Positions 1 to 64,000 of a DNA stretch of 64,000 bases are shown here, in pieces. The position numbers were made by a program, and so were the translations under genes. The stretch spans positions 1,585,549 through 1,649,548 of the forward strand of contig AP024675.1 of NCBI GenBank assembly GCA_025998875.1, given 5' to 3'. Source of the stretch: Bacteroidota bacterium. GTDB taxonomy: Bacteria; Bacteroidota; Rhodothermia; JANXDC01. The notes under the pieces were generated by a model that was given only the letters and a program-made list of their open reading frames with translations, searched no databases and was not told where the DNA came from. Numbering within the stretch: position 1 is the first letter of the stretch; the number at the start of each line of letters is the position of its first letter.

Positions 1-1
1 T

Positions 2-1855
2 TGGCTGCGGCAGGCGGCCGTCTATGGTCAGGCCTTGTTCGAGATGCCCGAGGTCGGGATCGCCGTGCTGGACCTGGAGGGGCGTTTCCGGCAGGCGAAT
101 AGATACCTGGCTCATCTGCTTGGCCGCGAGCCCGGGGAGCTCGAAGGCCGTTCCGTGTTGGAGATCACCCACCCCGAAGATCGGGCCGATACAGAGGCCG
201 TGTGGGATCGCCTCCGGCAGGGAGAGCTCGAGGGCATCCGCTACGAAAAGCGTTTTCTGTGTCGGGATGGATCCGCACTCTGGGGGCTTGCGGTCTGCAG
301 GCTTGTCAGGGGGCTTGCCGAGGAACCGTTCTGTATCAAGGTGTTTCTTGATATTTCCCCTCAAAAGGGCTTTGAGGAGCGTCTGAGGCAGTCGGAGGCC
401 CTGTACCGATATCTGTTTGAGCACAATCCACAGGCCATGTGGATCTATGATACGCAAAGCTATCGGTTTTTAGCCGTAAACGAGGCCGCTCTGCACCGCT
501 ACGGCTACAGCCGGGAGGAATTTCTTCAGCTTACCCTTTTCGATATCCGTCCGCCGGAAGAATGGGAGCGCCTCCGCCACTCCCTGGAGCATGGAAGTCC
601 GGGGATAGAGGCTTCCGGTCCATGGCGGCACCGGCGTAAGGATGGCCGTTTGCTCTGGGTGCACATCACCTCGCACCCCATTGCCTGGCAGGGAAGGCCG
701 GCCCGACTGGTTGTGGCCACCGATGTTACCGAACTGAAGGAGATAGAGGAGGCGCTTCGGGACTCCGAGGAGCGCTTTCGCACGCTGGTCGAGCACACGT
801 CGGCGGCTGTATTCCTCTACCAGGGCGCCCACCTGGTCTATGCCAACCCGGCCTGCGCGCGCATATCCGGATATCCGATCGAGGAGCTGCTCTCCCGGCC
901 TTTCTGGGAATTCGTCCATCCCGAGGATCGAGATCAGGTGCGGGTTCGGGGACTGGCTCGCCAGCGCCGACAGGTGGAGCCCTCACGCTATGAGCTGCGC
1001 ATCCTGCGTCCGGATGGCCAGGTGCGCTGGCTGGACTTCTCCGCCGCCCCGACGCGCTGGCGGGGCAGGCCGGCGGTCATCGCCACGGCCGTGGATATCA
1101 CGGATCGCAAAGAGGCCGAGGCGGCCCTGCTGAGGTGGAATCAGGAGCTGGAGGCGCGCGTGCGGGAGCGTACAGCCGCCCTGGAGGCCGCCCTGCGGGA
1201 GCTGGAAGCCTTCAGCTATTCTGTCTCGCACGATCTGCGGGCCCCCTTGAGGGCTATTGATGGTTTCAGTCTGGCGCTGCTGGAAGACTACGGGGATCGG
1301 CTCGAGGAGGAGGGCCGTCATTATCTGGCGCGCATACGGGCCGCGGTCCAGCGGATGGGTATGCTCATCGATGATCTGCTGCGCCTGTCCCGGGTCAGCC
1401 GATCGGAGCCGCAGCGCGTGCGGGTGCACCTTTCCGCTATAGCCAGCCAAATCGCCGAGCTTCTCCAGCAGGCCGATCCGGATCGGCGGCTGCGTTGGGA
1501 AATCGATCCGGACCTGTGGGCGGATGCCGATCCGGGTATGATGCGTGTTCTGTTGCAGAACCTTCTAGAGAACGCCTGGAAGTACACCCGATCCCGGCCC
1601 GAGGCGCACATCCGCTTCGGGGTGCTCAAGCAGGGGGAGCGGAGCGTTTATTTCGTGCAGGACAACGGGATCGGGTTTCCTCCAGATCAGGCCGAGCGCA
1701 TTTTCCAGCCTTTTACCCGGCTGGAGCCGGAATACGAGGGAACGGGCGTGGGGCTGGCCACGGCCGAACGCATTGTTCGGCGACACGGGGGGCGGATCTG
1801 GGCTGAGGGAAGGCCGGGGGAGGGAGCTGTGTTCTACTTCACCCTGGAGCCCTGA
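2..1855 (+). CDS. PAS-domain sensor histidine kinase, 5' end cut by window edge
   Basis: The reading frame is open to the left edge, so the true start lies outside the window and the visible 617 residues are partial. Three PAS domains follow one another (roughly residues 10-130, 135-250 and 255-375). Next come a coiled segment and a HisKA domain with the phospho-acceptor His in the motif VSHDLRAPL. The C-terminal ATPase domain has N box LLENAWKYT, G1 box DNGIGF and G2 box GTGVGLA. The HisKA sequence is of the phytochrome-like class. No transmembrane segment is seen in the visible part, so it may be a soluble PAS-sensing kinase, but the missing N-terminus could change that. No partner regulator is adjacent. 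Its last 22 bases overlap the convergent hyuB gene. Confidence 0.9.
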   Translation, partial: WLRQAAVYGQALFEMPEVGIAVLDLEGRFRQANRYLAHLLGREPGELEGRSVLEITHPEDRADTEAVWDRLRQGELEGIRYEKRFLCRDGSALWGLAVCRLVRGLAEEPFCIKVFLDISPQKGFEERLRQSEALYRYLFEHNPQAMWIYDTQSYRFLAVNEAALHRYGYSREEFLQLTLFDIRPPEEWERLRHSLEHGSPGIEASGPWRHRRKDGRLLWVHITSHPIAWQGRPARLVVATDVTELKEIEEALRDSEERFRTLVEHTSAAVFLYQGAHLVYANPACARISGYPIEELLSRPFWEFVHPEDRDQVRVRGLARQRRQVEPSRYELRILRPDGQVRWLDFSAAPTRWRGRPAVIATAVDITDRKEAEAALLRWNQELEARVRERTAALEAALRELEAFSYSVSHDLRAPLRAIDGFSLALLEDYGDRLEEEGRHYLARIRAAVQRMGMLIDDLLRLSRVSRSEPQRVRVHLSAIASQIAELLQQADPDRRLRWEIDPDLWADADPGMMRVLLQNLLENAWKYTRSRPEAHIRFGVLKQGERSVYFVQDNGIGFPPDQAERIFQPFTRLEPEYEGTGVGLATAERIVRRHGGRIWAEGRPGEGAVFYFTLEP

Positions 1856-3444
1856 TCCGGTTCTCGAGGGCCCTTCCCTGTCCGGTGTCGGTGTTCGGCG
1901 CCCCAGCCTCCACCTCCGGGCGTTTCGATGCGGATCCGATCTCCGGCTTCGGCCCAGAAGCTTATCTTGCCCGGAAGGGTGCGGGCTCGACCCCGATGGA
2001 TCCAGACCGTTTTTCCGGGTGCGCCCGCTTCTCCGCCGTGCAGGCCGTAGGGCCGCAGTCGCCTTCGTTCGGCCAGGATCGTCACCTGAGCCGGTGCCAG
2101 GAGCTCCAGTTCCCGCACCAGTCCGTCGCCCCCGCGGTGTAGGCCTCTGCCCCCGGAGCCGTCTCGGATCGCATAGCGTCTGACCCGGAACGGGTAGGCG
2201 TACTCGAGGGCCTCGATCGGTGTGTTGAGCGTGTTGGTCATGTGCGTATGCACGGCCGAGGTGCCCCCTCGATCTGGTGTGGCGCCGGCCCCACCGGCCA
2301 GGGTTTCGTAGTACGTGTAGTAGCGCCCCCGGAAGGGGTCCCATCCCCCGATCGTCCAGTTGTTCATCGTACCCTGGGAGGCGGCCGGAACGCGATCCGG
2401 AAGGGCCTCTGCCAGAGCGCCCAGGAGCACGTCCACAATGCGCTGGGAGGTTTCCACGTTGCCTCCCGCCACCGCGGCCGGAGGGCGGGCATCGACTACG
2501 GATCCGGGAGGGGTGAGCACGCGGATCGGACGCAGGCATCCGGAGTTGGCCGGGATATCGAAGCCGATCAGCGCGCGGAAGACGTAGTAGACGGCCGATA
2601 CGGTAATGGCCCGAACGGCGTTCAGGTTGCCCGGGCGTTGGGGCGCCGTGCCGGAGAAATCCACAATGGCCTCCCCTCCCGTGAGGGTGATGGCCACCCG
2701 GATGGGCACGGGATCCTCGCTGAGGCCGTCGTCGTCGAGGGCGTCCTCAAAGCGATAGGTGCCCGCGGGCAGGCCTTCTAAGAAGCGGCGCATAAGGCGC
2801 TCTGTATAATCCAGCAGAGCCTCCATAGCGGATTCCAGCTCCGCCCCGTACCGATCGATCAGTTCGCCGAAACGGGCCACGCCGCGCCTTCCGGCGGCCA
2901 GCTGGGCACGCAGGTCTCCGGTCCGCTCTTCGGGTGTGCGCACGTTGGCCAGAAGCAGGTCCCAGACCGCCGTATCGAGCTGGCCGGCGCGAAGAAGCTT
3001 CACCGGGGGGATGATGAGCCCCTCCTGATAGATTTCTCTTGAGAGCGGCATAGAGCCCGGGCTCATGCCTCCGATGTCGGCATGGTGGGCTCGTGTGGCC
3101 ACAAACCCCCAGAGCCGATCTCCGGAGAAGACGGGATGCACAAGCGTAAGATCCGGCAAGTGGGTGCCGCCCCGGAAGGGATCGTTGAGCAGGAGGGCAT
3201 CGCCGGGTTGCAGATCCGGAAACGCTTCCAGGCAGGCCTGAACCGCAAGCGGCATAGCGCCCAGGTGTACGGGGATATGCGCCGCCTGGGCAACCAGTTC
3301 GCCCTGCGCTGTAAAGAGGGCGCAGGAGAAGTCACGTCGCTCTTTGATGTTCGGGGAGAAAGCGGCGCGCTGCAGCACAGCCCCCATTTCCTCGGCCACG
3401 GAGGCGAGCAGGTGGCGGAAGATCTCCAGGCGTACGGCGTCCAT
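1834..3444 (-). CDS. hyuB: Hydantoinase B/5-oxoprolinase-type subunit (HyuB)
   Basis: The product of 536 residues matches the HyuB family from its start (MDAVRLEIFRHLL) through the conserved block LLNDPFRGGTHLPD to the glycine-rich tail TPGGGGWG. Members act with HyuA in ATP-dependent opening of cyclic amide rings (hydantoins, 5-oxoproline) or in acetone-type carboxylation; the substrate cannot be read from sequence. A longer frame runs upstream, but the ATG at 3444 is chosen because homology begins there and it overlaps the hyuA stop as TGATG, implying translational coupling. It is the last gene of a five-gene overlapping operon (dctQ-dctM-Nramp-like-hyuA-hyuB). The 3' end overlaps the convergent kinase gene. 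Confidence 0.88.
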   Translation of the reverse strand: MDAVRLEIFRHLLASVAEEMGAVLQRAAFSPNIKERRDFSCALFTAQGELVAQAAHIPVHLGAMPLAVQACLEAFPDLQPGDALLLNDPFRGGTHLPDLTLVHPVFSGDRLWGFVATRAHHADIGGMSPGSMPLSREIYQEGLIIPPVKLLRAGQLDTAVWDLLLANVRTPEERTGDLRAQLAAGRRGVARFGELIDRYGAELESAMEALLDYTERLMRRFLEGLPAGTYRFEDALDDDGLSEDPVPIRVAITLTGGEAIVDFSGTAPQRPGNLNAVRAITVSAVYYVFRALIGFDIPANSGCLRPIRVLTPPGSVVDARPPAAVAGGNVETSQRIVDVLLGALAEALPDRVPAASQGTMNNWTIGGWDPFRGRYYTYYETLAGGAGATPDRGGTSAVHTHMTNTLNTPIEALEYAYPFRVRRYAIRDGSGGRGLHRGGDGLVRELELLAPAQVTILAERRRLRPYGLHGGEAGAPGKTVWIHRGRARTLPGKISFWAEAGDRIRIETPGGGGWGAEHRHRTGKGPREPDQGSRVK

Positions 3445-5441
3445 CAGGCAAGCTCGATCCAGAGGTTGCCGGTCGAATCTACCGCTCCCGTGCTTCCGGG
3501 AGGCAGGTATATGGTCGTATCCGGACGCACGCACAGGGCGGGGCCGCAGATCCGGTTCCCGGCCCGGAGCATGAGTCCATCATAGAGGGGCACGACGATC
3601 TTGTCTCCTTCTACCACGAGGGGTCGCTTCTCCAGCAGGGCGGTTCGTTCCGGCTCGGTCGAGCCGCGCTCGATTTCGGGCAGCCGGGGAGGGGAACCTA
3701 GCCCTGTGGCGTGCACGCGGAGGTTAGTGATCTCCACCGCGGCGGTGGGATCGGCATAGCCGTAGGCGCTCTGGTGCATCTCCTCAAAGGCCGCACGCCA
3801 GCGCCGGTTGAAGGGGACCGAAAGCGTATAGCTCTGCCCTGCGTAGCGCACCTCCAGGACGCGCTCCAGGATCATCGCCGATCGGGGGAAACCCTCCCGG
3901 CGCAGATCCCGGAAGGCCTGCTGCAGCAAGGGGATAAAGCGGCGCGCCAGCTCCCCCCGGGGTATGGGGCCCGACAGCATGACGGTCTGCACATAATCCC
4001 GACGCACGTCGGCCGCCAGCATGCCCAGAGCGGAGAGCACGGAGGCCTGTGCCGGCACGAGCACATGTCGGATGCCCAGGGAACGGGCCAGCTCGGCCGC
4101 ATGCAGGGGGCCGGCTCCGCCGAAGCAGACGAGCACGAAATCCCGGGGATCGTGTCCCCGTTCCACAGAGATCACGCGCAGGGCGCGCTCCATGTGCGCA
4201 TGCGCGACCTGGAGCACCCCGAGGGCGGCCACTTCGGCCGGGCTGAGTTCTCCGGCGCCCTCCAGCTTCGCCTCCCGGGCAAGGCGTTCGAGCACGTCCA
4301 GAGCAGCCCGGGGATCGAGCGGGTACCGTCCCCCGAGAAACCATTCCCCGGACAGACGTCCCAGCACGAGGTGGGCGTCGGTGACCGTGGCTGCCTCGCC
4401 CCCCTTGCCGTAGCAGGCCGGCCCGGGATCGGCCCCGGCGCTCCGGGGGCCGACCCGCAGGGCGCCTCCGGGATCGACGGCGGCGATTGAGCCACCCCCT
4501 GCGCCTACGGTGTGGATATCCAGCATGGGCACCCCGATGGGCAGTCCGTCGATCGACCCCCCGGTCGTAAGGGGCAGTTCCCCGGCGATAAGGGCTACAT
4601 CGGTCGAGGTGCCTCCCATATCGAAGGTGATCAGGTTGTGCACACCGCCGAGGCCGGCCACGTACCGAGCTCCGATCAGCCCGCCAGCCGGTCCGGAGAG
4701 GGCACATCGGACGGCCTGTGTGCGGACCTCTTCGGTGCGAATGAGCCCGCCGTTGGACTGCATGACCCGGAAACGCAGACCTCCCAGGGCCTCTTCGAGT
4801 CGGCTCAGGTAACGGTCCAGGACCGGGGCCACATAGGCGCTGGCCACCGTGGTGCTGGCGCGCTCGTATTCCCGGAATTCGGGCAGGATTTCGGAGGAAA
4901 GCGCCACATACAAGCCGGCCTGGCGCAGTCGCGCTCCCACCTGGCGCTCGTGTTCCGGGCGCAGGAAGGAAAACAGCAGGCAGACACCCACCGCCTCGGC
5001 GCCGTAACGGCCGAGCGCTTCGAGCAGGGATTCCAGGGCTTCGGCTGGCAACGGGCGCAAGATCTGGCCGTCGGATCCAACGCGTTCCGGCACTTCGAAA
5101 CACCCGGCGCGGGGTACCAGGGGTTCAGGTTTGCGGGCCGCAAGATCGTACAGCTCGCTTCGGTGCTGGCGTCCGATGTGCAGCAGATCCCGGAACCCCT
5201 CGGTGGTCACAAAGGCTGTACGCGCGCCCCGACGCTCCAGCAGGGCGTTTGTGGCCACAGTTGAACCGTGCACGATCTCCCCGGGCGGGGAGGGCAGGCT
5301 CTGGATCCCTTCAAGCACGGCCCGTGCCGGATCATCCGGGGTGGAGAAGCGCTTGAACGTCCACAGCCGACCGTTTTCCGGTTCGTAGACGACGAAGTCC
5401 GTAAACGTGCCCCCGATGTCAACGCCGACCCGACAGCTCAT
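3444..5441 (-). CDS. hyuA: Hydantoinase A/5-oxoprolinase-type subunit (HyuA)
   Basis: The product of 665 residues is an ATP-dependent hydantoinase/oxoprolinase A subunit of the sugar-kinase/actin fold. The N-terminal phosphate motif is GVDIGGTFTDFVV, a second phosphate motif is FDMGGTSTDVALI, and an adenosine-region motif LVCFGGAGPLHA lies in the C-terminal half. It is expected to phosphorylate the ring carbonyl for hydrolysis with HyuB. An upstream start at 5471 is possible, but the ATG at 5441 fits the family start (MSCRVGVDIGG) and shares the ATGA overlap (5438-5441) with the preceding Nramp-like gene. The substrate is unknown; the co-transcribed TRAP genes suggest that an imported organic acid or cyclic amide feeds it. 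Confidence 0.9.
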   Translation of the reverse strand: MSCRVGVDIGGTFTDFVVYEPENGRLWTFKRFSTPDDPARAVLEGIQSLPSPPGEIVHGSTVATNALLERRGARTAFVTTEGFRDLLHIGRQHRSELYDLAARKPEPLVPRAGCFEVPERVGSDGQILRPLPAEALESLLEALGRYGAEAVGVCLLFSFLRPEHERQVGARLRQAGLYVALSSEILPEFREYERASTTVASAYVAPVLDRYLSRLEEALGGLRFRVMQSNGGLIRTEEVRTQAVRCALSGPAGGLIGARYVAGLGGVHNLITFDMGGTSTDVALIAGELPLTTGGSIDGLPIGVPMLDIHTVGAGGGSIAAVDPGGALRVGPRSAGADPGPACYGKGGEAATVTDAHLVLGRLSGEWFLGGRYPLDPRAALDVLERLAREAKLEGAGELSPAEVAALGVLQVAHAHMERALRVISVERGHDPRDFVLVCFGGAGPLHAAELARSLGIRHVLVPAQASVLSALGMLAADVRRDYVQTVMLSGPIPRGELARRFIPLLQQAFRDLRREGFPRSAMILERVLEVRYAGQSYTLSVPFNRRWRAAFEEMHQSAYGYADPTAAVEITNLRVHATGLGSPPRLPEIERGSTEPERTALLEKRPLVVEGDKIVVPLYDGLMLRAGNRICGPALCVRPDTTIYLPPGSTGAVDSTGNLWIELA

Positions 5442-6721
5442 GTTCGAACGCGTTTTCGTGCCCACATCCACAACCCCAGACCTGTGCTCAACAAGGCCAG
5501 CAGGGCGGAGATGAAAAGCGAAAGCCTCTCCGATCCAGACCAGATCCCCACGCCTCGGAGCGCGCTCAACACAGCTTGCGTGCCGAGCAGGGTGGCGGTG
5601 GCCGTAACGAGCGCTGTGAGCGTGTTGGCCAGTCGGCCGTTGCGAGCTGGGCCCATCAGCTTCGTATCATTGACGGCCACCCATAGGAAGAAGGCCACAA
5701 GGGGGAGCAGGGCGCCGTTGAGCGCCTGCGCGGCCAGGATGGCCGGAATGGGGCGCACGCCCAGCAGGCCGAAGAGGGCGCCTACGCCCCAGACCCCGAA
5801 AAGCACGGCTCGATAGGGAAGGCCGCGTTCTGACCAGGTATCCGGACTCAGAATCCCCCGCGCGGTGATGGCCGCCGCCGTGGGGGCGGTCAGGGCGGAG
5901 CTGAAGCCGGCAGCAAAAAGCCCCAGGGCGAAGAGCGTCCTGCCTCCCGGACCGAGCCCGGCTGTAAGCCGTTCGGCCAGCGCCTCATAGGAGAAGGGGC
6001 CCGATATGGCCGATCCGGTCACCAGGATGGCCATGGAGATGGCCACGCCCACCGCGATGGAAACGGCCAGGCCCAGGCGGCTCAGGCGCAGGTCCTGACC
6101 GCGGGCCAGGCGGGAGCCCAGAAACAGGTTATAGGGGACCACCGTGGTGCCGATAAGTCCTACGACGAGCGATTCGGCCCCGTCTGGCATGGAGGGCCAC
6201 AGCATGCCCCGCAGCCAGGCCGCATCTGGCGGGTGCACGCGCCAGGCGGTCCAGAAGAAGGCCAGGCCCATGAAGGCCACCAGAACGCTGAGCAGGCGGC
6301 TCAGGCTCTGCAGGGTGCCCATCCATAGCAGTAGGCCCGAGCTGACTATCACGCCCAGGGCGAGCCAGACCCGATCAATCCGAAGGACCAGTTCCAGGCC
6401 GGCCACCGCTCCCAGGATGTTGCCCACCTCGAAGGCCGCCGTGCCGATTACGATGGCCCCCAACACGAGACCGCGGATAAGCCATCTCGATGGGCCGGAA
6501 AACCGCTCTCGAAGCGCTCGGCCCAGGGAGAGGCCCGATTGAATGCTCAGTCGGGCCGAGGCTTCCTGAAGGACCCAGCAGGCCAGGAAAGAAAACAGGA
6601 GCGCCCACAGAAGCGTGAGCCCGAAACGCGCTCCCGAGGCGGCGGCCGTGGTCACCGTGCCCGGTCCCACAAAAGCCGCCGCGATCGCGGACCAGAGTAC
6701 CACTGCCGCCCAGCGCCTCAT
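5438..6721 (-). CDS. Nramp-related membrane transporter with altered metal site
   Basis: The 427 residues form about eleven hydrophobic helices with the Nramp (SLC11) layout. Helix 1 reads FVGPGTVTTAAASGARFG, where classical Nramp transporters carry a DPGN motif; helix 6 reads GTTVVPYNLFLGSRL, where they carry MPHN. The metal-binding Asp and Met of Mn/Fe carriers are therefore absent, as in the GPGxxTT branch of the superfamily. It is probably an inner-membrane carrier, but for manganese, another ion or an organic substrate is undecided. Its start overlaps the dctM stop as ATGA (6718-6721) and its stop overlaps hyuA likewise, so it is translated with a TRAP permease and a hydantoinase, an uncommon setting for a metal carrier. 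Confidence 0.78.
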   Translation of the reverse strand: MRRWAAVVLWSAIAAAFVGPGTVTTAAASGARFGLTLLWALLFSFLACWVLQEASARLSIQSGLSLGRALRERFSGPSRWLIRGLVLGAIVIGTAAFEVGNILGAVAGLELVLRIDRVWLALGVIVSSGLLLWMGTLQSLSRLLSVLVAFMGLAFFWTAWRVHPPDAAWLRGMLWPSMPDGAESLVVGLIGTTVVPYNLFLGSRLARGQDLRLSRLGLAVSIAVGVAISMAILVTGSAISGPFSYEALAERLTAGLGPGGRTLFALGLFAAGFSSALTAPTAAAITARGILSPDTWSERGLPYRAVLFGVWGVGALFGLLGVRPIPAILAAQALNGALLPLVAFFLWVAVNDTKLMGPARNGRLANTLTALVTATATLLGTQAVLSALRGVGIWSGSERLSLFISALLALLSTGLGLWMWARKRVRT

Positions 6722-8040
6722 GGGCCAAGCCGCAATACCAGTTCCGGAAACAAAATCACCAGCACCAGCGCCAAGAGCTGGAGCATGATAAACGGCACCA
6801 CACCCCGATACATATCCAGGGTCTGAATCTCCGGTGGTGTTACCCCACGCAAGTAAAAGAGGGCAAACCCGAAGGGCGGGGTAAGGAAAGAAGTCTGCAG
6901 GTTCATGCCCAGCATGACGCCGAGCCAGACCAGATCGATCCCCAGGGCCTGCGCCGCGGGCGTGATCAGGGGCAGGAGAATAAAGGCGATCTCAAAGAAG
7001 TCCAGGAAAAATCCGAGCACGAAAACCGCCAGGTTGACCACGACAAGCAGCCCAACCCGTCCACCGGGTAGGCCGGTGAGCAGCTCTTCGATCCAGATAT
7101 CCCCGTAGAGGCCCCGGAAGACCAGGGCGAAGGCTGTCGATCCGATAAGGAGCATCATAACCATGGAGACGAGTCGAACCGTTTGGTCCAGACTCTCCCA
7201 CAGCGCTTTGCGGGACAACCTGCCCCGAAGGGCGGCAAGGCCCATCGCCCCCACCGCACCCAGCGCTCCAGCTTCTGTGGGGGTGGCCAGGCCCACGAAG
7301 ATGCTGCCCAGTACAAGACCGATCAGGCTGAGCGGGGGAAGAAGGACCCCGAGCACGCGCCTCCAGAGGGTCCACCCACCCGGGGAACGCACTTCGGCCG
7401 GCAACGCCGGGGCGGCCGAGGGACGCAGCAGGGCGATCCCGATCACGTAGATCGCATACAGGCTGGCGAGCAGCAGGCCGGGCAGGAGCGCGCCCCAGAA
7501 AAGATCGCCCACGGAAACGCCCATCTGATCGCCGAGCACAATCAGCACCACGCTCGGGGGGATGATCTGTCCCAGCGTGCCGGAGGCCAGGATCACCCCG
7601 GTGGCCAGCCGGGGGTCATAGCGGTAGCGCAGCATGACGGGCAGGGAAATCAGCCCCATGGCCACCACGGAAGCGCCCACCACTCCCGTGGCCGCGGCCA
7701 GCAAGGTGCCGACCAGGACCACTCCCATTGCCAGGCCGCCCCGCAGAGGGCCGAAGAGCATGCCGATCGTCTGAAGCAGATCCTCGGCCAGCCCGGAACG
7801 CTCCAGAATCGAACCCATGAGGATGAAAAAGGGAACGGCCAGGAGCGTATAGTTGGCCATGACTCCGAAGATCCGCTCCGGCATGGCCAGCAACAGGTGC
7901 CAGTCGAAGTAGCCCAGCTCTACGCCAAGGAAGGCGAAGAGCAAGGCCACCCCTCCCAGGGCAAAGGCTACGGGAAACCCGATGAAAATGAGCACAAGCG
8001 CCCCGAAAAACATGAGCGGGGCCAGCCAATCTCCGCTCAT
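6718..8040 (-). CDS. dctM: TRAP transporter large permease (DctM/TakM type)
   Basis: A polytopic protein of 440 residues with about 12 hydrophobic segments and typical DctM signatures (SGTLGQIIPPSVVLIVLGDQ near residue 150, ATPTEAGALGAVGA near 245, NLQTSFLTPPFGFALFYL near the C-terminus). It forms the ion-driven channel of a tripartite ATP-independent periplasmic transporter together with the small subunit encoded just upstream and a periplasmic binding protein. The C-terminal motif with two prolines and aromatic residues resembles the 2-oxoacid (Tak) group. It overlaps dctQ by ATGA at 8037-8040 and the Nramp-like gene by ATGA at its end. Confidence 0.93.
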   Translation of the reverse strand: MSGDWLAPLMFFGALVLIFIGFPVAFALGGVALLFAFLGVELGYFDWHLLLAMPERIFGVMANYTLLAVPFFILMGSILERSGLAEDLLQTIGMLFGPLRGGLAMGVVLVGTLLAAATGVVGASVVAMGLISLPVMLRYRYDPRLATGVILASGTLGQIIPPSVVLIVLGDQMGVSVGDLFWGALLPGLLLASLYAIYVIGIALLRPSAAPALPAEVRSPGGWTLWRRVLGVLLPPLSLIGLVLGSIFVGLATPTEAGALGAVGAMGLAALRGRLSRKALWESLDQTVRLVSMVMMLLIGSTAFALVFRGLYGDIWIEELLTGLPGGRVGLLVVVNLAVFVLGFFLDFFEIAFILLPLITPAAQALGIDLVWLGVMLGMNLQTSFLTPPFGFALFYLRGVTPPEIQTLDMYRGVVPFIMLQLLALVLVILFPELVLRLGP

Positions 8041-8594
8041 ATCCGGCCTCCGCCCTCAGCAGGCTCCCAGTCCCCGTAAAGGCCACGCAACCAGGCCCAT
8101 CGTTTGATCGCCTCCGACACCCCCTGCAGAAAAAGCAGCCCGAAGCCGATGAGGATGACGGTCTTGATCGGATAGCGGGGCAGCCCACCGGGGTCTGGAG
8201 AGAGCTCCTTGATCTGCCAGGAGTTCCATATGGAAGGCCAGGAGAAGTATAACACGGCGAGGCAGAAAGGTATAGCGAAAAGCAGCATGCCCAGCAGATC
8301 CAGCCAGGCCTGCAGAGGCGGGGAAAAGCGAGTGTAGAAAACGTCTACACGCACATGCGCCCCGTGCCGCAGGGCGTAAGAGGCCCCCATCAGGAAGAGC
8401 ACACTGAAGAGGTACCACTGCAGCTCCAGATAGGCATTTGAGGCCAGGGGCAGGCCCAGCGCCCTTCCTACATAGCGAGCGACGGCGTTGTAGGTGCCCA
8501 CGAACACCATGAGCAACGTAGCCCAGCGCGTTATCCCACCGCTCAACCGGCTCAGCGTATCGACAGCGCGCGCCAGGCGCAACAGCGTGCGCAT
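8037..8594 (-). CDS. dctQ: TRAP transporter small permease (DctQ type)
   Basis: A product of 185 residues with four hydrophobic helices. The DctQ core includes NAYLELQWYLFSVLFLMG and the H-x-RVDVFY motif after helix 2. The reading frame could start much earlier (8729), but the ATG at 8594 is preferred: a GGAGGGG ribosome site lies about 7 bases upstream and homology starts there. This subunit packs against DctM in the inner membrane. It begins the overlapping operon dctQ-dctM-Nramp-like-hyuA-hyuB, 156 bases after the CoA-transferase gene, so it may share that gene's transcript. Confidence 0.9.
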   Translation of the reverse strand: MRTLLRLARAVDTLSRLSGGITRWATLLMVFVGTYNAVARYVGRALGLPLASNAYLELQWYLFSVLFLMGASYALRHGAHVRVDVFYTRFSPPLQAWLDLLGMLLFAIPFCLAVLYFSWPSIWNSWQIKELSPDPGGLPRYPIKTVILIGFGLLFLQGVSEAIKRWAWLRGLYGDWEPAEGGGRI

Positions 8595-8750
8595 CGTTCC
8601 CCCCTCCTGGAAGGCGCCGGAGTTTATGCGCTCCCCTGGAGAAAAGCAAGCCTCTGTGGCGGATCTCGCCCGTTCTGCGGCTCTCTGAGGTCGAAGCCGG
8701 ATCAGGGGACCGGCGCCTTCCCTTGCCATTTGCCATCCGAAGGCGGCTCC

Positions 8751-10019
8751 TCAGGAGAAGCGTTTGCGCATCTCCGAGCGGAGCCGTTCCCGATGCATGG
8801 GGTGGGCGATCTGGATGAGCGCTTCGGCTCGCTGCCGCAGGTTTTTCCCGTATAGGTTGGCGATCCCGTATTCGGTTACCACGTAGTGTACGTGGGCGCG
8901 TGTGGTGACCACCCCGGCCCCGGTTTTTAGGTAGGGCACGATACGGGACTCTCCGCGGCTGGTGACCGAAGGTAAGGCGATAATGGGTTTGCCGCCCTCC
9001 GATAGGGAGGCCCCCCGGATGAAGTCCATCTGCCCGCCCACACCGGAATACTGGTAGGTGCCGATGGAGTCGGCGCATACCTGTCCGGTCAGGTCGACCT
9101 CGATGGCGCTGTTGATGGCCGTCACCTTCGGGTTGCGCCGGATGACGGAGGTGTCGTTGACGTAGGCGATATCGAGCAGGGCCACCATGGGGTTATCATC
9201 CACGAAATCATACAGGCGGCGGCTACCCATGACAAAGCCGGCCACGATTTTTCCGGGATGCACCCGCTTCTGTGCGTTGGTGATCACCCCTTTTTGCACG
9301 AGATCGATTACTCCATCGGAGAACATTTCCGTATGGACCCCCAGGTCCCGGTGCCCTTCGAGGGCGGCCAGGACGGCGTTCGGGATGGCCCCGATCCCCA
9401 TCTGCAGGGTGGCCCCGTCCTCGACGAGTTCGGCCACGTAACGACCGATGCGCGTTTCGATCTCCGTGGGCGGAGAGGGGTGTGTTTCCGGCAGGGGCTC
9501 ATCGACCTCCACAAGAGCGTGTATCTGGCGCACATGAATGAGCCCGTCGCCGTGGGTACGGGGCATGCGGGGGTTGACCTGGGCGATGACGTATCGGGCA
9601 CACTGCACCGCGGCCCGGGTGGCGTCCACGGACACACCCAGAGAGCAGAACCCGTGCCGATCGGGAGGGGAGACATGAATCAGGGCCACGTCGATGGGCA
9701 TGATGCCCCGCCTGAAAAGGGCGGGTACTTCGCTCAGAAAAATGGGCACGTAATCTCCACGTCCCGCGTTAATGGCCTCTCGCACGTTGGCTCCCACGAA
9801 GAGGGCGTTGATGCGAAAGCTCTCCGTATAGGCTGGATCCGCGTACGGAGCCGGGCCCTCGGTATGCAGGTGCACAATTTCCACGCCGCGCAGCTCAGGG
9901 GCGCGAGCTACGAGCGCTTCGATCAGCACCCGTGGTGCGGCCGCCACGCTGTGGATAAAAACCCGATCCCCGGATCGCACCACGGAGAGCGCTTCTTCGG
10001 CCGATACCCACCTTGTCAT
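8751..10019 (-). CDS. Acetyl-CoA hydrolase/CoA-transferase family protein
   Basis: A product of 422 residues of the acetyl-CoA hydrolase/transferase family that includes 4-hydroxybutyrate and acetate CoA-transferases. Visible motifs are the probable catalytic-Glu block AINSAIEVDLTGQV, the glycine loop SGVGGQMDFIRGA and the C-terminal block VTEYGIANLYGK. It would move CoA between acetyl-CoA and another short carboxylic acid, or hydrolyse the thioester. The ATG at 10019 is chosen over one 27 bases upstream because GGAGG sits 6-7 bases before it. Its place between the divergent TRAP binding protein and the TRAP permease genes suggests it activates the imported acid. Confidence 0.87.
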   Translation of the reverse strand: MTRWVSAEEALSVVRSGDRVFIHSVAAAPRVLIEALVARAPELRGVEIVHLHTEGPAPYADPAYTESFRINALFVGANVREAINAGRGDYVPIFLSEVPALFRRGIMPIDVALIHVSPPDRHGFCSLGVSVDATRAAVQCARYVIAQVNPRMPRTHGDGLIHVRQIHALVEVDEPLPETHPSPPTEIETRIGRYVAELVEDGATLQMGIGAIPNAVLAALEGHRDLGVHTEMFSDGVIDLVQKGVITNAQKRVHPGKIVAGFVMGSRRLYDFVDDNPMVALLDIAYVNDTSVIRRNPKVTAINSAIEVDLTGQVCADSIGTYQYSGVGGQMDFIRGASLSEGGKPIIALPSVTSRGESRIVPYLKTGAGVVTTRAHVHYVVTEYGIANLYGKNLRQRAEALIQIAHPMHRERLRSEMRKRFS

Positions 10020-10085
10020 ACTCGTCCTCCTGGTTCTGTGGGGCACAAGATACTCCCCGATTGCCTTCCGGCCCGTGAAAGGTTT

Positions 10086-10114
10086 TTGAAATCTCTGGCC
10101 CTTGCTCGTATCAT
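10086..10114 (+). promoter_or_regulatory. Probable promoter of the TRAP binding-protein gene
   Basis: TTGAAA at 10086-10091 and TATCAT at 10109-10114 are separated by 17 bases. Counted in the TTG/TAnnTTTG form, the spacing is 20, the same as at several other starts in this window. It lies 34 bases before the start codon, which has a GAGGAGGAAGG ribosome site. Confidence 0.5.
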
Positions 10115-10147
10115 CGCATGCGTGCTCTCTTATGAGGAGGAAGGACG

Positions 10148-11248
10148 ATGCACAGACGTGCTTTTCTGTTCAGCGCCGCAGTGGGCGGGGTGGGTTTGCT
10201 CGGCGGGTGCGGATCCCGGAAAGAGGAGGCCGCCCCGGCCCTCATCACGCAGCCCCGCATCCAGTGGCGGCTGGCCTCCAGTTTTCCGCGCGGCCTGGAC
10301 ACGATTTTCGGGGCCGCCGAGGTGCTGGCACGTCGGGTGGAGGCGCTCACCGAGGGGCGTTTTCAGATCCGGGTCTATCCGGCCGGCGAACTGGTTCCGG
10401 GCCTGCAGGTGCTCGATGCCGTGCAGCAGGGCACGGTGCAGATGGGGCATACGGCCAGCTATTACTTCACGGGCAAAAACCCGGCCCTGGCCTTCGATAC
10501 CACCCTGCCGTTTGGCCTCACAGCCCGGCAGCACAACGCCTGGCTGTATTATGGGGGCGGGCTGGAGCTGTTACGGGCGGTGTTTGCCGATTTCAACGTG
10601 ATCAATTTCCCGGGCGGCAACACAGGGGCGCAGATGGGCGGCTGGTTCCGGCGGGAGATTCAATCCGTCTCCGATATGCGGGGGCTCAAAATGCGTATCC
10701 CGGGTCTGGGCGGCGAGGTGATGAGCCGCCTGGGCGTGGTCGTGCAGGTGCTGGCCGGGGGAGACATCTATCCTGCTCTGGAGCGCGGGGCCATCGACGC
10801 GGCCGAATGGGTGGGGCCCTACGACGATGAAAAACTGGGCTTTCATCGGGTGGCCCGCTTTTATTACTATCCCGGCTGGTGGGAGCCGGGCGCCTGCCTG
10901 TCGTTTTACGTCAATCGTTTGGCCTGGGAGCGACTGCCGCGTACCTACCAGCAGGCCATCGAGGTGGCCGCATACGAGGCAAACGTGAGCATGCTGGCCC
11001 ACTACGATCAGCAAAACCCCCTGGCGCTGGAGCGCCTGCTCAAGGCCGGGGTTCAGCTGAGGCGCTTTCCCGCCGATGTGATGGAAGCCGCCCGGCAGAT
11101 CGCCTTCAGCCTCTATGAGGAGCAGGCCAGCCGCGATGGTACGTATCGCAAGCTATACGATTCCTGGCGACAGTTCCGGGAGCGGGCCTATCGCTGGTTC
11201 GGTACCGCCGAGCGCAGCTACGCGGAATTCGCTTTTCCGACCCCCTGA
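10148..11248 (+). CDS. dctP: TRAP transporter solute-binding lipoprotein, 2-oxoacid (TakP) type
   Basis: A product of 366 residues beginning with a lipoprotein signal (lipobox LLGGC, Cys about residue 21), then a DctP-fold binding domain. The block AAEWVGPYDDEKLGF followed by FYYYPGWWEPG resembles the TakP branch, which binds 2-oxo monocarboxylates, and the central RIPGLGGEV region fits the arginine that holds the substrate carboxylate in the family. It would be anchored in the periplasm and deliver an organic acid to DctQM, whose genes lie divergently beyond the CoA-transferase gene. A strong GGAGGAAGG ribosome site precedes the ATG. The exact substrate is not determined. Confidence 0.88.
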   Translation: MHRRAFLFSAAVGGVGLLGGCGSRKEEAAPALITQPRIQWRLASSFPRGLDTIFGAAEVLARRVEALTEGRFQIRVYPAGELVPGLQVLDAVQQGTVQMGHTASYYFTGKNPALAFDTTLPFGLTARQHNAWLYYGGGLELLRAVFADFNVINFPGGNTGAQMGGWFRREIQSVSDMRGLKMRIPGLGGEVMSRLGVVVQVLAGGDIYPALERGAIDAAEWVGPYDDEKLGFHRVARFYYYPGWWEPGACLSFYVNRLAWERLPRTYQQAIEVAAYEANVSMLAHYDQQNPLALERLLKAGVQLRRFPADVMEAARQIAFSLYEEQASRDGTYRKLYDSWRQFRERAYRWFGTAERSYAEFAFPTP

Positions 11249-11342
11249 ATCTAGATTGCGTATAAATTCCGCGCCCCGCTTGCCTGGATTGAAAGCGTGT
11301 GTTTTCTTAACGGGTGCCTACCTAAAATAGGGGAGTCCTGTC

Positions 11343-11687
11343 ATGCCACACGTCGTCGCCGAGCCGTGCATCAACTGCAAGTTCACCGATTGTGTTGAGG
11401 TCTGCCCGGTGGACTGCTTCTATGAGGGGCCGAACATGCTTGTCATCCATCCGGATGAATGCATCGACTGTGGGGCCTGCGTGCCGGTCTGCCCCACGGG
11501 GGCGATCCATCCGGAGGATGAGTTGCCGGAGAAGTGGGCGCACTACAAGGAAATCAACGCCCAGCTGGCCGAGGAGTGGAAGGCGCTGGGGATGAACATC
11601 ACCTCTAAGAAGGATCCTCTGCCCGATGCGGAGGAATGGAAGACGCGTCCGAAGAGCGAAGCGGATATCCTGACCTGGGAGACGTGA
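11343..11687 (+). CDS. fdxA: Seven-iron ferredoxin (FdxA type)
   Basis: A product of 114 residues with the FdxA pattern. The first cluster region has Cys residues spaced as in a [3Fe-4S] site (EPCINC then [10 protein letters not shown]), followed by a complete [4Fe-4S] motif [13 protein letters not shown] conserved C-terminal extension with INAQLAEEW and a tryptophan-rich end is typical of this ferredoxin type. It is a cytoplasmic low-potential electron carrier; partners are not evident. The gene stands alone between the TRAP binding protein and a terminator at 11697, so it is probably monocistronic. No clear promoter match was found in the 94 bases upstream. Confidence 0.95.
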
Positions 11688-11696
11688 GCGCGCTGG

Positions 11697-11726
11697 CCGC
11701 CCCCTTTCGGGGGCGGACCTGTTTTT
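11697..11726 (+). terminator. Intrinsic terminator after ferredoxin gene
   Basis: A perfect 8-bp stem CCGCCCCC/GGGGGCGG with a TTTC loop is followed by ACCTGTTTTT, 10 bases after the ferredoxin stop codon. Confidence 0.85.
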
Positions 11727-11755
11727 AGCAGAAATCGTCTCTGGATGCAGATCGC

Positions 11756-12439
11756 ATGTCCGTACACGTGAAAGCACCCGAGCGGATTGGGCAAAGCGAT
11801 CGGTCCTGGCGCCTGGCCACGATCCTTTCGAACCTGATCAACCCGTTTATCTTTCCGCCCCTGCTTTTTGGCCTGCTGGCCTGGCACTGGGGCCTTCCCG
11901 GCTCGGTTGCCTGGCCCGTTTTGGGGCTTGTGTTCATGCATTTCACCCTGCTCCCCCTGCTGTATCTGGTGTATCTGCTGCATCGCAATCGGATCGAGAG
12001 CCTGGATGTGCGCCGGCGTCTGGCCCGTACGGTCCCCTTTATGGTGGGGATCGCCTCCTACAGCGTGGTCTTGATGGTGCTCGTATTCTGGCAACCGACG
12101 GGATGGCAGCCCATGGCCTGGCTGATAGGCGTCTATATCGTGAACACGGCCGTGACGATACTCATCAACCTGAGTTGGAAGATCAGCGTCCATCTGATGG
12201 GGCTGAGTGGTGCGCTGGGAGCCTTTGTCTTTTTCCTGCACCATCCGTTGCCGGGATACGCACACCGGCTGGCCTGGGATTCGATCTACTGGGGGCTCTT
12301 TGTGCTGGTTCCCCTGCTCATGTGGGCGCGCGTGACCGTGCGCGCCCATACCTGGGCACAGACCCTGGGCGGAGCCGCATATGGGTTCGGGGCCACCTAT
12401 GGTTTGCTGAGCTGGGGATGGGAGTGCTACGCGGGATGA
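11756..12439 (+). CDS. Membrane protein resembling the PAP2 phosphatase superfamily
   Basis: A product of 227 residues with about six hydrophobic helices. The segments KISVHLMGLSGALGAF and RVTVRAHTWAQTLGGAAYG resemble the second and third motifs of type 2 phosphatidic acid phosphatases (a small-residue/His motif and a basic-His motif), but the classical first motif is not clear. It belongs to a poorly described membrane family common in Bacteroidota; catalytic activity is uncertain. Its stop overlaps the NAD(P)HX repair gene by ATGA (12436-12439), so the two are probably co-translated along with the VanZ-like gene. Confidence 0.5.
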   Translation: MSVHVKAPERIGQSDRSWRLATILSNLINPFIFPPLLFGLLAWHWGLPGSVAWPVLGLVFMHFTLLPLLYLVYLLHRNRIESLDVRRRLARTVPFMVGIASYSVVLMVLVFWQPTGWQPMAWLIGVYIVNTAVTILINLSWKISVHLMGLSGALGAFVFFLHHPLPGYAHRLAWDSIYWGLFVLVPLLMWARVTVRAHTWAQTLGGAAYGFGATYGLLSWGWECYAG

Positions 12440-13977
12440 AACTGCTCACGCTCGAGGGCCGGGAGCCGAATAGGCCCTGGCGGGTGCTGACGGCTGAGGA
12501 GATGGGCCGGGCTGACCGGGCCGCGGCCGAACGGCTTGGCCTGCAGGTGCGCCTGCTCATGGAGCTGGCCGGGCGTTCGGTGGCGCAGTTCCTGCTCAGG
12601 CACTATCCGGAGGGCCCCTTCTGGGTGTTTTGCGGCAGAGGACACAATGGGGGCGATGGGCTGGTAGCAGCCCGTTACCTGGCCCAGGCGGGTCGTCGGG
12701 TGCATGTGGTCCTCATGCTCGAGCCCGGTATGCTGAGCGAAGAGGTGAGGGCCGCCTGGGAGCGTTTGCTCATCGCCGATGGATCCTGGAGCTGGAGCCT
12801 GTGGCCCGATGTGGGACCTGTAGAGCCTGCCGCCGTTATCGTGGATGCCCTGCTGGGCACGGGGATTCGTCGCCCGGTAAGCGGACCCATCCGGGGGGCC
12901 ATCGGCTGGATGAACCGATCGGGACGTCCTGTGGTGGCCGTAGATATCCCCAGCGGCCTGGACGCCGATACGGGAGCCGAGCTAGGGCTCGCCGTACAGG
13001 CCCGCGATACGGTCACGATGGCTTTTCCCAAATGCGGGCTGTTGCTCGATGAAGGACGATACCGGGCCGGAAACATTTGGGTGGCCGATATCGGTATTCC
13101 GGATCGGCTGGCCGTTTACGCGCAAACCTTCGCCGCCACGACTTCCTGGGTGTCCACCCTGTGGCCCCGCCGGCCGCCGGGGGCGCACAAGTACCGCGCC
13201 GGACGTCTGTTCGTGCTGGCCGGAAGTCCGGGGCTTTCCGGGGCGCCGGTGCTGGCCGCGCAGGCGGCCGCGCGCCTGGGGGCCGGGGCTGTGGTGCTGG
13301 GCGTTCCCGCCTCCCTAGAGCCGACTCTGGCCACCAAGACCCGGGAGGTGATGACGCGCGCGCTGCCCGAGACGGAGACGGGAACCGTGTCCGCGACGGC
13401 TCTGGGAACGGTGCGCGCGGAGCTGGCCCGCAGTCGGGCCGGGCTTATCGGACCCGGTCTGGGCCGCCATCCTCAGACCATAGCGCTCCTGGAGCAGGTG
13501 TTCGGCGAGCATCGAAACTACCCCCTGGTCATCGATGCCGACGGGTTGTTTGCGCTCGCCGAGCGTCCGCATCTGCTCAAGGGACCTCCCAGGCCCTGGA
13601 TTTTGACTCCGCATGCCGGAGAATTCGCCCGCCTGACGGGGCTGGATCCGGAACAGGTCCGCAGAGGGCGCGTAGAGCTGGCCCGCCACTGGGCCCGGCG
13701 CTGGGGAGTGGTGCTTGTACTCAAGGGCATGCCTTCCGTTGTGGGCACCCCGACAGGCAGGGTGTGGATCAACCCGACAGGAGATGAGAGGCTGGCCACC
13801 GCGGGAACAGGGGATGTGCTGGCCGGACTCATCGCCGGGCTTCTGGTACAGGGACTGGACCCGGAGCATGCCGCCGTGGCCGCGCTTTTTGTCGGGGGCC
13901 GAGCCGCTGAGCGAGGGCCACAAAACCTGGTGGCCGGAGATATTATCGAACACCTGGCCGAGGAGATCCCCCGATGA
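12436..13977 (+). CDS. nnr: Bifunctional NAD(P)H-hydrate epimerase/ADP-dependent dehydratase
   Basis: A product of 513 residues with two fused enzymes that repair hydrated NADH and NADPH. The N-terminal YjeF epimerase domain (about 15-225) carries GRGHNGGDGLVAARYL. The C-terminal ribokinase-like dehydratase domain (about 235-505) carries DADGLFAL, the TPHAGEFARL block and the catalytic GTGDVLAGLIAGLL motif. The frame continues upstream inside the preceding gene, but the ATG at 12436 is chosen because of the ATGA overlap and because the family start lies just after it. It shares another ATGA overlap with the VanZ-like gene downstream. Cytoplasmic. Confidence 0.95.
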   Translation: MKLLTLEGREPNRPWRVLTAEEMGRADRAAAERLGLQVRLLMELAGRSVAQFLLRHYPEGPFWVFCGRGHNGGDGLVAARYLAQAGRRVHVVLMLEPGMLSEEVRAAWERLLIADGSWSWSLWPDVGPVEPAAVIVDALLGTGIRRPVSGPIRGAIGWMNRSGRPVVAVDIPSGLDADTGAELGLAVQARDTVTMAFPKCGLLLDEGRYRAGNIWVADIGIPDRLAVYAQTFAATTSWVSTLWPRRPPGAHKYRAGRLFVLAGSPGLSGAPVLAAQAAARLGAGAVVLGVPASLEPTLATKTREVMTRALPETETGTVSATALGTVRAELARSRAGLIGPGLGRHPQTIALLEQVFGEHRNYPLVIDADGLFALAERPHLLKGPPRPWILTPHAGEFARLTGLDPEQVRRGRVELARHWARRWGVVLVLKGMPSVVGTPTGRVWINPTGDERLATAGTGDVLAGLIAGLLVQGLDPEHAAVAALFVGGRAAERGPQNLVAGDIIEHLAEEIPR

Positions 13978-14360
13978 AAATCCGACTCTGGGTTGCCACC
14001 GGGCTCTGGGGAGCCGTAATCGCGGGTCTGCTTCTGATACCCGGGGATAGCCTTCCTGATTTATCCTGGTTTTCGCTCGATAAGCTTGGCCATTTCGGGC
14101 TTTTCTTGATCTGGGCCTGGCTGTGGGCCCGGACCCTGGAGCCGCTCTCGACCCCGAAGGTGAGTGCGCTTCTGGTTTTTGTCTGCCTCTGGGCCCTGGG
14201 CACCGAGTTCCTGCAAGCCGCCTTCGCCTCTGGCCGCTCGGCGGAAATCGCCGATGTGCTGGCCGACGTGGCCGGATTCACGGTGGGATTGTGGGGCTAT
14301 CTCCGTCTGCACCTTCCCCGTCGTCTGCTGGGGAAACTCTTGCGTGTTTCGGAAGTCTAA
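13974..14360 (+). CDS. VanZ-like small membrane protein
   Basis: A product of 128 residues with four predicted helices. VanZ-family marks are DKLGHFGLFLIWAWLWA in helix 2, ALGTEFLQ in helix 3 and EIADVLADVAGFTVG in helix 4, the last holding the conserved Asp-rich motif. The function of stand-alone VanZ-like proteins is unknown; the founding member gives low-level teicoplanin resistance. The gene overlaps the NAD(P)HX repair gene by ATGA (13974-13977), ending a three-gene coupled unit. Confidence 0.8.
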   Translation: MKIRLWVATGLWGAVIAGLLLIPGDSLPDLSWFSLDKLGHFGLFLIWAWLWARTLEPLSTPKVSALLVFVCLWALGTEFLQAAFASGRSAEIADVLADVAGFTVGLWGYLRLHLPRRLLGKLLRVSEV

Positions 14361-14465
14361 TCCAGTGAACACGGAAGCAGGATCCCGTTCGGATCCGCAA
14401 GAGAGGGATCATGCGTGTACGTCTAAAGTTTACGTTTTCGTTGCTAACGGGGCGGGTCTTCCCGC

Positions 14466-14496
14466 TTGACCTTTGCCCCCATACGTTGTAGGTTTG
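14466..14496 (+). promoter_or_regulatory. Bacteroidota-type promoter of tonB
   Basis: TTG at 14466-14468 and TAGGTTTG at 14489-14496 are separated by 20 bases, a full match to the TTG/TAnnTTTG consensus of the major sigma factor in Bacteroidota. The start codon lies 32 bases downstream with a GGAGG ribosome site. Confidence 0.8.
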
Positions 14497-14528
14497 GACA
14501 TCTTGCGTAGAGACAGGAGGCCTGTATC

Positions 14529-15200
14529 ATGCGCGTACGTCGGAAGGCTCCGGAGGCGGATCTTCGGCGCTGGTACACGTTGTTCATTGAGGTGGGCTTG
14601 GTGGTGGTGTTGTTGGCTCTGGTGGTGGCGTTTCGGCTGGATATTCGTCCGCGCTCGGAGTTTGTGATTGTGGAGAAGCCGCAGGAGACGGTGAAGATAG
14701 AGGAGATTGAGCAGACGCGGCAGATAGATCGGCCGCCTCCGCCTCCGCCTCCGCCGGTTCCTGTGGAGGTGCCGGATGATAAGCTGTTGGAGGAGGAAGA
14801 TGTGCGCTTTGAGTCGGAGTTGAACCAGCAGGCCACGAATCTGCCCCCGCCCCCGCCTCCGCCGCCGGCGGCAACGCAGCAGTCGGAGCCGGAGCCGGAG
14901 GTGTTTGTCATTGTCGAGGAGATGCCGGAACTCATCGGGGGATTGGAGGGTCTGCAGCGTCGGATCCGGTATCCGGAGATCGCGCGCAAGGCCGGTGTGG
15001 AGGGCATGGTGATCATTCAGTTTGTGGTCGATGAGAACGGGAATGTGACGAATGCGCAGGTGGTCAAGGGCATTGGGGCCGGATGTGACGAGGAAGCCCT
15101 GCGCGTGGTACAGGAGTCGAAGTTCAAGCCGGGCAAGCAGCGGGGCCGTCCGGTCCGCGTGCAGATGACCCTGCCGGTGCGCTTCCGGCTTAAAGGATAA
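14529..15200 (+). CDS. tonB: TonB energy transducer
   Basis: A product of 223 residues: a short basic N-terminus, one membrane helix (about 17-38), a periplasmic spacer with two polyproline runs (about residues 69-77 and 108-115), and a C-terminal TonB domain starting at RYPEIARKAGVEG and ending in PVRFRLKG. It transmits the proton-motive force to outer-membrane receptors such as the one at 44290. No exbB or exbD is nearby. It has its own consensus promoter and terminator, so it is an independent unit. The proline tracts are encoded by CCG/CCT repeats. Confidence 0.95.
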   Translation: MRVRRKAPEADLRRWYTLFIEVGLVVVLLALVVAFRLDIRPRSEFVIVEKPQETVKIEEIEQTRQIDRPPPPPPPPVPVEVPDDKLLEEEDVRFESELNQQATNLPPPPPPPPAATQQSEPEPEVFVIVEEMPELIGGLEGLQRRIRYPEIARKAGVEGMVIIQFVVDENGNVTNAQVVKGIGAGCDEEALRVVQESKFKPGKQRGRPVRVQMTLPVRFRLKG

Positions 15201-15220
15201 GGCTTTTGCCGCTTTCCTGC

Positions 15221-15248
15221 AAAGGCGGAACGCTGTTCCGCCTTTTTT
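15221..15248 (+). terminator. Intrinsic terminator after tonB
   Basis: An 11-bp perfect stem, AAAGGCGGAAC with GTTCCGCCTTT, and a three-base loop run into six to seven T residues. Confidence 0.92.
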
Positions 15249-15259
15249 GTTTGGCCGGA

Positions 15260-15291
15260 TTGAACTTGCCAGCGCATTCATTGTAGGTTTG
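15260..15291 (+). promoter_or_regulatory. Bacteroidota-type promoter of the M42 peptidase gene
   Basis: TTG at 15260-15262, 21 bases, then TAGGTTTG at 15284-15291, a full consensus match. The start codon is 26 bases further on. Confidence 0.75.
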
Positions 15292-15317
15292 CCGCCTGGA
15301 AGCAGGAGACCAAAGGC

Positions 15318-16361
15318 ATGGAAGGCTTCGATCTACTCAAGCGCATTGTGGAAACGCCCGGGGCTCCGGGGCGTGAAGAGCCGATTCGCCAGGTCATCAT
15401 GGAGGCGGTTCGTCCTCTGGTCGATGAGGTGCGGGTCGATGCGCTGGGAAACGTGATTGCCCACAAGCGGGGCAGAGGAGAGATGCGCGTGCTGCTGGCC
15501 GCGCATATGGATGAGATCGCCTTTATGGTGAATCATATCGACGATCGGGGCTTTATCCGATTCGTGCCTCTGGGCGGGTTTGATCCCAAGACCCTTGTGG
15601 CCCAGCGGGTTATCGTGCATGGCCGTCAGGATCTGCCCGGCGTGCTGGGCACCAAACCCGTACATGTGATGACCCAGGAAGAGCGCAAGAAGGTGCCGGA
15701 GATCAAGGAGTTCTTTGTCGACGTGGGTCTGCCGGCCGAGCGCGTTCGAGAGCTGGTCCGGGTGGGCGATGTGATTACGCGCCAGCGGGAGCTCATTCGG
15801 GTGGGGGATACGGTTACGGCCAAATCCCTGGACAATCGCCTGAGCGTATTTGTGCTGCTGGAGGCGTTGCGCGAGCTCGGCGCACATGAGGCGGACGTCT
15901 ACGCCGTTTTCACCGTGCAGGAGGAGGTGGGGTTGCGGGGCTCGCGCGTGGTTGTGCGCCAGGTACAACCCCATGTGGGGATCGCCCTCGATATCACGCT
16001 GGCCAACGATATCCCCGGTATCCCGGAGCCGGAGCAGCAGTGCCGGCTGGGCAAAGGGACGGCGATCAAGGTCATGGATGCCAGTGCGATCGCCGATGCC
16101 CGGCTGATCGACTTTCTGGTGCAGGTGGCCGAGGAACACAAAATCCCGTATCAGCTGGACGTCTCCCCGGCGGGGGGTACGGATACGGCCGGTATTCAGT
16201 ACCTGAGCGGCGATGGGGTCGTGGCGGGTTGCCTTTCTACCCCGACTCGCTACGTACACAGCACCACCGAGATGGCGCACACGGCCGACATCCAGGCCAG
16301 TATCCGCCTGCTGGCCCGCGCTCTGGAGCAGATCCATACTTTCCAGCTCGCCGTTAGCTGA
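15318..16361 (+). CDS. M42 family metallo-aminopeptidase
   Basis: A product of 347 residues of the M42 family (glutamyl aminopeptidase, deblocking aminopeptidase and related enzymes), cytoplasmic, usually a tetrahedral dodecamer. All expected metal and catalytic residues are visible in order: His and Asp in AAHMDEIAF, Asp in SLDNR, Glu-Glu in VQEEVGLRG, Asp in IALDIT, and the final His in YVHSTTEMAH. It would trim short peptides from the N-terminus; sequence alone does not decide its preference. The last 8 bases overlap the convergent NYN-nuclease gene. Confidence 0.93.
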   Translation: MEGFDLLKRIVETPGAPGREEPIRQVIMEAVRPLVDEVRVDALGNVIAHKRGRGEMRVLLAAHMDEIAFMVNHIDDRGFIRFVPLGGFDPKTLVAQRVIVHGRQDLPGVLGTKPVHVMTQEERKKVPEIKEFFVDVGLPAERVRELVRVGDVITRQRELIRVGDTVTAKSLDNRLSVFVLLEALRELGAHEADVYAVFTVQEEVGLRGSRVVVRQVQPHVGIALDITLANDIPGIPEPEQQCRLGKGTAIKVMDASAIADARLIDFLVQVAEEHKIPYQLDVSPAGGTDTAGIQYLSGDGVVAGCLSTPTRYVHSTTEMAHTADIQASIRLLARALEQIHTFQLAVS

Positions 16362-16821
16362 TCCCGAAGAGCCGGCGCCACTCTTCCAGCTCTTCCCCCG
16401 CGGGGGGAGGGGGCTTTTCAGGCTCCAGGGGATCGGTCCGGGCGCACAACAGGGCCAGATCCCGTATGGATCGCACCTGTGCGCCCGAAAGACGGGCATA
16501 GCGCCGGATTTCCCGGTCGTCGCTTACGACCACGAGACAGGCAGGGGAGGGGAACAGATCGATATAGCGCTTTATGTACGCGTCTGCGCTCTGACCGGAG
16601 GGGGAGAAATGCACCTCCACCGGACCTTGCTCTACGGCGGTGGTCGATCGCCCCTGACCATCGAAGACGAGCACACACCGCATCCGACGGCGCAAGGCGG
16701 CACCCTGGAGCCGGACGATCAGGTGCTCGCGCGCCCGATCCAGGCTCTGTTCGGCCTCCTGACGCCAGTTGGGCTCACGCCACAGCGCATTGTATCCATC
16801 CACGAGCCAGATCTCGTTCAC
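16354..16821 (-). CDS. NYN-domain (YacP/Rae1-type) RNA nuclease
   Basis: A product of 155 residues of the YacP-like NYN (PIN-related) family. Acidic motifs are VDGYNALW at the N-terminus, LVFDGQGR, SADAYIKRY and VVSDDREIRRYA. The Bacillus homologue, Rae1, is a ribosome-associated endonuclease that cuts mRNA during translation. The start is a GTG at 16821 that overlaps the stop of the preceding DUF4177 gene as GTGA; a longer frame upstream shows no homology. The 3' end overlaps the convergent M42 gene by 8 bases. Confidence 0.85.
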   Translation of the reverse strand: MNEIWLVDGYNALWREPNWRQEAEQSLDRAREHLIVRLQGAALRRRMRCVLVFDGQGRSTTAVEQGPVEVHFSPSGQSADAYIKRYIDLFPSPACLVVVSDDREIRRYARLSGAQVRSIRDLALLCARTDPLEPEKPPPPAGEELEEWRRLFGIS

Positions 16822-17003
16822 TCCTCTTCTTCCTCGGCCTCCTGTTTTCGCTGAAAGATGAAGTAATCCGGACGACCCTCCTGGTTGAAGGTGACCGTGT
16901 GCAATTTCCAGCCCTCCTGACCCAGCCGGTTGAGCTCGGCTTCCAGCATGGGGCCGGCATCTTTGTACCGGATGAGTTTGAATGCATACCGTTTTCGGCC
17001 CAT
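16818..17003 (-). CDS. DUF4177-type small protein
   Basis: A product of 61 residues: MGRKRYAFKLIRYKD, then the DUF4177-like core EAELNRLGQEGWKLHTV with the usual EGW motif, then FIFQRK and a glutamate-only tail. DUF4177 proteins are small cytoplasmic proteins of unknown role. The stop overlaps the GTG start of the NYN nuclease, so the two are probably made together. The 219 bases upstream (17004-17222) hold no further gene that I can support. Confidence 0.75.
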   Translation of the reverse strand: MGRKRYAFKLIRYKDAGPMLEAELNRLGQEGWKLHTVTFNQEGRPDYFIFQRKQEAEEEEE

Positions 17004-17222
17004 ACCCCACTCTCACTCGGTTTTCTCGCAAAGAAGATAGGCAAAGTTCAATTTCGCGACCACAAGACGGCTAAAGCCGATCTCTGGACGTCAGACACGA
17101 GAGTACTTCTTCCTGCTCGCGTGCGCCCTCGAATGCCCATGCGAACGTCCGGATCGGGCCCTCCTGGTGCGCCTTCCTCTGCCGAGGGGCGTCCGAAGCG
17201 GGGGCGACCCGGGAGATTCGGG

Positions 17223-19274
17223 TTACGGGTTGCCTGGCCCCAGGAGCAGTAGCCAGCGCGTTCCCGGCGCGGGTTCCAAATGCGGGAGGCCTGAACGCAG
17301 CTCCCAGCGCACCACCCCATCACGCAGGGCGGCGCTGAGCCTCTCCCGGTACGGGGCAAGAGCACGCGCCAATTCGGTCGGGGAAAGTTGCGCCAGAATG
17401 GTTTGCTCCAGATCCGCCGGCAGGGGGGTGCGCAGGCTGCCGGTAAGCAGCCGTTCTTCATAGAGCAGGCGCGCCTGACCCTGCAGGCTCCAGGCGATCG
17501 GCCGGCGGGCAGGGATGGTCGTGAGAAATGGAGGTGTCCAGAGCGTATCCAGGCGCACTTTCGGGGCCCCTGGCGGGGAGAAGGGTTCGGTATACGGAAT
17601 CGATTGCTCCGGACTGAAGAGGCGAAGGCGCAGCGTGTCCCGTTGTATGGATCCCGGTGTGTGCAGGAACATGACCAGTTCTCCCTCCAGGCGCATCCGA
17701 GCCAGTAGGACCGGTCTGATTTCGTTCCACAGACGGCGCGCCAGGGCGCGCACCGAAAGCCCTCGGTCCAGGCTATCGAGCACGGTTCCGGTTCTCCGAG
17801 CGGACTGGTAGCGCCGGTAGGTCTGCAAGATCTCTTCCAGTTGCCGTTGAGGCCGCTCCAGCAACGGATCCAGATCAAGCACCCGATGGGGCAGTTCGGC
17901 TTCTATGCTCAGCTGTAGGGGCCAGTCCACATGTCCGAACACGGCGAGAGGTTCTGGGAGCTCTAACGTGGTTTCCGCCCCCAGGGAGAAGAACACGGAT
18001 ACGGATTCCGAGGCGGGGCGCATCTGCCAAGCAAGCCGATCGGCGCTCTGCAGGCTTACCGTCACCCCTTGAGGGCGACTGATCACGGGTTCGCTCCGAA
18101 CGGGGGAACGGAGTCCGGCCTGGAGTACGCGCACCGTATCCTGCCAGAGCACCGAACCGTCGGGCAGGCGCAACAGAAGCGCCGCCGATCCGGGGCGTAG
18201 GGCTTCGATCCAGAGCTGGGTGTCTTCAAGGTGCAGGCGCGCAACTTGGGGGGATGAGCTCACGGCCTGGATCGCTTCCCGGAGTGTGGAAGGTTCGATG
18301 CGCGCCGGAAGGGCCAGTCGGCCGGGAGGCAGGCCGGCGTACTGGGCCTGGAGCACGAGCGGAGGGAGTGGCCGCGGGGCGGATAGGCCAAATCGATACA
18401 GGAGGAGTTCGTGCTCCAGCTCGGCCCGGGAGGAGTCGGGGGCCGTATAGAGAAAGTGCAGGCGCACTCTGCCGGGCCCCCAGGCCATGATCTGCACCCC
18501 ATCCTCTAGGGTGAGGACCTCCACCTGCTGGGTGTTCGTGGCCTTTACCTGGAAGTTCCCACCAGGTGGATCTGCAACGGGGCGCAGTCTTAGGGCTCGC
18601 CCCACGGGCAGGAAGCGCGGGGCCTCAGGAAGCAGGAGTACGGGGCGATCGAGGGATCCCTCCGGTCCGATGCCGATGCGCAGACGCAGGCGCGCGCCCG
18701 ATTCCGGGATCGAATCGCGCAGTTCCACCCACACGGGGCCTCTCTCCAGGGTCCGACGGGCCAGGGGAAGGCCGTATACGCTCGGGGTGGCCGGGTGGGT
18801 GCGATAATCCCGACCTCGATACGTATCGACAACCTCCGGCAAAGCGGGGAAGACCGGTCCCTGGCGCGGCCGGAGTACGGGCACACTGCCCAGATCCCCC
18901 GTAGGGGGAGCGTGCAGGTACAGATACACGGTATCCGGATCTGCCTCCGGGGCGAGCAGGAGCAGAGGGAGTTCCCGGTCTGTGAACCGCTCTCGTTCCA
19001 GGCGCCACAGCCTGGCGCAGGCCGCAGAGGAGTCGTCCCACGAAAGGCTGAGCAGGCCGGACCCCCGGGCGCGACGCCAGAGGAAGCGATCTGGAGTTCC
19101 GGGCTCCGGGGGCTCGAGCTGGTACCGGGCTTCCAGGCGCAGGATGCGTTCCTGTCGTGCGCCTTCGCACAGGATGGGCTGGCGCTGTTCTCCCTGGATG
19201 CGGACTTCCAGCTGTTGAGCCGATGCGGAGGCGGCGATACTCAGTACCCCGATCCCCAGAAGCCTTAGACGCAT
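17223..19274 (-). CDS. Large exported protein of unknown function
   Basis: A product of 683 residues that I do not recognise. A signal peptide is clear (MRLRLLGIGVLSIAASASAQ, cleavage after AQ). The remainder is rich in beta-type alternation, Pro, Arg and Leu, with no membrane helix, no catalytic motif and no C-terminal sorting domain. A middle stretch (about 240-400) with repeats of LxVxxVxxx and VxLxF patterns suggests several immunoglobulin-like domains. Codon use looks like its neighbours. It ends 8 bases from nothing recognisable on the right, where the FAH gene stops 7 bases upstream of its start, so it may be the last gene of the S9 peptidase-FAH transcript. Confidence 0.75.
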   Translation of the reverse strand: MRLRLLGIGVLSIAASASAQQLEVRIQGEQRQPILCEGARQERILRLEARYQLEPPEPGTPDRFLWRRARGSGLLSLSWDDSSAACARLWRLERERFTDRELPLLLLAPEADPDTVYLYLHAPPTGDLGSVPVLRPRQGPVFPALPEVVDTYRGRDYRTHPATPSVYGLPLARRTLERGPVWVELRDSIPESGARLRLRIGIGPEGSLDRPVLLLPEAPRFLPVGRALRLRPVADPPGGNFQVKATNTQQVEVLTLEDGVQIMAWGPGRVRLHFLYTAPDSSRAELEHELLLYRFGLSAPRPLPPLVLQAQYAGLPPGRLALPARIEPSTLREAIQAVSSSPQVARLHLEDTQLWIEALRPGSAALLLRLPDGSVLWQDTVRVLQAGLRSPVRSEPVISRPQGVTVSLQSADRLAWQMRPASESVSVFFSLGAETTLELPEPLAVFGHVDWPLQLSIEAELPHRVLDLDPLLERPQRQLEEILQTYRRYQSARRTGTVLDSLDRGLSVRALARRLWNEIRPVLLARMRLEGELVMFLHTPGSIQRDTLRLRLFSPEQSIPYTEPFSPPGAPKVRLDTLWTPPFLTTIPARRPIAWSLQGQARLLYEERLLTGSLRTPLPADLEQTILAQLSPTELARALAPYRERLSAALRDGVVRWELRSGLPHLEPAPGTRWLLLLGPGNP

Positions 19275-19281
19275 GGCCTGC

Positions 19282-19944
19282 TCAGGGTCTTTGCCGAACT
19301 ACCCGCACCCGCAGTCGGGCCAGATCCCCCACCGCCGCCTCTAGCTCATCTCCCGGATGGACAGGACCAACCCCGGCCGGCGTGCCCGTAAAGAGGAGGT
19401 CTCCGCGCTCCAGCGTGAAGATCCGAGACAGGTAGGCGATCAGATACGGAATGCGGTAGATCATCTCCGCTGTAGTACCGGCTTGGCGGAGCTGGCCGTT
19501 GACCCAGAGGCGTAGCTCCAGGGCGTGCGGATCCGCTATCCGTTCGGGGCGCACGAAACGGGACACCGGGGCGGAGGCATCAAAGCCTTTTGAGACCGTC
19601 CAGGGCTGTCCCTTGCGCTTGGCTTCCCACTGCAGATCGCGGGCGGTGAAGTCAATTCCCACCCCGTAACCGGCTACATGGGACAGGGCTTCCGACTCCG
19701 GGATGTCTCGTCCGCCGCGCCCGATGAGCACGACCAGCTCCACTTCGTGATGCAGATCTCCCGTATGGGGGGGATACCAGGCCTGACCGTCCGTACTCAG
19801 GGCCCGGGGAGGTTTGAGAAAGACGATGGGTTCCTCGGGCACCTCGCCCTGCATTTCGCGGGCGTGCTCGGCGTAGTTTTTTCCGATGCAGAAAATCGCG
19901 CCCACCTCGATGGGTTCATCCTCCAGCATTACATGTGGCCGCAT
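19282..19944 (-). CDS. Fumarylacetoacetate hydrolase family protein
   Basis: A product of 220 residues of the FAH superfamily. Visible marks are FCIGKNYAEHAREM, the metal-ligand block HHEVELVVLIG, GYGVGIDFTARDLQ with the third acidic ligand, and the glycine motif FTGTPAGVGPVHPGD. Such single-domain members are oxaloacetate decarboxylases, acylpyruvases or hydratases of aromatic degradation, all cytoplasmic and Mg-dependent. A longer frame reaches 20172, but it would run into the preceding peptidase gene and the extra residues show no homology; the ATG at 19944 with an AGAAGGG element upstream is preferred. Confidence 0.88.
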   Translation of the reverse strand: MRPHVMLEDEPIEVGAIFCIGKNYAEHAREMQGEVPEEPIVFLKPPRALSTDGQAWYPPHTGDLHHEVELVVLIGRGGRDIPESEALSHVAGYGVGIDFTARDLQWEAKRKGQPWTVSKGFDASAPVSRFVRPERIADPHALELRLWVNGQLRQAGTTAEMIYRIPYLIAYLSRIFTLERGDLLFTGTPAGVGPVHPGDELEAAVGDLARLRVRVVRQRP

Positions 19945-20035
19945 ATACAGGCACCCTTCTGGGGTCAAGAAAAGGACGCCGGAAGTTAGCCTCGGGGTGG
20001 TGGGTGCCGCAACCGGCGACCGACCACCCCGAGGG

Positions 20036-22144
20036 CTACTGACCATTAGAGCGGACCCCGGATCCCAGCAGGAATCGATCCAGAAAATCCGCCGCCGCTT
20101 CGAAGACGCGCCTCCAGCTACTATGGAGCAGGAAGCTATGTACTTCATCGGGCAGGACGAGCGTCTCCACATGGACGCCGCGCTCCCTGAGGCGGCGCGC
20201 CAGGTCGGTCGTTTGCAGGAAGAGCACGTTCCGATCGTCGTCGCCGTGCACCAGCAGGACAGGAGAACGCCAGCTGTCTAGGTCGGCCACGGGCGAGGAG
20301 CGGTGGGCGATCTCGAACTCCTCCGGCTGTAGCCCCCAGCCGCCGCCCGGGGAAAATTCCGTGGCGCGCAGGACCCAGTCGTGTACCCCGTGCAGGTCGA
20401 CGCCGGCCTTGAACAGGTCGGAGTTGCGGGCCAGCCCCAGTGCGGTGAGGTATCCTCCATAGGAGCCGCCCCACAGGCCGATGCGTTCCGGGTCCACATC
20501 CGGGCGGGAGCGCAGGTACAGGGCCGCGGCCCGGATGTCCTGATATTCCGAGGCACCCCTCGGTCCGGTGCGGGGAGCGCGCCGGAAATCTCGTCCGTAC
20601 CCGATCCCGGCGCGGAAGTTGACCGATAGGACCACGTATCCTCGGCTGGCCAGGTACTGGTTGAAGGCGTAGGAGAAGGCGTAGTAGCTGGAGTAATGCC
20701 AGCCCAGGAGCATCTGCCGGATGGGGCCTCCGTGCATGAAGATCACGGCCGGATGGCGGCGCCCCGGCTGGCTTCCGGGAGGTCGAAACAGCTGGGCATG
20801 AATCCGCAGGGAATCCGGGGTCATCAGCACCACGGGCTCCGGCTCCACAAGCTTCTGGACGGGGAAGCCCTCCGGGAGCCGTTCTGGCCAGATCCTGCGG
20901 ATCTGGTTGCGACTCAGATCCAGGATCGCGATCGCGGGCGGATGTCGGGCATCGGCCTGGCGAAAGGCGATAAAGCGGCCGCTGGAAAGAAATACGGGAT
21001 CGGTTTCAATGCCCGAGCCGCGCGTAAGCGCCTCTGGCCGGGAGCCGGAAACGGATACCCGCCACAGATGGCGCCGGTCTATGTCTTCGTGGTTGCCGGA
21101 GAAGATCACGGTTCGTCCGTCCGGGCTTACGGTTGTCCATTCTGCCTCGGCCTTTCCGGGGGTCAAGCAGATCGGCGATCCGCCTGCGGCGGGCAGGCTA
21201 TAGAGGTGCAGCCAGCCTTCGTGTTCGGACGTAAACAGGATCCGGTCTCCCACCCAGCGTAGGGGCTCGGCCGGGTAGGACTGGGCGAAGCCGCCATCGT
21301 CAGCCGGCGAGCGCCATAGCTCTTGTGCCTGACCTGTGGAGAGATCCGCCACCCAGATCGCAAACGGGGTTCCGCCCAGCAGGTTGCTCCGCTCCCCCTT
21401 CAGGGCGCCGGGTCGACGGATAAAGGCCAGACGTCGGCCGTCGGGGGAGAAGACCGGATCGCTGTCCCGATACACGTCGGGGGCGATCCAGCGGATCTGC
21501 CGCTGTTGTCGATGAAAGAGCCCGATGAAGCTGTGCGTGCCTCGGTTGCTCACAAAGGCGATCCACTGGCCATCAGGCGAATATCGCGGGGAGCCATTCG
21601 AGCCTCGGGCGCGAAAGAGCAGCTCGGCGCGCGGCTGACGGGATAGGGAATCCAGGATCACGCGGTAGATCTGGCCTCCCCGGCTGAAGAGCACCTCCCG
21701 GCCCGAGGGGTCGATTACGGGTGCGGCTCCGTTGCCCAGTTTCCAGGGCGGGCCTCCCGACAGGCGCACGGCCCAGATGGCCTGTTCGGCCCCATCGGGG
21801 TTGCTGGTGGGGTTGGGGTGCTCACCGGCCCGGTTGGCGCTTCCCCCGCGCACAAATACGAGCACCTCCCCATCCGGGCTGAAGAGGAGTCCGCCGAGCT
21901 CCTGGCCATCGTCGTTTTCATAATATAGGAGCCGAACCGGGCGGAAATCCGGAGCCGAGGCGGTCCAGATCGCCCGCCGGCCCTCCTCGTAGCTCACCCA
22001 CGCGATGCGATCCCCCGTGGGGGCCGCTACGAGCTGGCTGGTGAAGGGAAAGCGCAGGAAATCGGCTACGGTCTGTGCCTGGACCACAGAATGCAGTATG
22101 CCGATTCCAAGCAGGATCACGGCGCTGCGGGCCATATTCCCCAT
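20036..22144 (-). CDS. Exported S9 family prolyl oligopeptidase-like peptidase
   Basis: A product of 702 residues with a signal peptide (first 24 residues, ending in VQAQ), a beta-propeller of TolB/WD40-like repeats (about 30-400, several SPDGR motifs), and a C-terminal alpha/beta hydrolase domain. The catalytic triad is visible: Ser in WGGSYGGYLT, Asp in VHGDDDRNV and His in DEVHSFLLH. It fits acylaminoacyl or dipeptidyl peptidases acting on small peptides in the periplasm. A GAGGAGG ribosome site precedes the ATG. The divergent neighbours are two exported amidohydrolases, which suggests a shared role in peptide or cyclic-amide turnover outside the cytoplasm. Confidence 0.93.
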   Translation of the reverse strand: MGNMARSAVILLGIGILHSVVQAQTVADFLRFPFTSQLVAAPTGDRIAWVSYEEGRRAIWTASAPDFRPVRLLYYENDDGQELGGLLFSPDGEVLVFVRGGSANRAGEHPNPTSNPDGAEQAIWAVRLSGGPPWKLGNGAAPVIDPSGREVLFSRGGQIYRVILDSLSRQPRAELLFRARGSNGSPRYSPDGQWIAFVSNRGTHSFIGLFHRQQRQIRWIAPDVYRDSDPVFSPDGRRLAFIRRPGALKGERSNLLGGTPFAIWVADLSTGQAQELWRSPADDGGFAQSYPAEPLRWVGDRILFTSEHEGWLHLYSLPAAGGSPICLTPGKAEAEWTTVSPDGRTVIFSGNHEDIDRRHLWRVSVSGSRPEALTRGSGIETDPVFLSSGRFIAFRQADARHPPAIAILDLSRNQIRRIWPERLPEGFPVQKLVEPEPVVLMTPDSLRIHAQLFRPPGSQPGRRHPAVIFMHGGPIRQMLLGWHYSSYYAFSYAFNQYLASRGYVVLSVNFRAGIGYGRDFRRAPRTGPRGASEYQDIRAAALYLRSRPDVDPERIGLWGGSYGGYLTALGLARNSDLFKAGVDLHGVHDWVLRATEFSPGGGWGLQPEEFEIAHRSSPVADLDSWRSPVLLVHGDDDRNVLFLQTTDLARRLRERGVHVETLVLPDEVHSFLLHSSWRRVFEAAADFLDRFLLGSGVRSNGQ

Positions 22145-22172
22145 GGCGTTACCTCCTCAAAGCCTGTTCTAC

Positions 22173-22203
22173 TAACGATAGAATCCCTTCCCCTCAGGGG
22201 CAA
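22173..22203 (-). promoter_or_regulatory. Possible promoter of the S9 peptidase gene
   Basis: On the minus strand, TTG (22203-22201), 20 bases, then TATCGTTA (22180-22173). It matches four of six fixed positions of TAnnTTTG but shares the spacing seen elsewhere in the window. Confidence 0.35.
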
Positions 22204-22317
22204 ATCCGAATGCCCGGGAGCGCGTAACGATTCTGAAACGCTTCCTCTGAGGCTACCTAAGGGCAAACAGAAGGCGTATATTCCCGCACCCGGCAGAAGA
22301 TACAAGGAGCTCGGCCT

Positions 22318-23622
22318 ATGCGGTGTTCCAGGCAGGTGAGTGTGCTATTGGCGCTGGTCCTGTGTGCCACGGGGCTCCGGGCACAGGATCGACCCCATGT
22401 GTTTCGGGGGGCTACGATCTATCCCGTTTCCGGTCCGCCCATCGAAAACGGCGTGCTTGTCATTCATCAGGGCAAAATCGTCGCTGTGGGTCCGGCCAAC
22501 CGGGTTTCCATCCCGCGGGGTGCGGTGGAGCTCGATGTGCGGGGCAAGGTGATCATCCCGGGTCTGGTCGATACGCACTCCCACATTGGCGGCGGAGACG
22601 GGGGGGATCGATCCGCCACGCTGCATCCGGAGGTGCGCATCCTGGATGCGATCGATCCGCAGCACGATACGTTCTGGAAGGCCCGTGCTGGCGGGATCAC
22701 GACCATGAACATCATGCCCGGGTCCGGTCATCTGATGAGCGGGCAGACCGTGTACGTTAAGCCCCGAATGGCCCGCACGATTCAGGAGATGCTGTTCTGT
22801 CAGGATCCGTTGCGGGAGGTGTGCGGAGGCATGAAGATGGCCAACGGCACCAACTCCCTGGGCAACCCGCCCTCCCCGGGCACGCGGGCCAAATCGGCCG
22901 CGCTGGTGCGGCAGCTTTTCCTCAAAGCGGTTGAGTATCGGGAAAAAATCCGCCAGGCGCAGGGCGATCCAGCCAAAATGCCGGCCCGAGATCTCCAGAT
23001 GGAGGCCCTCGTTGAAATCCTTGAAGGCAAACGAATCGTCCACTTTCATACGCATCGTCATGACGATATCCTGACCGCTATCCGGTTGGGGCAGGAGTTC
23101 GGATTTCGCCCCGTACTGCATCACGTCAGCGAGGCCTGGAAGGTGGCCGACGAGATCGCCCGGGCGCGCGTGCCCTGTTCGATCATCGTGCTCGATTCCC
23201 CGGGGGGCAAACACGAGGCCGTAGACATTCGCTGGGAAAACGGGGCGGCGCTGGAGAAGGCCGGCGTAGATGTGGCCTTCCATACCGATGACGGGATTAC
23301 GGATTCCCGCCTGTTTTTGCGCTCCGCTGCCCTCGGGGTACGGGCGGGCATGAGCCGGCAAAAAGCGCTCGAGGCGCTCACCCTGGCCGGTGCGCGCATG
23401 CTGGGCCTGGAGAACCGGATCGGATCTCTGGATCCGGGTAAAGACGCCGATTTCGTGGTGCTCTCCGGGGATCCGTTCAGTGTCTACACCCATGTGGAGC
23501 AGACCTGGATCGATGGCCGGAAGGTCTTCGATCGGGCCAATCCCGAGCACCGCAAATACGCCACCGGCGGCTACGGGGTCTATCGGGGAGACGTCTACGG
23601 GCATGATGAGGGGGAGGAGTGA
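22318..23622 (+). CDS. Exported amidohydrolase with intact metal site
   Basis: A product of 434 residues with a signal peptide (first 23 residues, ending LRAQ). Metal ligands of the amidohydrolase superfamily are present: the HxH pair in VDTHSHIG, His residues in HFHTHRHDD, His in LHHVSEAW and Asp in HTDDGITDS, then the usual composite-domain tail GSLDPGKDADFVVLSGDP. It would hydrolyse an amide, imide or related bond in the periplasm; imidazolonepropionase-like and peptidase-like relatives exist. The next gene is a paralogue starting 3 bases after this stop. Confidence 0.9.
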   Translation: MRCSRQVSVLLALVLCATGLRAQDRPHVFRGATIYPVSGPPIENGVLVIHQGKIVAVGPANRVSIPRGAVELDVRGKVIIPGLVDTHSHIGGGDGGDRSATLHPEVRILDAIDPQHDTFWKARAGGITTMNIMPGSGHLMSGQTVYVKPRMARTIQEMLFCQDPLREVCGGMKMANGTNSLGNPPSPGTRAKSAALVRQLFLKAVEYREKIRQAQGDPAKMPARDLQMEALVEILEGKRIVHFHTHRHDDILTAIRLGQEFGFRPVLHHVSEAWKVADEIARARVPCSIIVLDSPGGKHEAVDIRWENGAALEKAGVDVAFHTDDGITDSRLFLRSAALGVRAGMSRQKALEALTLAGARMLGLENRIGSLDPGKDADFVVLSGDPFSVYTHVEQTWIDGRKVFDRANPEHRKYATGGYGVYRGDVYGHDEGEE

Positions 23623-23625
23623 GCC

Positions 23626-24843
23626 ATGCGCGCCTTCTTTCGTGTGGGCTTGCTGGTCTGGATCGCCCTGCTGGGGTTTGTTCCGGTTCGGGCGCAGATC
23701 GCCGTTCGGGGCGAGATCGTCTATACCATGGCGGGATCGCCGATCCGCAACGGGGTGGTGCTGATCCGGGACGGCAAAATCGAGCGCGTTGGGCAGGCCG
23801 GAAGCGTGCGCATTCCGGAAGGCTACCGGGTGCTGCAGGCCCGGGTGGTCACCCCCGGCCTGATTGATGCGCACTCCGTGGTGGGATTGGCCGGGATCTA
23901 CAACGTGCCCCATGATCAGATGCAGTTGGAGCGTTCCAGCCCCATTCAGCCGGAGTTGCGCGCCATCGATGCCTACAACCCGCAGGAGGCGCTTGTAGAA
24001 TGGGTGCGCAACCTCGGGATAACCACCCTGCATACCGGGCATGGACCCGGGGCGCTCATCAGCGGCCAGACCATGCTGGTCAAGACCTCCGGGCGCACCG
24101 TGGAGGAGGCGCTCGTAGACTCGGTGGCCATGGTGGCGGCCACGCTGGGCCGTACGGTGGGGCAGAACTTCAGCTCTCCGGGCACGCGCTCCAAGGCGGT
24201 GGCCATGCTGCGGACGGAACTCCTTAAGGCCCAGGAATACGCCCGCAAGCGCCGCGATCCGGATCCGACAAAGCGGCCCGCCCGGGATCTGAAGCTGGAG
24301 GTGCTGGCTGACGTGCTGGAGGGCAAGATCCCCCTGCTGATTACGGCGCAGACGGCTCCGGATATCCTGGCCGCCCTGCGGCTACAGCGGGAGTTCGGCT
24401 TCAGGCTGGTTCTCGACGGGGCGGCAGAAGTCTATCTCGTGCTCGAGGAAGTCAAACAGGCCGGAGTGCCCGTTATCCTGCATCCCACCATGGCGCGCAC
24501 AGGCGGGGAGATGCGCAACGCCTCGATGGAAACGGCCGCCCTGCTCCACCGGGCCGGGGTGCCCTTCGCCCTGCAGAGCGGATATGAGAGCTACGTGCCC
24601 AAAACGCGCGTGGTGCTCTTCGAGGCCGCTATAGCGGCGGCCAATGGGCTGCCCTTCGAGGCCGCGCTGGGCGCTATTACCATTCAGGCCGCCCGGATTC
24701 TGGGCATCGATAACCGGGTGGGTTCCCTGGAGCCCGGAAAAGACGCCGACCTGGTGCTTTTCGATGGGGACCCCTTCGAGTACACTACCCGCGTCTGCGG
24801 GGTGATTATCAACGGTCGTCTGGTCTCCGAGACCTGTCGGTAA
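23626..24843 (+). CDS. Amidohydrolase paralogue lacking most metal ligands
   Basis: A product of 405 residues with a signal peptide (ending VRAQ) and an overall sequence clearly related to the preceding gene, including the shared blocks SPGTRSKAVAML and GSLEPGKDADLVLFDGDPF. The metal ligands are nearly all replaced: HSH becomes HSV, the HFHTHR block becomes LITAQT, LHH becomes LDG, and HTDD becomes QSGY. It is probably not a metal-dependent hydrolase; it may be a structural partner of its neighbour or a binding protein. The frame is intact, so this is not simple decay. Three bases separate it from the upstream gene, so they are co-transcribed, and a strong terminator follows. Confidence 0.88.
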   Translation: MRAFFRVGLLVWIALLGFVPVRAQIAVRGEIVYTMAGSPIRNGVVLIRDGKIERVGQAGSVRIPEGYRVLQARVVTPGLIDAHSVVGLAGIYNVPHDQMQLERSSPIQPELRAIDAYNPQEALVEWVRNLGITTLHTGHGPGALISGQTMLVKTSGRTVEEALVDSVAMVAATLGRTVGQNFSSPGTRSKAVAMLRTELLKAQEYARKRRDPDPTKRPARDLKLEVLADVLEGKIPLLITAQTAPDILAALRLQREFGFRLVLDGAAEVYLVLEEVKQAGVPVILHPTMARTGGEMRNASMETAALLHRAGVPFALQSGYESYVPKTRVVLFEAAIAAANGLPFEAALGAITIQAARILGIDNRVGSLEPGKDADLVLFDGDPFEYTTRVCGVIINGRLVSETCR

Positions 24844-24848
24844 AAGGT

Positions 24849-24881
24849 GCCGGGGCGGGAAAAGACCGCCCCGGCCGTTTT
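24849..24881 (+). terminator. Intrinsic terminator after the amidohydrolase pair
   Basis: A 10-bp perfect stem GCCGGGGCGG/CCGCCCCGGC with loop GAAAAGA, then CGTTTT. Confidence 0.85.
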
Positions 24882-24902
24882 GGGCTCTACATACAGGCCG
24901 AC

Positions 24903-24934
24903 TTGATTTTCGGCGGGCTGTTCGCGTAGTTTCG
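24903..24934 (+). promoter_or_regulatory. Probable promoter of the 24940 gene
   Basis: TTG at 24903-24905, 21 bases, then TAGTTTCG at 24927-24934, one mismatch to TAnnTTTG. Transcription would begin about at the GTG start codon at 24940, so the message could be leaderless. Confidence 0.5.
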
Positions 24935-24939
24935 CGTTC

Positions 24940-25356
24940 GTGCGGAGGCTGTGGATCAGCGCGATTCCCCTTCTTGTGGCGGCCACTTTGCTGTGGGCCG
25001 ACGGACTGGGTGTTGTGGTTAAACTGGCCGAGTTCAAAGCCGCTACCGTATCCGGAAAGATGCGCGTCAGCTGGCGCGTAACGGAGCAGACCGGGGTGCG
25101 GCGTTTTATCCTGGAGCGCAAAGCGGCCGGAGAAGAGCAATTCCGAGAGGTATTCCAGACTCCTCCCAACCCCACGGGCAACTACGAATTTATCGATGAG
25201 GATCTGGCCCGTTCCGGACTGGAGGGGGTAATCAAGTACCAGCTTCTTGTAGAAGGCCCGGAGGGTCGTCTGTTTCTGAAGCAGATCGACGCCAACTACA
25301 CCACCACCGCGGTGCGTCGTACGTGGGGTAGTATCAAGGCCATGTTCCAGATGTAG
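24940..25356 (+). CDS. Small exported protein, fibronectin/Ig-like fold suggested
   Basis: A product of 138 residues starting at GTG. A signal-like hydrophobic N-terminus (about residues 5-20) is followed by a single domain with alternating beta pattern: MRVSWRVTEQTGVRRFILER, then YEFIDEDL and IKYQLLV, which resembles a fibronectin type III module of the kind found in sorted or exported Bacteroidota proteins. No catalytic residues are seen. It lies 22 bases upstream of pyrR and may share its transcript. Family assignment is by fold impression only. Confidence 0.65.
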   Translation: MRRLWISAIPLLVAATLLWADGLGVVVKLAEFKAATVSGKMRVSWRVTEQTGVRRFILERKAAGEEQFREVFQTPPNPTGNYEFIDEDLARSGLEGVIKYQLLVEGPEGRLFLKQIDANYTTTAVRRTWGSIKAMFQM

Positions 25357-25378
25357 TCGCCGATCCGCACCGCCAGCC

Positions 25379-25927
25379 ATGGCTCCGGATCCTCGTTCGA
25401 GCTGGTCGCTTTTTTCGGCCGATGAGCTGCGGCGCATGGTGCGGCGCATGGCCTTTCAGATCTACGAAAGACACCCCGACGTCGGTGAGCTCGTCCTTGT
25501 GGGTATACCCACCCGCGGGGCGGCACTGGCCCATCGGCTGGCACGGGAGTTGGAACAGATCACAGGTGCTGCGCCTCTGGTCGGTGTCCTGGATGTGCGT
25601 CCGTATCGGGACGATCGGCCCCCGGATGCGGAGCCGGAAAGAGATCGTTCCCGGTTGCCCGGGCGGCTTGACGGACGCCATGTGGTGCTCGTCGATGACG
25701 TGCTCATGACGGGTCGTACGATCCGGGCCGCGCTCGACGGGCTTGTGCGCCATGGTCGGCCCCGAACCGTGCGCCTGGCGGTGCTCATCGACCGGGGGTT
25801 GCGCGAATTCCCCATACAACCGGATTTTGTCGGCCGCACCCTGCCCACCAAAGCCCATGAACGGGTGCGTGTGCGGCTGCAGGAAATCGATGATCAGGAG
25901 GGGGTCTGGATCGTCGAGCACCGCTAG
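25379..25927 (+). CDS. pyrR: PyrR: pyrimidine regulator/uracil phosphoribosyltransferase
   Basis: A product of 182 residues. The type I phosphoribosyltransferase signature VVLVDDVLMTGRTIRAAL binds PRPP, and IPTRGAALAHRLA and DVRPYRDD match PyrR rather than Upp. The enzyme makes UMP from uracil and PRPP; in Bacillus it also binds pyr mRNA leaders. No other pyr gene or PyrR-binding anti-antiterminator was seen next to it, so a regulatory role here is open. It starts 22 bases after the preceding small gene and 45 bases before the NSS transporter. Confidence 0.93.
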   Translation: MAPDPRSSWSLFSADELRRMVRRMAFQIYERHPDVGELVLVGIPTRGAALAHRLARELEQITGAAPLVGVLDVRPYRDDRPPDAEPERDRSRLPGRLDGRHVVLVDDVLMTGRTIRAALDGLVRHGRPRTVRLAVLIDRGLREFPIQPDFVGRTLPTKAHERVRVRLQEIDDQEGVWIVEHR

Positions 25928-25972
25928 GTGGGCTAACGGGCACACACATGTTGTGAGGAGGTGCGACCGATC

Positions 25973-27538
25973 ATGAGCGGCCGATCGGAAGGATTTTTCT
26001 CTTCTCGCTGGGGGCTTATCCTGAGTGTACTGGGGATCGCCGTCGGTACGGGGAATATCTGGCGTTTCCCGCGCATCGCGGCCAAAACGGCCGGCGAGGA
26101 TGGCTCGGGCGCTTTTCTGCTCGCCTGGGTGGTGTTTCTCTTGCTCTGGTCTGTACCCCTGATCATCGCCGAATATGCCATCGGCAGGCGTACACGACTA
26201 AATCCCGTCGGGGCCATAGCCCTGCTCATGGGTCCCCGCTACGGATGGATGGGGGCCTTTGTGGCCTTTGTGGCCACGGCCATCATGTTTTACTACTCCG
26301 TGGTGGCTGGCTGGTGTTTGTTCTACTTCGGCCATATGCTGCTGCGCCCGCTCCCCCTATCCGTTGAAGAGGCCTGGACGATCTGGAACCGTTTCCAGGC
26401 GGGGAATTGGCCCCTGATCATGCATGCCACCATGATGGGGCTGGGCGCCTGGGTCATTGCCCGGGGGGTGCGTTCTATCGAGCGCGCAAGCAAGGTCCTC
26501 GTACCCGCCCTGCTGGCTATTGTCCTCATCGCCGCCCTGCGCGCCGTAACGCTTCCGGGCAGTTTGCAGGGGATCCGCTTCCTCTTTACTCCGGACTGGG
26601 ACAAGCTGGCCGACCCCCAGGTATGGCTTGAGGCGCTTACGCAAAATGCCTGGGATACAGGCGCCGGCTGGGGGCTCATCCTCGTCTACGCCACTTATAT
26701 GCGTCCTCAGCATGGCGTAACGCTCAATGCTTTTCTGACCGGTTTCGGAAATAATTCCGTTTCCCTGCTGGCCGCTATAGCCGTTTTCGGCACCGTTTTC
26801 GGGGTACTGCACACCCAGTACGATCAGGCCCAGATTCTGGCGATCATGCAGGATTCCGGCCCCGCCTCCACGGGGTTGACCTTTATCTGGATGCCCCAGC
26901 TTTTTGCCCGTATGCCCCTGGGCGAGCTCATGGCGGTGCTCTTCTTCCTGGGGCTGTCGTTTGCTGCTTTTACCTCACTGATCTCCATGATCGAGCTGGC
27001 CACCCGGGTCTTGGTCGATATGGGTATGGACCGGATGCGAGCGATCGGCGTGGTCGCCTCCATAGGCTTTCTGGCCGGAACCCTCTCCGCGCGCAACCTG
27101 GGGTTTTTGAGCAACCAGGATTTCGTCTGGGGCGTGGCCCTTATGATCTCCGGACTGTTCATCGCGCTGGCGGTCAACCGATATGGGGCCGAACGCTTCC
27201 GTCAGGAGATCCTGGAGGCGAGCCGGTCGGATATGCCGTTGGGCCGATGGTGGACGCATATAATGCGCTATGCCGTGCCTCTGCAGGCCGGGGTGCTGAT
27301 TGTCTGGTGGATCGGCATGGCCATTTTCGGGTTCCCCACCAATCTGGATGTGCGCACCTGGCGCCTGGATCCGAACTGGTGGAACCCGTTTCGTCCCTAT
27401 AGCGTGGGCACCTGCCTGGTTCAATGGGGCGTAGTTATCGCATTGCTTCTTGCGCTCAATGGCCTGATGGTCTCTCGCACATTGGGGGCACAGGCGAGGC
27501 TGTCGAAATGGACGCAGAAGAAGGAGGAGGAGGGATAG
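25973..27538 (+). CDS. Sodium-dependent transporter of the NSS family
   Basis: A product of 521 residues with about twelve hydrophobic helices and the neurotransmitter:sodium symporter signature in helix 1, GIAVGTGNIWRFPRIAAKT, which holds the sodium-binding residues. NSS members import amino acids or related amines with sodium. The ATG at 25973 is preferred to the GTG at 25961 because GAGGAGG lies 12-18 bases upstream of it and overlaps the GTG. The substrate is unknown. The following Rof-like gene starts directly after the stop codon. Confidence 0.9.
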   Translation: MSGRSEGFFSSRWGLILSVLGIAVGTGNIWRFPRIAAKTAGEDGSGAFLLAWVVFLLLWSVPLIIAEYAIGRRTRLNPVGAIALLMGPRYGWMGAFVAFVATAIMFYYSVVAGWCLFYFGHMLLRPLPLSVEEAWTIWNRFQAGNWPLIMHATMMGLGAWVIARGVRSIERASKVLVPALLAIVLIAALRAVTLPGSLQGIRFLFTPDWDKLADPQVWLEALTQNAWDTGAGWGLILVYATYMRPQHGVTLNAFLTGFGNNSVSLLAAIAVFGTVFGVLHTQYDQAQILAIMQDSGPASTGLTFIWMPQLFARMPLGELMAVLFFLGLSFAAFTSLISMIELATRVLVDMGMDRMRAIGVVASIGFLAGTLSARNLGFLSNQDFVWGVALMISGLFIALAVNRYGAERFRQEILEASRSDMPLGRWWTHIMRYAVPLQAGVLIVWWIGMAIFGFPTNLDVRTWRLDPNWWNPFRPYSVGTCLVQWGVVIALLLALNGLMVSRTLGAQARLSKWTQKKEEEG

Positions 27539-27796
27539 GTGTCGCCCTATCATCCCGTTTCCTGTGCGCTTTATGATGCGCTCGCGCTGGCCGCGCTACG
27601 CCGAGAGGCTGTCTTGCTCTACTGGGAGGAAGCCGAGGGCCATGGGGTCCGTGCGGAGGTGATCGTCGAGGACATCTTCAGCGACCGAGAGGCGGAATGG
27701 CTCCGGTTTCGACCCCTCGGAGAGCGCCGGGATCGGGTGGTGCGTCTGGATCGGATCCGATATCAGGGCTGTCCTCTGGGAGATCGATGCGCGTAA
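27539..27796 (+). CDS. Rof-like (Rho-binding) small protein
   Basis: A product of 85 residues starting at GTG immediately after the transporter stop. The sequence YHPVSCALYDALALAALRR followed by a beta-rich part ending RVVRLDRIRYQG matches the pattern of Rof/YaeO, which in Escherichia coli binds Rho and inhibits termination, and of its Bacteroidota relatives. Direct evidence of Rho binding is not visible in sequence; the fold is Sm-like. Ribosome site GGAGGAGGAGG lies at the end of the upstream gene. It is followed after one base by the cyclase gene. Confidence 0.6.
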   Translation: MSPYHPVSCALYDALALAALRREAVLLYWEEAEGHGVRAEVIVEDIFSDREAEWLRFRPLGERRDRVVRLDRIRYQGCPLGDRCA

Positions 27797-27797
27797 G

Positions 27798-28496
27798 ATG
27801 GGGCTTCAGGGCGCTTTCCACAGGCGGGCGAATTGGGGGCTGGAGCGCTCGATCTGGTATGAGCCGGCCTCTGCCGTTTCCCTGACGCGTGCGCTGGATG
27901 AGCCCGGCGCTCTTTTTCCCGGCGATCCCCTGTTTCGGCTCCGACGCACCCTGCGTCTGGAGACGGGGGCCTCGGTCAACGTGGCCCGGATCGGGCACAG
28001 CGATCACGCCGGCACGCACGCCGATCTGCCCTATCACCTGTATGCGGATATGCGCCGATGGGTCCCGGATGAGGCCCATTATCGGGGTCCGGGGTATGTG
28101 CTCTATGCAGAGCACACCCTGGAGCCCCCCGACCTGGACGAGATCCCGCAGGAAGCCGCTCTGCTGCTGGTGCGCACCCCGCATGGAGGGCCGGCCCGAA
28201 GGCCGATTCTGCACTATCCCACCTTGAGCCCTCAGGCGGCTGAACGACTTACCCGGCTTCGGGTGAAGGCGATCATCGTCGATGTGCTCTCCGTCGACGT
28301 CGCCGATTCGACGACGTTGCCCGTGCACCGGCTGTTGCTGGAAGCAGGTATCGCGATCGTAGAAAACGCAGACCTGCGCGCCCTCAGTCCGGGCTCCCTT
28401 CCCTGGGTGGAGGGGCAACCTGTGCCCATCTCCCATTCCCACATCAGCGCCCTGCCCATGGCATTACGTGCCTACAGGCGCTGGGGATGGGTGTAA
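27798..28496 (+). CDS. Cyclase/kynurenine formamidase-like metal hydrolase
   Basis: A product of 232 residues of the cyclase (KynB-like) family. The zinc-binding motif HSDHAGTHADLPYHL is complete, followed by IVDVLSVDVADSTTLPVHRLL and IVENADL, all family marks. KynB-type members hydrolyse N-formylkynurenine; other members act on cyclic amides or isatin, so the substrate is open. The gene is the last of the pyrR-NSS-Rof-cyclase group. A bidirectional terminator starts at its stop codon. Confidence 0.85.
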   Translation: MGLQGAFHRRANWGLERSIWYEPASAVSLTRALDEPGALFPGDPLFRLRRTLRLETGASVNVARIGHSDHAGTHADLPYHLYADMRRWVPDEAHYRGPGYVLYAEHTLEPPDLDEIPQEAALLLVRTPHGGPARRPILHYPTLSPQAAERLTRLRVKAIIVDVLSVDVADSTTLPVHRLLLEAGIAIVENADLRALSPGSLPWVEGQPVPISHSHISALPMALRAYRRWGWV

Positions 28497-28536
28497 AAAA
28501 AACGGCCCTCTGCGGCGCAGAGGGCCGGATCTGTTT
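28493..28536. terminator. Bidirectional intrinsic terminator
   Basis: An 11-bp perfect stem CGGCCCTCTGC/GCAGAGGGCCG with a GGC loop has eight A residues on the left and CTGTTTTT on the right. It serves both convergent genes. Confidence 0.88.
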
Positions 28537-28551
28537 TTCGCCGTTGCGCTC

Positions 28552-28992
28552 CTATCGGGGAGGCGTGTACCGCACCGGGCCGATCAGCTCCGGCTGTAGC
28601 CGGGCGGCGTCGTCATCCCGGCGTTGGGGGCCTGTGGGGCGGAAGCGCACCACATCCCCGCGCACTTCGTACGTCCAGGGGAAGTAAATCCCGCCGGTAA
28701 GCGTGCTGATAAGCCAGTCTACGATAGTGAGCTGCGACATGATCATGATGTTCGTCGCCGCTACCCCGTTGTATCGCCGCACCTCATCGCGGATGATGTT
28801 CTCCGCCTGAGGGGGGCCGATGGGCACAAGCCCGTAGACGAGAAAGTGCGCCTTGCGCTGGTACTGGAAGGAGCGCACGATCTCGTATTCGGCCGGATCC
28901 CGTTCCGGCGGAATCACATACTGCATGGTGTAGCATCCGCTGGCCAGGAACAGGATCACAAATCCGGCTGCGATGGAAAGCATACGACGCAT
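28552..28992 (-). CDS. Small lipoprotein, Bor-like
   Basis: A product of 146 residues with lipobox LASGC (Cys about residue 20), so it is a secreted lipoprotein. The mature part begins CYTMQYVIPPE and contains RSFQYQRKAHFLVYGLVP and a hydrophobic stretch IVDWLISTLTGGIYFP. This arrangement resembles Bor-type lipoproteins common in Bacteroidota. The ATG at 28992 is preferred over 29055 because GGAGG sits about 10 bases upstream. No function assigned. It is downstream of the M4 protease gene with a 69-base gap. Confidence 0.7.
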   Translation of the reverse strand: MRRMLSIAAGFVILFLASGCYTMQYVIPPERDPAEYEIVRSFQYQRKAHFLVYGLVPIGPPQAENIIRDEVRRYNGVAATNIMIMSQLTIVDWLISTLTGGIYFPWTYEVRGDVVRFRPTGPQRRDDDAARLQPELIGPVRYTPPR

Positions 28993-29061
28993 GTTGCACG
29001 TCCTCCTCTCACTGGGGTTATGAGGAAATTTGCAGGATATCCGGGGGGATGTCAACCTTCG

Positions 29062-32000
29062 TTATCGGCCCAACCACACCACCCTCCGGTGCAGGATACC
29101 CGAGCCCGTATCGCTCCGTTCCAGGCGCACCATATACACGCCGGCTGCCAGGGGCCTTCCCTGAGCGTCTCGGCCATCCCAGGAGAAGACCCCCTCTGGG
29201 AGCCGGCCCTCGTAGAGCACGCGGATCCGGCGACCGAGCAGATCGTAGAGGGCAAGCCGCACGCCCTCTGGAACTTCGGCCCGGAAGCGTATGCGCACCG
29301 TTTCCTGGGCGGGGTTGGGGTAGAGTTCCAGGATGGTGCGTCCGGGAAGTTCTGCTTCCGTCTCCAGGCCCGTGCCTAGCCGAGCGCCGTCGACGGCCCA
29401 TTTCGGATTGTAGATCGGCACAGGTGACTGGGCAATGGTGAACTGGTCGACTCGCCGATCGTAGAAGACCAGCAGCTGGTTTGAGGGACTCACGAAGGCC
29501 AGCGCCTGATCATCGGGAGAGAACGTAGGCCGCATGGCGTCGTCGATATACAGTCCCCCAAAATTCCGATCGGGGATATTGAGGAAACCACCCGTGCGCT
29601 GGCCCAGGTCTGCGACGACGATATCCCAGATGCCCAGCTCGTCGACATAGTTGAAGGCGATCAGGTTCGGGTTGGTGTTCCCATAGGTGATGTTGCCTAT
29701 GGTTACGTCTGTTGATTGGCCGGGAATGAGGGCATAGACTTTTCCACTGGCCAGGTCGATTTCGTACATGGCCCAGTAAGCTACCCTGCTGACCCCGAAC
29801 GTGAGCTCATGATAGGCGTCCAGGCCGAGCTTCTTTTTGTCCGGTGACCAGGCCACCACATCCGGATACTGGATGGAAGCGTCCTGCAGGCCTCCGGGCG
29901 CGGTAGTTTCTGGTCTGATCGGGATGCGCAGGATCTGCCGGCCGTCGCTCAGGTATACATGGGGGTCTTTGTTGTAGGCGGAGACCAGGGCTACAAAACT
30001 GCCATCCGGCGCTATCGAGGCATTCCAGAGGTCGCCCGGCTGTTGGAGGTACAGGTTATCGAAGACCTGTACCTGCCCGGTGGCCAGCTCTATGGAGGCA
30101 AGTTTTTGTCGCGGGGTGATGTAGAAAATAAACAGCCGTCCTGTGCGCGGATCGATGGCCGTGCTCAACTGGGCCCTGTCGGCCCCCTGCTCGGATACCC
30201 GGGCACGGGCCTCGGGATGGGTGAAAACAGCCCCCTGATTGTTAGTCAGATCGTAGTAGGCGATCTGGCCGTCATCGAACATGAACACGATCACCTGACG
30301 AGTTCCGGATACGGGGGGTATGGTGGGTCCTCCTCCGCCGCCCCCTCCGCCGCCGCTACCGGAGGCCACGATACCCACCGCATCAAAGGCCTGTCGGACG
30401 GCATTCAGTTCGGCCCCGGAGCCGTAGAGATCCTGCGCGGCACGCTCCAGGGCGAGCCGGCAATCAACGAACTGGCTTGTACGCGTGAGGTATTTCGATA
30501 GCGCTTGATAGTAGATGCGCTCGGTTTTTTCCCTTCCGATCGCCTGAATCACCAGATAGGCGGCCCGATTGGGGATGCCGCTGTTGATATGTACCCCCCC
30601 GTTGTCCCGTTCTATGGGCCAGTCCTGGTACTGGCTCATGTGGCTGGGTTGCGGTTGTAGAAGGGCCGGGTTGCTGGGATTGGCCAGGTCGCGCGTGGCG
30701 GGCCCGGCTCCCGGGCGCACAATGTCCTCTCCCATCAGAAAGTCATCCCGATCGATCATGATGCTAAACACATCGGCAAAAGATTCATTGAGCGCGCCGG
30801 GCTGAAACTGGTATACCAGGTCGGCTGTGTGCTGGATGACCCCGTGGGTCATCTCATGGCCGGCTACGTCCAGGCTCCCGGCAAAAGGCTTAAAATATCG
30901 GCCTCCATCCCCGTAGACCATAAAACGTCCGTTCCAGAAGGCGTTTTCCATGGACTGGCCGTTTTCGGTGACGTGGATGATGGAGATGAGGCTCTGGTCT
31001 TTGTCGTCGATCGCCCGGCGGTTGAAGGTGTTTTTGTAGTAATCGTAGCAGATCTTCATGTTCACGTGTGCGGATACGGCCGATGCATCTGACCAGGTGT
31101 TATTGGTTGAAGTGACGTGATAGAGTTGTACCCCTTGTCTAAAGTCTTGATTGCGCGCATCGATGGTTAGCGCCCCTCCGGCCGGATTATCTGGCAGCTG
31201 TGAGCGTTGCAGGTTGAGGTTGGGCAGGTCCCAGACCATGTAATAGGTGCCGTTATCGTGCTGGTAGGTGCGCAGGTTCTGGGTTCGGCCGTTGAGGTCG
31301 ATGGCCTGCGCGCTCGTGAACTGGCCGGCAAGACGCCGGGGCGTATCGGCCGCCTTCTGCCAGCGGGCGCGCACTGTGGGCACAGGCGTGCCGGTAAAGG
31401 CGCAGGTGCGGGAGATGCGGTTCAGGATAGCCCCGGTCTGGGCATCGAGCAGGTATTCGTAGTGGCCAAGCAGGCTGGCGTGCAGTCTGACGGAATAGGC
31501 CAGATAATACCGTCCGCCATCGGGGTAGAGGAGCAGCTCCACCCGGGGGGGCTCTAGGTCGAGCCATCGCATTGTGGTCTCATCCAGGGGAGCCCACTCC
31601 CCGCGGCGGCGCAGATCTTCCGTGGTGCGCGCCAGCGCCTGTTCTCTGGTCAGCGTGGGCTGGAGCACGGCAATTCGGGGGGTGGGTTCGTATCGGCCGT
31701 TGATCGCATATACCCCCTCGGGGCCCAGGTGTACGTACAGGTCTCGTCCCCAGAGGGGTAGACCCCGGTAGAGCTGCTGAAGCCGCACATGCCACCGTTG
31801 ACCGACGTCCTCCTGGACGGAGTGGAGGGCAAACTCTTCAAGCGGGTTTTCGATCCGGAGCAGGTGGCGCAGCTCGAAGAGCACCTGACGGGCCTGCTCA
31901 AAGGCCTGTTCGGCGTGTTGGATCCGCGCCACCGGACGGGGGGTGGGGAAGCCGATCCAGTAGGGTGTTCCGTTTTCCGACAGGTAGAGCTCCAGTCCTG

Positions 32001-32307
32001 CCTGGGGGCGAGGGGGTAGTTCGATATGCCGCCTGGCCGCGGTTCCGGAAAAGACCGCCCTGAAGGATCCCAGCAGACGGGGGTTCAGAGGAGCCCGCTC
32101 GGCCCGTCCGACCGGAGTGCCCAGATCGAAAAGCGGGGACGAAGAGGAAAAGGCCGGCGGGGCCGGCTGGGAGAGCGCACCCGGACGGTATTCCGGAATG
32201 CGTTCTGCGGGCTGTCCCTGAAGAGGGCGGGGATCCTGTTTGGGTTTCTGTGCGGCTACGGAGACGCTCAGCCACAGGGTGATGAACAGCGCGCACATCC
32301 GTCGCAT
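29062..32307 (-). CDS. Thermolysin-like M4 metalloprotease with type IX sorting domain
   Basis: A product of 1081 residues: signal peptide (ending VAAQ), an FTP-type propeptide region (about 80-300), the M4 catalytic domain with zinc motif GHEMTHGV (Glu active) and downstream Glu in LNESFADV, a polyglycine linker near residue 655, a beta-propeller-like region (about 665-990), and a C-terminal type IX secretion sorting domain starting at [10 protein letters not shown] and ending in RRVVWLGR. It should be secreted across the outer membrane and anchored or released after cleavage of the sorting domain. Zinc and calcium are expected cofactors. It is probably autoprocessed. The start is 113 bases from the divergent mutase gene. 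Confidence 0.93.
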
Positions 32308-32325
32308 GCTCGCCTCTCCCTGGAT

Positions 32326-32358
32326 TTGTTCTCCTTGCCTCTGGAACTGTTACCTTTC
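32326..32358 (+). promoter_or_regulatory. Weak candidate promoter of icmF
   Basis: TTG at 32326-32328, 22 bases, then TACCTTTC at 32351-32358 (one mismatch to TAnnTTTG). The spacing is slightly long, so this is tentative. Confidence 0.3.
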
Positions 32359-32420
32359 TCCGACGTCGAAGAAAACAACCCGGTAGGGCTTTGGACATCA
32401 CGCGATCGCGGGGGTCGAAG

Positions 32421-35400
32421 ATGGAAGCGGAAGTCTACCGTCCCAGACATAAGGTGCGTTTCGTTACGGCCGCCAGCCTGTTCGATGGGCACGATGCGGC
32501 CATCAACATCATCCGTCGTCTGCTTCAGGCCAGCGGCGCCGAGGTTATTCATCTGGGGCATAACCGCAGCGTGCAGGAGATCGTGGATGCGGCCATCCAG
32601 GAGGACGTACAGGGGATCGCCGTCTCCAGCTACCAAGGTGGCCACATGGAATTCTTCAAGTACATGATCGACCTGTTGCGCGAGCGGGGGGCGTCGCACA
32701 TCCGGGTTTTCGGAGGAGGGGGCGGGGTGATCGTGCCCGAAGAAATCCGGGAGCTGGAGGTCTACGGGGTGTGCAAGATCTTCTCCCCGGAGGACGGCCG
32801 ACGGATGGGCCTGCAGGGCATGGTGAACTACATGCTCCGGCAGTGCGATTTCCCCACCGTGCGTCAGCTCAACGGGGAATGGGAGGCGCTCCGGCGTCGG
32901 GATCCCAGGGCGATCGCCCGCTTGATCACGTATGCGGAACTGCACCCGGCCTCCATACGGCGCAAACTCCCTGTGCTGGCGGGCGATGAGGCCGAGGAGG
33001 CCGACTGGGTTCCCCGGCTGGAGAAGCCCATCCCGGTTATCGGGATCACGGGTACCGGGGGGGCGGGAAAGTCCAGCCTGGTCGATGAGCTGTTGCGTCG
33101 CTTTTTGCATGATTTTCCGGAGCTCACCATCGGCGTGCTCTCCGTCGATCCCTCCCAGCGCCGTACCGGAGGGGCGCTGTTGGGCGACCGGATCCGGATG
33201 AACACCGCCTTTCATGAGCGTGTTTACATGCGTTCCCTGGCCACGCGCGCCTCGGACCGGTCCATCAGTCAGGCTGCCCGGGAGGCCATTGAGATCCTGA
33301 AACTGGCCGGATTCGACCTGATTATCCTGGAGACCAGCGGTATCGGGCAGGCCGATACGGAGATCGTGGACCTGGCCGATATCACCCTCTATGTGATGAC
33401 CCCCGAGTACGGGGCCCCCAGCCAGCTGGAAAAGATCAACATGCTGGACCTGGCCGATCTGGTGGTGCTGAACAAGTTCGAGAAAAGGGGCGCTCTGGAT
33501 GCCCTGCGCGACGTGCGCAAGCAGCTGCGCCGCAACCGGGGGCTGTTCCAGGTGCCTGAGGAGGAGTTGCCCGTCTACCCCACGATCGCCAGCCAGTTCG
33601 AGGATCCGGGCACGAACCGACTCTACGTGGCCCTGCTCGGTCGCATCCGAGAGCGATTTGGGCTTCAGTGGCATTCTCGCACCTACGGGGACGATGGGCG
33701 GGCTATCGTGCCTGAAAAGCGTCCCCTGATTCCGCCGCATCGGGAGCGGTATCTGGCCGAGATCGCCGATACGGTGCGTCGTTACCACCGCTGGGCCGAG
33801 GAACAGGTGCACATCGCCCGCCGGTGGGGGCAGGTGCGCGGGGTCATCGAGCAGGTTGAACGCTGGAAGCCCGAAGAACAGGAGATCCTGCTCGAACGCC
33901 TCCGCCAGATGGAGCGGCATTGGGCCGAACGGCTCGACCCCCGGTGTCGGAAGATACTCGAGCAGTGGGATGAATGGGCCGAACGCTACCGCCAGGAGGA
34001 GTTCACCTACCTGGTGCGCGGCCGTCCGGTAACGGTCTCCCTGTATCGAGAGAGCTTGAGCGGGCTGCGCATTCCCCGGGTGGCCCTGCCGAAATACGAG
34101 GACTGGGGCGAGCGCCTGCGTTTCGCCCTCAAGGAAAACCTGCCGGGCTACTTCCCCTATACGGCCGGTGTCTATCCTTTCAAGCGGGAAGAGGAAGACC
34201 CCACGCGCATGTTCGCCGGAGAGGGAACGCCCGAGCGCACCAATCGACGCTTCCATTACCTCTCTTACGATCAGCCCGCCAAGCGCCTGTCGACGGCCTT
34301 TGATTCCGTTACGCTCTACGGATACGATCCGGACGAACGGCCCGACATCTATGGCAAGGTGGGCAACTCGGGGGTTTCGATCTGCACAATCGACGATATG
34401 AAGAAGCTCTACTCCGGTTTCGATCTGTGCGATCCGAAGACCTCTGTTTCCATGACGATCAACGGTCCGGCCCCCATGATCCTGGCCATGTTCCTCAATA
34501 CGGCCATCGATCAGCAGGTGGAACGCTGGCTCCAGGAGCAGGGCAAGCTCGAAGAGGCCGAGCGGGCCATTGAGGCCCACTACGCCCGGCTTGGCTTGCC
34601 CCGGCCCCGCTATGAGGGTCCCCTTCCTCAGGGGCACAACGGTTTCGGTCTGGCCCTTCTGGGGGCTACGGGTCGGGAGCTGGTTGAATGGGGGGTTGTG
34701 CCTGCCGAGGTATACGAGGAGCTTCGGGCTCATGCCCTGCATGTGGTCCGGGGCACTGTACAGGCGGACATCCTCAAAGAGGATCAGGCGCAGAATACGT
34801 GCATCTTTTCCACAGAATTCGCCCTGCGCCTGATGGGGGACATTCAGGAGTTCTTCATCCGCAATCGGGTGCGCAACTTCTATTCGGTCTCTATCTCCGG
34901 ATACCACATCGCCGAGGCGGGGGCCAATCCGATCACCCAGCTGGCCTTTACCCTGGCCAACGCCTTCACGTACGTGGAATACTACCTGGCCCGGGGCATG
35001 CAGGTCGATGACTTTGCCCCGAATTTATCCTTCTTCTTCTCCAACGGCATGGATCCGGAGTATACGGTGATCGGTCGGGTGGCCCGGCGTATCTGGGCCA
35101 TCGCCATGCGGGACCGATACGGGGCTTCCGAGCGCAGCCAGATGCTTAAGTATCACATCCAGACCTCAGGCCGCAGCCTGCACGCCATGGAGATCGCCTT
35201 CAATGACATCCGCACCACGCTGCAGGCCCTGCTGGCCATTTTTGACAACTGCAACTCCCTGCATACGAACGCCTACGATGAGGCCATCACCACCCCCACG
35301 GAGGAATCGGTGCGCCGGGCGATGGCCATCCAGCTCATCATCAACAAGGAGTTCGGGCTGGCCAAAAACGAAAACCCCTGGCAGGGCTCCTTTATCATCG

Positions 35401-35849
35401 AGGAGCTGACCGATCTCGTCGAGGAGGCCGTCCTGCGCGAGTTCGAACGGCTCACCGAGCGGGGCGGGGTGCTGGGGGCCATGGAGACGATGTATCAGCG
35501 CAACAAGATCCAGGAGGAGTCCCTCTACTACGAACAGCTCAAACATTCCGGGCAGCTGCCCATTGTGGGGGTGAACACCTTTGTGCGTTCCGGGGCAAGC
35601 GAGCACGAATACGAGATCGAGCTGGTCCGCTCCACAGAGGAGGAAAAACAGCAGCAGCTGCGCAACCTGCGCGCCTTCTGGAAGCGCAACGAAGCCCGCG
35701 CTCCGGAGGCCCTTGAGCGCCTCAAGGCGGTGGCCCGATCGGGGGGGAACCTCTTCCAGGAGCTCATGTACACCGTCACGGTCTGCTCACTGGGGCAGAT
35801 CACACGGGCGCTCTTCGAGGTGGGCGGGCAGTACCGGCGCAACATGTAA
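32421..35849 (+). CDS. icmF: Fused isobutyryl-CoA mutase (IcmF)
   Basis: A product of 1142 residues joining three parts: an N-terminal cobalamin-binding domain (about 10-140, motif [12 protein letters not shown] with the cobalt-ligating His), a MeaB/ArgK-type G-protein chaperone domain (about 200-420, P-loop [16 protein letters not shown]), and a C-terminal methylmalonyl-CoA mutase-type barrel (about 560-1090). It interconverts isobutyryl-CoA and butyryl-CoA using adenosylcobalamin; the chaperone domain guards the cofactor. The start is placed at ATG 32421 because the TTG at 32391 adds only non-conserved residues. Its stop abuts the stop of the convergent smc gene. Confidence 0.95.
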
Positions 35850-38800
35850 TCAGGGGCTCGGCGTGGCCTCTGCCAGCCGTACGGCCACGACCCTGGAGAC
35901 GCCGGGTTCTTCCATCGTGATGCCGTAGAGCGTCTCGGCGGCCTCCATGGTGCGCTTGTTGTGCGTGACCACGATGAACTGCGTCTTTCCGTAAAAGTGG
36001 GCAAGCAACCGCAGAAAGCGCACCGTGTTCGCCTCATCCAGGGGGGCGTCTACCTCGTCCAGGATACAGAAGGGAGAGGGCTTGACCAGGTATAGGGCGA
36101 ACAGGAGCGCGATGGCGGCCAGGGTCTTCTCCCCACCGGAGAGTTGGTTGATCGAGGTGGGTCGCTTGCCTCGGGGGCGCAGGTAAAGCAGAATGTCCGA
36201 CTGCAGGGGATCATCCGGATCAGCCAACCGCAAGTCGGCTTCCTCGACGTCCTCAAACAGGAGGCGGACCAGCTCCTGGAAGTGCGTCCGAACGGTCTGC
36301 AGGGTCTTTGTAAAGCGTTCCAGGGCCGTGCGCGTGGTCTCTTCGAGTGTGCTGCGCAGATCGGCCATTGCGCGCTGGATGTCGCGGCGCTGGGCGATAA
36401 GAAACTCTAGCCGGGCCTTTTCCTCCTCGTATGTCTGCAGAGCCAGCGCGTTCGTGGGGCCCATCTCCGAGAGGCGTTTTCGGAGGCGTTCCAGCTCCCG
36501 ATGGGTCGCCTCGGGATCGAAAAGGTCCGGTTGTGCAGGGGGGAGCGCTTCCAGGCCGAGTTCAGCCCTGCGGGCCTCCAGATGGGCCTCTTCGGCCTCC
36601 AGGCGCGTCTGCTGAAGCAGAAGCTCCTGCTGGAGCTGGCTGAGCAGGAGCAGACGACGTTCGATCTCCTGTAGGGAGGAGAGGCAGGTTCGGAGCGTGT
36701 TTTTTTGCCGGCGCACTTCCTCTTCGCGCTCTTCTAGCTGGCTGTGCTTCTCCTCCAGGGTCCGGTGCAGGGGATCGAGTTCGGCCAGAAGCCTCTCAAG
36801 CCGTGCGCGCAGGCCTTGCCGCTCCTCTTCGAGCGCGTTACGCTGGCGTTCGAGTTCTGCCCGTTTTCGTCTGCTTTCCTCAAGATGACGTCGGGTCTGC
36901 AGGAGCTGGCGCGTTAGCTCCTCGAGCCGATTGCGGGCCTCGGTCTCCAGGAGTCGGGCTTTCGAGGCGGCCTCTTCGGCCCGGGCCCAGGAGGTTTCCT
37001 GCTGGCGCACCCGGCTCTCTGCTTGAGCCAGTTGCTGTTCTATGGCGCGCAGCTGGTCCCCGGTTTGGGTCTCCTCGCCTTGCTGACCGGAGAGGGCCTT
37101 TTGCTGTGCGCTCCGCTGGGCCTCCAGCGTCTGCATTTCCGTTCTGAGCATGCCGATTTCCGCCTCCAGGCGGGTCCGCTCCAGGGCCAGGCGGGCCAGC
37201 TCCTGTTCCTGCTCGCCTATGCGCTCCAAGAGCGTGCGCAGTTCGGTTTCGACGGCCTCGAGACGGTCGCTCAGCGCCCGCCGGGTTTTTTCCTGTTCCG
37301 CTCTGCGTCGGCCAAGCAGCATGTATTCCCGTTCCAGCTCTTCCTGACGGCGTCTTTTCTGCAGCCTGTCCGTAACCTCGGAACGCTCCGGACCTCCGGC
37401 GCGCCACAGGGCCGTGCCCTCCAGCCGATCCCCCTGGAGGTTAACCCAGACGAGCTCCGGATGCGCGCGGGCCTGCTCGAGGAGCTCTTCCAGGGATCCA
37501 GAACAAAGCGCTACGGAGCCGAGCACGTAATCCCGCACCCGTTCTCCGATCGCGTTCCGGGCGCGGATGCGCCGGGCCAGCATGTGCGCCTCCTCCGGGA
37601 GGCTGTGTTTGGGAGTAGCGGGAGGGATTTCCTCGAGCACAAGGAAGAGGGCTTTCTGACCGTTCTCCTGGCGCAGGATCCGGGCCGCCTGCAGGGCTTC
37701 CTGGGGGGTTTCGACCACGAAAGCCGAGGCCAAAGAGCCGAGCGCCGCCGAGAGCGCGGCCTCCTCTCCGGGCTCCGCCTCGAGCAGGTCCAGCACGGTC
37801 GGTGGGGGGCTGGGGAATAGACCGGAGACCGATTGCAGGTCCGGGCTCGCCTCCAGGGCTTCTCCGAGCAGCTGCATTTCCGCCTCTACGCGGGCCATAC
37901 GGTGGGCTGTAGCCTGCAGCTCCTTGAGGTGGCCTTCGAGTTCGCGTTGCAGGCGAGTCCGTTCTTCCTGTAATGCCTTCAGGGGATGGCGTTGGGCTTG
38001 GAGGGCTTCCTCCAAACGGGTGATGTGTTCCCGCAGAATCTGGAGCGCGCTTTCCCGTTCCCCGAGCTGGGCCTGGAGCACGGGCAGTTTTTCCTCCAGC
38101 GCCTTCAGGCGCGCCTCCTCCATGGCGCGCGTCTCGATCATGCGCCGCAGCATCTGGGCCAGCTTTTCCCGTTCGCCCCGGAGCCGATCCCGGGTTTGCC
38201 GTGCGGCCTGCAGCGCTTCCCGTTCCCGGATGCGCACCTGCTCGGCCTGCTGGAGGGCGTGTGCGCGTTCTGCGTGTTCCCTGCAGGCCTGCTCCTGCTC
38301 CGGTTCCAACACCCTGAGTGTCTCTTCCAGGTCGCCGATGCGGCGGGTGAGCTCTTCCGTTTCCCTGTGGCTGGCCTGCAGGCGGGATTCGGTCTGCTGT
38401 AGGCGTTCCTCCAGGTGGATGCGCTCGAGCTGGTGGCGTTCGTAGGCTGTCTGTTGGGCGATCCAGGCGCTGCGTGCCGCTTCCAGTGCGGCCTCCGAGG
38501 CGGCGAGCGCCTCTTCCAGCCCTGCTTTTTCGGCCTCCAGGCGCTCCCGCTCCCGGTTCCAGGAAGCGATCTCGAGCTCCAGCTCCCGGAGGCGTTCCCG
38601 CACCGGAAGGAGCGCACGCGCGCATTCCCTCAGGCGGTAGTGGAGCAGCAACCCCTCCAGCTCCCGGAGGCGCATCTCCAGACGTTCTCGCTCCTGGGCG
38701 CGGCGGGCCTGGCGTTCCAGGGAGCGCACCTGGCGTTCGACCTCCAGGATCAGGTCCTCCAGACGGGTCAGATCTGCTGCGGTTGCCTCCAGCTTGCGCA

Positions 38801-39332
38801 GCGTGGCCTCCCGCCGAAGGCGGAAGCGGGTTATGCCGGCGGCCTCTTCAAAGAGCCGACGCCGCTCTTCAGTACGCTCGCTGAGCAGCTCTTCGACCAT
38901 GCGGAGCTCGATGATCGAGTAGGCATTCGGGCCCACGCCCGTATCCAGGAAGAGCTCCTGGATATCCCGCAGGCGACAAGGGGTATCCCCGATCAGGTAT
39001 TCCCCTGTGCCGTCTCGATACAGGCGTCGGGTGATGCGGATCTCCGTGTAGGCCTCCGGAAGCCGGTTCTCCCGATTCAGGAGCGTAAGGCTGACTTCGG
39101 CCATGCCCAGGGGCTTGCGCGTCCGCGATCCGTTGAAGATGAGCTGCTCCATGCGCTCGGCGCGCAGCAGACGCACCCGCTGCTCGCCCAGGACCCAGCG
39201 GATGGCGTCCACCACGTTCGATTTGCCACACCCGTTGGGGCCCACAAGCGCGGTCAAGCCCCCGTTGAACGTGAACACGGTGCGCTGGGCGAAGCTTTTA
39301 AATCCGTGCAGTTCCAGTCTGGCCAGGTACAT
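35850..39332 (-). CDS. smc: Chromosome segregation ATPase SMC
   Basis: A product of 1160 residues with the full SMC plan: N-terminal Walker A GPNGCGKSNVVDA, coiled coil (about 170-480), hinge (about 500-640), returning coiled coil (about 650-1000), and a C-terminal head with signature LSGGEKTLAAIALLF and Walker B ILDEVDAPLDEAN. It loads on DNA with ScpA and ScpB to fold and separate chromosomes; those genes are not in this window. A membrane-protein gene lies 16 bases upstream and is probably in the same transcript. Confidence 0.97.
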   Translation of the reverse strand: MYLARLELHGFKSFAQRTVFTFNGGLTALVGPNGCGKSNVVDAIRWVLGEQRVRLLRAERMEQLIFNGSRTRKPLGMAEVSLTLLNRENRLPEAYTEIRITRRLYRDGTGEYLIGDTPCRLRDIQELFLDTGVGPNAYSIIELRMVEELLSERTEERRRLFEEAAGITRFRLRREATLRKLEATAADLTRLEDLILEVERQVRSLERQARRAQERERLEMRLRELEGLLLHYRLRECARALLPVRERLRELELEIASWNRERERLEAEKAGLEEALAASEAALEAARSAWIAQQTAYERHQLERIHLEERLQQTESRLQASHRETEELTRRIGDLEETLRVLEPEQEQACREHAERAHALQQAEQVRIREREALQAARQTRDRLRGEREKLAQMLRRMIETRAMEEARLKALEEKLPVLQAQLGERESALQILREHITRLEEALQAQRHPLKALQEERTRLQRELEGHLKELQATAHRMARVEAEMQLLGEALEASPDLQSVSGLFPSPPPTVLDLLEAEPGEEAALSAALGSLASAFVVETPQEALQAARILRQENGQKALFLVLEEIPPATPKHSLPEEAHMLARRIRARNAIGERVRDYVLGSVALCSGSLEELLEQARAHPELVWVNLQGDRLEGTALWRAGGPERSEVTDRLQKRRRQEELEREYMLLGRRRAEQEKTRRALSDRLEAVETELRTLLERIGEQEQELARLALERTRLEAEIGMLRTEMQTLEAQRSAQQKALSGQQGEETQTGDQLRAIEQQLAQAESRVRQQETSWARAEEAASKARLLETEARNRLEELTRQLLQTRRHLEESRRKRAELERQRNALEEERQGLRARLERLLAELDPLHRTLEEKHSQLEEREEEVRRQKNTLRTCLSSLQEIERRLLLLSQLQQELLLQQTRLEAEEAHLEARRAELGLEALPPAQPDLFDPEATHRELERLRKRLSEMGPTNALALQTYEEEKARLEFLIAQRRDIQRAMADLRSTLEETTRTALERFTKTLQTVRTHFQELVRLLFEDVEEADLRLADPDDPLQSDILLYLRPRGKRPTSINQLSGGEKTLAAIALLFALYLVKPSPFCILDEVDAPLDEANTVRFLRLLAHFYGKTQFIVVTHNKRTMEAAETLYGITMEEPGVSRVVAVRLAEATPSP

Positions 39333-39348
39333 GCCGCCTCCCAGAGGG

Positions 39349-40965
39349 CTACAGGGAGCGCCAAAAATAGGACAGATAGGCGCTCAGATCCCAGCGGTAC
39401 CAGATCACGCTGCCCAGAAGGCCGTAGTAAAGCAGGGGGAGCCCGATGCCGGCCAGCCCCACCACCGGAAGGGGCAGGGTGGTGGGAAGGGTGGCGTCCA
39501 TTACGGCCTGTACGCGTCCGGCCAGAAACAGGAGTCCGGCAAGCCCCCAGAGGCCCAGCCAAAAGATCTCCGTGCTTACCCCGATACTCGCTGCCAGAAG
39601 GACGAATAGGGCAAGCAGCGGAAGGGACCAGTGGGCCAGGACGAGCAACAGGCCAATCGTACGAAGGGGTGGTCTCCACTCCGGCTGTATGCTCAGCCGC
39701 AGGAGCAGGAGCCAGAGGCTGTGATCGATCAGATAGCAGAGCGCCCCGAGGAGTCCGAAAACCCAAGGGTTCTGGCCGATAAGCCGGATAAGGGCCGCTC
39801 CGGGCGTGGAGGGGCGCAGTCCCCCCCAGAACCTGTCTGTGGCCTCAGCATGCTGCAACATGGTGTATCCCACGAGGGCTATCAGCCCCACACTCAGGCT
39901 CACCAGAATCAGGCCGGTCTTCTGCCATCCGATCGTGCGTTCTCTGTCCTGGAATACATCTTCCAGGAAAATCCGGTGCACCTGTACGTAGCGTTTCAGA
40001 AAACGCCCCAGTTCGGGATGATGGCGGTAATACAGTCCCAGAAACGCCAGTAGCATCAACGCAACCGGGGCCCAGGGCAGGGAGGGCGGAGGCTGATCCG
40101 GCGCAGGGGGTTCCCGGCCGACCGATTCCTGGATCCAGCTTCGGAGCCCATCCAGCGCGGGTCGGGGCAGGCCGTCTGGCCCGAGCAGACCGTAAGGTCG
40201 ATCCCAGGGATCGATGCCGGCCAGGCGCAGAGAGGGACGATCGGCCCGGTAGTCCCGCCAGGTGTGCACCCAGATGAGTACCGGCTCAAGGGAGGTGAGC
40301 GTCTTAAGATCTGCCCACAGGTTGCTCCAGGCCCGCTGGGGGCTGGCCTCCAGGAGGGGCCAGCGAAGCCATCCCCGTACGGGATGGCCCAGGCGCACCA
40401 TGCTTCCGGAGGGCAGGCGGTCGAGGGCTTTCGTCCGGGGGGCGGTGTAGTCCCAGATCGTCCACCCCTCCGGTATAGCTCCCAGCCCCGGCAGAGCGAT
40501 TCGGTAGACAGGCCGGTTGTCCCGTTCCCGAATCAGGCGATAAAGGATCCTCAGTGTGCGGCGTAGGCGTGGATCTGCGGGATCGTCGGGTCCTCCCAGT
40601 CCCCAGGCGGCTATGCAGGAAAAGGTGCGTACCCGTTCCAGGCGGGCGACCAGTTGCCGCTGCAGGTCCGGAAGGGCAGTTTCCAACAGGGAACCGGGCC
40701 GGTCGGTTTCGATGAGGCGGTAGAATACCCGCAGACCCAGGCGCTCGCACCAGAAAAGCAGGGTCGGTTCGGCCGGACGGAGCAATTCCACCCACTGAAA
40801 TCCCGCCTCGCGGATGGCGTGCAGGTCACGTATGGCTATCAGGGTGTCTTGCGGGGGCCAGTACGTCACGCCCCACTGGGTGCGGCTCGGGATGGCCTGT
40901 ACCGGATCTGCCAGAAAGAAAACCAGTACGACGGCCCGCAGGAGGCGTCGGAAGGTCATGGGCAT
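39349..40965 (-). CDS. Exported barrel-like domain fused to a membrane domain, function unknown
   Basis: A product of 538 residues that I cannot place in a family. After a signal-like N-terminus (about 1-24, ending VQA) the first half (about 30-265) begins TQWGVTYWPPQD and contains AIREAGFQWVELLRP, typical of a glycoside hydrolase-like TIM barrel. Catalytic carboxylates cannot be assigned with confidence. A membrane helix follows near 298 and then several more between about 345 and 535. The result is a periplasmic barrel tethered to a polytopic domain. It ends 16 bases before smc and shares no obvious function with it. Confidence 0.65.
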   Translation of the reverse strand: MPMTFRRLLRAVVLVFFLADPVQAIPSRTQWGVTYWPPQDTLIAIRDLHAIREAGFQWVELLRPAEPTLLFWCERLGLRVFYRLIETDRPGSLLETALPDLQRQLVARLERVRTFSCIAAWGLGGPDDPADPRLRRTLRILYRLIRERDNRPVYRIALPGLGAIPEGWTIWDYTAPRTKALDRLPSGSMVRLGHPVRGWLRWPLLEASPQRAWSNLWADLKTLTSLEPVLIWVHTWRDYRADRPSLRLAGIDPWDRPYGLLGPDGLPRPALDGLRSWIQESVGREPPAPDQPPPSLPWAPVALMLLAFLGLYYRHHPELGRFLKRYVQVHRIFLEDVFQDRERTIGWQKTGLILVSLSVGLIALVGYTMLQHAEATDRFWGGLRPSTPGAALIRLIGQNPWVFGLLGALCYLIDHSLWLLLLRLSIQPEWRPPLRTIGLLLVLAHWSLPLLALFVLLAASIGVSTEIFWLGLWGLAGLLFLAGRVQAVMDATLPTTLPLPVVGLAGIGLPLLYYGLLGSVIWYRWDLSAYLSYFWRSL

Positions 40966-41066
40966 GGGAAGGTAATCGGGCTGTGCGGGCGGAATTTACG
41001 TATCCTGCGCCCTGGAGGCCACAGCAGGTGCGCGCATGCACCGGGTGTGCGTAACTTGCCCGTGCC

Positions 41067-42074
41067 ATGAAGCCCATGACCTACCGAGAAGCCGGTGTGG
41101 ATATAGAGGCCGGCGAGGCGCTTGTAGCGCGCATTCGCCCCTGGGTGCGTCGTACTTTCCGTCCAGGGGTATTGGGAGATATCGGGGGATTTGGTGGCCT
41201 TTTCCGGCTCGGGGAGCTACCATATCGGGATCCCGTGCTCGTTTCCAGCATCGACGGGGTGGGCACGAAGGTCAAGGTCGCCATCGCGGCCGGGCGGCAC
41301 GATACGATCGGGCGCGACCTGGTCAATCACTGCGTCAATGACATCGCCGTATGCGGGGCTGAGCCCCTCTTCTTTCTGGATTACTTCGCCACAGGTCGGC
41401 TCCAGCTCGAGGTGGCTGAACAGGTCATAAGGGGCCTTGCCGAGGCGTGTCGGGAAAACGGATGCGCCCTCATCGGAGGCGAGACGGCCGAGATGCCCGA
41501 TCTGTATGCGGAAGGAGAGTACGATCTGGCCGGTGCCATCGTGGGCGTTGTGGAGCGCGAGGCGATGCTGGATGGTTCCGCCGTACGGGAGGGAGATGTG
41601 CTCATCGGCCTGGCCTCCAGCGGATTGCACACAAACGGCTATAGCCTCGCACGCCGGGTGCTGCTTGCCCATTACGGGCTTGATGCCCACGTGCCCGAAC
41701 TGGGAAATACACTGGCCGACGCGCTGTTGGCCGTGCATCGCTCCTACTTGTCCGCGATCCGCACTTTGCGCCGGGAGCTGGCCGTGCACGGGCTGAGCCA
41801 CATCACCGGCGGGGGGATTGTGGGCAACACCCGGCGTGTACTGCCGGCCGGACTGGCGCTGGAGATCGACTGGGAGGCCTGGCCCCGCCCCCCGCTCTTT
41901 GTGCTTATCCAGCGCCTGGGCCAGGTGCCGGAGGAAGAGATGCGGCGCGTCTTCAACCTGGGTATCGGTCTGGTGGCCATTGTGTCTCCCTCGGAGGCCG
42001 AGCGGGCGCTTGCCGTGCTGGCCTCTTCGGGTGAGCAGGCCTGGGTGATCGGTCGGGTCAAGCGGGGAGCGTGA
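41067..42074 (+). CDS. purM: Phosphoribosylformylglycinamidine cyclo-ligase
   Basis: A product of 335 residues of the AIR synthetase family, step five of purine synthesis, converting FGAM and ATP to AIR. Visible marks are YREAGVDIEAGE, VSSIDGVGTKVKVA, HCVNDIAVCGAEPLFFLDYFA and GGETAEMPDLY, in the usual order. Cytoplasmic dimer. Its start lacks a clear ribosome site (CTTGCCCGTGCC before the ATG). A small unknown gene begins one base after its stop codon. No other pur gene is adjacent. Confidence 0.96.
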   Translation: MKPMTYREAGVDIEAGEALVARIRPWVRRTFRPGVLGDIGGFGGLFRLGELPYRDPVLVSSIDGVGTKVKVAIAAGRHDTIGRDLVNHCVNDIAVCGAEPLFFLDYFATGRLQLEVAEQVIRGLAEACRENGCALIGGETAEMPDLYAEGEYDLAGAIVGVVEREAMLDGSAVREGDVLIGLASSGLHTNGYSLARRVLLAHYGLDAHVPELGNTLADALLAVHRSYLSAIRTLRRELAVHGLSHITGGGIVGNTRRVLPAGLALEIDWEAWPRPPLFVLIQRLGQVPEEEMRRVFNLGIGLVAIVSPSEAERALAVLASSGEQAWVIGRVKRGA

Positions 42075-42075
42075 T

Positions 42076-42402
42076 ATGGACCGACAGCAGCGCTGGGTAG
42101 AGACCTTGCGGTTGCTCCGGCAACTGCGTGGAGAGGGTCGTTTCCGGGGGAAGCAGGTGCTTCTGAGGCCCTCCTGGCGTATCGGATTGGAGATCGAATG
42201 GCGTCGTTCCGAGCCAGCGCCCGGATATGTATGGCTCTTTATCGGCCCCACGGAGCAGGAGAGCTATTTCGAGGCCCCTGCGCTGGGGATCGGTCCGGTG
42301 CCGCTTTCCGACTTTGCAGGGGAATTGCGGACCTGGCTGGAGCATGCCGTCGAGCTGGCCCGTCAGGGATACGCCTACCAGCGAACCGCGCCAGCGCGCT
42401 GA
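42076..42402 (+). CDS. Hypothetical small protein after purM
   Basis: A product of 108 residues, not recognised. It has no signal or membrane helix; composition is Arg-rich in the first half and the centre YVWLFIGPTEQESYF suggests a small alpha/beta fold. It begins one base after the purM stop, so it is probably co-translated. It ends before a 385-base stretch without a supported gene. Confidence 0.55.
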   Translation: MDRQQRWVETLRLLRQLRGEGRFRGKQVLLRPSWRIGLEIEWRRSEPAPGYVWLFIGPTEQESYFEAPALGIGPVPLSDFAGELRTWLEHAVELARQGYAYQRTAPAR

Positions 42403-42787
42403 TGCTCCGATGGTCTGGAGCCGGGAGGGTGCCGCCTGGAGCCCACGCTTGATCACCTTTGCGCTTCAGCAGGGATGGGCTTGCTGGATGCGGCCGATCC
42501 ATGGTCTGGGGAGCGAGAAGATCCCCGCAAGCGACCTCTGCATCGGGTGGTCTTGCATAGTATGGCGCGGCATCAATGGCCACCTTCGGCCCTTTGCACG
42601 CTGGAGCGTCGGCTTCAGCGGCGGGCGCAGCAGGGTATGGGGCCGGTCAGTCGGATCGCCTTCGAACATGAACGGCCTGCTCTGTCCGGACACGCGGGGC
42701 TGCGCGTTTTTTTCGACCCGATAACCGTCCGCTCCCTCTGCGCCCGGCCAGGGGAGAGGCGTGCGGGTTCAAGGGGATGTGGGACCT
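42403..42787 (+). other. Intergenic region without a supported gene
   Basis: Between the small gene after purM and hutH. Several open frames cross it on both strands, but none has a ribosome site, family motif or consistent codon pattern, and the longest runs far into hutH in another frame. A weak hairpin with a T run (42692-42713) is the only signal seen. No good promoter match was found for hutH. Confidence 0.55.
42692..42713 (+). terminator. Weak intrinsic terminator for the purM unit
   Basis: A 5-bp stem ACGCG/CGCGT with loop GGGCTG leads into seven T residues. The stem is short, but the T run is good. Confidence 0.5.
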
Positions 42788-44293
42788 ATGGTGATCCTTC
42801 AGGGCGGCGATCTGAGCCTTTCTCTTCTGGAGGAGATCCTGCGCGCGCGCAAGCCCATCGGGCTCGGATCGCAAGCGCGGGAACGTGTAGCGCGCGCACG
42901 GCAATGGGTCGAAACGGCCGCGCTCGGGGAGCTTCCCATCTACGGGGTAAACACCGGCTTCGGGGTGCTGGCGCGGGAGCGTATTCCCCTTGAAGAGCGC
43001 ATCCGGCTGCAGCGCAACCTCATCCTCTCGCACGCCGTGGGGGTGGGGGAGCCGTTGCCCGATGAGGTGGTGCGGCTCATGCTCCTGATCAAGATCAACT
43101 CCCTGGCGCTGGGGTATTCGGGGGTGCGGCTGGAGACCCTGGATCGGCTGATTGCCATGTACAATGCGGACCTGCTTCCTGTGGTGCCTTCGCGGGGGTC
43201 GGTGGGAGCCAGCGGGGATCTGGCCCCGCTGGCGCATCTGGTCCTTCCGCTGATCGGGGAGGGATTGCTCAAGGACAGCGGCCGGTTGCGCCCGGCGGGC
43301 GAGGTGCTACGGGAACGGGGCTGGGAGCCGCTGGAGCTCGGCGCCAAGGAAGGGCTGGCGCTTATCAACGGCACACAGCTGATGAGCGCCTGCGGGGCCT
43401 GGGCCATGCTGCGCGCGCGCAGGCTCCTGCCTGCGGCCGATCTTGTGCTGGCCATGTCCCTGGAGGCCCTGCAGGGCAGCGCGCAGCCCTTTGATGCCCG
43501 ACTGCATCAGGTCCGACCGCATCCCGGCGCGGCCGTTGTGGCCGAAAACGTGCGGCGGCTGCTGCAGGAAAGTGAGATCCTGGAGGCGCATCGCCTCTGC
43601 GGGAAGGTACAGGACCCGTACTGTCTGCGCTGCGCGCCGCAGGTGCATGGGGCCAGCCGGGATGCGCTGGCCTACGTGGAGCGCACCATTGAGACGGAGA
43701 TCAACTCCGCTACCGATAACCCGCTGCTTTTCGACGAGCAGACGATCCTAAGCGGGGGCAATTTCCACGGTCAGCCCCTGGCCATCGCCCTGGATCTGGC
43801 CGCTATCGCGCTGGCGGAGCTGGCCAGCATCTCCGAACGACGGCTATACCTGCTCCTGGAAGGAGGGGACGGATTACCCCGACTGCTTATGCGGAACACA
43901 GGGGTCAATTCGGGGTTCATGCTGCTGCAGTATACGGCCGCCGCGTTGGTTTCGGAAAACAAGGTGCTCTCTCATCCCGCCTCGGTTGACTCCATCCCCA
44001 CCTCGCTGGGACAGGAAGACCATGTGAGCATGGGCAGCATATCGGCACTGAAGCTGTTGCGTGTGCTCGAGAACACGGAAACCGTATTGGCGTTGGAACT
44101 GATCGCCGCCGCGCAGGCGCTCGATTACCGTATGCCCCTGCTTCCGGGCAAGGGTGTGCGTCGGGCCCACGAACTGGTGCGTCGCTTCATCCCCCATGTG
44201 GAAGAGGACAGGCTGTGGACAGAAGATATCCATCGGGCCCTGGAGCTAATCCGCTCCGGGGCGCTTCTGGAGGCGGAGCCCGGGTTGCGATGA
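42788..44293 (+). CDS. hutH: Histidine ammonia-lyase
   Basis: A product of 501 residues of the aromatic ammonia-lyase family. The MIO cofactor triad Ala-Ser-Gly is in GSVGASGDLAPLAHL (about residue 140). LSHAVGVGEPL has the His typical of histidine-specific enzymes, and AAALVSENKVLSHPASVDS contains the active-site Glu of histidine lyases, so histidine to urocanate is the likely reaction. The ATG at 42788 is preferred over 42761, which adds residues without homology. hutU, hutI and hutG are not in this window. The stop overlaps the TonB-dependent receptor start as ATGA, so they are co-translated. Confidence 0.92.
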   Translation: MVILQGGDLSLSLLEEILRARKPIGLGSQARERVARARQWVETAALGELPIYGVNTGFGVLARERIPLEERIRLQRNLILSHAVGVGEPLPDEVVRLMLLIKINSLALGYSGVRLETLDRLIAMYNADLLPVVPSRGSVGASGDLAPLAHLVLPLIGEGLLKDSGRLRPAGEVLRERGWEPLELGAKEGLALINGTQLMSACGAWAMLRARRLLPAADLVLAMSLEALQGSAQPFDARLHQVRPHPGAAVVAENVRRLLQESEILEAHRLCGKVQDPYCLRCAPQVHGASRDALAYVERTIETEINSATDNPLLFDEQTILSGGNFHGQPLAIALDLAAIALAELASISERRLYLLLEGGDGLPRLLMRNTGVNSGFMLLQYTAAALVSENKVLSHPASVDSIPTSLGQEDHVSMGSISALKLLRVLENTETVLALELIAAAQALDYRMPLLPGKGVRRAHELVRRFIPHVEEDRLWTEDIHRALELIRSGALLEAEPGLR

Positions 44294-46638
44294 GACAGAT
44301 TGCGATTGCCCTCTTTTTCTTTTGCCTTCCGGTTTGGGGTCGCGCCCAGACCTGGGGGGTCATCGAGGGGCGGGTCTACGAGCAGGCCGAACGAAGGCCC
44401 GTGGTGGGGGCGAGTGTGCTGCTCTGGGGGACGAATTACGGCACGGCCGCCGACGAACAGGGCCGGTTTCGTCTGCCCGTTCCGGAAGGGCGATATCTGG
44501 TGCGCGTGCAGGCGGTGGGATATCGGCCCTGGCAGGATTCCGTACAGGTGCGTGCCGGGCGGGTTGTTGTGCTGGAGGTCGTCCTGGCAGCGCAGGCCCA
44601 TGAGCTGGGGCCGGTGACCGTGGAGCGACCCCGGGCCGAACAGGAAGCGGGCATCTGGACGCTCGATCGGCGGACGCTGGAAGTCCTGCCCGGACCTTTT
44701 CAGGATCCCCTGCGGGCCATTCAGATCCTGCCCGGCGTGGCCACGAACAACGAGCTTTCCTACCAGTATCGCGTCCGGGGGGGGAACTTCGATGAGAATC
44801 TGGTCTACATCGAGGGTTTTGAAGTCTACAAGCCCCTGCGCATCCGGCAGGGTGAGCAGGAGGGGCTGGCGTTGCCCAATCCGTTTCTGGTTGAGACGAT
44901 GCGCTTCTATAGCGGCGGGTTCTCGGCCGCCTACGGGGATCGGATGAGTTCGGCGCTCGAGGTGGGCTACCGACGTCCGGAAGACGCTGAACTAGGGGCA
45001 TATATCGGGCTCACGGAAGCGGGCGCCTACGCGGGGGCGGGCTTTCCGGACGGCTTTGCCCTGATGGGCGTTCGCTATGCCCGGGCCGGCTATCTGTTCG
45101 GTAGCCAGGAGCTCAAGGGCCGATATGATCCCCGCTTCCTCGATCTGCAGCTCTGGTCCGGCCTGGAGCGGGGTCCCTGGACGATGCAGGTGCTTGGTCT
45201 GTGGGCCCGCAATCGCTTTGAGCTCGTTCCCTCCCAGCGCCGGACGTATTATGGCACCTATCGGGATCTGCGCAGCCTCTGGCTCTCCTACGAGGGCAAG
45301 GAATCCGACGGGTACAGAACGGCGTTGCTGGGCTTGCGGTTGCGGTATCGTCTGCGCCCCGGATGGAGCGGGGAGCTGGAGGCCTCCGGATACGCCACCC
45401 GAGAAGAGGAGCGTTACCTCCTGGCCGGGCAGGCCACGCTCTATCGAATCCCCCGACCCGAGGAGGGCGATCCCACGGGCGGGGGGCATGTGCCCATCGG
45501 ATATGTCTGGCAGCGGGAAACGGCAGACAACGAGGTGCGCTTCTCCGAGGGTCGGCTCAGCCTGGGCACGCGCTACACGGGCCAGGCCTGGATGGCGGAA
45601 GCCCGGCTCAGCCTCCGGCGTCTGCACATGGCCGATCGGCTCCGGGAGATGGTTGAGGTCCGCCAGCTCGATTCCCTCTACACGCTGAACCGTCTGGAGG
45701 GGGCGATCCGGGACAGCTGGTCCCGCTGGGAAGCCTATGGACAACTTGTGCGCCTCTGGGGACCGGTTGTGTTGCAGGCGGGGTTGCGCTACACCCGCGA
45801 CGGGCGTACGCAACAGGCTATCTGGTCGCCTCGCCTCCGGGCCACCTATCGCTCGGATGAGGCAACCAGCCTGTATGCCGCCTGGGGCCTGTATGCACAG
45901 CCCCCGCTGTATGCGGAATGGCGCGATCTGGAAGGCCAGCCTGTCTCCACCCTGCGCGCCCAGCGAGCCTGGCATTATGTGCTCGGGGCGCAGCGCTTTT
46001 TGGCCCGCAATCGGTGGTCGTTTCAGGTAGAGGTGTACTACAAGGCCTTGCGAGAGCTGATCCCCTTTCAGGTGCGCAATCTGCGCCTGCTTTACGAGGG
46101 TGCCAACCGAGCCCGGGGATATGCCTACGGGATGGACGTACACCTGCGCGGTGAATGGGTGCCGGGCCTGGAGAGCTACGTCAGCTACAGCTATCTGGTC
46201 ACCCGGGAGCATGTGGCCGGAGAGCCCGCCTGGGTGCCTCGACCCACAGACCAGCGGCACACGCTGGCTGTGCTCTTTCAGGATTATGTGCCCGGGGACG
46301 AGCGCTGGCAGGTGCACGTAAAATTGCTCTTTGGCACGGGGGTTCCTTATACGCCCCCGAATCCGGATGTGCTCTCTGGCCAACCCAGACCGGGCCCCCG
46401 CAACGCGGCCCGCTTCCCGGAGTACAAACGTGTCGATGTGGGCCTGACACGCCGGGTGGACCTCTTGCCGCGCTGGCGCATGCACCTATCGCTAGAGGTG
46501 CTCAACCTCTTCGATATGGTCAACACCGTCGCCTATGCCTGGTATGTCGATGGGCAGGGAGCCTGGCAGCGCGTGCCCACGCGGCTTACCCCGCGCCTTG
46601 TGAACCTCCGCCTCCGGGTGGATTACGGGCAGCGCTGA
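44290..46638 (+). CDS. TonB-dependent outer-membrane receptor
   Basis: A product of 782 residues: signal peptide (ending GRAQ), an N-terminal carboxypeptidase regulatory-like beta-sandwich (about 22-105), a plug domain (about 125-235, with YRVRGGNFDENLVYIEGFEVY), and a long beta-barrel ending in an aromatic-poor but beta-type strand LRLRVDYGQR. The N-terminal sandwich is typical of Bacteroidota receptors. It takes in an unidentified ligand using energy from TonB. The ATG at 44290 overlaps the hutH stop as ATGA. The start at 44215 offered by the open frame lies inside hutH and lacks a signal peptide. No SusD-like partner is present. Confidence 0.92.
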   Translation: MRQIAIALFFFCLPVWGRAQTWGVIEGRVYEQAERRPVVGASVLLWGTNYGTAADEQGRFRLPVPEGRYLVRVQAVGYRPWQDSVQVRAGRVVVLEVVLAAQAHELGPVTVERPRAEQEAGIWTLDRRTLEVLPGPFQDPLRAIQILPGVATNNELSYQYRVRGGNFDENLVYIEGFEVYKPLRIRQGEQEGLALPNPFLVETMRFYSGGFSAAYGDRMSSALEVGYRRPEDAELGAYIGLTEAGAYAGAGFPDGFALMGVRYARAGYLFGSQELKGRYDPRFLDLQLWSGLERGPWTMQVLGLWARNRFELVPSQRRTYYGTYRDLRSLWLSYEGKESDGYRTALLGLRLRYRLRPGWSGELEASGYATREEERYLLAGQATLYRIPRPEEGDPTGGGHVPIGYVWQRETADNEVRFSEGRLSLGTRYTGQAWMAEARLSLRRLHMADRLREMVEVRQLDSLYTLNRLEGAIRDSWSRWEAYGQLVRLWGPVVLQAGLRYTRDGRTQQAIWSPRLRATYRSDEATSLYAAWGLYAQPPLYAEWRDLEGQPVSTLRAQRAWHYVLGAQRFLARNRWSFQVEVYYKALRELIPFQVRNLRLLYEGANRARGYAYGMDVHLRGEWVPGLESYVSYSYLVTREHVAGEPAWVPRPTDQRHTLAVLFQDYVPGDERWQVHVKLLFGTGVPYTPPNPDVLSGQPRPGPRNAARFPEYKRVDVGLTRRVDLLPRWRMHLSLEVLNLFDMVNTVAYAWYVDGQGAWQRVPTRLTPRLVNLRLRVDYGQR

Positions 46639-46652
46639 GACTTGCACGATTC

Positions 46653-46683
46653 TTGCGTCCTTCCTTCCGGGGGGATATTTTCG
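46653..46683 (+). promoter_or_regulatory. Probable promoter of the NlpC/P60 gene
   Basis: TTG at 46653-46655, 20 bases, then TATTTTCG at 46676-46683, one mismatch to TAnnTTTG. The start codon is 73 bases beyond, leaving a 5' region with a hairpin. Confidence 0.5.
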
Positions 46684-46691
46684 GTTCCCCT

Positions 46692-46731
46692 TCGGCCGCT
46701 TCGGACGGATGCGTCCGCCCGAAGCGGCCGA
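46692..46731 (+). repeat. Perfect 13-bp inverted repeat in the NlpC/P60 leader
   Basis: TCGGCCGCTTCGG (46692-46704) pairs fully with CCGAAGCGGCCGA (46719-46731) over a 14-base loop. No T run follows, so it is not an ordinary terminator for the receptor gene; it lies downstream of the likely promoter and may act in the mRNA leader. Confidence 0.7.
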
Positions 46732-46755
46732 TCCTGGAAAACGGAGGTCGGCGTT

Positions 46756-47274
46756 ATGGAGTCCCATCGTCTGCCCCCATGGGCCGTCGTGGGGGTTCTG
46801 TGCTGGGCGGGATGCTATACCTCGCTTCTGGCCCATCCTGAGCGGCCCGTTTCGGATTCGGAGGTGCGTCTGAGCACCTACGCCGGCATTGAGGTCCGAT
46901 TGCGCCAGGAAGTAGCCCAGTGGCAGGGAGTACCCTACCGGCTGGGTGGACGGCACATGCGGGGGATCGACTGCTCCGCTTTTGTGCAGAACGTGCTCGT
47001 GGGGCTTTTCGGTCTGTACCTGCCCCGAAGCACGGCCGAGCAGGCTCGCTTCGGACGCCGTATAGAGCGCGATGAGTTGCTTCCCGGAGATCTGGTCTTC
47101 TTCCGCATCGGACGTCGCACCCGGCATGTGGGCATTTACCTGGGCCAGGGGGAGTTCGCTCACGCCTCTCAATCCCAGGGGGTGGTCGTCTCCCGCCTGG
47201 ATGACCCCTACTGGGCCCGGCGGTACTGGATGGCCCGTCGGGTGCTGGAGGTGCAGTCCGCTCCGGTTGACTGA
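46756..47274 (+). CDS. NlpC/P60 family cell-wall endopeptidase lipoprotein
   Basis: A product of 172 residues. The N-terminus has a signal sequence with a possible lipobox (WAGC, Cys about residue 20). The NlpC/P60 domain (about 50-165) has the catalytic Cys in GIDCSAFVQ, the first His in RHVGIYLG and a final polar residue in FAHASQSQG. It would cut peptides in peptidoglycan in the periplasm. The start at 46756 is chosen for the GGAGG site 8-13 bases upstream; an earlier frame start at 46642 has no signal. It lies alone before tRNA-Gln. Confidence 0.88.
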   Translation: MESHRLPPWAVVGVLCWAGCYTSLLAHPERPVSDSEVRLSTYAGIEVRLRQEVAQWQGVPYRLGGRHMRGIDCSAFVQNVLVGLFGLYLPRSTAEQARFGRRIERDELLPGDLVFFRIGRRTRHVGIYLGQGEFAHASQSQGVVVSRLDDPYWARRYWMARRVLEVQSAPVD

Positions 47275-47298
47275 ACCGGCCTGAGCGGCCTAACTTTA
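47267..47298 (+). promoter_or_regulatory. Promoter of tRNA-Gln
   Basis: TTG at 47267-47269 (within TTGACT), 21 bases, then TAACTTTA at 47291-47298, one mismatch to TAnnTTTG. It overlaps the end of the NlpC/P60 gene and ends 12 bases before the tRNA. Confidence 0.65.
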
Positions 47299-47309
47299 CA
47301 GCCTCGGAT

Positions 47310-47383
47310 TGCCCGGTCGTCTAATGGCAGGACAGCGGCCTTTGGAGCCGTATGTGGAGGTTCGAGTCCTCCCCGGGCAGCCA
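47310..47383 (+). tRNA. tRNA-Gln (anticodon TTG)
   Basis: A 74-base tRNA with CCA encoded. Acceptor stem TGCCCGG pairs with CCGGGCA, the anticodon stem GCGGC/GCCGT has loop CTTTGGA giving anticodon TTG, and the T arm is GGAGG-TTCGAGT-CCTCC. Discriminator base G. It reads glutamine codon CAA. It is followed directly by a terminator. Confidence 0.95.
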
Positions 47384-47386
47384 GGT

Positions 47387-47426
47387 CCGGGGTAGCGGGG
47401 GCTTTTCGGGCCCGCCCCGGCTTTTT
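47387..47426 (+). terminator. Intrinsic terminator after tRNA-Gln
   Basis: An outer stem CCGGGG/CCCCGG with an inner G/C-rich region is followed by CTTTTT. Confidence 0.75.
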
Positions 47427-47458
47427 CGTGTTTTCTGGCCCTGGGAATACTTTTCGGT

Positions 47459-48394
47459 ATGGAACGGCCCGTTGGGATATTCGCCGGACGTTCGAATCTG
47501 GCTTTGGCTGAGCGCATCGCCGCCTGTTTCGGGCAACCGCTGGGGCACGTGACGATTCGCAACTTCTCCGACGGGGAGATCTACGTGCGTTTCGAGGAGT
47601 CCATCCGGGGCATGGACGTCTACATCATTCAGTCCACGCATCCGGGTGCGGAGAACTGGCTGGAGCTGTTGCTCATGATCGATGCGGCCCGTCGAGCCTC
47701 AGCCGACCGCATCACGGCCGTGATCCCGTATTTCGGTTATGCGCGGCAGGACCGTAAGGATCAGCCTCGGGTTTCGATCGCAAGCAAGCTCATGGCCGAC
47801 CTGCTGACCACGGCCGGTGTGCACCGGGTGCTTACCATGGATCTGCATGCTCCCCAGATTCAGGGGTTCTTCAATATTCCGGTCGACCACCTCTACGGGA
47901 GTGCCGTGCTCGTGGAGCATTTCCGCCGCATGGCGATACCGGATCTGACCGTGGTGGCTCCGGACGTGGGGAGCCTGAAGATGGCCCGGGCCTATGCTAA
48001 AAGGCTCCATGCGGAGCTGGCCTTCATCGACAAGCGTCGTCCTGAGCCCAATCAGGCCGAGGTGCTCAACATCATCGGACAGGTCAAGGGGCGCAATATC
48101 CTGATCGTAGATGACCTGATCGACACCGCGGGCACGCTGGTCAACGCGGCCCGGGCGCTCCGGGCCGCCGGGGCTCGGGAGATCAGGGCCGCGGCCACGC
48201 ATCCGATTCTATCCGGGCCGGCCTATGAGCGCATCGAGGGCAGCGAGGAGTTGCTCTCCGTCACGGTCACGGACACCGTTCCCCTGCGTCGCTCCTCGCC
48301 GAAGATCGAGGTGCTCAGCGTGGCCGAGGTCTTCGCCGATGCCATCCGGCGTATCTACCTGCATGAGTCCATCAGTACTCTGTTTGTGGAATAG
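47459..48394 (+). CDS. prs: Ribose-phosphate pyrophosphokinase
   Basis: A product of 311 residues making PRPP from ribose 5-phosphate and ATP for nucleotide, histidine and tryptophan synthesis. Marks are NFSDGEIYVRFEESIRG, ARQDRKDQPRVSIASKL, TMDLHAPQIQGFF and the PRPP loop LIVDDLIDTAGTLVNAA. Cytoplasmic hexamer. The ATG lacks a clear ribosome site. The next gene, rplY, begins 18 bases after its stop, and this prs-rplY-pth order is common in bacteria. Confidence 0.97.
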   Translation: MERPVGIFAGRSNLALAERIAACFGQPLGHVTIRNFSDGEIYVRFEESIRGMDVYIIQSTHPGAENWLELLLMIDAARRASADRITAVIPYFGYARQDRKDQPRVSIASKLMADLLTTAGVHRVLTMDLHAPQIQGFFNIPVDHLYGSAVLVEHFRRMAIPDLTVVAPDVGSLKMARAYAKRLHAELAFIDKRRPEPNQAEVLNIIGQVKGRNILIVDDLIDTAGTLVNAARALRAAGAREIRAAATHPILSGPAYERIEGSEELLSVTVTDTVPLRRSSPKIEVLSVAEVFADAIRRIYLHESISTLFVE

Positions 48395-48412
48395 ACAGGA
48401 GTCCAATCGCCT

Positions 48413-49003
48413 ATGGACGTGTTGCAGTTGGAAGCTCGACCCCGGGAGGTGCGCAAAAACGAGGCGCGCCGGTTACGTCGACAGGGGTGGGTCCCCGCCG
48501 TGATATACGGACACGGCGAGCCCACCCGGCATGTGGCGGTTCGCCCGCTGGCGCTGCGCCCGCTCATCTATGGCCGGAAGGCATACCTCGTACGCCTCCT
48601 GTTGCCCGACAGCCCTCCCCTGATGTGCATATCCAAGGAGATCCAGTTCCATCCCGTTACGGATGAGCCCATTCATGTGGATTTCCAGGTGCTGCACGCA
48701 GGCGAGAAGGTGAGCTTGGATGTGCCCATCCGGCTCCTCGGCTCGGCCCGCGGGGTGCTGGAGGGAGGTAAACTCGTGCAGGCCATGCATGTGCTGCGTA
48801 TTCGGGTCCTGCCGAGCCAGATTCCGGATTATATCGATGTGGACGTTTCGGAGCTTCGGATCGGTCAGGCCTTGCATGTGCGCGAGCTCCCGCTTCCTGA
48901 CTATATCGAGCCTGAGGTTGATCTCGACGCCGTCGTGGTCTCCGTGCAGGGCAAGACGGTCGAAGAGGCGGAGGGGGAGTCTGAAGGGTCCGCTTCGGCC
49001 TGA
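48413..49003 (+). CDS. rplY: Ribosomal protein bL25 (CTC/TL5 form)
   Basis: A product of 196 residues. The N-terminal 5S rRNA-binding domain (about 1-90) with ARRLRRQGWVPAVIYG and HVDFQVL is followed by the C-terminal TL5 domain (about 95-185) and an acidic tail. This long form is normal outside the enterobacteria. It sits in the 50S subunit on 5S rRNA. The gene is 18 bases after prs and 2 bases before pth. Confidence 0.95.
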   Translation: MDVLQLEARPREVRKNEARRLRRQGWVPAVIYGHGEPTRHVAVRPLALRPLIYGRKAYLVRLLLPDSPPLMCISKEIQFHPVTDEPIHVDFQVLHAGEKVSLDVPIRLLGSARGVLEGGKLVQAMHVLRIRVLPSQIPDYIDVDVSELRIGQALHVRELPLPDYIEPEVDLDAVVVSVQGKTVEEAEGESEGSASA

Positions 49004-49005
49004 CG

Positions 49006-49584
49006 ATGGCGCTCGTGGTCGGACTGGGCAATCCGGGCCCGGAGTATGCGGGAACGCGGCATAATGTGGGGTTCCGCGTCCTGGACGAGCTGGCGCAGCG
49101 GGCGAGAGTGCGCTTCCGCGCCGGTCGAGGGGAATATCTGGAGTCCGAGCTCGAGCTCGACGGTCAGCTCGTCCGGCTCATCAAGCCCACCACGTACATG
49201 AACCGCAGTGGCCGCGCCGTCCGTCAGGCGCTGGATCGCTATCGGGAGCCCCTGGATCGGCTGTTGGTGGTGCTTGATGATCTGCAGCTGCCGCTGGGCA
49301 CGATCCGGTTGCGCCCGAAGGGATCTTCCGGCGGCCACAACGGGCTGGAAGATATCATCGCACACCTTCGTACAGAGGCTTTTGCCCGATTGCGTCTGGG
49401 GATCGGTGCCCCTTTTCCGCGGGGAAAGCAGGCCGATTTTGTGCTCTCCGTGTTCGATCCCGAAGAACTTCCGCTCGTGGAGGTCATGATCCAGACGGCC
49501 GCTGAGGCGGTGCGTTGCTGGGTCCTCGAGGGCATACAGGCGGCGATGAATCGGTACAACGGGCCGGTTTTGCCGCATCGATAA
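49006..49584 (+). CDS. pth: Peptidyl-tRNA hydrolase
   Basis: A product of 192 residues that releases tRNA from stalled peptidyl-tRNA. Catalytic His is in GTRHNVGF, Asn in KPTTYMNRSG, Asp in VVLDDLQLPLG, and GSSGGHNGLEDI is the conserved substrate motif. Cytoplasmic monomer. It follows rplY by two bases. Confidence 0.97.
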   Translation: MALVVGLGNPGPEYAGTRHNVGFRVLDELAQRARVRFRAGRGEYLESELELDGQLVRLIKPTTYMNRSGRAVRQALDRYREPLDRLLVVLDDLQLPLGTIRLRPKGSSGGHNGLEDIIAHLRTEAFARLRLGIGAPFPRGKQADFVLSVFDPEELPLVEVMIQTAAEAVRCWVLEGIQAAMNRYNGPVLPHR

Positions 49585-49616
49585 TCGTCTAAAACCAGAG
49601 GGAGGCTGCGCGCTAT

Positions 49617-51689
49617 ATGGAGTTGCTCAATGTGCTGGTGCCCCTGACGGGGTTGATCGCCCTGCTTTACGCCCTGTGGCGCTCAAGCTGGATTGCCCGA
49701 CAGGATGCCGGTACGTCCGAGATGCAGGCCATCGCATCGGCCATCGCCGAGGGCGCCCGGGCATTTCTGAAGCGCGAGTACCGGACGCTGAGCGGATTTG
49801 TGCTGCTTATCGCCCTGCTGCTCGTCATCGCCAATACGGGCAAGGAGGCCACATCCCCGCTTCTGGCGTTGTCCTTTTTGGTGGGCGCCTTCTGTTCGGG
49901 CACGGCCGGGTTTCTCGGCATGCGCGTGGCTACGCTGGCCAACGTGCGCACAACCCAGGCGGCGCGCACGAGCCTGAACCAGGCGCTGCGTATGGCCTTC
50001 TCCGGGGGTTCTGTCATGGGCATGAGCGTGGTCGGCCTGGGGGTGCTCGGACTGGGCGGGCTGTTTCTGATCTACAGCCATCTGGATTGGGATATCCAGA
50101 AGGTCATCAATGTGATTTCCGGCTTCTCCCTCGGAGCTTCCTCCGTTGCCCTTTTTGCCCGCGTCGGGGGAGGGATCTACACGAAGGCGGCCGATGTGGG
50201 CGCAGACCTGGCCGGTAAGGTCTATGAGGGTATACCCGAGGACGATCCCCGCAACCCGGCCGTAATTGCCGATAATGTGGGCGATAACGTGGGCGATGTG
50301 GCCGGCATGGGGGCGGACCTCTTTGAGTCCTACGTGGGTTCGATTGTGAGCGCGATGGTGCTGGGGGCGCTCTTTGTGGGGCTGCCTGAGTTCAGCGGCC
50401 GCTATCAGCTCAGCGCCGTACTGTTGCCCCTCGTCCTGGCCGGAGCCGGCATTCTGATTTCGCTGCTGGGCACCGCCTTTGTCCGGGTGCGCGAGGGGGA
50501 TAACCCCCAGCGAGGGCTCAACAGGGGCATCTTCGGCTCCGCCCTACTCATTGTGCCCGTAACGTATCTGCTGGTTGGCGTCCTGCTGCCGGAGGAATGG
50601 TATTTCGAGGATCGCCTCTACACGGCCACGGGGGTTTTCCTGGCCACCGTTATCGGGTTGGCCGTGGGGGTCCTGATCGGGCTTTCGACGGAATACTACT
50701 GTTCTCCGTACCGGAGGCCGGTGCTTTCGATCGTGCGCCAGAGCGTTACGGGTCCGGCCACAAACATCATTGCCGGTCTGGGGGTGGCTATGGAATCCAC
50801 AGCGATTCCGCTGGTGCTGATCGGATTCGGCATTCTGGGGGCCTATACGATGGCCGGACTCTACGGGATCGCGCTGGCCGCCGTGGGTATGCTCTCTGTG
50901 ACCGGTATTCAGCTGGCCACCGACGCCTATGGGCCGATCGCGGACAACGCCGGTGGTATTGCGGAGATGAGCCATCAGCCCCCGGAGGTGCGCGCTCGTA
51001 CAGACCGGCTCGATGCGGTGGGGAATACGACGGCCGCCATTGGAAAGGGGTTCGCCATCGGATCGGCCGCGCTCACGGCGCTGGCGTTGTTTGCCGCCTT
51101 CCAGCAGCAGGCGCAGATCCCGGTAATCAACCTGACGGAAGCCCACGTGCTGGCTGGCATGTTCATCGGGGCCGTCATGCCGTTTCTGTTCAGCTCCATG
51201 GCCATCGGCGCCGTCGGGCGCGCGGCCAGGCAGATGATCCTGGAAGTGGGCCGGCAGTTCCGCGAGATCCCGGGCCTGCGCGAAGGTAAGGCCCGTCCGG
51301 AATATGCCCGTTGCGTGGATATCTCCACCCGCGCCGCGCTCCGGGAGATGATCGCCCCGGGATTGATGGCCCTCATCGTGCCGGTCGTGGTGGGTGTGCT
51401 CGATAAGCAGATGCTTGCCGGACTGCTGGCCGGGGTCACGGTCAGCGGGGTGCTCATGGCGATCTTTCAGGCCAACGCCGGAGGGGCCTGGGATAATGCC
51501 AAAAAGCGCGTGGAAGAGGGCATTGAGGTCGATGGGGTCTTCTACAAGAAGGGCACCGAGGTGCACAAGGCCACCGTCGTGGGGGATACGGTGGGAGATC
51601 CGCTCAAGGATACCTCCGGGCCTTCGCTCAACATCCTCATTAAGCTCATCTCCGTGATCTCGCTGGTGATCGCACCCCTGATCGCCTGA
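49617..51689 (+). CDS. hppA: Membrane-bound ion-translocating pyrophosphatase
   Basis: A product of 690 residues with about 16 membrane helices. The pyrophosphate site is shown by [20 protein letters not shown] and [18 protein letters not shown], and the C-terminal part ends [16 protein letters not shown]. The segment [18 protein letters not shown] has Ala where potassium-independent enzymes have Lys, so it should be potassium-dependent. Whether it pumps protons or sodium is not decided by the sequence alone. It couples pyrophosphate hydrolysis to membrane energy. A GAGGGAGG site lies upstream. It ends a prs-rplY-pth-hppA unit at a strong terminator. Confidence 0.95.
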
Positions 51690-51708
51690 AGCGCCCCTGT
51701 ATGCCGAT

Positions 51709-51749
51709 GCTCGCCCCGTCTGGTTCTCGCCGGACGGGGCGAGCTTTTT
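51709..51749 (+). terminator. Intrinsic terminator after hppA
   Basis: A 12-bp perfect stem GCTCGCCCCGTC/GACGGGGCGAGC is followed by five T residues on the plus strand. Its right end touches the argB stop codon; the minus strand lacks a T run, so it does not serve argB. Confidence 0.9.
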
Positions 51750-52549
51750 CAGGGCCGGGGCGATTCTGCGGCCGTTGGACTGGAGCCGATCCAGGTGCCC
51801 CGGTTCAGCGTATCGAGGGTCTCCGGAGAACCGATCCAGACGCGCACCCCTCTTGCGGAGGCGCGCAGAGCGGTTTCGATCTTCGGGCGCATACCATCGC
51901 GAATCCATCCCTCCTGCAGTCCTCTGCGGGCATCTTCCACGGAGAGCGTTTCGAGGGTTCGGCCTGAGGCATCCCAGACGCCCCCTGAGGGGGTGAGCCA
52001 CAGCAGGGCCTCGGCCCGGAGGGCCAAGGCCAGCTCCAGGGCCACCGTATCCGCGTTGACGTTGTAGATGGCGCCCTGCTCGTCTATGCCCAACGGGGCC
52101 ACAATGGGCAGATAAGCCTGCTCAAGCAGGGTGCGCAGCAGCTCCGGTTTTACAGCCCGTATATCGCCCACGTATCCAAAATCCACCCATCTGCCTTCGA
52201 TCCAGCGCGGCGGGCGACGTACTACGCGCACCATACCGCCGTCTGCCCCACAGAGCCCCACGGCCGGCAGCCCATAAGTCAGGGCCTCGGCCACCAGACG
52301 GCGGTTGAGCTCTCCGCACAGGGTCCAGAGCACAATCCGTAGATCCAGCTCCGTGGTCAGGCGTCTTCCCTCCACAAATCGGGGTTCGTGACCCAGCGCC
52401 CGGGCCAATGCGGTGGCCTGCGCGCCCCCGCCGTGCACAAGCAGGAGGGGGGCTCGATCTCGCCAGCGCCGGATGCCCTGCCAGAGCGCCTGCCGGCCTG
52501 ATGGGCTATCGAGAACCTCTCCCCCGACCTTGAGCACTACAGGGCCCAT
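51749..52549 (-). CDS. argB: Acetylglutamate kinase (amino-acid kinase family)
   Basis: A product of 266 residues phosphorylating N-acetylglutamate, or its N-acyl analogue, with ATP. Amino-acid kinase motifs are VLKVGGEVL at the start, LLLVHGGGAQATALA, LCGADGGMV, and NVNADTVALELA, ending in the RDGMRPKIETAL block. The start ATG at 52549 is preferred to the GTG at 52555, because GGAG lies 5 bases before it. It is the last gene of the arg operon and overlaps the argF' end by 13 bases. Confidence 0.9.
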   Translation of the reverse strand: MGPVVLKVGGEVLDSPSGRQALWQGIRRWRDRAPLLLVHGGGAQATALARALGHEPRFVEGRRLTTELDLRIVLWTLCGELNRRLVAEALTYGLPAVGLCGADGGMVRVVRRPPRWIEGRWVDFGYVGDIRAVKPELLRTLLEQAYLPIVAPLGIDEQGAIYNVNADTVALELALALRAEALLWLTPSGGVWDASGRTLETLSVEDARRGLQEGWIRDGMRPKIETALRASARGVRVWIGSPETLDTLNRGTWIGSSPTAAESPRP

Positions 52550-53553
52550 ATCCACTCCAGGATCGCCTTCTGGGCGTGCAGTCGGTACTCGGCCTGCAAC
52601 AGATGACGCGCCCGGGGGCCGTCAAGCACCGCATCGTCGACGACCACATTGCGCCGGACGGGCAAGCAGTGCAGAAAGAAGGCCTCCCGCGTACGGGCCA
52701 TGTGCGCTTCCGTTACCCGCCAGTCTTGAAACCGGGCTCGGCCTTCGGCCTCGGCCTGCGGATCCGTGTAGGCCAGCCTTCCCCCCCAGGCCTTGGCGTA
52801 GACCACCTCGGCGCCGTCGAAGGCTTCCTCGAACCGGTCTGTTTCCCGGATTTCGGTCCCATACTCGGCGGCGTACCGGCGGGCCAGCGCCATCACATCC
52901 GGGTCGAGCGCATAGCCCTCCGGACGGGCCACGGTGACATGCATACCCAGCCGAGCGGCCATAAGCAGGGCGGAGTTCGGCACGGCCATCGGAAGCGCCC
53001 GGGGGTGATAGGCCCAGGTGAGCAGAAACCGCCGGCCCTGCACGCTGCCCCGGAAAAGATCCAGCAGAGTGGCCGCATCGCCCAAGGCCTGACAGGGATG
53101 CCAGAAGGCGGACTCCAGGTTGATGATCGGTACACGCGAGGCGCGCACGATGCGGCCCAGGAATACTTCCCGGCGGTCAAGTTCGTAGTCCCGCATGGAG
53201 GCAAAAGCGCGCACCCCGATGGCATCATAATAGCGCGACAGCACCCCGATGGCCTCCTGAATATGTTCGGCCTCGGCCCCTTCCATCCGGATCCCATCGC
53301 GCCATTCCAGCGACCAGGTGCCCTGCCCGACTGTAAGCACAGAGACATGGGCTCCCAGCTCTACAGCGGCCAGCTCCATGGAGGTGCGGGTGCGCAGGGA
53401 GGGGTTGAAAAACAAAAGCACGATGGAACGGCCGCGCGCCCGATCGGTCCATCGCCGATCCCGGGCAAACCGCCGCGCCGCCTCCAGCCGATCCCACCAG
53501 ATGGCGTCTTCGATCAGGTGCCAGTCGATAAGATGCCGCAGTCCCTCAGGCAT
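52537..53553 (-). CDS. argF': N-acyl-L-ornithine carbamoyltransferase (argF')
   Basis: A product of 338 residues. The carbamoyl-phosphate loop is FFNPSLRTRTSMELAA, with the acylornithine-type block WSLEWRDGIRMEG followed by EHIQEA and ESAFWHPCQALGD, and the C-terminal HCLPVRRNVVVDD. These fit the acetyl/succinyl-ornithine branch found in Bacteroidota and Xanthomonas rather than classical ornithine carbamoyltransferase. The residue just before EHI, reported to help choose acetyl over succinyl, is Ala, so the acyl group is not settled. It starts 8 bases inside the argD end. Confidence 0.87.
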   Translation of the reverse strand: MPEGLRHLIDWHLIEDAIWWDRLEAARRFARDRRWTDRARGRSIVLLFFNPSLRTRTSMELAAVELGAHVSVLTVGQGTWSLEWRDGIRMEGAEAEHIQEAIGVLSRYYDAIGVRAFASMRDYELDRREVFLGRIVRASRVPIINLESAFWHPCQALGDAATLLDLFRGSVQGRRFLLTWAYHPRALPMAVPNSALLMAARLGMHVTVARPEGYALDPDVMALARRYAAEYGTEIRETDRFEEAFDGAEVVYAKAWGGRLAYTDPQAEAEGRARFQDWRVTEAHMARTREAFFLHCLPVRRNVVVDDAVLDGPRARHLLQAEYRLHAQKAILEWIWAL

Positions 53554-54742
53554 AGACCGCTTCCTGTTTGCTGACCCGATCGATCGCTCGATGAAAGGCG
53601 GCCAGGAAAAAGGCGATTTCCTCCTCTGAGGTCGTCAGCGGGGGCATGAGGCGAATCGTAGCGGGGTGTTCGGAGGTGCCCACCAGCACGCCCTCCTGGC
53701 GCAGAGCGGCTACCAGCGGGGCGGCCGGAAAGGGAAGCTCTATGCCGATGAGGCAACCCCGGCCGCGTATGGCGCCTACGCGATCGATGAGGCCCTCTCG
53801 GATGCGGGTGAAGATCTCCGGTGCCCGGGCCATCCAGTTGCCCTCTATGAGCATGCGCAAGGTGGCCGAAACAGCCGCCATGGCCAGCATGCCCCCCCCG
53901 AAGGTGGTGCCCTGATCGCCCGGACGCACCGTAGAGGCGATCGCCTCGGAGACCAGCACGGCGCCCACAGGAACTCCGGATCCCAGGCTTTTGGCCAGCG
54001 CGATCATGTCGGGCCGCATACCGTAGGCCTCTGACACGGAAAACGTGCCCGTCCGGCCCACGCCGGTCTGGACCTCATCGAAAATAAGCACCACCCCATG
54101 GGCATCGCAGAGCTCCCGCAGGCCCCTGTAGTAGCCCGGGGGGGCCTCATAGACGCCGGCCATACTCTGAATGGGCTCCAGAATGCAGGCCCCGATGTCG
54201 CCTCTGCGGCGCAGGAGCTCCCGCAAGGGCCGCAATTCGCCAAAGGGCACAAAATGCGCCTCCGGCAGCACGGCCCGATACGGTTTCCGGTACTTCTGCC
54301 CCCAGGTAACGGACAGGCTTCCCAGGGTCCGGCCATGAAAATCCCCCTGCATGGCCACCACCCCGGGCCGACCTGTATAGGTGCGGGCCAGCTTCAGGGC
54401 GGTCTCTATGGCTTCGGTTCCGGAGTTACAGAAGAAAACCCGTCTCACGCCCTCGGGAGCCAGCGCGGCCAGAAGCCGGGCCGCCTCGGCTCGGACAGGG
54501 CTATAGACCACATTGGAGTAAAAGAGCAGGGTTTCGGCCTGCCGCTGGATGGCCTCCACCACAGGGGGGGGATTGTGGCCCAGCAGGGTGACGCAGTGGC
54601 CTCCGTAGAAGTCCAGATAGCGCCGTCCCTCCACATCCCAGACGTAGGATCCCTGCCCACGCAGGAGGGCGATAGGCCATTTGGCGTACGTGGGTAACTC
54701 GTAGGCCTCCTCCCAGGACCGGATGCGTTCGAAGGTGCTCAT
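53546..54742 (-). CDS. argD: Acetylornithine aminotransferase
   Basis: A product of 398 residues, a class III PLP transaminase. FCNSGTEAIETALKLAR binds the cofactor phosphate, IFDEVQTGVGRTG holds the Asp that pairs with the pyridine nitrogen, and the Lys is in ALAKSLGSGVP. It makes N-acylornithine from the semialdehyde. The ATG at 54742 overlaps the argC stop as ATGA; the frame offers an earlier start but without homology. Confidence 0.92.
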   Translation of the reverse strand: MSTFERIRSWEEAYELPTYAKWPIALLRGQGSYVWDVEGRRYLDFYGGHCVTLLGHNPPPVVEAIQRQAETLLFYSNVVYSPVRAEAARLLAALAPEGVRRVFFCNSGTEAIETALKLARTYTGRPGVVAMQGDFHGRTLGSLSVTWGQKYRKPYRAVLPEAHFVPFGELRPLRELLRRRGDIGACILEPIQSMAGVYEAPPGYYRGLRELCDAHGVVLIFDEVQTGVGRTGTFSVSEAYGMRPDMIALAKSLGSGVPVGAVLVSEAIASTVRPGDQGTTFGGGMLAMAAVSATLRMLIEGNWMARAPEIFTRIREGLIDRVGAIRGRGCLIGIELPFPAAPLVAALRQEGVLVGTSEHPATIRLMPPLTTSEEEIAFFLAAFHRAIDRVSKQEAVYA

Positions 54743-55767
54743 CGGATATCCTCCAGGGCGATGGCGTTCAGGGGCAATAGGCCCAACGCGTCGGGCCATC
54801 CAAACAGGCGGTTCATGTTCTGCACGGCCTGGCTGGCCGCGCCTTTCAGCAGGTTATCCAGAGCGAAGCCCACCACCAGTTGATCGGCGCGCACAATCCA
54901 GCCGATATCGGCATACGGGGTGCCCACGCTCCAGCGCAACTCCGGAATCCTTCCGGGCCATAAGCGCACCAGCCCCTCTTCCGGGTAGGCGGACCGGAAA
55001 AAAGCCTCCAGTTCCGGCTCTGAGACAGTACGGTTTAGCTCTACGTGGGCCACCCCCCAGATGCCCCGCGTCCAGGGGCCGGAGGCGGGTACGAAGGCGA
55101 CTTGCCAGGAGGGTCCCAGACGGGCCTCGATCTCGGGCAGATGCTGGTGGGCAAGCACCTTGTAGGCGCGTACGTTGCCGTCGCGCGTCGGAAAGTGCGT
55201 CGTCTCCGAGGGTCTGGATCCGGAGCCGGAGGCGCCCGTGAGGGCGGTTATCCAGGCTCGGCCCGACAGGCCCGCACGGGTAAAGGGCCAGAGCGCCAAC
55301 AGCATGCCCGTGGCAAAACAACCCGGATTGGCGATCCAGCGCGTTTCTGCCGGATACGGTCCCAGCTCCGGAAGGCCGTACTGGAAGCGCCCCAGGAGCT
55401 CGGGAGCGGGGTGGGAGAAGCCGAACCAGATCGGGTACAGTTCCGGGTCGGAGAGCCGGAAATCGGCGCTCAGGTCGATGAGGTAGCCTCTGTAGCCCCC
55501 CTCCAGGAGTCGGCGGACCGCCTGTGCGCCTTCGCCGTGCTCGGCGGCAAGAAAGATGAGCTCCGGTTCGACCTCCAGCAGAGCTTCCTCCTGGCAGAAC
55601 CGAAGTTCACTCAAGCCGCGCAGTTCCGGATGTGCAGACCAGATCGGTTTTCCGGCCGCATGACGGCTGCTGACGGCCTGCAGGCATACGCCGGGATGGT
55701 GCAACAGGAGCCGGATGAGCTCTCGGCCCACGTATCCAGCCCCGTGAAGCAGGGCCACGCGTTTCAT
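54739..55767 (-). CDS. argC: N-acetyl-gamma-glutamyl-phosphate reductase
   Basis: A product of 342 residues. The N-terminal NAD-binding start is LLHGAGYVGRELIRLLL, and the catalytic Cys is in ANPGCFATGMLLAL, followed by TALTGASGSGSRP. NADPH-dependent reduction gives the semialdehyde. The ATG at 55767 overlaps the preceding unknown gene's stop as ATGA; a longer frame upstream is not conserved. Confidence 0.93.
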   Translation of the reverse strand: MKRVALLHGAGYVGRELIRLLLHHPGVCLQAVSSRHAAGKPIWSAHPELRGLSELRFCQEEALLEVEPELIFLAAEHGEGAQAVRRLLEGGYRGYLIDLSADFRLSDPELYPIWFGFSHPAPELLGRFQYGLPELGPYPAETRWIANPGCFATGMLLALWPFTRAGLSGRAWITALTGASGSGSRPSETTHFPTRDGNVRAYKVLAHQHLPEIEARLGPSWQVAFVPASGPWTRGIWGVAHVELNRTVSEPELEAFFRSAYPEEGLVRLWPGRIPELRWSVGTPYADIGWIVRADQLVVGFALDNLLKGAASQAVQNMNRLFGWPDALGLLPLNAIALEDIR

Positions 55768-56840
55768 CCGACCGCCTCCATCGAAACATGCCCGTTGCTG
55801 GGCCATCCGCTCATGCTCAGCGCGCGCATCACGCAGTTCACAAGCGCATCGGGCTCTTGCTGGGCGTTATAGGCCGGAATGCCCAGGGCGTTCTGAATGT
55901 AGCGTTTGCCCACGGCGTTGTCCGTTACGGGACCGACTATGGCCGTAATAGGGCTCCGGTATCGGGTGCGGAACAGGTAATCGGCCGCCCAGGCCCCGGC
56001 CAGATCCGTTGCCGCCACCACGTGCGCGGCGGTCAGGGCGCGCAATTCCTTGTCCATGAGTAGCTCGTCCACCCCGTAATAGCCGATGAATCCGTCGCCC
56101 AGCTCCAGGACGAGCACGTCCGGCCGGGAGGCGTTGAGTTCCTGAATGATCCCTTTAGCGATAGGCACCATGTCCTTGTTCACCGAGGAGACCACACCGG
56201 CGTCGATGAAGGTCAGACAGGAGATGGCTCCGGCCTCCTGCATGGCGCGCACGTCGCGCAGCAGGGCGGCTCCGGTGAGCTTGGCTGCCGCTACACGAAG
56301 GCCCCGTGCGCTGAGGCCGCGCACGATCTGCGCGGCTGCATAGGTTTTGCCCGTGTTCATGGCCGTGCCGCTGAGCATCACCAGCGGCGCCGAATGGGTC
56401 AGCGTGTAGACCGGCTCCAGGGCGTGGTCCTGAATACGGGCATGTCGCTTGAGCCCGTGTACCTCGTAGAGCACCGCGCCCAGCACTTCAACGGGGAGGG
56501 CCGGACCCAGATCGGGGTGGTCGGAGGTGCACTGGCCGAGGATACCGCCCATATTGAGCACATGCAGCACGTCTCCGACCTGGATGCGACGGGGGATTCG
56601 GCCGCTGTAGCCCTTGAGGGCCTGCCGTTCGCCCAGCGCTCCGATGAGCAGATGGCCTTTCCGGAGGGTGTGAAAACGGCCGTCGGTGGTTTCCAGCTGG
56701 TTGTATCGATCCTTATCGGCCAACACGCGTACGACGATGCAGTAGCCCTCCTCGGCGACGATATACGGGCTGATCTCCACTTCATGGGTCAGGTTGCAGG
56801 GGCTGGTGCTGGAGGCGATCCAGTCTACCGAGATGCGCAT
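55764..56840 (-). CDS. P-loop protein in the arg operon (DUF1611/BioD-like), candidate acylglutamate-forming enzyme
   Basis: A product of 358 residues. The N-terminal half (about 1-130) is of unknown fold. The C-terminal half begins with a P-loop, MLSGTAMNTGKTYAAA, then AAAKLTGAALLRDV and the acidic motif DVLVLELGDGFIGYYG, the arrangement of dethiobiotin-synthetase-like and DUF1611 proteins. Some DUF1611 members (DgcN) are N-acetyltransferases of D-glutamate, which is established for marine bacteria. It lies between argG and argC in all-overlapping order, with no ArgA, ArgJ or GNAT gene in the operon, so it may supply N-acylglutamate; this is inference. A cobalamin or regulatory role cannot be excluded. 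Confidence 0.6.
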   Translation of the reverse strand: MRISVDWIASSTSPCNLTHEVEISPYIVAEEGYCIVVRVLADKDRYNQLETTDGRFHTLRKGHLLIGALGERQALKGYSGRIPRRIQVGDVLHVLNMGGILGQCTSDHPDLGPALPVEVLGAVLYEVHGLKRHARIQDHALEPVYTLTHSAPLVMLSGTAMNTGKTYAAAQIVRGLSARGLRVAAAKLTGAALLRDVRAMQEAGAISCLTFIDAGVVSSVNKDMVPIAKGIIQELNASRPDVLVLELGDGFIGYYGVDELLMDKELRALTAAHVVAATDLAGAWAADYLFRTRYRSPITAIVGPVTDNAVGKRYIQNALGIPAYNAQQEPDALVNCVMRALSMSGWPSNGHVSMEAVG

Positions 56841-56843
56841 GGG

Positions 56844-58058
56844 CTAGCCCTCCGCGCTTGTGGGTTGACGGGTGCGGGCCCGGTGAGCCAAGAGCGAGGA
56901 TACGCCCCAGATGCGAGCAAACCCCTCTGCATCCCGACCATTCCAGAGCGTGTTCGTCTCGCCATAGGTGGCCAGATCCGGGGCCAGAAGCCCGTAGGAG
57001 CTTTCACAGCCCAGTACCTCGATACGACCCCGGTGCAGCCGCAGGCGCACAGATCCCGTCACGGTCTGCTGGGAAGAGTCCAGAAAAGCCTCTATATCCC
57101 GCATGACGGGATCGAAATACAGGCCTTCGTGCAGGAGCATGCCGTAAAAGTCGGCCAGGTGATCTTTCTGGAAACGCTGCCATTTGGTGAGCACGAGCTT
57201 CTCCAGTTCCCGATGGGCCGTGATGAGGATGAGCGCGGCCGGGGCCTCAAAGCCGATTCGGCCTTTGATCCCCAGGATTGTATCGCCCAGATGCATGCCG
57301 CGCCCGACCCCATGTTCAGCGCCGATGCGGTTGAGCTCCTCGATCAGGGCGACCGGATCCATGGGGGCATCGTTGAGCGCTACGGGAACGCCCTGCTCGA
57401 AGGCAATGCGTAGCTCGGCGGGCGTTTCGGGCGCCCGCTCGGGATCCCGCGTCTGAAGCCATGCCTCTGGTGGCAGGGGCAGGTGGGAGGTGAGCGTCTC
57501 GCCTCCACCAATGGTCGTGCCCCACAGCCCCCGATTGATGGAGTAGGTGGCCTTCTGCTCCGATACGGGCAGGCCGCGCTCCCGCAGGTAAGCCGCTGTC
57601 TGCGTGCGGCTCCAGCCCAGATCCCGGATAGGGGTCAGGATTTGCAGGTCCCCGGCGAGCACGCGCAAGGCCACATCGAAGCGAATCTGGTCATTTCCAG
57701 CCCCCGTGGAACCGTGCGCGATGGCCCGGGCGCCGATCTGGCGCGCTATCTCGACGACCTTGCGCGCCTGCACAACGCGTTCCGGACCCACGCACAGGGG
57801 GTAGACGCCCCCACGCAGGATGTTGCCCTTGATCAGGTAGCTCAGGTGATCCTCAAAGAGTTCTCGCCTGCCGTCTACGGTCCAGTGTCCCGAGGCGCCC
57901 AGCCGGGCCGACCAGTCAGCCAGCCGTCGGGCCTCGGCCTCGTCAATGCCCCCGGTGTTGACCGTGACCGTGTAGACAGGCTCCCGATAGGTTTCCTGGA
58001 GATACGGGACGCAGAAGGAGGTGTCCAGTCCCCCGCTGAAGGCCAGTACGATTGCCAT
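56844..58058 (-). CDS. argG: Argininosuccinate synthase
   Basis: A product of 404 residues joining citrulline and aspartate with ATP. The ATP pyrophosphatase P-loop is VLAFSGGLDTSFCVPYLQ, followed by the conserved HGSTGAGNDQIRF block and KATYSINRGLWG with its aspartate and citrulline contacts. It is the first gene of the arg operon and lies behind a leader with a promoter, a putative leader peptide and a terminator (58086-58287). AGGAG sits 12 bases before the ATG. In the N-acyl pathway a deacylase is needed to feed this step; none is obvious here. Confidence 0.96.
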   Translation of the reverse strand: MAIVLAFSGGLDTSFCVPYLQETYREPVYTVTVNTGGIDEAEARRLADWSARLGASGHWTVDGRRELFEDHLSYLIKGNILRGGVYPLCVGPERVVQARKVVEIARQIGARAIAHGSTGAGNDQIRFDVALRVLAGDLQILTPIRDLGWSRTQTAAYLRERGLPVSEQKATYSINRGLWGTTIGGGETLTSHLPLPPEAWLQTRDPERAPETPAELRIAFEQGVPVALNDAPMDPVALIEELNRIGAEHGVGRGMHLGDTILGIKGRIGFEAPAALILITAHRELEKLVLTKWQRFQKDHLADFYGMLLHEGLYFDPVMRDIEAFLDSSQQTVTGSVRLRLHRGRIEVLGCESSYGLLAPDLATYGETNTLWNGRDAEGFARIWGVSSLLAHRARTRQPTSAEG

Positions 58059-58085
58059 TTTTGATTCCGGCTCCTATCGCTAGAG

Positions 58086-58118
58086 GAAACAAAAACGCCG
58101 GTTCGGGTGAACCGGCGT
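58086..58118 (-). terminator. Leader terminator (attenuator) before argG
   Basis: On the minus strand, ACGCCGGTTC (58118-58109), loop ACCC, GAACCGGCGT (58104-58095), then TTTTGTTT. A perfect 10-bp GC-rich stem and T run lie 28 bases before the argG start, inside the predicted transcript, so it would stop most transcripts unless prevented. Confidence 0.85.
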
Positions 58119-58185
58119 CTTTTCTTTCTTCGGGGTGGCTTCTACGTTCAAGACGGCGCCCATCCCATACGACGCCCGTTCACCC
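58105..58185 (-). promoter_or_regulatory. Antiterminator pairing in the arg leader
   Basis: GGGTGAACGGGCGTC (58185-58171, minus strand) can pair with GACGCCGGTTCACCC (58119-58105) at 14 of 15 positions. The second segment contains the terminator's 5' arm and loop, so the two folds exclude each other. A third stem (58234-58223 with 58174-58163, 12 pairs with one G-U) competes with the antiterminator arm. Confidence 0.65.
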
Positions 58186-58228
58186 ATCGGGGAACCTTTC
58201 CTCGTCGGGATCGTCGGAGGGCCGTCAT
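58148..58228 (-). CDS. Arginine-rich leader peptide of the arg operon
   Basis: ATG at 58228 to TGA at 58148 codes for 26 residues with seven Arg, among them CGA CGA TCC CGA CGA near the start and CGT CGT near the end. An earlier in-frame ATG at 58249 would extend it by seven residues but would be almost leaderless. A ribosome site is weak (GCAGGT about 11 bases upstream). The reading frame lies between the promoter and the terminator. High GC makes Arg codons common, so conservation in relatives is the needed proof. Confidence 0.55.
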   Translation of the reverse strand: MTALRRSRRGKVPRWVNGRRMGWAPS

Positions 58229-58256
58229 ATGGGACGAGACCTGCACCATGCGGGCG

Positions 58257-58287
58257 CAAGTGTACGGAATCCCACGGGGAATGTCAA
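58257..58287 (-). promoter_or_regulatory. Promoter of the arg operon
   Basis: On the minus strand, TTGACA (58287-58282), 17 bases, TACACT (58264-58259), extended to TACACTTG, one mismatch to TAnnTTTG with 20 bases after TTG. Transcription would start near 58252, giving a leader of about 190 bases to argG. Confidence 0.75.
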
Positions 58288-58376
58288 GAGGTAAGCCAAT
58301 TTTTTTGCAGGAGATCTTGCTCGGGGTGCGGAGAAAAGCGGATTTTTTGTCGCCTTACAGTGGGGAGGATAGAGCC

Positions 58377-59645
58377 ATGCACCTCAAAATGGGATGCGGG
58401 GTGTTCCTGCTGGGTTGGGCCATTACCGCATGGGCCCAGGCGGATCGATTGGCCAATTCCCGTTTCGATCCCCGGATGCTGCAGGAGCCCGCTATCCGGG
58501 CCGCGCTGGAGTGGGTCGATGCGCACCGACGGGAGCACGTCGAGGAATGGATCCGACTGACGGAAATCCCTGCCCCCTCGGGCCGGGAGGCGCGCCGCGC
58601 CGCCTACATAAAGGCCGAAATGGAGCGCATGGGGCTGGATTCCGTCCACATCGATGCCGCGGGCAATGTGGTGGGTATTCTGCGGGGGCGTTCCCGGCAT
58701 CCGGCCATCGCCATAGCGGCACATATGGATACCGTGCATCCTCTTGAAGAGATCCGGGTGCGCCAGGAGGGGGATACGCTGTATGCGCCCGGTGTGCTTG
58801 ATGATACAGGGGGGCTGGTGGTCATGCTGCAGGCGGCTCGGGCCCTGCGGGCGGCCCGTGTGCCCCTGGCCGGGGACGTCATCTTTATCGCCACCGTACA
58901 GGAAGAGGTAGGCCTCAAGGGTATGGCACACTGGCTGGAACACAATCCCCGTCGGGCCGACATGGTCATCGCCGTAGATGGCAACCTGGGGGATGTGCCT
59001 TACGGGGCGCTCGGCATCCGGTGGTTTCGCTTTCACTATCGCGCCTATGGGGCGCATACTATGCAGAGCCTGGGGCGTCCGAACCCCAACCGGGCCGTGG
59101 CGCGGGCCATCGAGGATATCTACCGACTCCCCCTGCCCCATCCATCGGGCACGTTTGTGATCTACAACATCGGGGTGATCGGGGGCGGGACGGTGCCCAA
59201 CGCGGTCTCCCAGCACTCCTTTTTCACCGTGGATCTGCGTTCGCCCAGCGCCCGACTGCTTGCCGAATATGCCGACTCCATTCTGGCGCGCGCCCGCCGG
59301 GCGGCTGAGCGGGAGCGTGTACGTTTCGAGGTGGAAATCCTCAACGATACCCCGGCCGGAGGCACGGAAGAGGAGCTGGCCGATCGAAGAGAGCATCCGC
59401 TTGTGCAGACGGCCGTGCACATCCTCAACCACCTGGGCGTGGGGCAACAGCTGGGCCGGCCCGTTCGACCCCTGGCCAGCGGATCGACGGATGCGAACAT
59501 GGCCGTTGCGCGCGGCATTCCGGCCATCGCCTTCGGGAGGGGCTTTGGACGGGATCAACATACCCTCCAGGAGGCCGCACATATTCCAAGCGCCTTCCTG
59601 GCCACCAGAGGCCTTATCCTGCTTATCGCCTCCCTGCTGCGCTAG
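58377..59645 (+). CDS. Exported M20 family metallopeptidase
   Basis: A product of 422 residues. A signal peptide (MHLKMGCGVFLLGWAITAWAQ region, about 22 residues) comes first. The M20 metal-site motifs follow: IAAHMDTVHP, APGVLDDTGGLVVML, TVQEEVGLKG, and the C-terminal GSTDANMAVARGIPA with the last His in DQHTLQEAAH. A dimerisation domain lies between. It cuts di- or tripeptides or related amides outside the cytoplasm. The start is at ATG 58377 with GGGGAGG upstream; a frame start at 58107 crosses the arg leader and lacks a signal. It is divergent from the arg operon, but its export argues against an ArgE role. Confidence 0.9.
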   Translation: MHLKMGCGVFLLGWAITAWAQADRLANSRFDPRMLQEPAIRAALEWVDAHRREHVEEWIRLTEIPAPSGREARRAAYIKAEMERMGLDSVHIDAAGNVVGILRGRSRHPAIAIAAHMDTVHPLEEIRVRQEGDTLYAPGVLDDTGGLVVMLQAARALRAARVPLAGDVIFIATVQEEVGLKGMAHWLEHNPRRADMVIAVDGNLGDVPYGALGIRWFRFHYRAYGAHTMQSLGRPNPNRAVARAIEDIYRLPLPHPSGTFVIYNIGVIGGGTVPNAVSQHSFFTVDLRSPSARLLAEYADSILARARRAAERERVRFEVEILNDTPAGGTEEELADRREHPLVQTAVHILNHLGVGQQLGRPVRPLASGSTDANMAVARGIPAIAFGRGFGRDQHTLQEAAHIPSAFLATRGLILLIASLLR

Positions 59646-60553
59646 CGGCCCCCTGTGCGCCACCAGGCCAACAGAAGCCCGCTCAGGGTGAGCCCCATGC
59701 CGAGCGCGCTTATGGGGGAAGGAACCTCACCCCAGAGCATGTACGCCCCCCAGGAGGCCAGCAGGGGCTCGCCCAGTACCAGCAAGGCCACCACAGCCGG
59801 GGATATAAAGCGCACCACGTAGTTGAGCGTGCCGTGGCCGATGATCTGGGGACCCAGGGCCATGAGCAGGCAGAGCCCGTAGAAGCGCCATGTGCGGGCC
59901 TCCCACCCCGGCCCGGAAAGGAGAAACCATAACCCCACCACGAGCGCCGTCGCGCCGTAGAGCATCCCCACATACGGTAGCCAGGAGAGTCGCTGTCGAA
60001 GCAGGCGACCCAGCAGCAGGTAGCCCGTAAAGCAGAGCGCCGAGCTCACAGCAAGCGCGTTGCCCCACGAGGCAGCGGGAAATGCTTCCGAGCCGATCTG
60101 CGCATCCCCCCAGCCGATGAGCATGCCCCCCACCGTGGCCAGGAGGATGCCCACGATCGTGGGCCTGGAGAGCCGCTCCCGGAGCCACCAGTAGCCCAGC
60201 AGAGCGAGAAAAATCGGGTGTATGGAAACCAGCACCGAGGCGCTGGCCACAGACGTATGCCGCAGCGCCTCGATCCAGAGCACAAAATGCAGGGCCAGAA
60301 AAAGGCCCGCCGCACCGATCCGGACCAGATCATCCCGCCCCAGCCGACGTACCTCCTGCCGCCGCCAGAGCAGCATCGGGAGGCTCAGAAGCAGGGCTGC
60401 CCAGCCCGTGCGCCAGAAGGCGATCTCCAGCGCCGGCGCCCCGGGCTCTGTGCTCATGGCCAGCCGGACCAGAAGGGGGCTTGAGGCAAAAGCCACCATG
60501 GAAACGGGCAACAGCAACAGCGCGCCTGGTCGGGATAGGAGCGGCCGATTCAT
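59642..60553 (-). CDS. EamA family (DMT) transporter
   Basis: A product of 303 residues with ten hydrophobic helices in two EamA repeats. The first repeat contains GLFLALHFVLWIEALRHTSVASA, shown here only in part by LHFVLWIEALRHTS, and the second contains MALGPQIIGHGTLNYVVRF-like sequence. These inner-membrane carriers often export amino acids or metabolites. Substrate unknown. Its stop overlaps the convergent M20 gene by 4 bases and its start faces the response-regulator gene across 67 bases. Confidence 0.88.
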   Translation of the reverse strand: MNRPLLSRPGALLLLPVSMVAFASSPLLVRLAMSTEPGAPALEIAFWRTGWAALLLSLPMLLWRRQEVRRLGRDDLVRIGAAGLFLALHFVLWIEALRHTSVASASVLVSIHPIFLALLGYWWLRERLSRPTIVGILLATVGGMLIGWGDAQIGSEAFPAASWGNALAVSSALCFTGYLLLGRLLRQRLSWLPYVGMLYGATALVVGLWFLLSGPGWEARTWRFYGLCLLMALGPQIIGHGTLNYVVRFISPAVVALLVLGEPLLASWGAYMLWGEVPSPISALGMGLTLSGLLLAWWRTGGR

Positions 60554-60554
60554 G

Positions 60555-60585
60555 TTGCTTTTTGGACGACTTTAGTTTACCTTTA
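60555..60585 (+). promoter_or_regulatory. Promoter of the response-regulator gene
   Basis: TTG at 60555-60557, 20 bases, then TACCTTTA at 60578-60585, one mismatch to TAnnTTTG. Confidence 0.6.
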
Positions 60586-60597
60586 GGCTCGTTTCAA
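60567..60597 (-). promoter_or_regulatory. Possible promoter of the EamA gene
   Basis: On the minus strand, TTG (60597-60595), 20 bases, then TAAAGTCG (60574-60567), four of six fixed positions. It overlaps the divergent promoter. Confidence 0.35.
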
Positions 60598-60620
60598 GAG
60601 GCTGAGCGGGGGAGCCGTAC

Positions 60621-61127
60621 ATGGCCCTTTTTGCGCAGAGCCCCGTTGCCGTCCCGGCCAACAGGGGTGATTGTTTTTTCCTGTACCGGGCAGCAGCCGA
60701 CGAGGGCGCACTATCTGCATCTTCTTCTTCTCCATCGCATCTGACCTCGGAGGATCGAGGACCTCTTCCTGTGGTGCTGGTAGTAGAGGACAACCCGGAT
60801 GTGCGGCGTCTGTTCCGGCTGTACTTAAAAGGCAGCTACCGGCTTCTGGAAGCCACTACCGGGGAAGAGGCTTTTCGAATCGTTCAGCAGGAGCGCGTCG
60901 ATCTCATCCTTATGGACATCAATCTGCCCGGAGAATGGGACGGACTCCAGACGGCGCGGCTTATTCGCTCGTTGCCCGGCATGGCGCATGTGCCCATTAT
61001 CGCCCAGACGGCCTATGCCTCGGTTTTTGATGCCCGACAGGCCCTGGAGGCGGGTTGCGCCTATTATATGACCAAGCCTATTTACCGGCATGAGCTGCTC
61101 AGTGTGCTCAAGCGCTTTCTGCCGTAG
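60621..61127 (+). CDS. Single-domain response regulator
   Basis: A product of 168 residues. After an unconserved N-terminal part of about 50 residues, a receiver domain (about 51-167) has the acidic pair in VVEDNPD, phospho-acceptor Asp in LILMDINLPG and Lys in YMTKPIYRHE. There is no output domain, so it works through protein contacts, as a stand-alone or phosphorelay regulator. No kinase is adjacent; the kinase at the left edge is far away. GGGGGAG precedes the ATG by 6-12 bases. Its end overlaps the convergent glycosyltransferase by 20 bases. Confidence 0.9.
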   Translation: MALFAQSPVAVPANRGDCFFLYRAAADEGALSASSSSPSHLTSEDRGPLPVVLVVEDNPDVRRLFRLYLKGSYRLLEATTGEEAFRIVQQERVDLILMDINLPGEWDGLQTARLIRSLPGMAHVPIIAQTAYASVFDARQALEAGCAYYMTKPIYRHELLSVLKRFLP

Positions 61128-62247
61128 CCTGTCCGGGGCTGGACAATGCCGCCCATAGAGCCCGATGGCGGGCGATGATGCGGCTCCAGCTGTAATGGGT
61201 CTCTACATGCCGGCGGGCTTCTGCCCCCTTCTGGTGCAGCGCAGACCGATCAGCCAGCAGTTCGCTGAGGCGCTCGATCCATATCGGGGCTTCTCCTGGA
61301 GGCAGCATCCAGCCCATCTCCGGCTCCTGTATGGCGTCCTGGATACCCTCCAGCCGGGAGGCCAACACGGGGGTGCTGCACAACGCCGCCTCGAGCAGGA
61401 CGATCCCGAAGCCCTCCATATCGCCCGGAACAGGTATGTTCGGCATCACAAATAGATCTGCGGCCGCGTAGGCGGTGCCCAGAATCGCCTCCGGGATTTT
61501 ACCGGGCATCCAGATGCGTGTTGAAAAAGGCCGGGCTGCCTCCCGTATGGCCTCTCGCTCCGGTCCATCCCCGATGAGCGCATAGTGCGTCTGCGGGGGA
61601 AGGTGAGGGAAGACCTTCTGCAGAAACCAGGCAAACCCTTTGCGGCGCACCCAGCGTCCCAGGCTGAGCAGAAGCGGGGCCTCATCGGGGGCCTGGTAGC
61701 CCAGCTCACGCAGGATCCTGCGGGCTTGCGGACGGGGGGGAACCCCGGCAAAGCGCTGTAGGTCGATTCCGTTAGGGACAAAAGCTCCTTTCTGCGCCGG
61801 AAGCCCCCGGGCCTGACAGGCCTGGATGGTGGCCCGACTCGGGGCCACGACTAGATCCAAGGAAGCGAACACACGTCTGATCCAGCGCTGGTAGGCGAAC
61901 AGGGGCATGGTTACATCCAGCCCGTGCGCGATGGCCACACAGGGTACGGGTATCCGAGGGCGCAGAAGAGGCAGGATGGAGGCGGTGACCATGGAGGTGA
62001 ACAACACCAGATCGGCCCGTTGGCCCTTGACCAGCCCGGGGAGGGTCCACAGCAGGCGGGCCAGAAAGCGGGCCGTGGCCGGACCGATACGGCTCCAGGG
62101 CACCTGTAGCAGCAGGGGTATGACCTCCAGATCTGCCTCTTGGTGCAGCGCGCAGAGCAATTCCCCGCTCACACGCTGCATGCCCCCCACACTCTGGGTA
62201 ATATCGCCCTCGGGGGGATGAATGTGGGAGACGAACAGGATCCGCAT
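61108..62247 (-). CDS. Family 4-type glycosyltransferase
   Basis: A product of 379 residues with the GT-B fold. An N-terminal motif SVGGMQRVSGELLCAL binds the acceptor side, and the C-terminal donor-binding part has LLLSLGRWVRRKGFAWFL, PNIPVPGDMEGFGIVLLEAA and a conserved Glu pair in the last motif. It would transfer a sugar from a nucleotide donor to a surface glycan or lipid. It is alone in its pathway here. The start is 9 bases downstream of the Nudix stop codon. Confidence 0.9.
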   Translation of the reverse strand: MRILFVSHIHPPEGDITQSVGGMQRVSGELLCALHQEADLEVIPLLLQVPWSRIGPATARFLARLLWTLPGLVKGQRADLVLFTSMVTASILPLLRPRIPVPCVAIAHGLDVTMPLFAYQRWIRRVFASLDLVVAPSRATIQACQARGLPAQKGAFVPNGIDLQRFAGVPPRPQARRILRELGYQAPDEAPLLLSLGRWVRRKGFAWFLQKVFPHLPPQTHYALIGDGPEREAIREAARPFSTRIWMPGKIPEAILGTAYAAADLFVMPNIPVPGDMEGFGIVLLEAALCSTPVLASRLEGIQDAIQEPEMGWMLPPGEAPIWIERLSELLADRSALHQKGAEARRHVETHYSWSRIIARHRALWAALSSPGQATAESA

Positions 62248-62256
62248 GGTGCAGGA

Positions 62257-62753
62257 CTATCGAATGGGACCAATATAGCGCGCCCCGGCTCGAAACCCCT
62301 CAGACACGTCCCGGGGTAGCTCCCTGGCCAGAAAAACGGGATAGACCCTGTGTCGGTGCAGGTCTTCGAGGGACATCCAGGCCACCTGACAGATCATCTG
62401 CTCCGTGCCCAGCTCGGGGTCTTGGCCGGTGCGCAGGTCTCCGCCCGTGATATGGGCCAGAAAGTACAGTTCCACGGCGTGTAGTTCTCCGCGCAGGAAA
62501 TCCGATACGTACACCAGGGGCCCCAGGGAGACCTCCAGCCCCGTTTCTTCGCGCACTTCCCGCTGGAGCGCCTCCGGGATGCTCTCGCCAAACTGCACAC
62601 CGCCACCCGGAGGGATCCAGTACGTCGTTGCGGGTTCCTGAAAGCTTCGGTGTTCGACCAGAAGCAGGCGTCCGGCCTCCAGCAGGAGGGCGTTGACCCG
62701 CACGCGTGTTCTGCCCCCGTAACTCCGGTAGATGAGTTCCCGCAAGGACGTCT

Positions 62754-62757
<4 letters not shown>
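62257..62757 (-). CDS. Nudix hydrolase
   Basis: A product of 166 residues with a complete Nudix box, PPGGGVQFGESIPEAL followed by REVREETGLEV, near residue 50-75. It hydrolyses nucleoside diphosphate derivatives with Mg. The ATG at 62757 overlaps the pyrG stop as ATGA, so it is translated with CTP synthase, and a house-cleaning role on nucleotides is plausible. The longer open frame (to 62904) lies within pyrG. Confidence 0.9.

Positions 62758-64000
<1,243 letters not shown>

Follow-up and report, generated by a model that had tools for sequence, protein, structure and literature searches.

A putative ribosome-mediated arginine attenuator in front of the argG operon in Rhodothermia

The arg operon in the window, by which we mean the whole 64-kb stretch of DNA analyzed, is very likely governed by a ribosome-mediated transcription attenuator that would sense charged arginine tRNA. 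Its target would be the genes argG-X-argC-argD-argF'-argB, and we infer the response to arginine from sequence and modeling. Upstream of argG we find a leader ORF containing runs of the cognate codon, an intrinsic terminator before the first gene, and an antiterminator that carries compensatory changes in relatives and excludes the terminator. An earlier note on this DNA had proposed such an attenuator and suggested that the conservation of its frame and stems be checked in related genomes. Indeed, the Arg run, the terminator, and the antiterminator are conserved across the class, with compensatory changes, and the absence of the arginine repressor ArgR and the presence of a Trp attenuator in the same genome lend the proposal further support.

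Promoter, leader ORF, and operon

The first gene of the operon, argG (56844..58058, minus strand), encodes argininosuccinate synthase, with matches to TIGR00032 and NF001770 above the cut-off. It is followed on the same strand by a gene of no confident family (55764-56840, weak DUF1611 P-loop match), argC (54739-55806), argD (53546-54799), a gene for N-acetylornithine carbamoyltransferase (52537-53553), and argB (51749-52555). The genes after argG span 51749..56840, and their ends overlap or almost touch. The second gene of the operon seems to adjoin argG in several relatives. The candidate attenuator is located on the minus strand between argG and a divergent M20-type peptidase gene (58386-59645, plus strand).

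The promoter was present as previously described, and the coordinates given in the earlier note are right to within a base. The promoter consists of a -35 element TTGACA (58282..58287, minus strand) and, after a 17-nt spacer, a -10 element TACACT (58259..58264, minus strand). With 10 of 12 matches it is the sole such site in 1.4 kb (0.4 in shuffled sequence), and a TTGA(C/T) box occupies the matching position in most relatives. Transcription is predicted to start near 58252.

The earlier note had placed behind this promoter a 26-codon frame in which seven codons specify Arg and CGA occurs twice as a pair. The seven codons and the two pairs were found as described, but the start was not: the leader ORF most likely begins at ATG 58249, nine nucleotides past the -10 box and 21 nt upstream of the ATG at 58228 chosen before, which is internal and in the same frame. 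We assign the start to ATG 58249 because a congeneric genome retains the upstream ATG (11 nt past its -10 box) and the 33-codon length, with the same RRSRRG run, and has ATC at the position of ATG 58228. The ORF (58148..58249, minus strand) thus comprises 33 codons and a TGA stop codon (58150-58148), with MVQVSSHMTALRRSRRGKVPRWVNGRRMGWAPS as its predicted peptide. The gap between the -10 box and the ATG is 9 nt in the window and has a median of 10 nt across 74 leaders, transcript 5' ends being predicted throughout. The leader in the window would thus be nearly leaderless itself.

Seven in-frame Arg codons lie in the ORF: CGA at 58216, 58213, 58207, 58204, and 58189, and CGT at 58174 and 58171. 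The two CGA pairs form the putative stall site CGA CGA TCC CGA CGA (58202..58216, minus strand), which encodes Arg-Arg-Ser-Arg-Arg, and an Arg run is found in 18 of 20 families. The additional Arg codons (58169..58189, minus strand) are the CGA at 58189-58187 and the CGT pair at 58174-58169. CGA accounts for 40% of the Arg codons in leaders versus 10.5% in ten genes of the window. This codon is decoded through inosine wobble in most bacteria, and decoding is slow.

Alternative RNA structures and modeled ribosome stalling

The intrinsic terminator (58087..58122, minus strand) pairs 58122-58109 with 58104-58091 and continues into the tail TTTTTGTTT. The perfect 10-bp stem with a T run 28 bases before argG that had been reported is therefore there; it is GC-rich, and A-U pairs lengthen it to 14. 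Strand 2, the 5' arm of the antiterminator (58171..58185, minus strand), shows covariation in relatives and pairs with strand 3, the 3' arm (58105..58119, minus strand), which overlaps the 5' arm and loop of the terminator. The claim that this 15-base segment pairs at 14 positions held, with a duplex energy of -28.8 kcal/mol that none of 200 shuffles equaled. The competing 12-bp stem of the earlier note proved to be part of a longer protector, or anti-antiterminator, stem of 16 bp (58238-58223 with 58174-58159). Folding assigns its 5' arm, strand 1, to 58223..58238 and its 3' arm to 58159..58174 (both minus strand), the latter overlapping the antiterminator arm. As arms are shared, the antiterminator and terminator pairings are mutually exclusive, and so are those of the protector and the antiterminator.

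We compared these pairings across families of leaders. The antiterminator is stronger than in shuffled sequences in many families (Fisher over 17 family medians, 1.7e-8, the family-level statistics being drawn from related sequences). Against a null of mismatched families the contrast in strength is weaker, with a median p of 0.15, in part owing to conservation of the terminator arm from family to family. Strand 2 fits the strand 3 of its own family better than that of others, with a fraction of 0.819 of positions paired versus 0.737 +/- 0.015 (maximum 0.775) for the strands of other families. In an alignment of 22 sequences the antiterminator helix is 87.7% paired, and sliding the partner by one base reduces this to 55.5% or less. 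In this alignment none of 500 shuffles reaches the covariation score of the helix, three pairs of which show double changes. The number of extra Watson-Crick pair types per column does not exceed the mismatched-family null, and the case for covariation thus rests on the paired fraction and on the score of the 22-sequence alignment. RNAalifold recovers the terminator, in which 7 of 13 pairs show double changes. In families f7 and f9, several members have a weak antiterminator.

The small ORF could in principle encode a functional Arg-rich microprotein, the hairpin behind it being an ordinary terminator, and its conservation as a reading frame would suit this explanation. The peptides differ between families beyond the Arg run, however, the covariation between antiterminator and terminator would be left unexplained, and the neighboring gene is divergent, so that no co-oriented upstream gene requires a terminator. 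We hence regard a microprotein as extremely improbable.

We assessed the proposed switch with a partition-function model of 65 leaders, in which upstream pairing of the terminator 5' arm was computed for RNA ending before the terminator 3' arm, with a ribosome footprint placed at each codon. The family means of upstream pairing of strand 3 are 0.67 with the ribosome at the Arg cluster, 0.57 with no ribosome, and 0.50 with the ribosome past the cluster (Wilcoxon over 16 families, p = 4.6e-5 for both contrasts with the stall). The stall-dependent switch is modest in size when averaged over families and weak in some of them; in four Rhodothermus-like leaders (family f3) the change is large, and the value climbs from 0.19-0.60 to 0.99-1.00 once the ribosome reaches the first Arg codons. 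For the window, the model forms the 16-bp protector in ribosome-free RNA, and stalls at codons 12-16 free the 14-pair antiterminator, in line with the suggestion that a ribosome waiting at the CGA codons would release it; the modeled footprints sit one base off, which is immaterial at this resolution. If the ribosome is instead left on the stop codon, the truncated RNA of the window still prefers the antiterminator in the model, and termination would thus depend on ribosome release or on the protector stem acting by kinetic capture.

In the mechanism that we propose, RNA polymerase would start near 58252, and a ribosome would initiate at ATG 58249, almost at the 5' end of the transcript. With abundant Arg-tRNA, the ribosome would clear the Arg run and depart, allowing the 16-bp protector to capture the antiterminator arm; the terminator could then form, and transcription would end before argG. 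With Arg-tRNA in short supply, the ribosome would stall at CGA CGA UCC CGA CGA and cover strand 1, upon which strand 2 would pair with strand 3, and the polymerase would read into the operon. That arginine starvation stalls the ribosome in the cell is deduced from the codons and the pathway. Since a stall at the Arg codons yields the antiterminator in the model, the direction fits arginine starvation and readthrough into the arg operon.

The sign of this switch also bears on whether the ribosome might be stalled by an arrest peptide, that is, by the nascent Arg-rich chain itself or through the action of free arginine or a polyamine on that chain, as in SpeFL or the arginine attenuator peptide of fungi. 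Arg runs are translated slowly, and Arg-dependent leaders with other outputs exist in S. aureus (rbfL) and Salmonella (orf34). Conservation is limited to the Arg run and defines no peptide, however, and as a stall on the run leads to readthrough, an arrest induced by arginine would switch a biosynthetic operon in the wrong direction. An arrest peptide thus appears improbable to us.

Conservation, related leaders, and the missing repressor

About three further positions in the 64-kb window also combine an Arg-rich small ORF with a terminator, and a single genome is therefore suggestive only; it is conservation that decides. We took the region upstream of argG in 105 genomes of the class (Rhodothermia as defined by GTDB) and looked for ORFs of 15-55 codons in which some stretch of 10 residues holds four or more Arg, followed within 70 nt of the stop codon by a strong hairpin and a T run. 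This strict scan returned 62 of the 105 regions, and none of 525 dinucleotide shuffles or 105 antisense strands. A relaxed scan returned 67 of 105 regions, versus 7 of 525 shuffled sequences and 2 of 105 antisense strands. A leader beginning MHASCTHSRRFVAFPSRLRRG in family f21, whose promoter lies about 40 nt upstream, and several members with a bulged hairpin (for example L010) were added by eye. Altogether, an Arg leader precedes argG in 18 of the 20 families examined in the class. It is absent from all 8 regions of family f4 and all 15 of family f10; both families also lack ArgR. Some f10 regions upstream of argG contain a GGCGCTGATT hairpin like the leader terminator, and several (L018-L021, L127, L150) share a recurring GATCCAA...ATGCGTT with no Arg leader; the f10 upstream sequence might be a remnant or a substitute form of control. 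Outside the class, no leader with a terminator was seen in a sample of about 76 argG loci from Bacteroidia, Planctomycetota, Gemmatimonadota, and others, which is not proof of absence.

Upstream of argH, the strict scan detected an Arg leader in none of 29 regions. Upstream of carA, 4 of 30 regions passed the leader scan, all from Rhodothermus-like genomes (g3). We do not claim an Arg leader for carA, as the stop codon meets the terminator in three of the four and the Arg codons are scattered. Several carA leaders of the class (among L216-L245) have a terminator-like hairpin and T run, in many with CCTTCCC...GGGAAGG, and in one genome (G001) a short ORF beginning MGASSSIAIRRRRAW precedes a terminator-like hairpin at carA.

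In well-studied bacteria, arginine control is exerted by ArgR. Neither of its domains, PF01316 and PF02863, was found in the genome to which the window belongs, and we thus rejected ArgR as the controller. The arginine-binding domain PF02863 occurs in 1 of 240 genomes of the class and the DNA-binding domain PF01316 in 1 of 60 relatives, where five equal-scoring copies in 127-aa frames (G009:C1) probably represent a repeated mobile element and not ArgR. One genome of the class, G172, contains a two-domain ArgR gene (L174:1011-1481) ending just before argG, and that argG has no leader; the argR gene and this argG without a leader ORF were perhaps acquired together. In the class, the attenuator appears to stand in for the absent ArgR.

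The trpE region of the same genome (about 1392.3 kb, minus strand) provides a parallel, with a near-leaderless Trp-Trp-Trp frame, MDMMCLHTAHGWWWRWSDARTGGRDGRA, followed by a GC hairpin and a T run. Leaders with a Trp run and a terminator are found in 18 of 26 trpE regions of the class (L306-L335 among the loci), which raises the prior for an arginine attenuator. A similar scan revealed no conserved leader at ilvB or hisG, with one hisG candidate. That codon runs match the pathway, Arg before argG and Trp before trpE in the same genomes, speaks against a general translation sensor, in which the leader would report ribosome supply or overall initiation rather than arginine. A near-leaderless start and inefficient CGA codons could confer such sensitivity, but we consider a general sensor very improbable and retain the arginine attenuator as our reading.

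The arg and trp leaders are both enriched in a YCATA element located 19-22 nt after the leader ATG (58232-58228 in the window, at codon 7). CAY is found at codon 7 in 30% of arg and 43% of trp leaders (family-weighted), and mostly in under 10% at other codons. YCATA is possibly an early polymerase pause or an element of leaderless translation. A speculative extension, which we think has a limited chance of being right, is that Rhodothermia share one leaderless attenuator platform for their amino-acid operons, which has replaced classical repressors. Shared arg/trp promoter geometry and the fixed YCATA would be its hallmarks, the latter perhaps acting as a promoter-proximal polymerase pause for ribosome loading before the Arg or Trp codons emerge.

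Comparison with known systems

An Rfam scan of 57700-58900 at E<=5 showed no T-box, riboswitch, or other family reaching threshold, and a T-box or known Rfam leader at this locus was rejected, as nothing rose above chance. T-boxes bind the tRNA directly and have no leader ORF. Arginine T-boxes likewise place charged-Arg-tRNA control at the RNA level, and a comparative survey of 2005 (PMC1262725) describes arginine under RNA-level control only by T-boxes, in other species, and saw no conserved RNA structure upstream of the arginine operons of Actinobacteria.

Two bacterial leader ORFs already known to sense arginine through Arg codons act by other routes. Salmonella speF orf34 has two consecutive Arg codons and senses arginine by ribosome pausing (PMC6386406). 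Its output differs in that Rho, RNase G, and exposure of the ribosome binding site act on ornithine decarboxylase, and there is no attenuation of an arg operon at an intrinsic terminator (PMC6386406). S. aureus rbfL also uses Arg codons in a leader ORF, but blocks translation initiation of a biofilm regulator (PMC13009471). Our search of openly searchable full texts turned up no case in which an operon for arginine biosynthesis is controlled by ribosome-mediated transcription attenuation.

The closest likeness is to the classical attenuators of trp, his, leu, ilv, thr, and phe operons in Proteobacteria and Actinobacteria, which share the promoter, the cognate-codon ORF, the protector/antiterminator/terminator arrangement, and the cognate operon; the arg leader differs in that it would sense arginine and is found in Rhodothermia. 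The leader ORFs of S. meliloti trpL (PMC7298713) and of S. lividans leuL, trpL, and ilvL (PMC8079986) lie at or next to the transcript 5' end, as is predicted for the arg leader here, although those systems concern another amino acid and phylum. As far as we could find, the putative arg leader is a new specificity (arginine, in Rhodothermia, where the repressor is missing) of a known attenuation mechanism. Until now, arginine has apparently not figured among the amino acids whose biosynthesis responds to them through ribosome-mediated transcription attenuation, a mechanism that the arg leader would also extend to Rhodothermia. The class, which lost or never had ArgR and whose lone genome with argR before argG has no leader there, would be a natural case of exchange between repressor and attenuator. 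The arg leader also offers a testable design for leaderless leaders, in which ribosome loading would be synchronized with transcription without a Shine-Dalgarno sequence.
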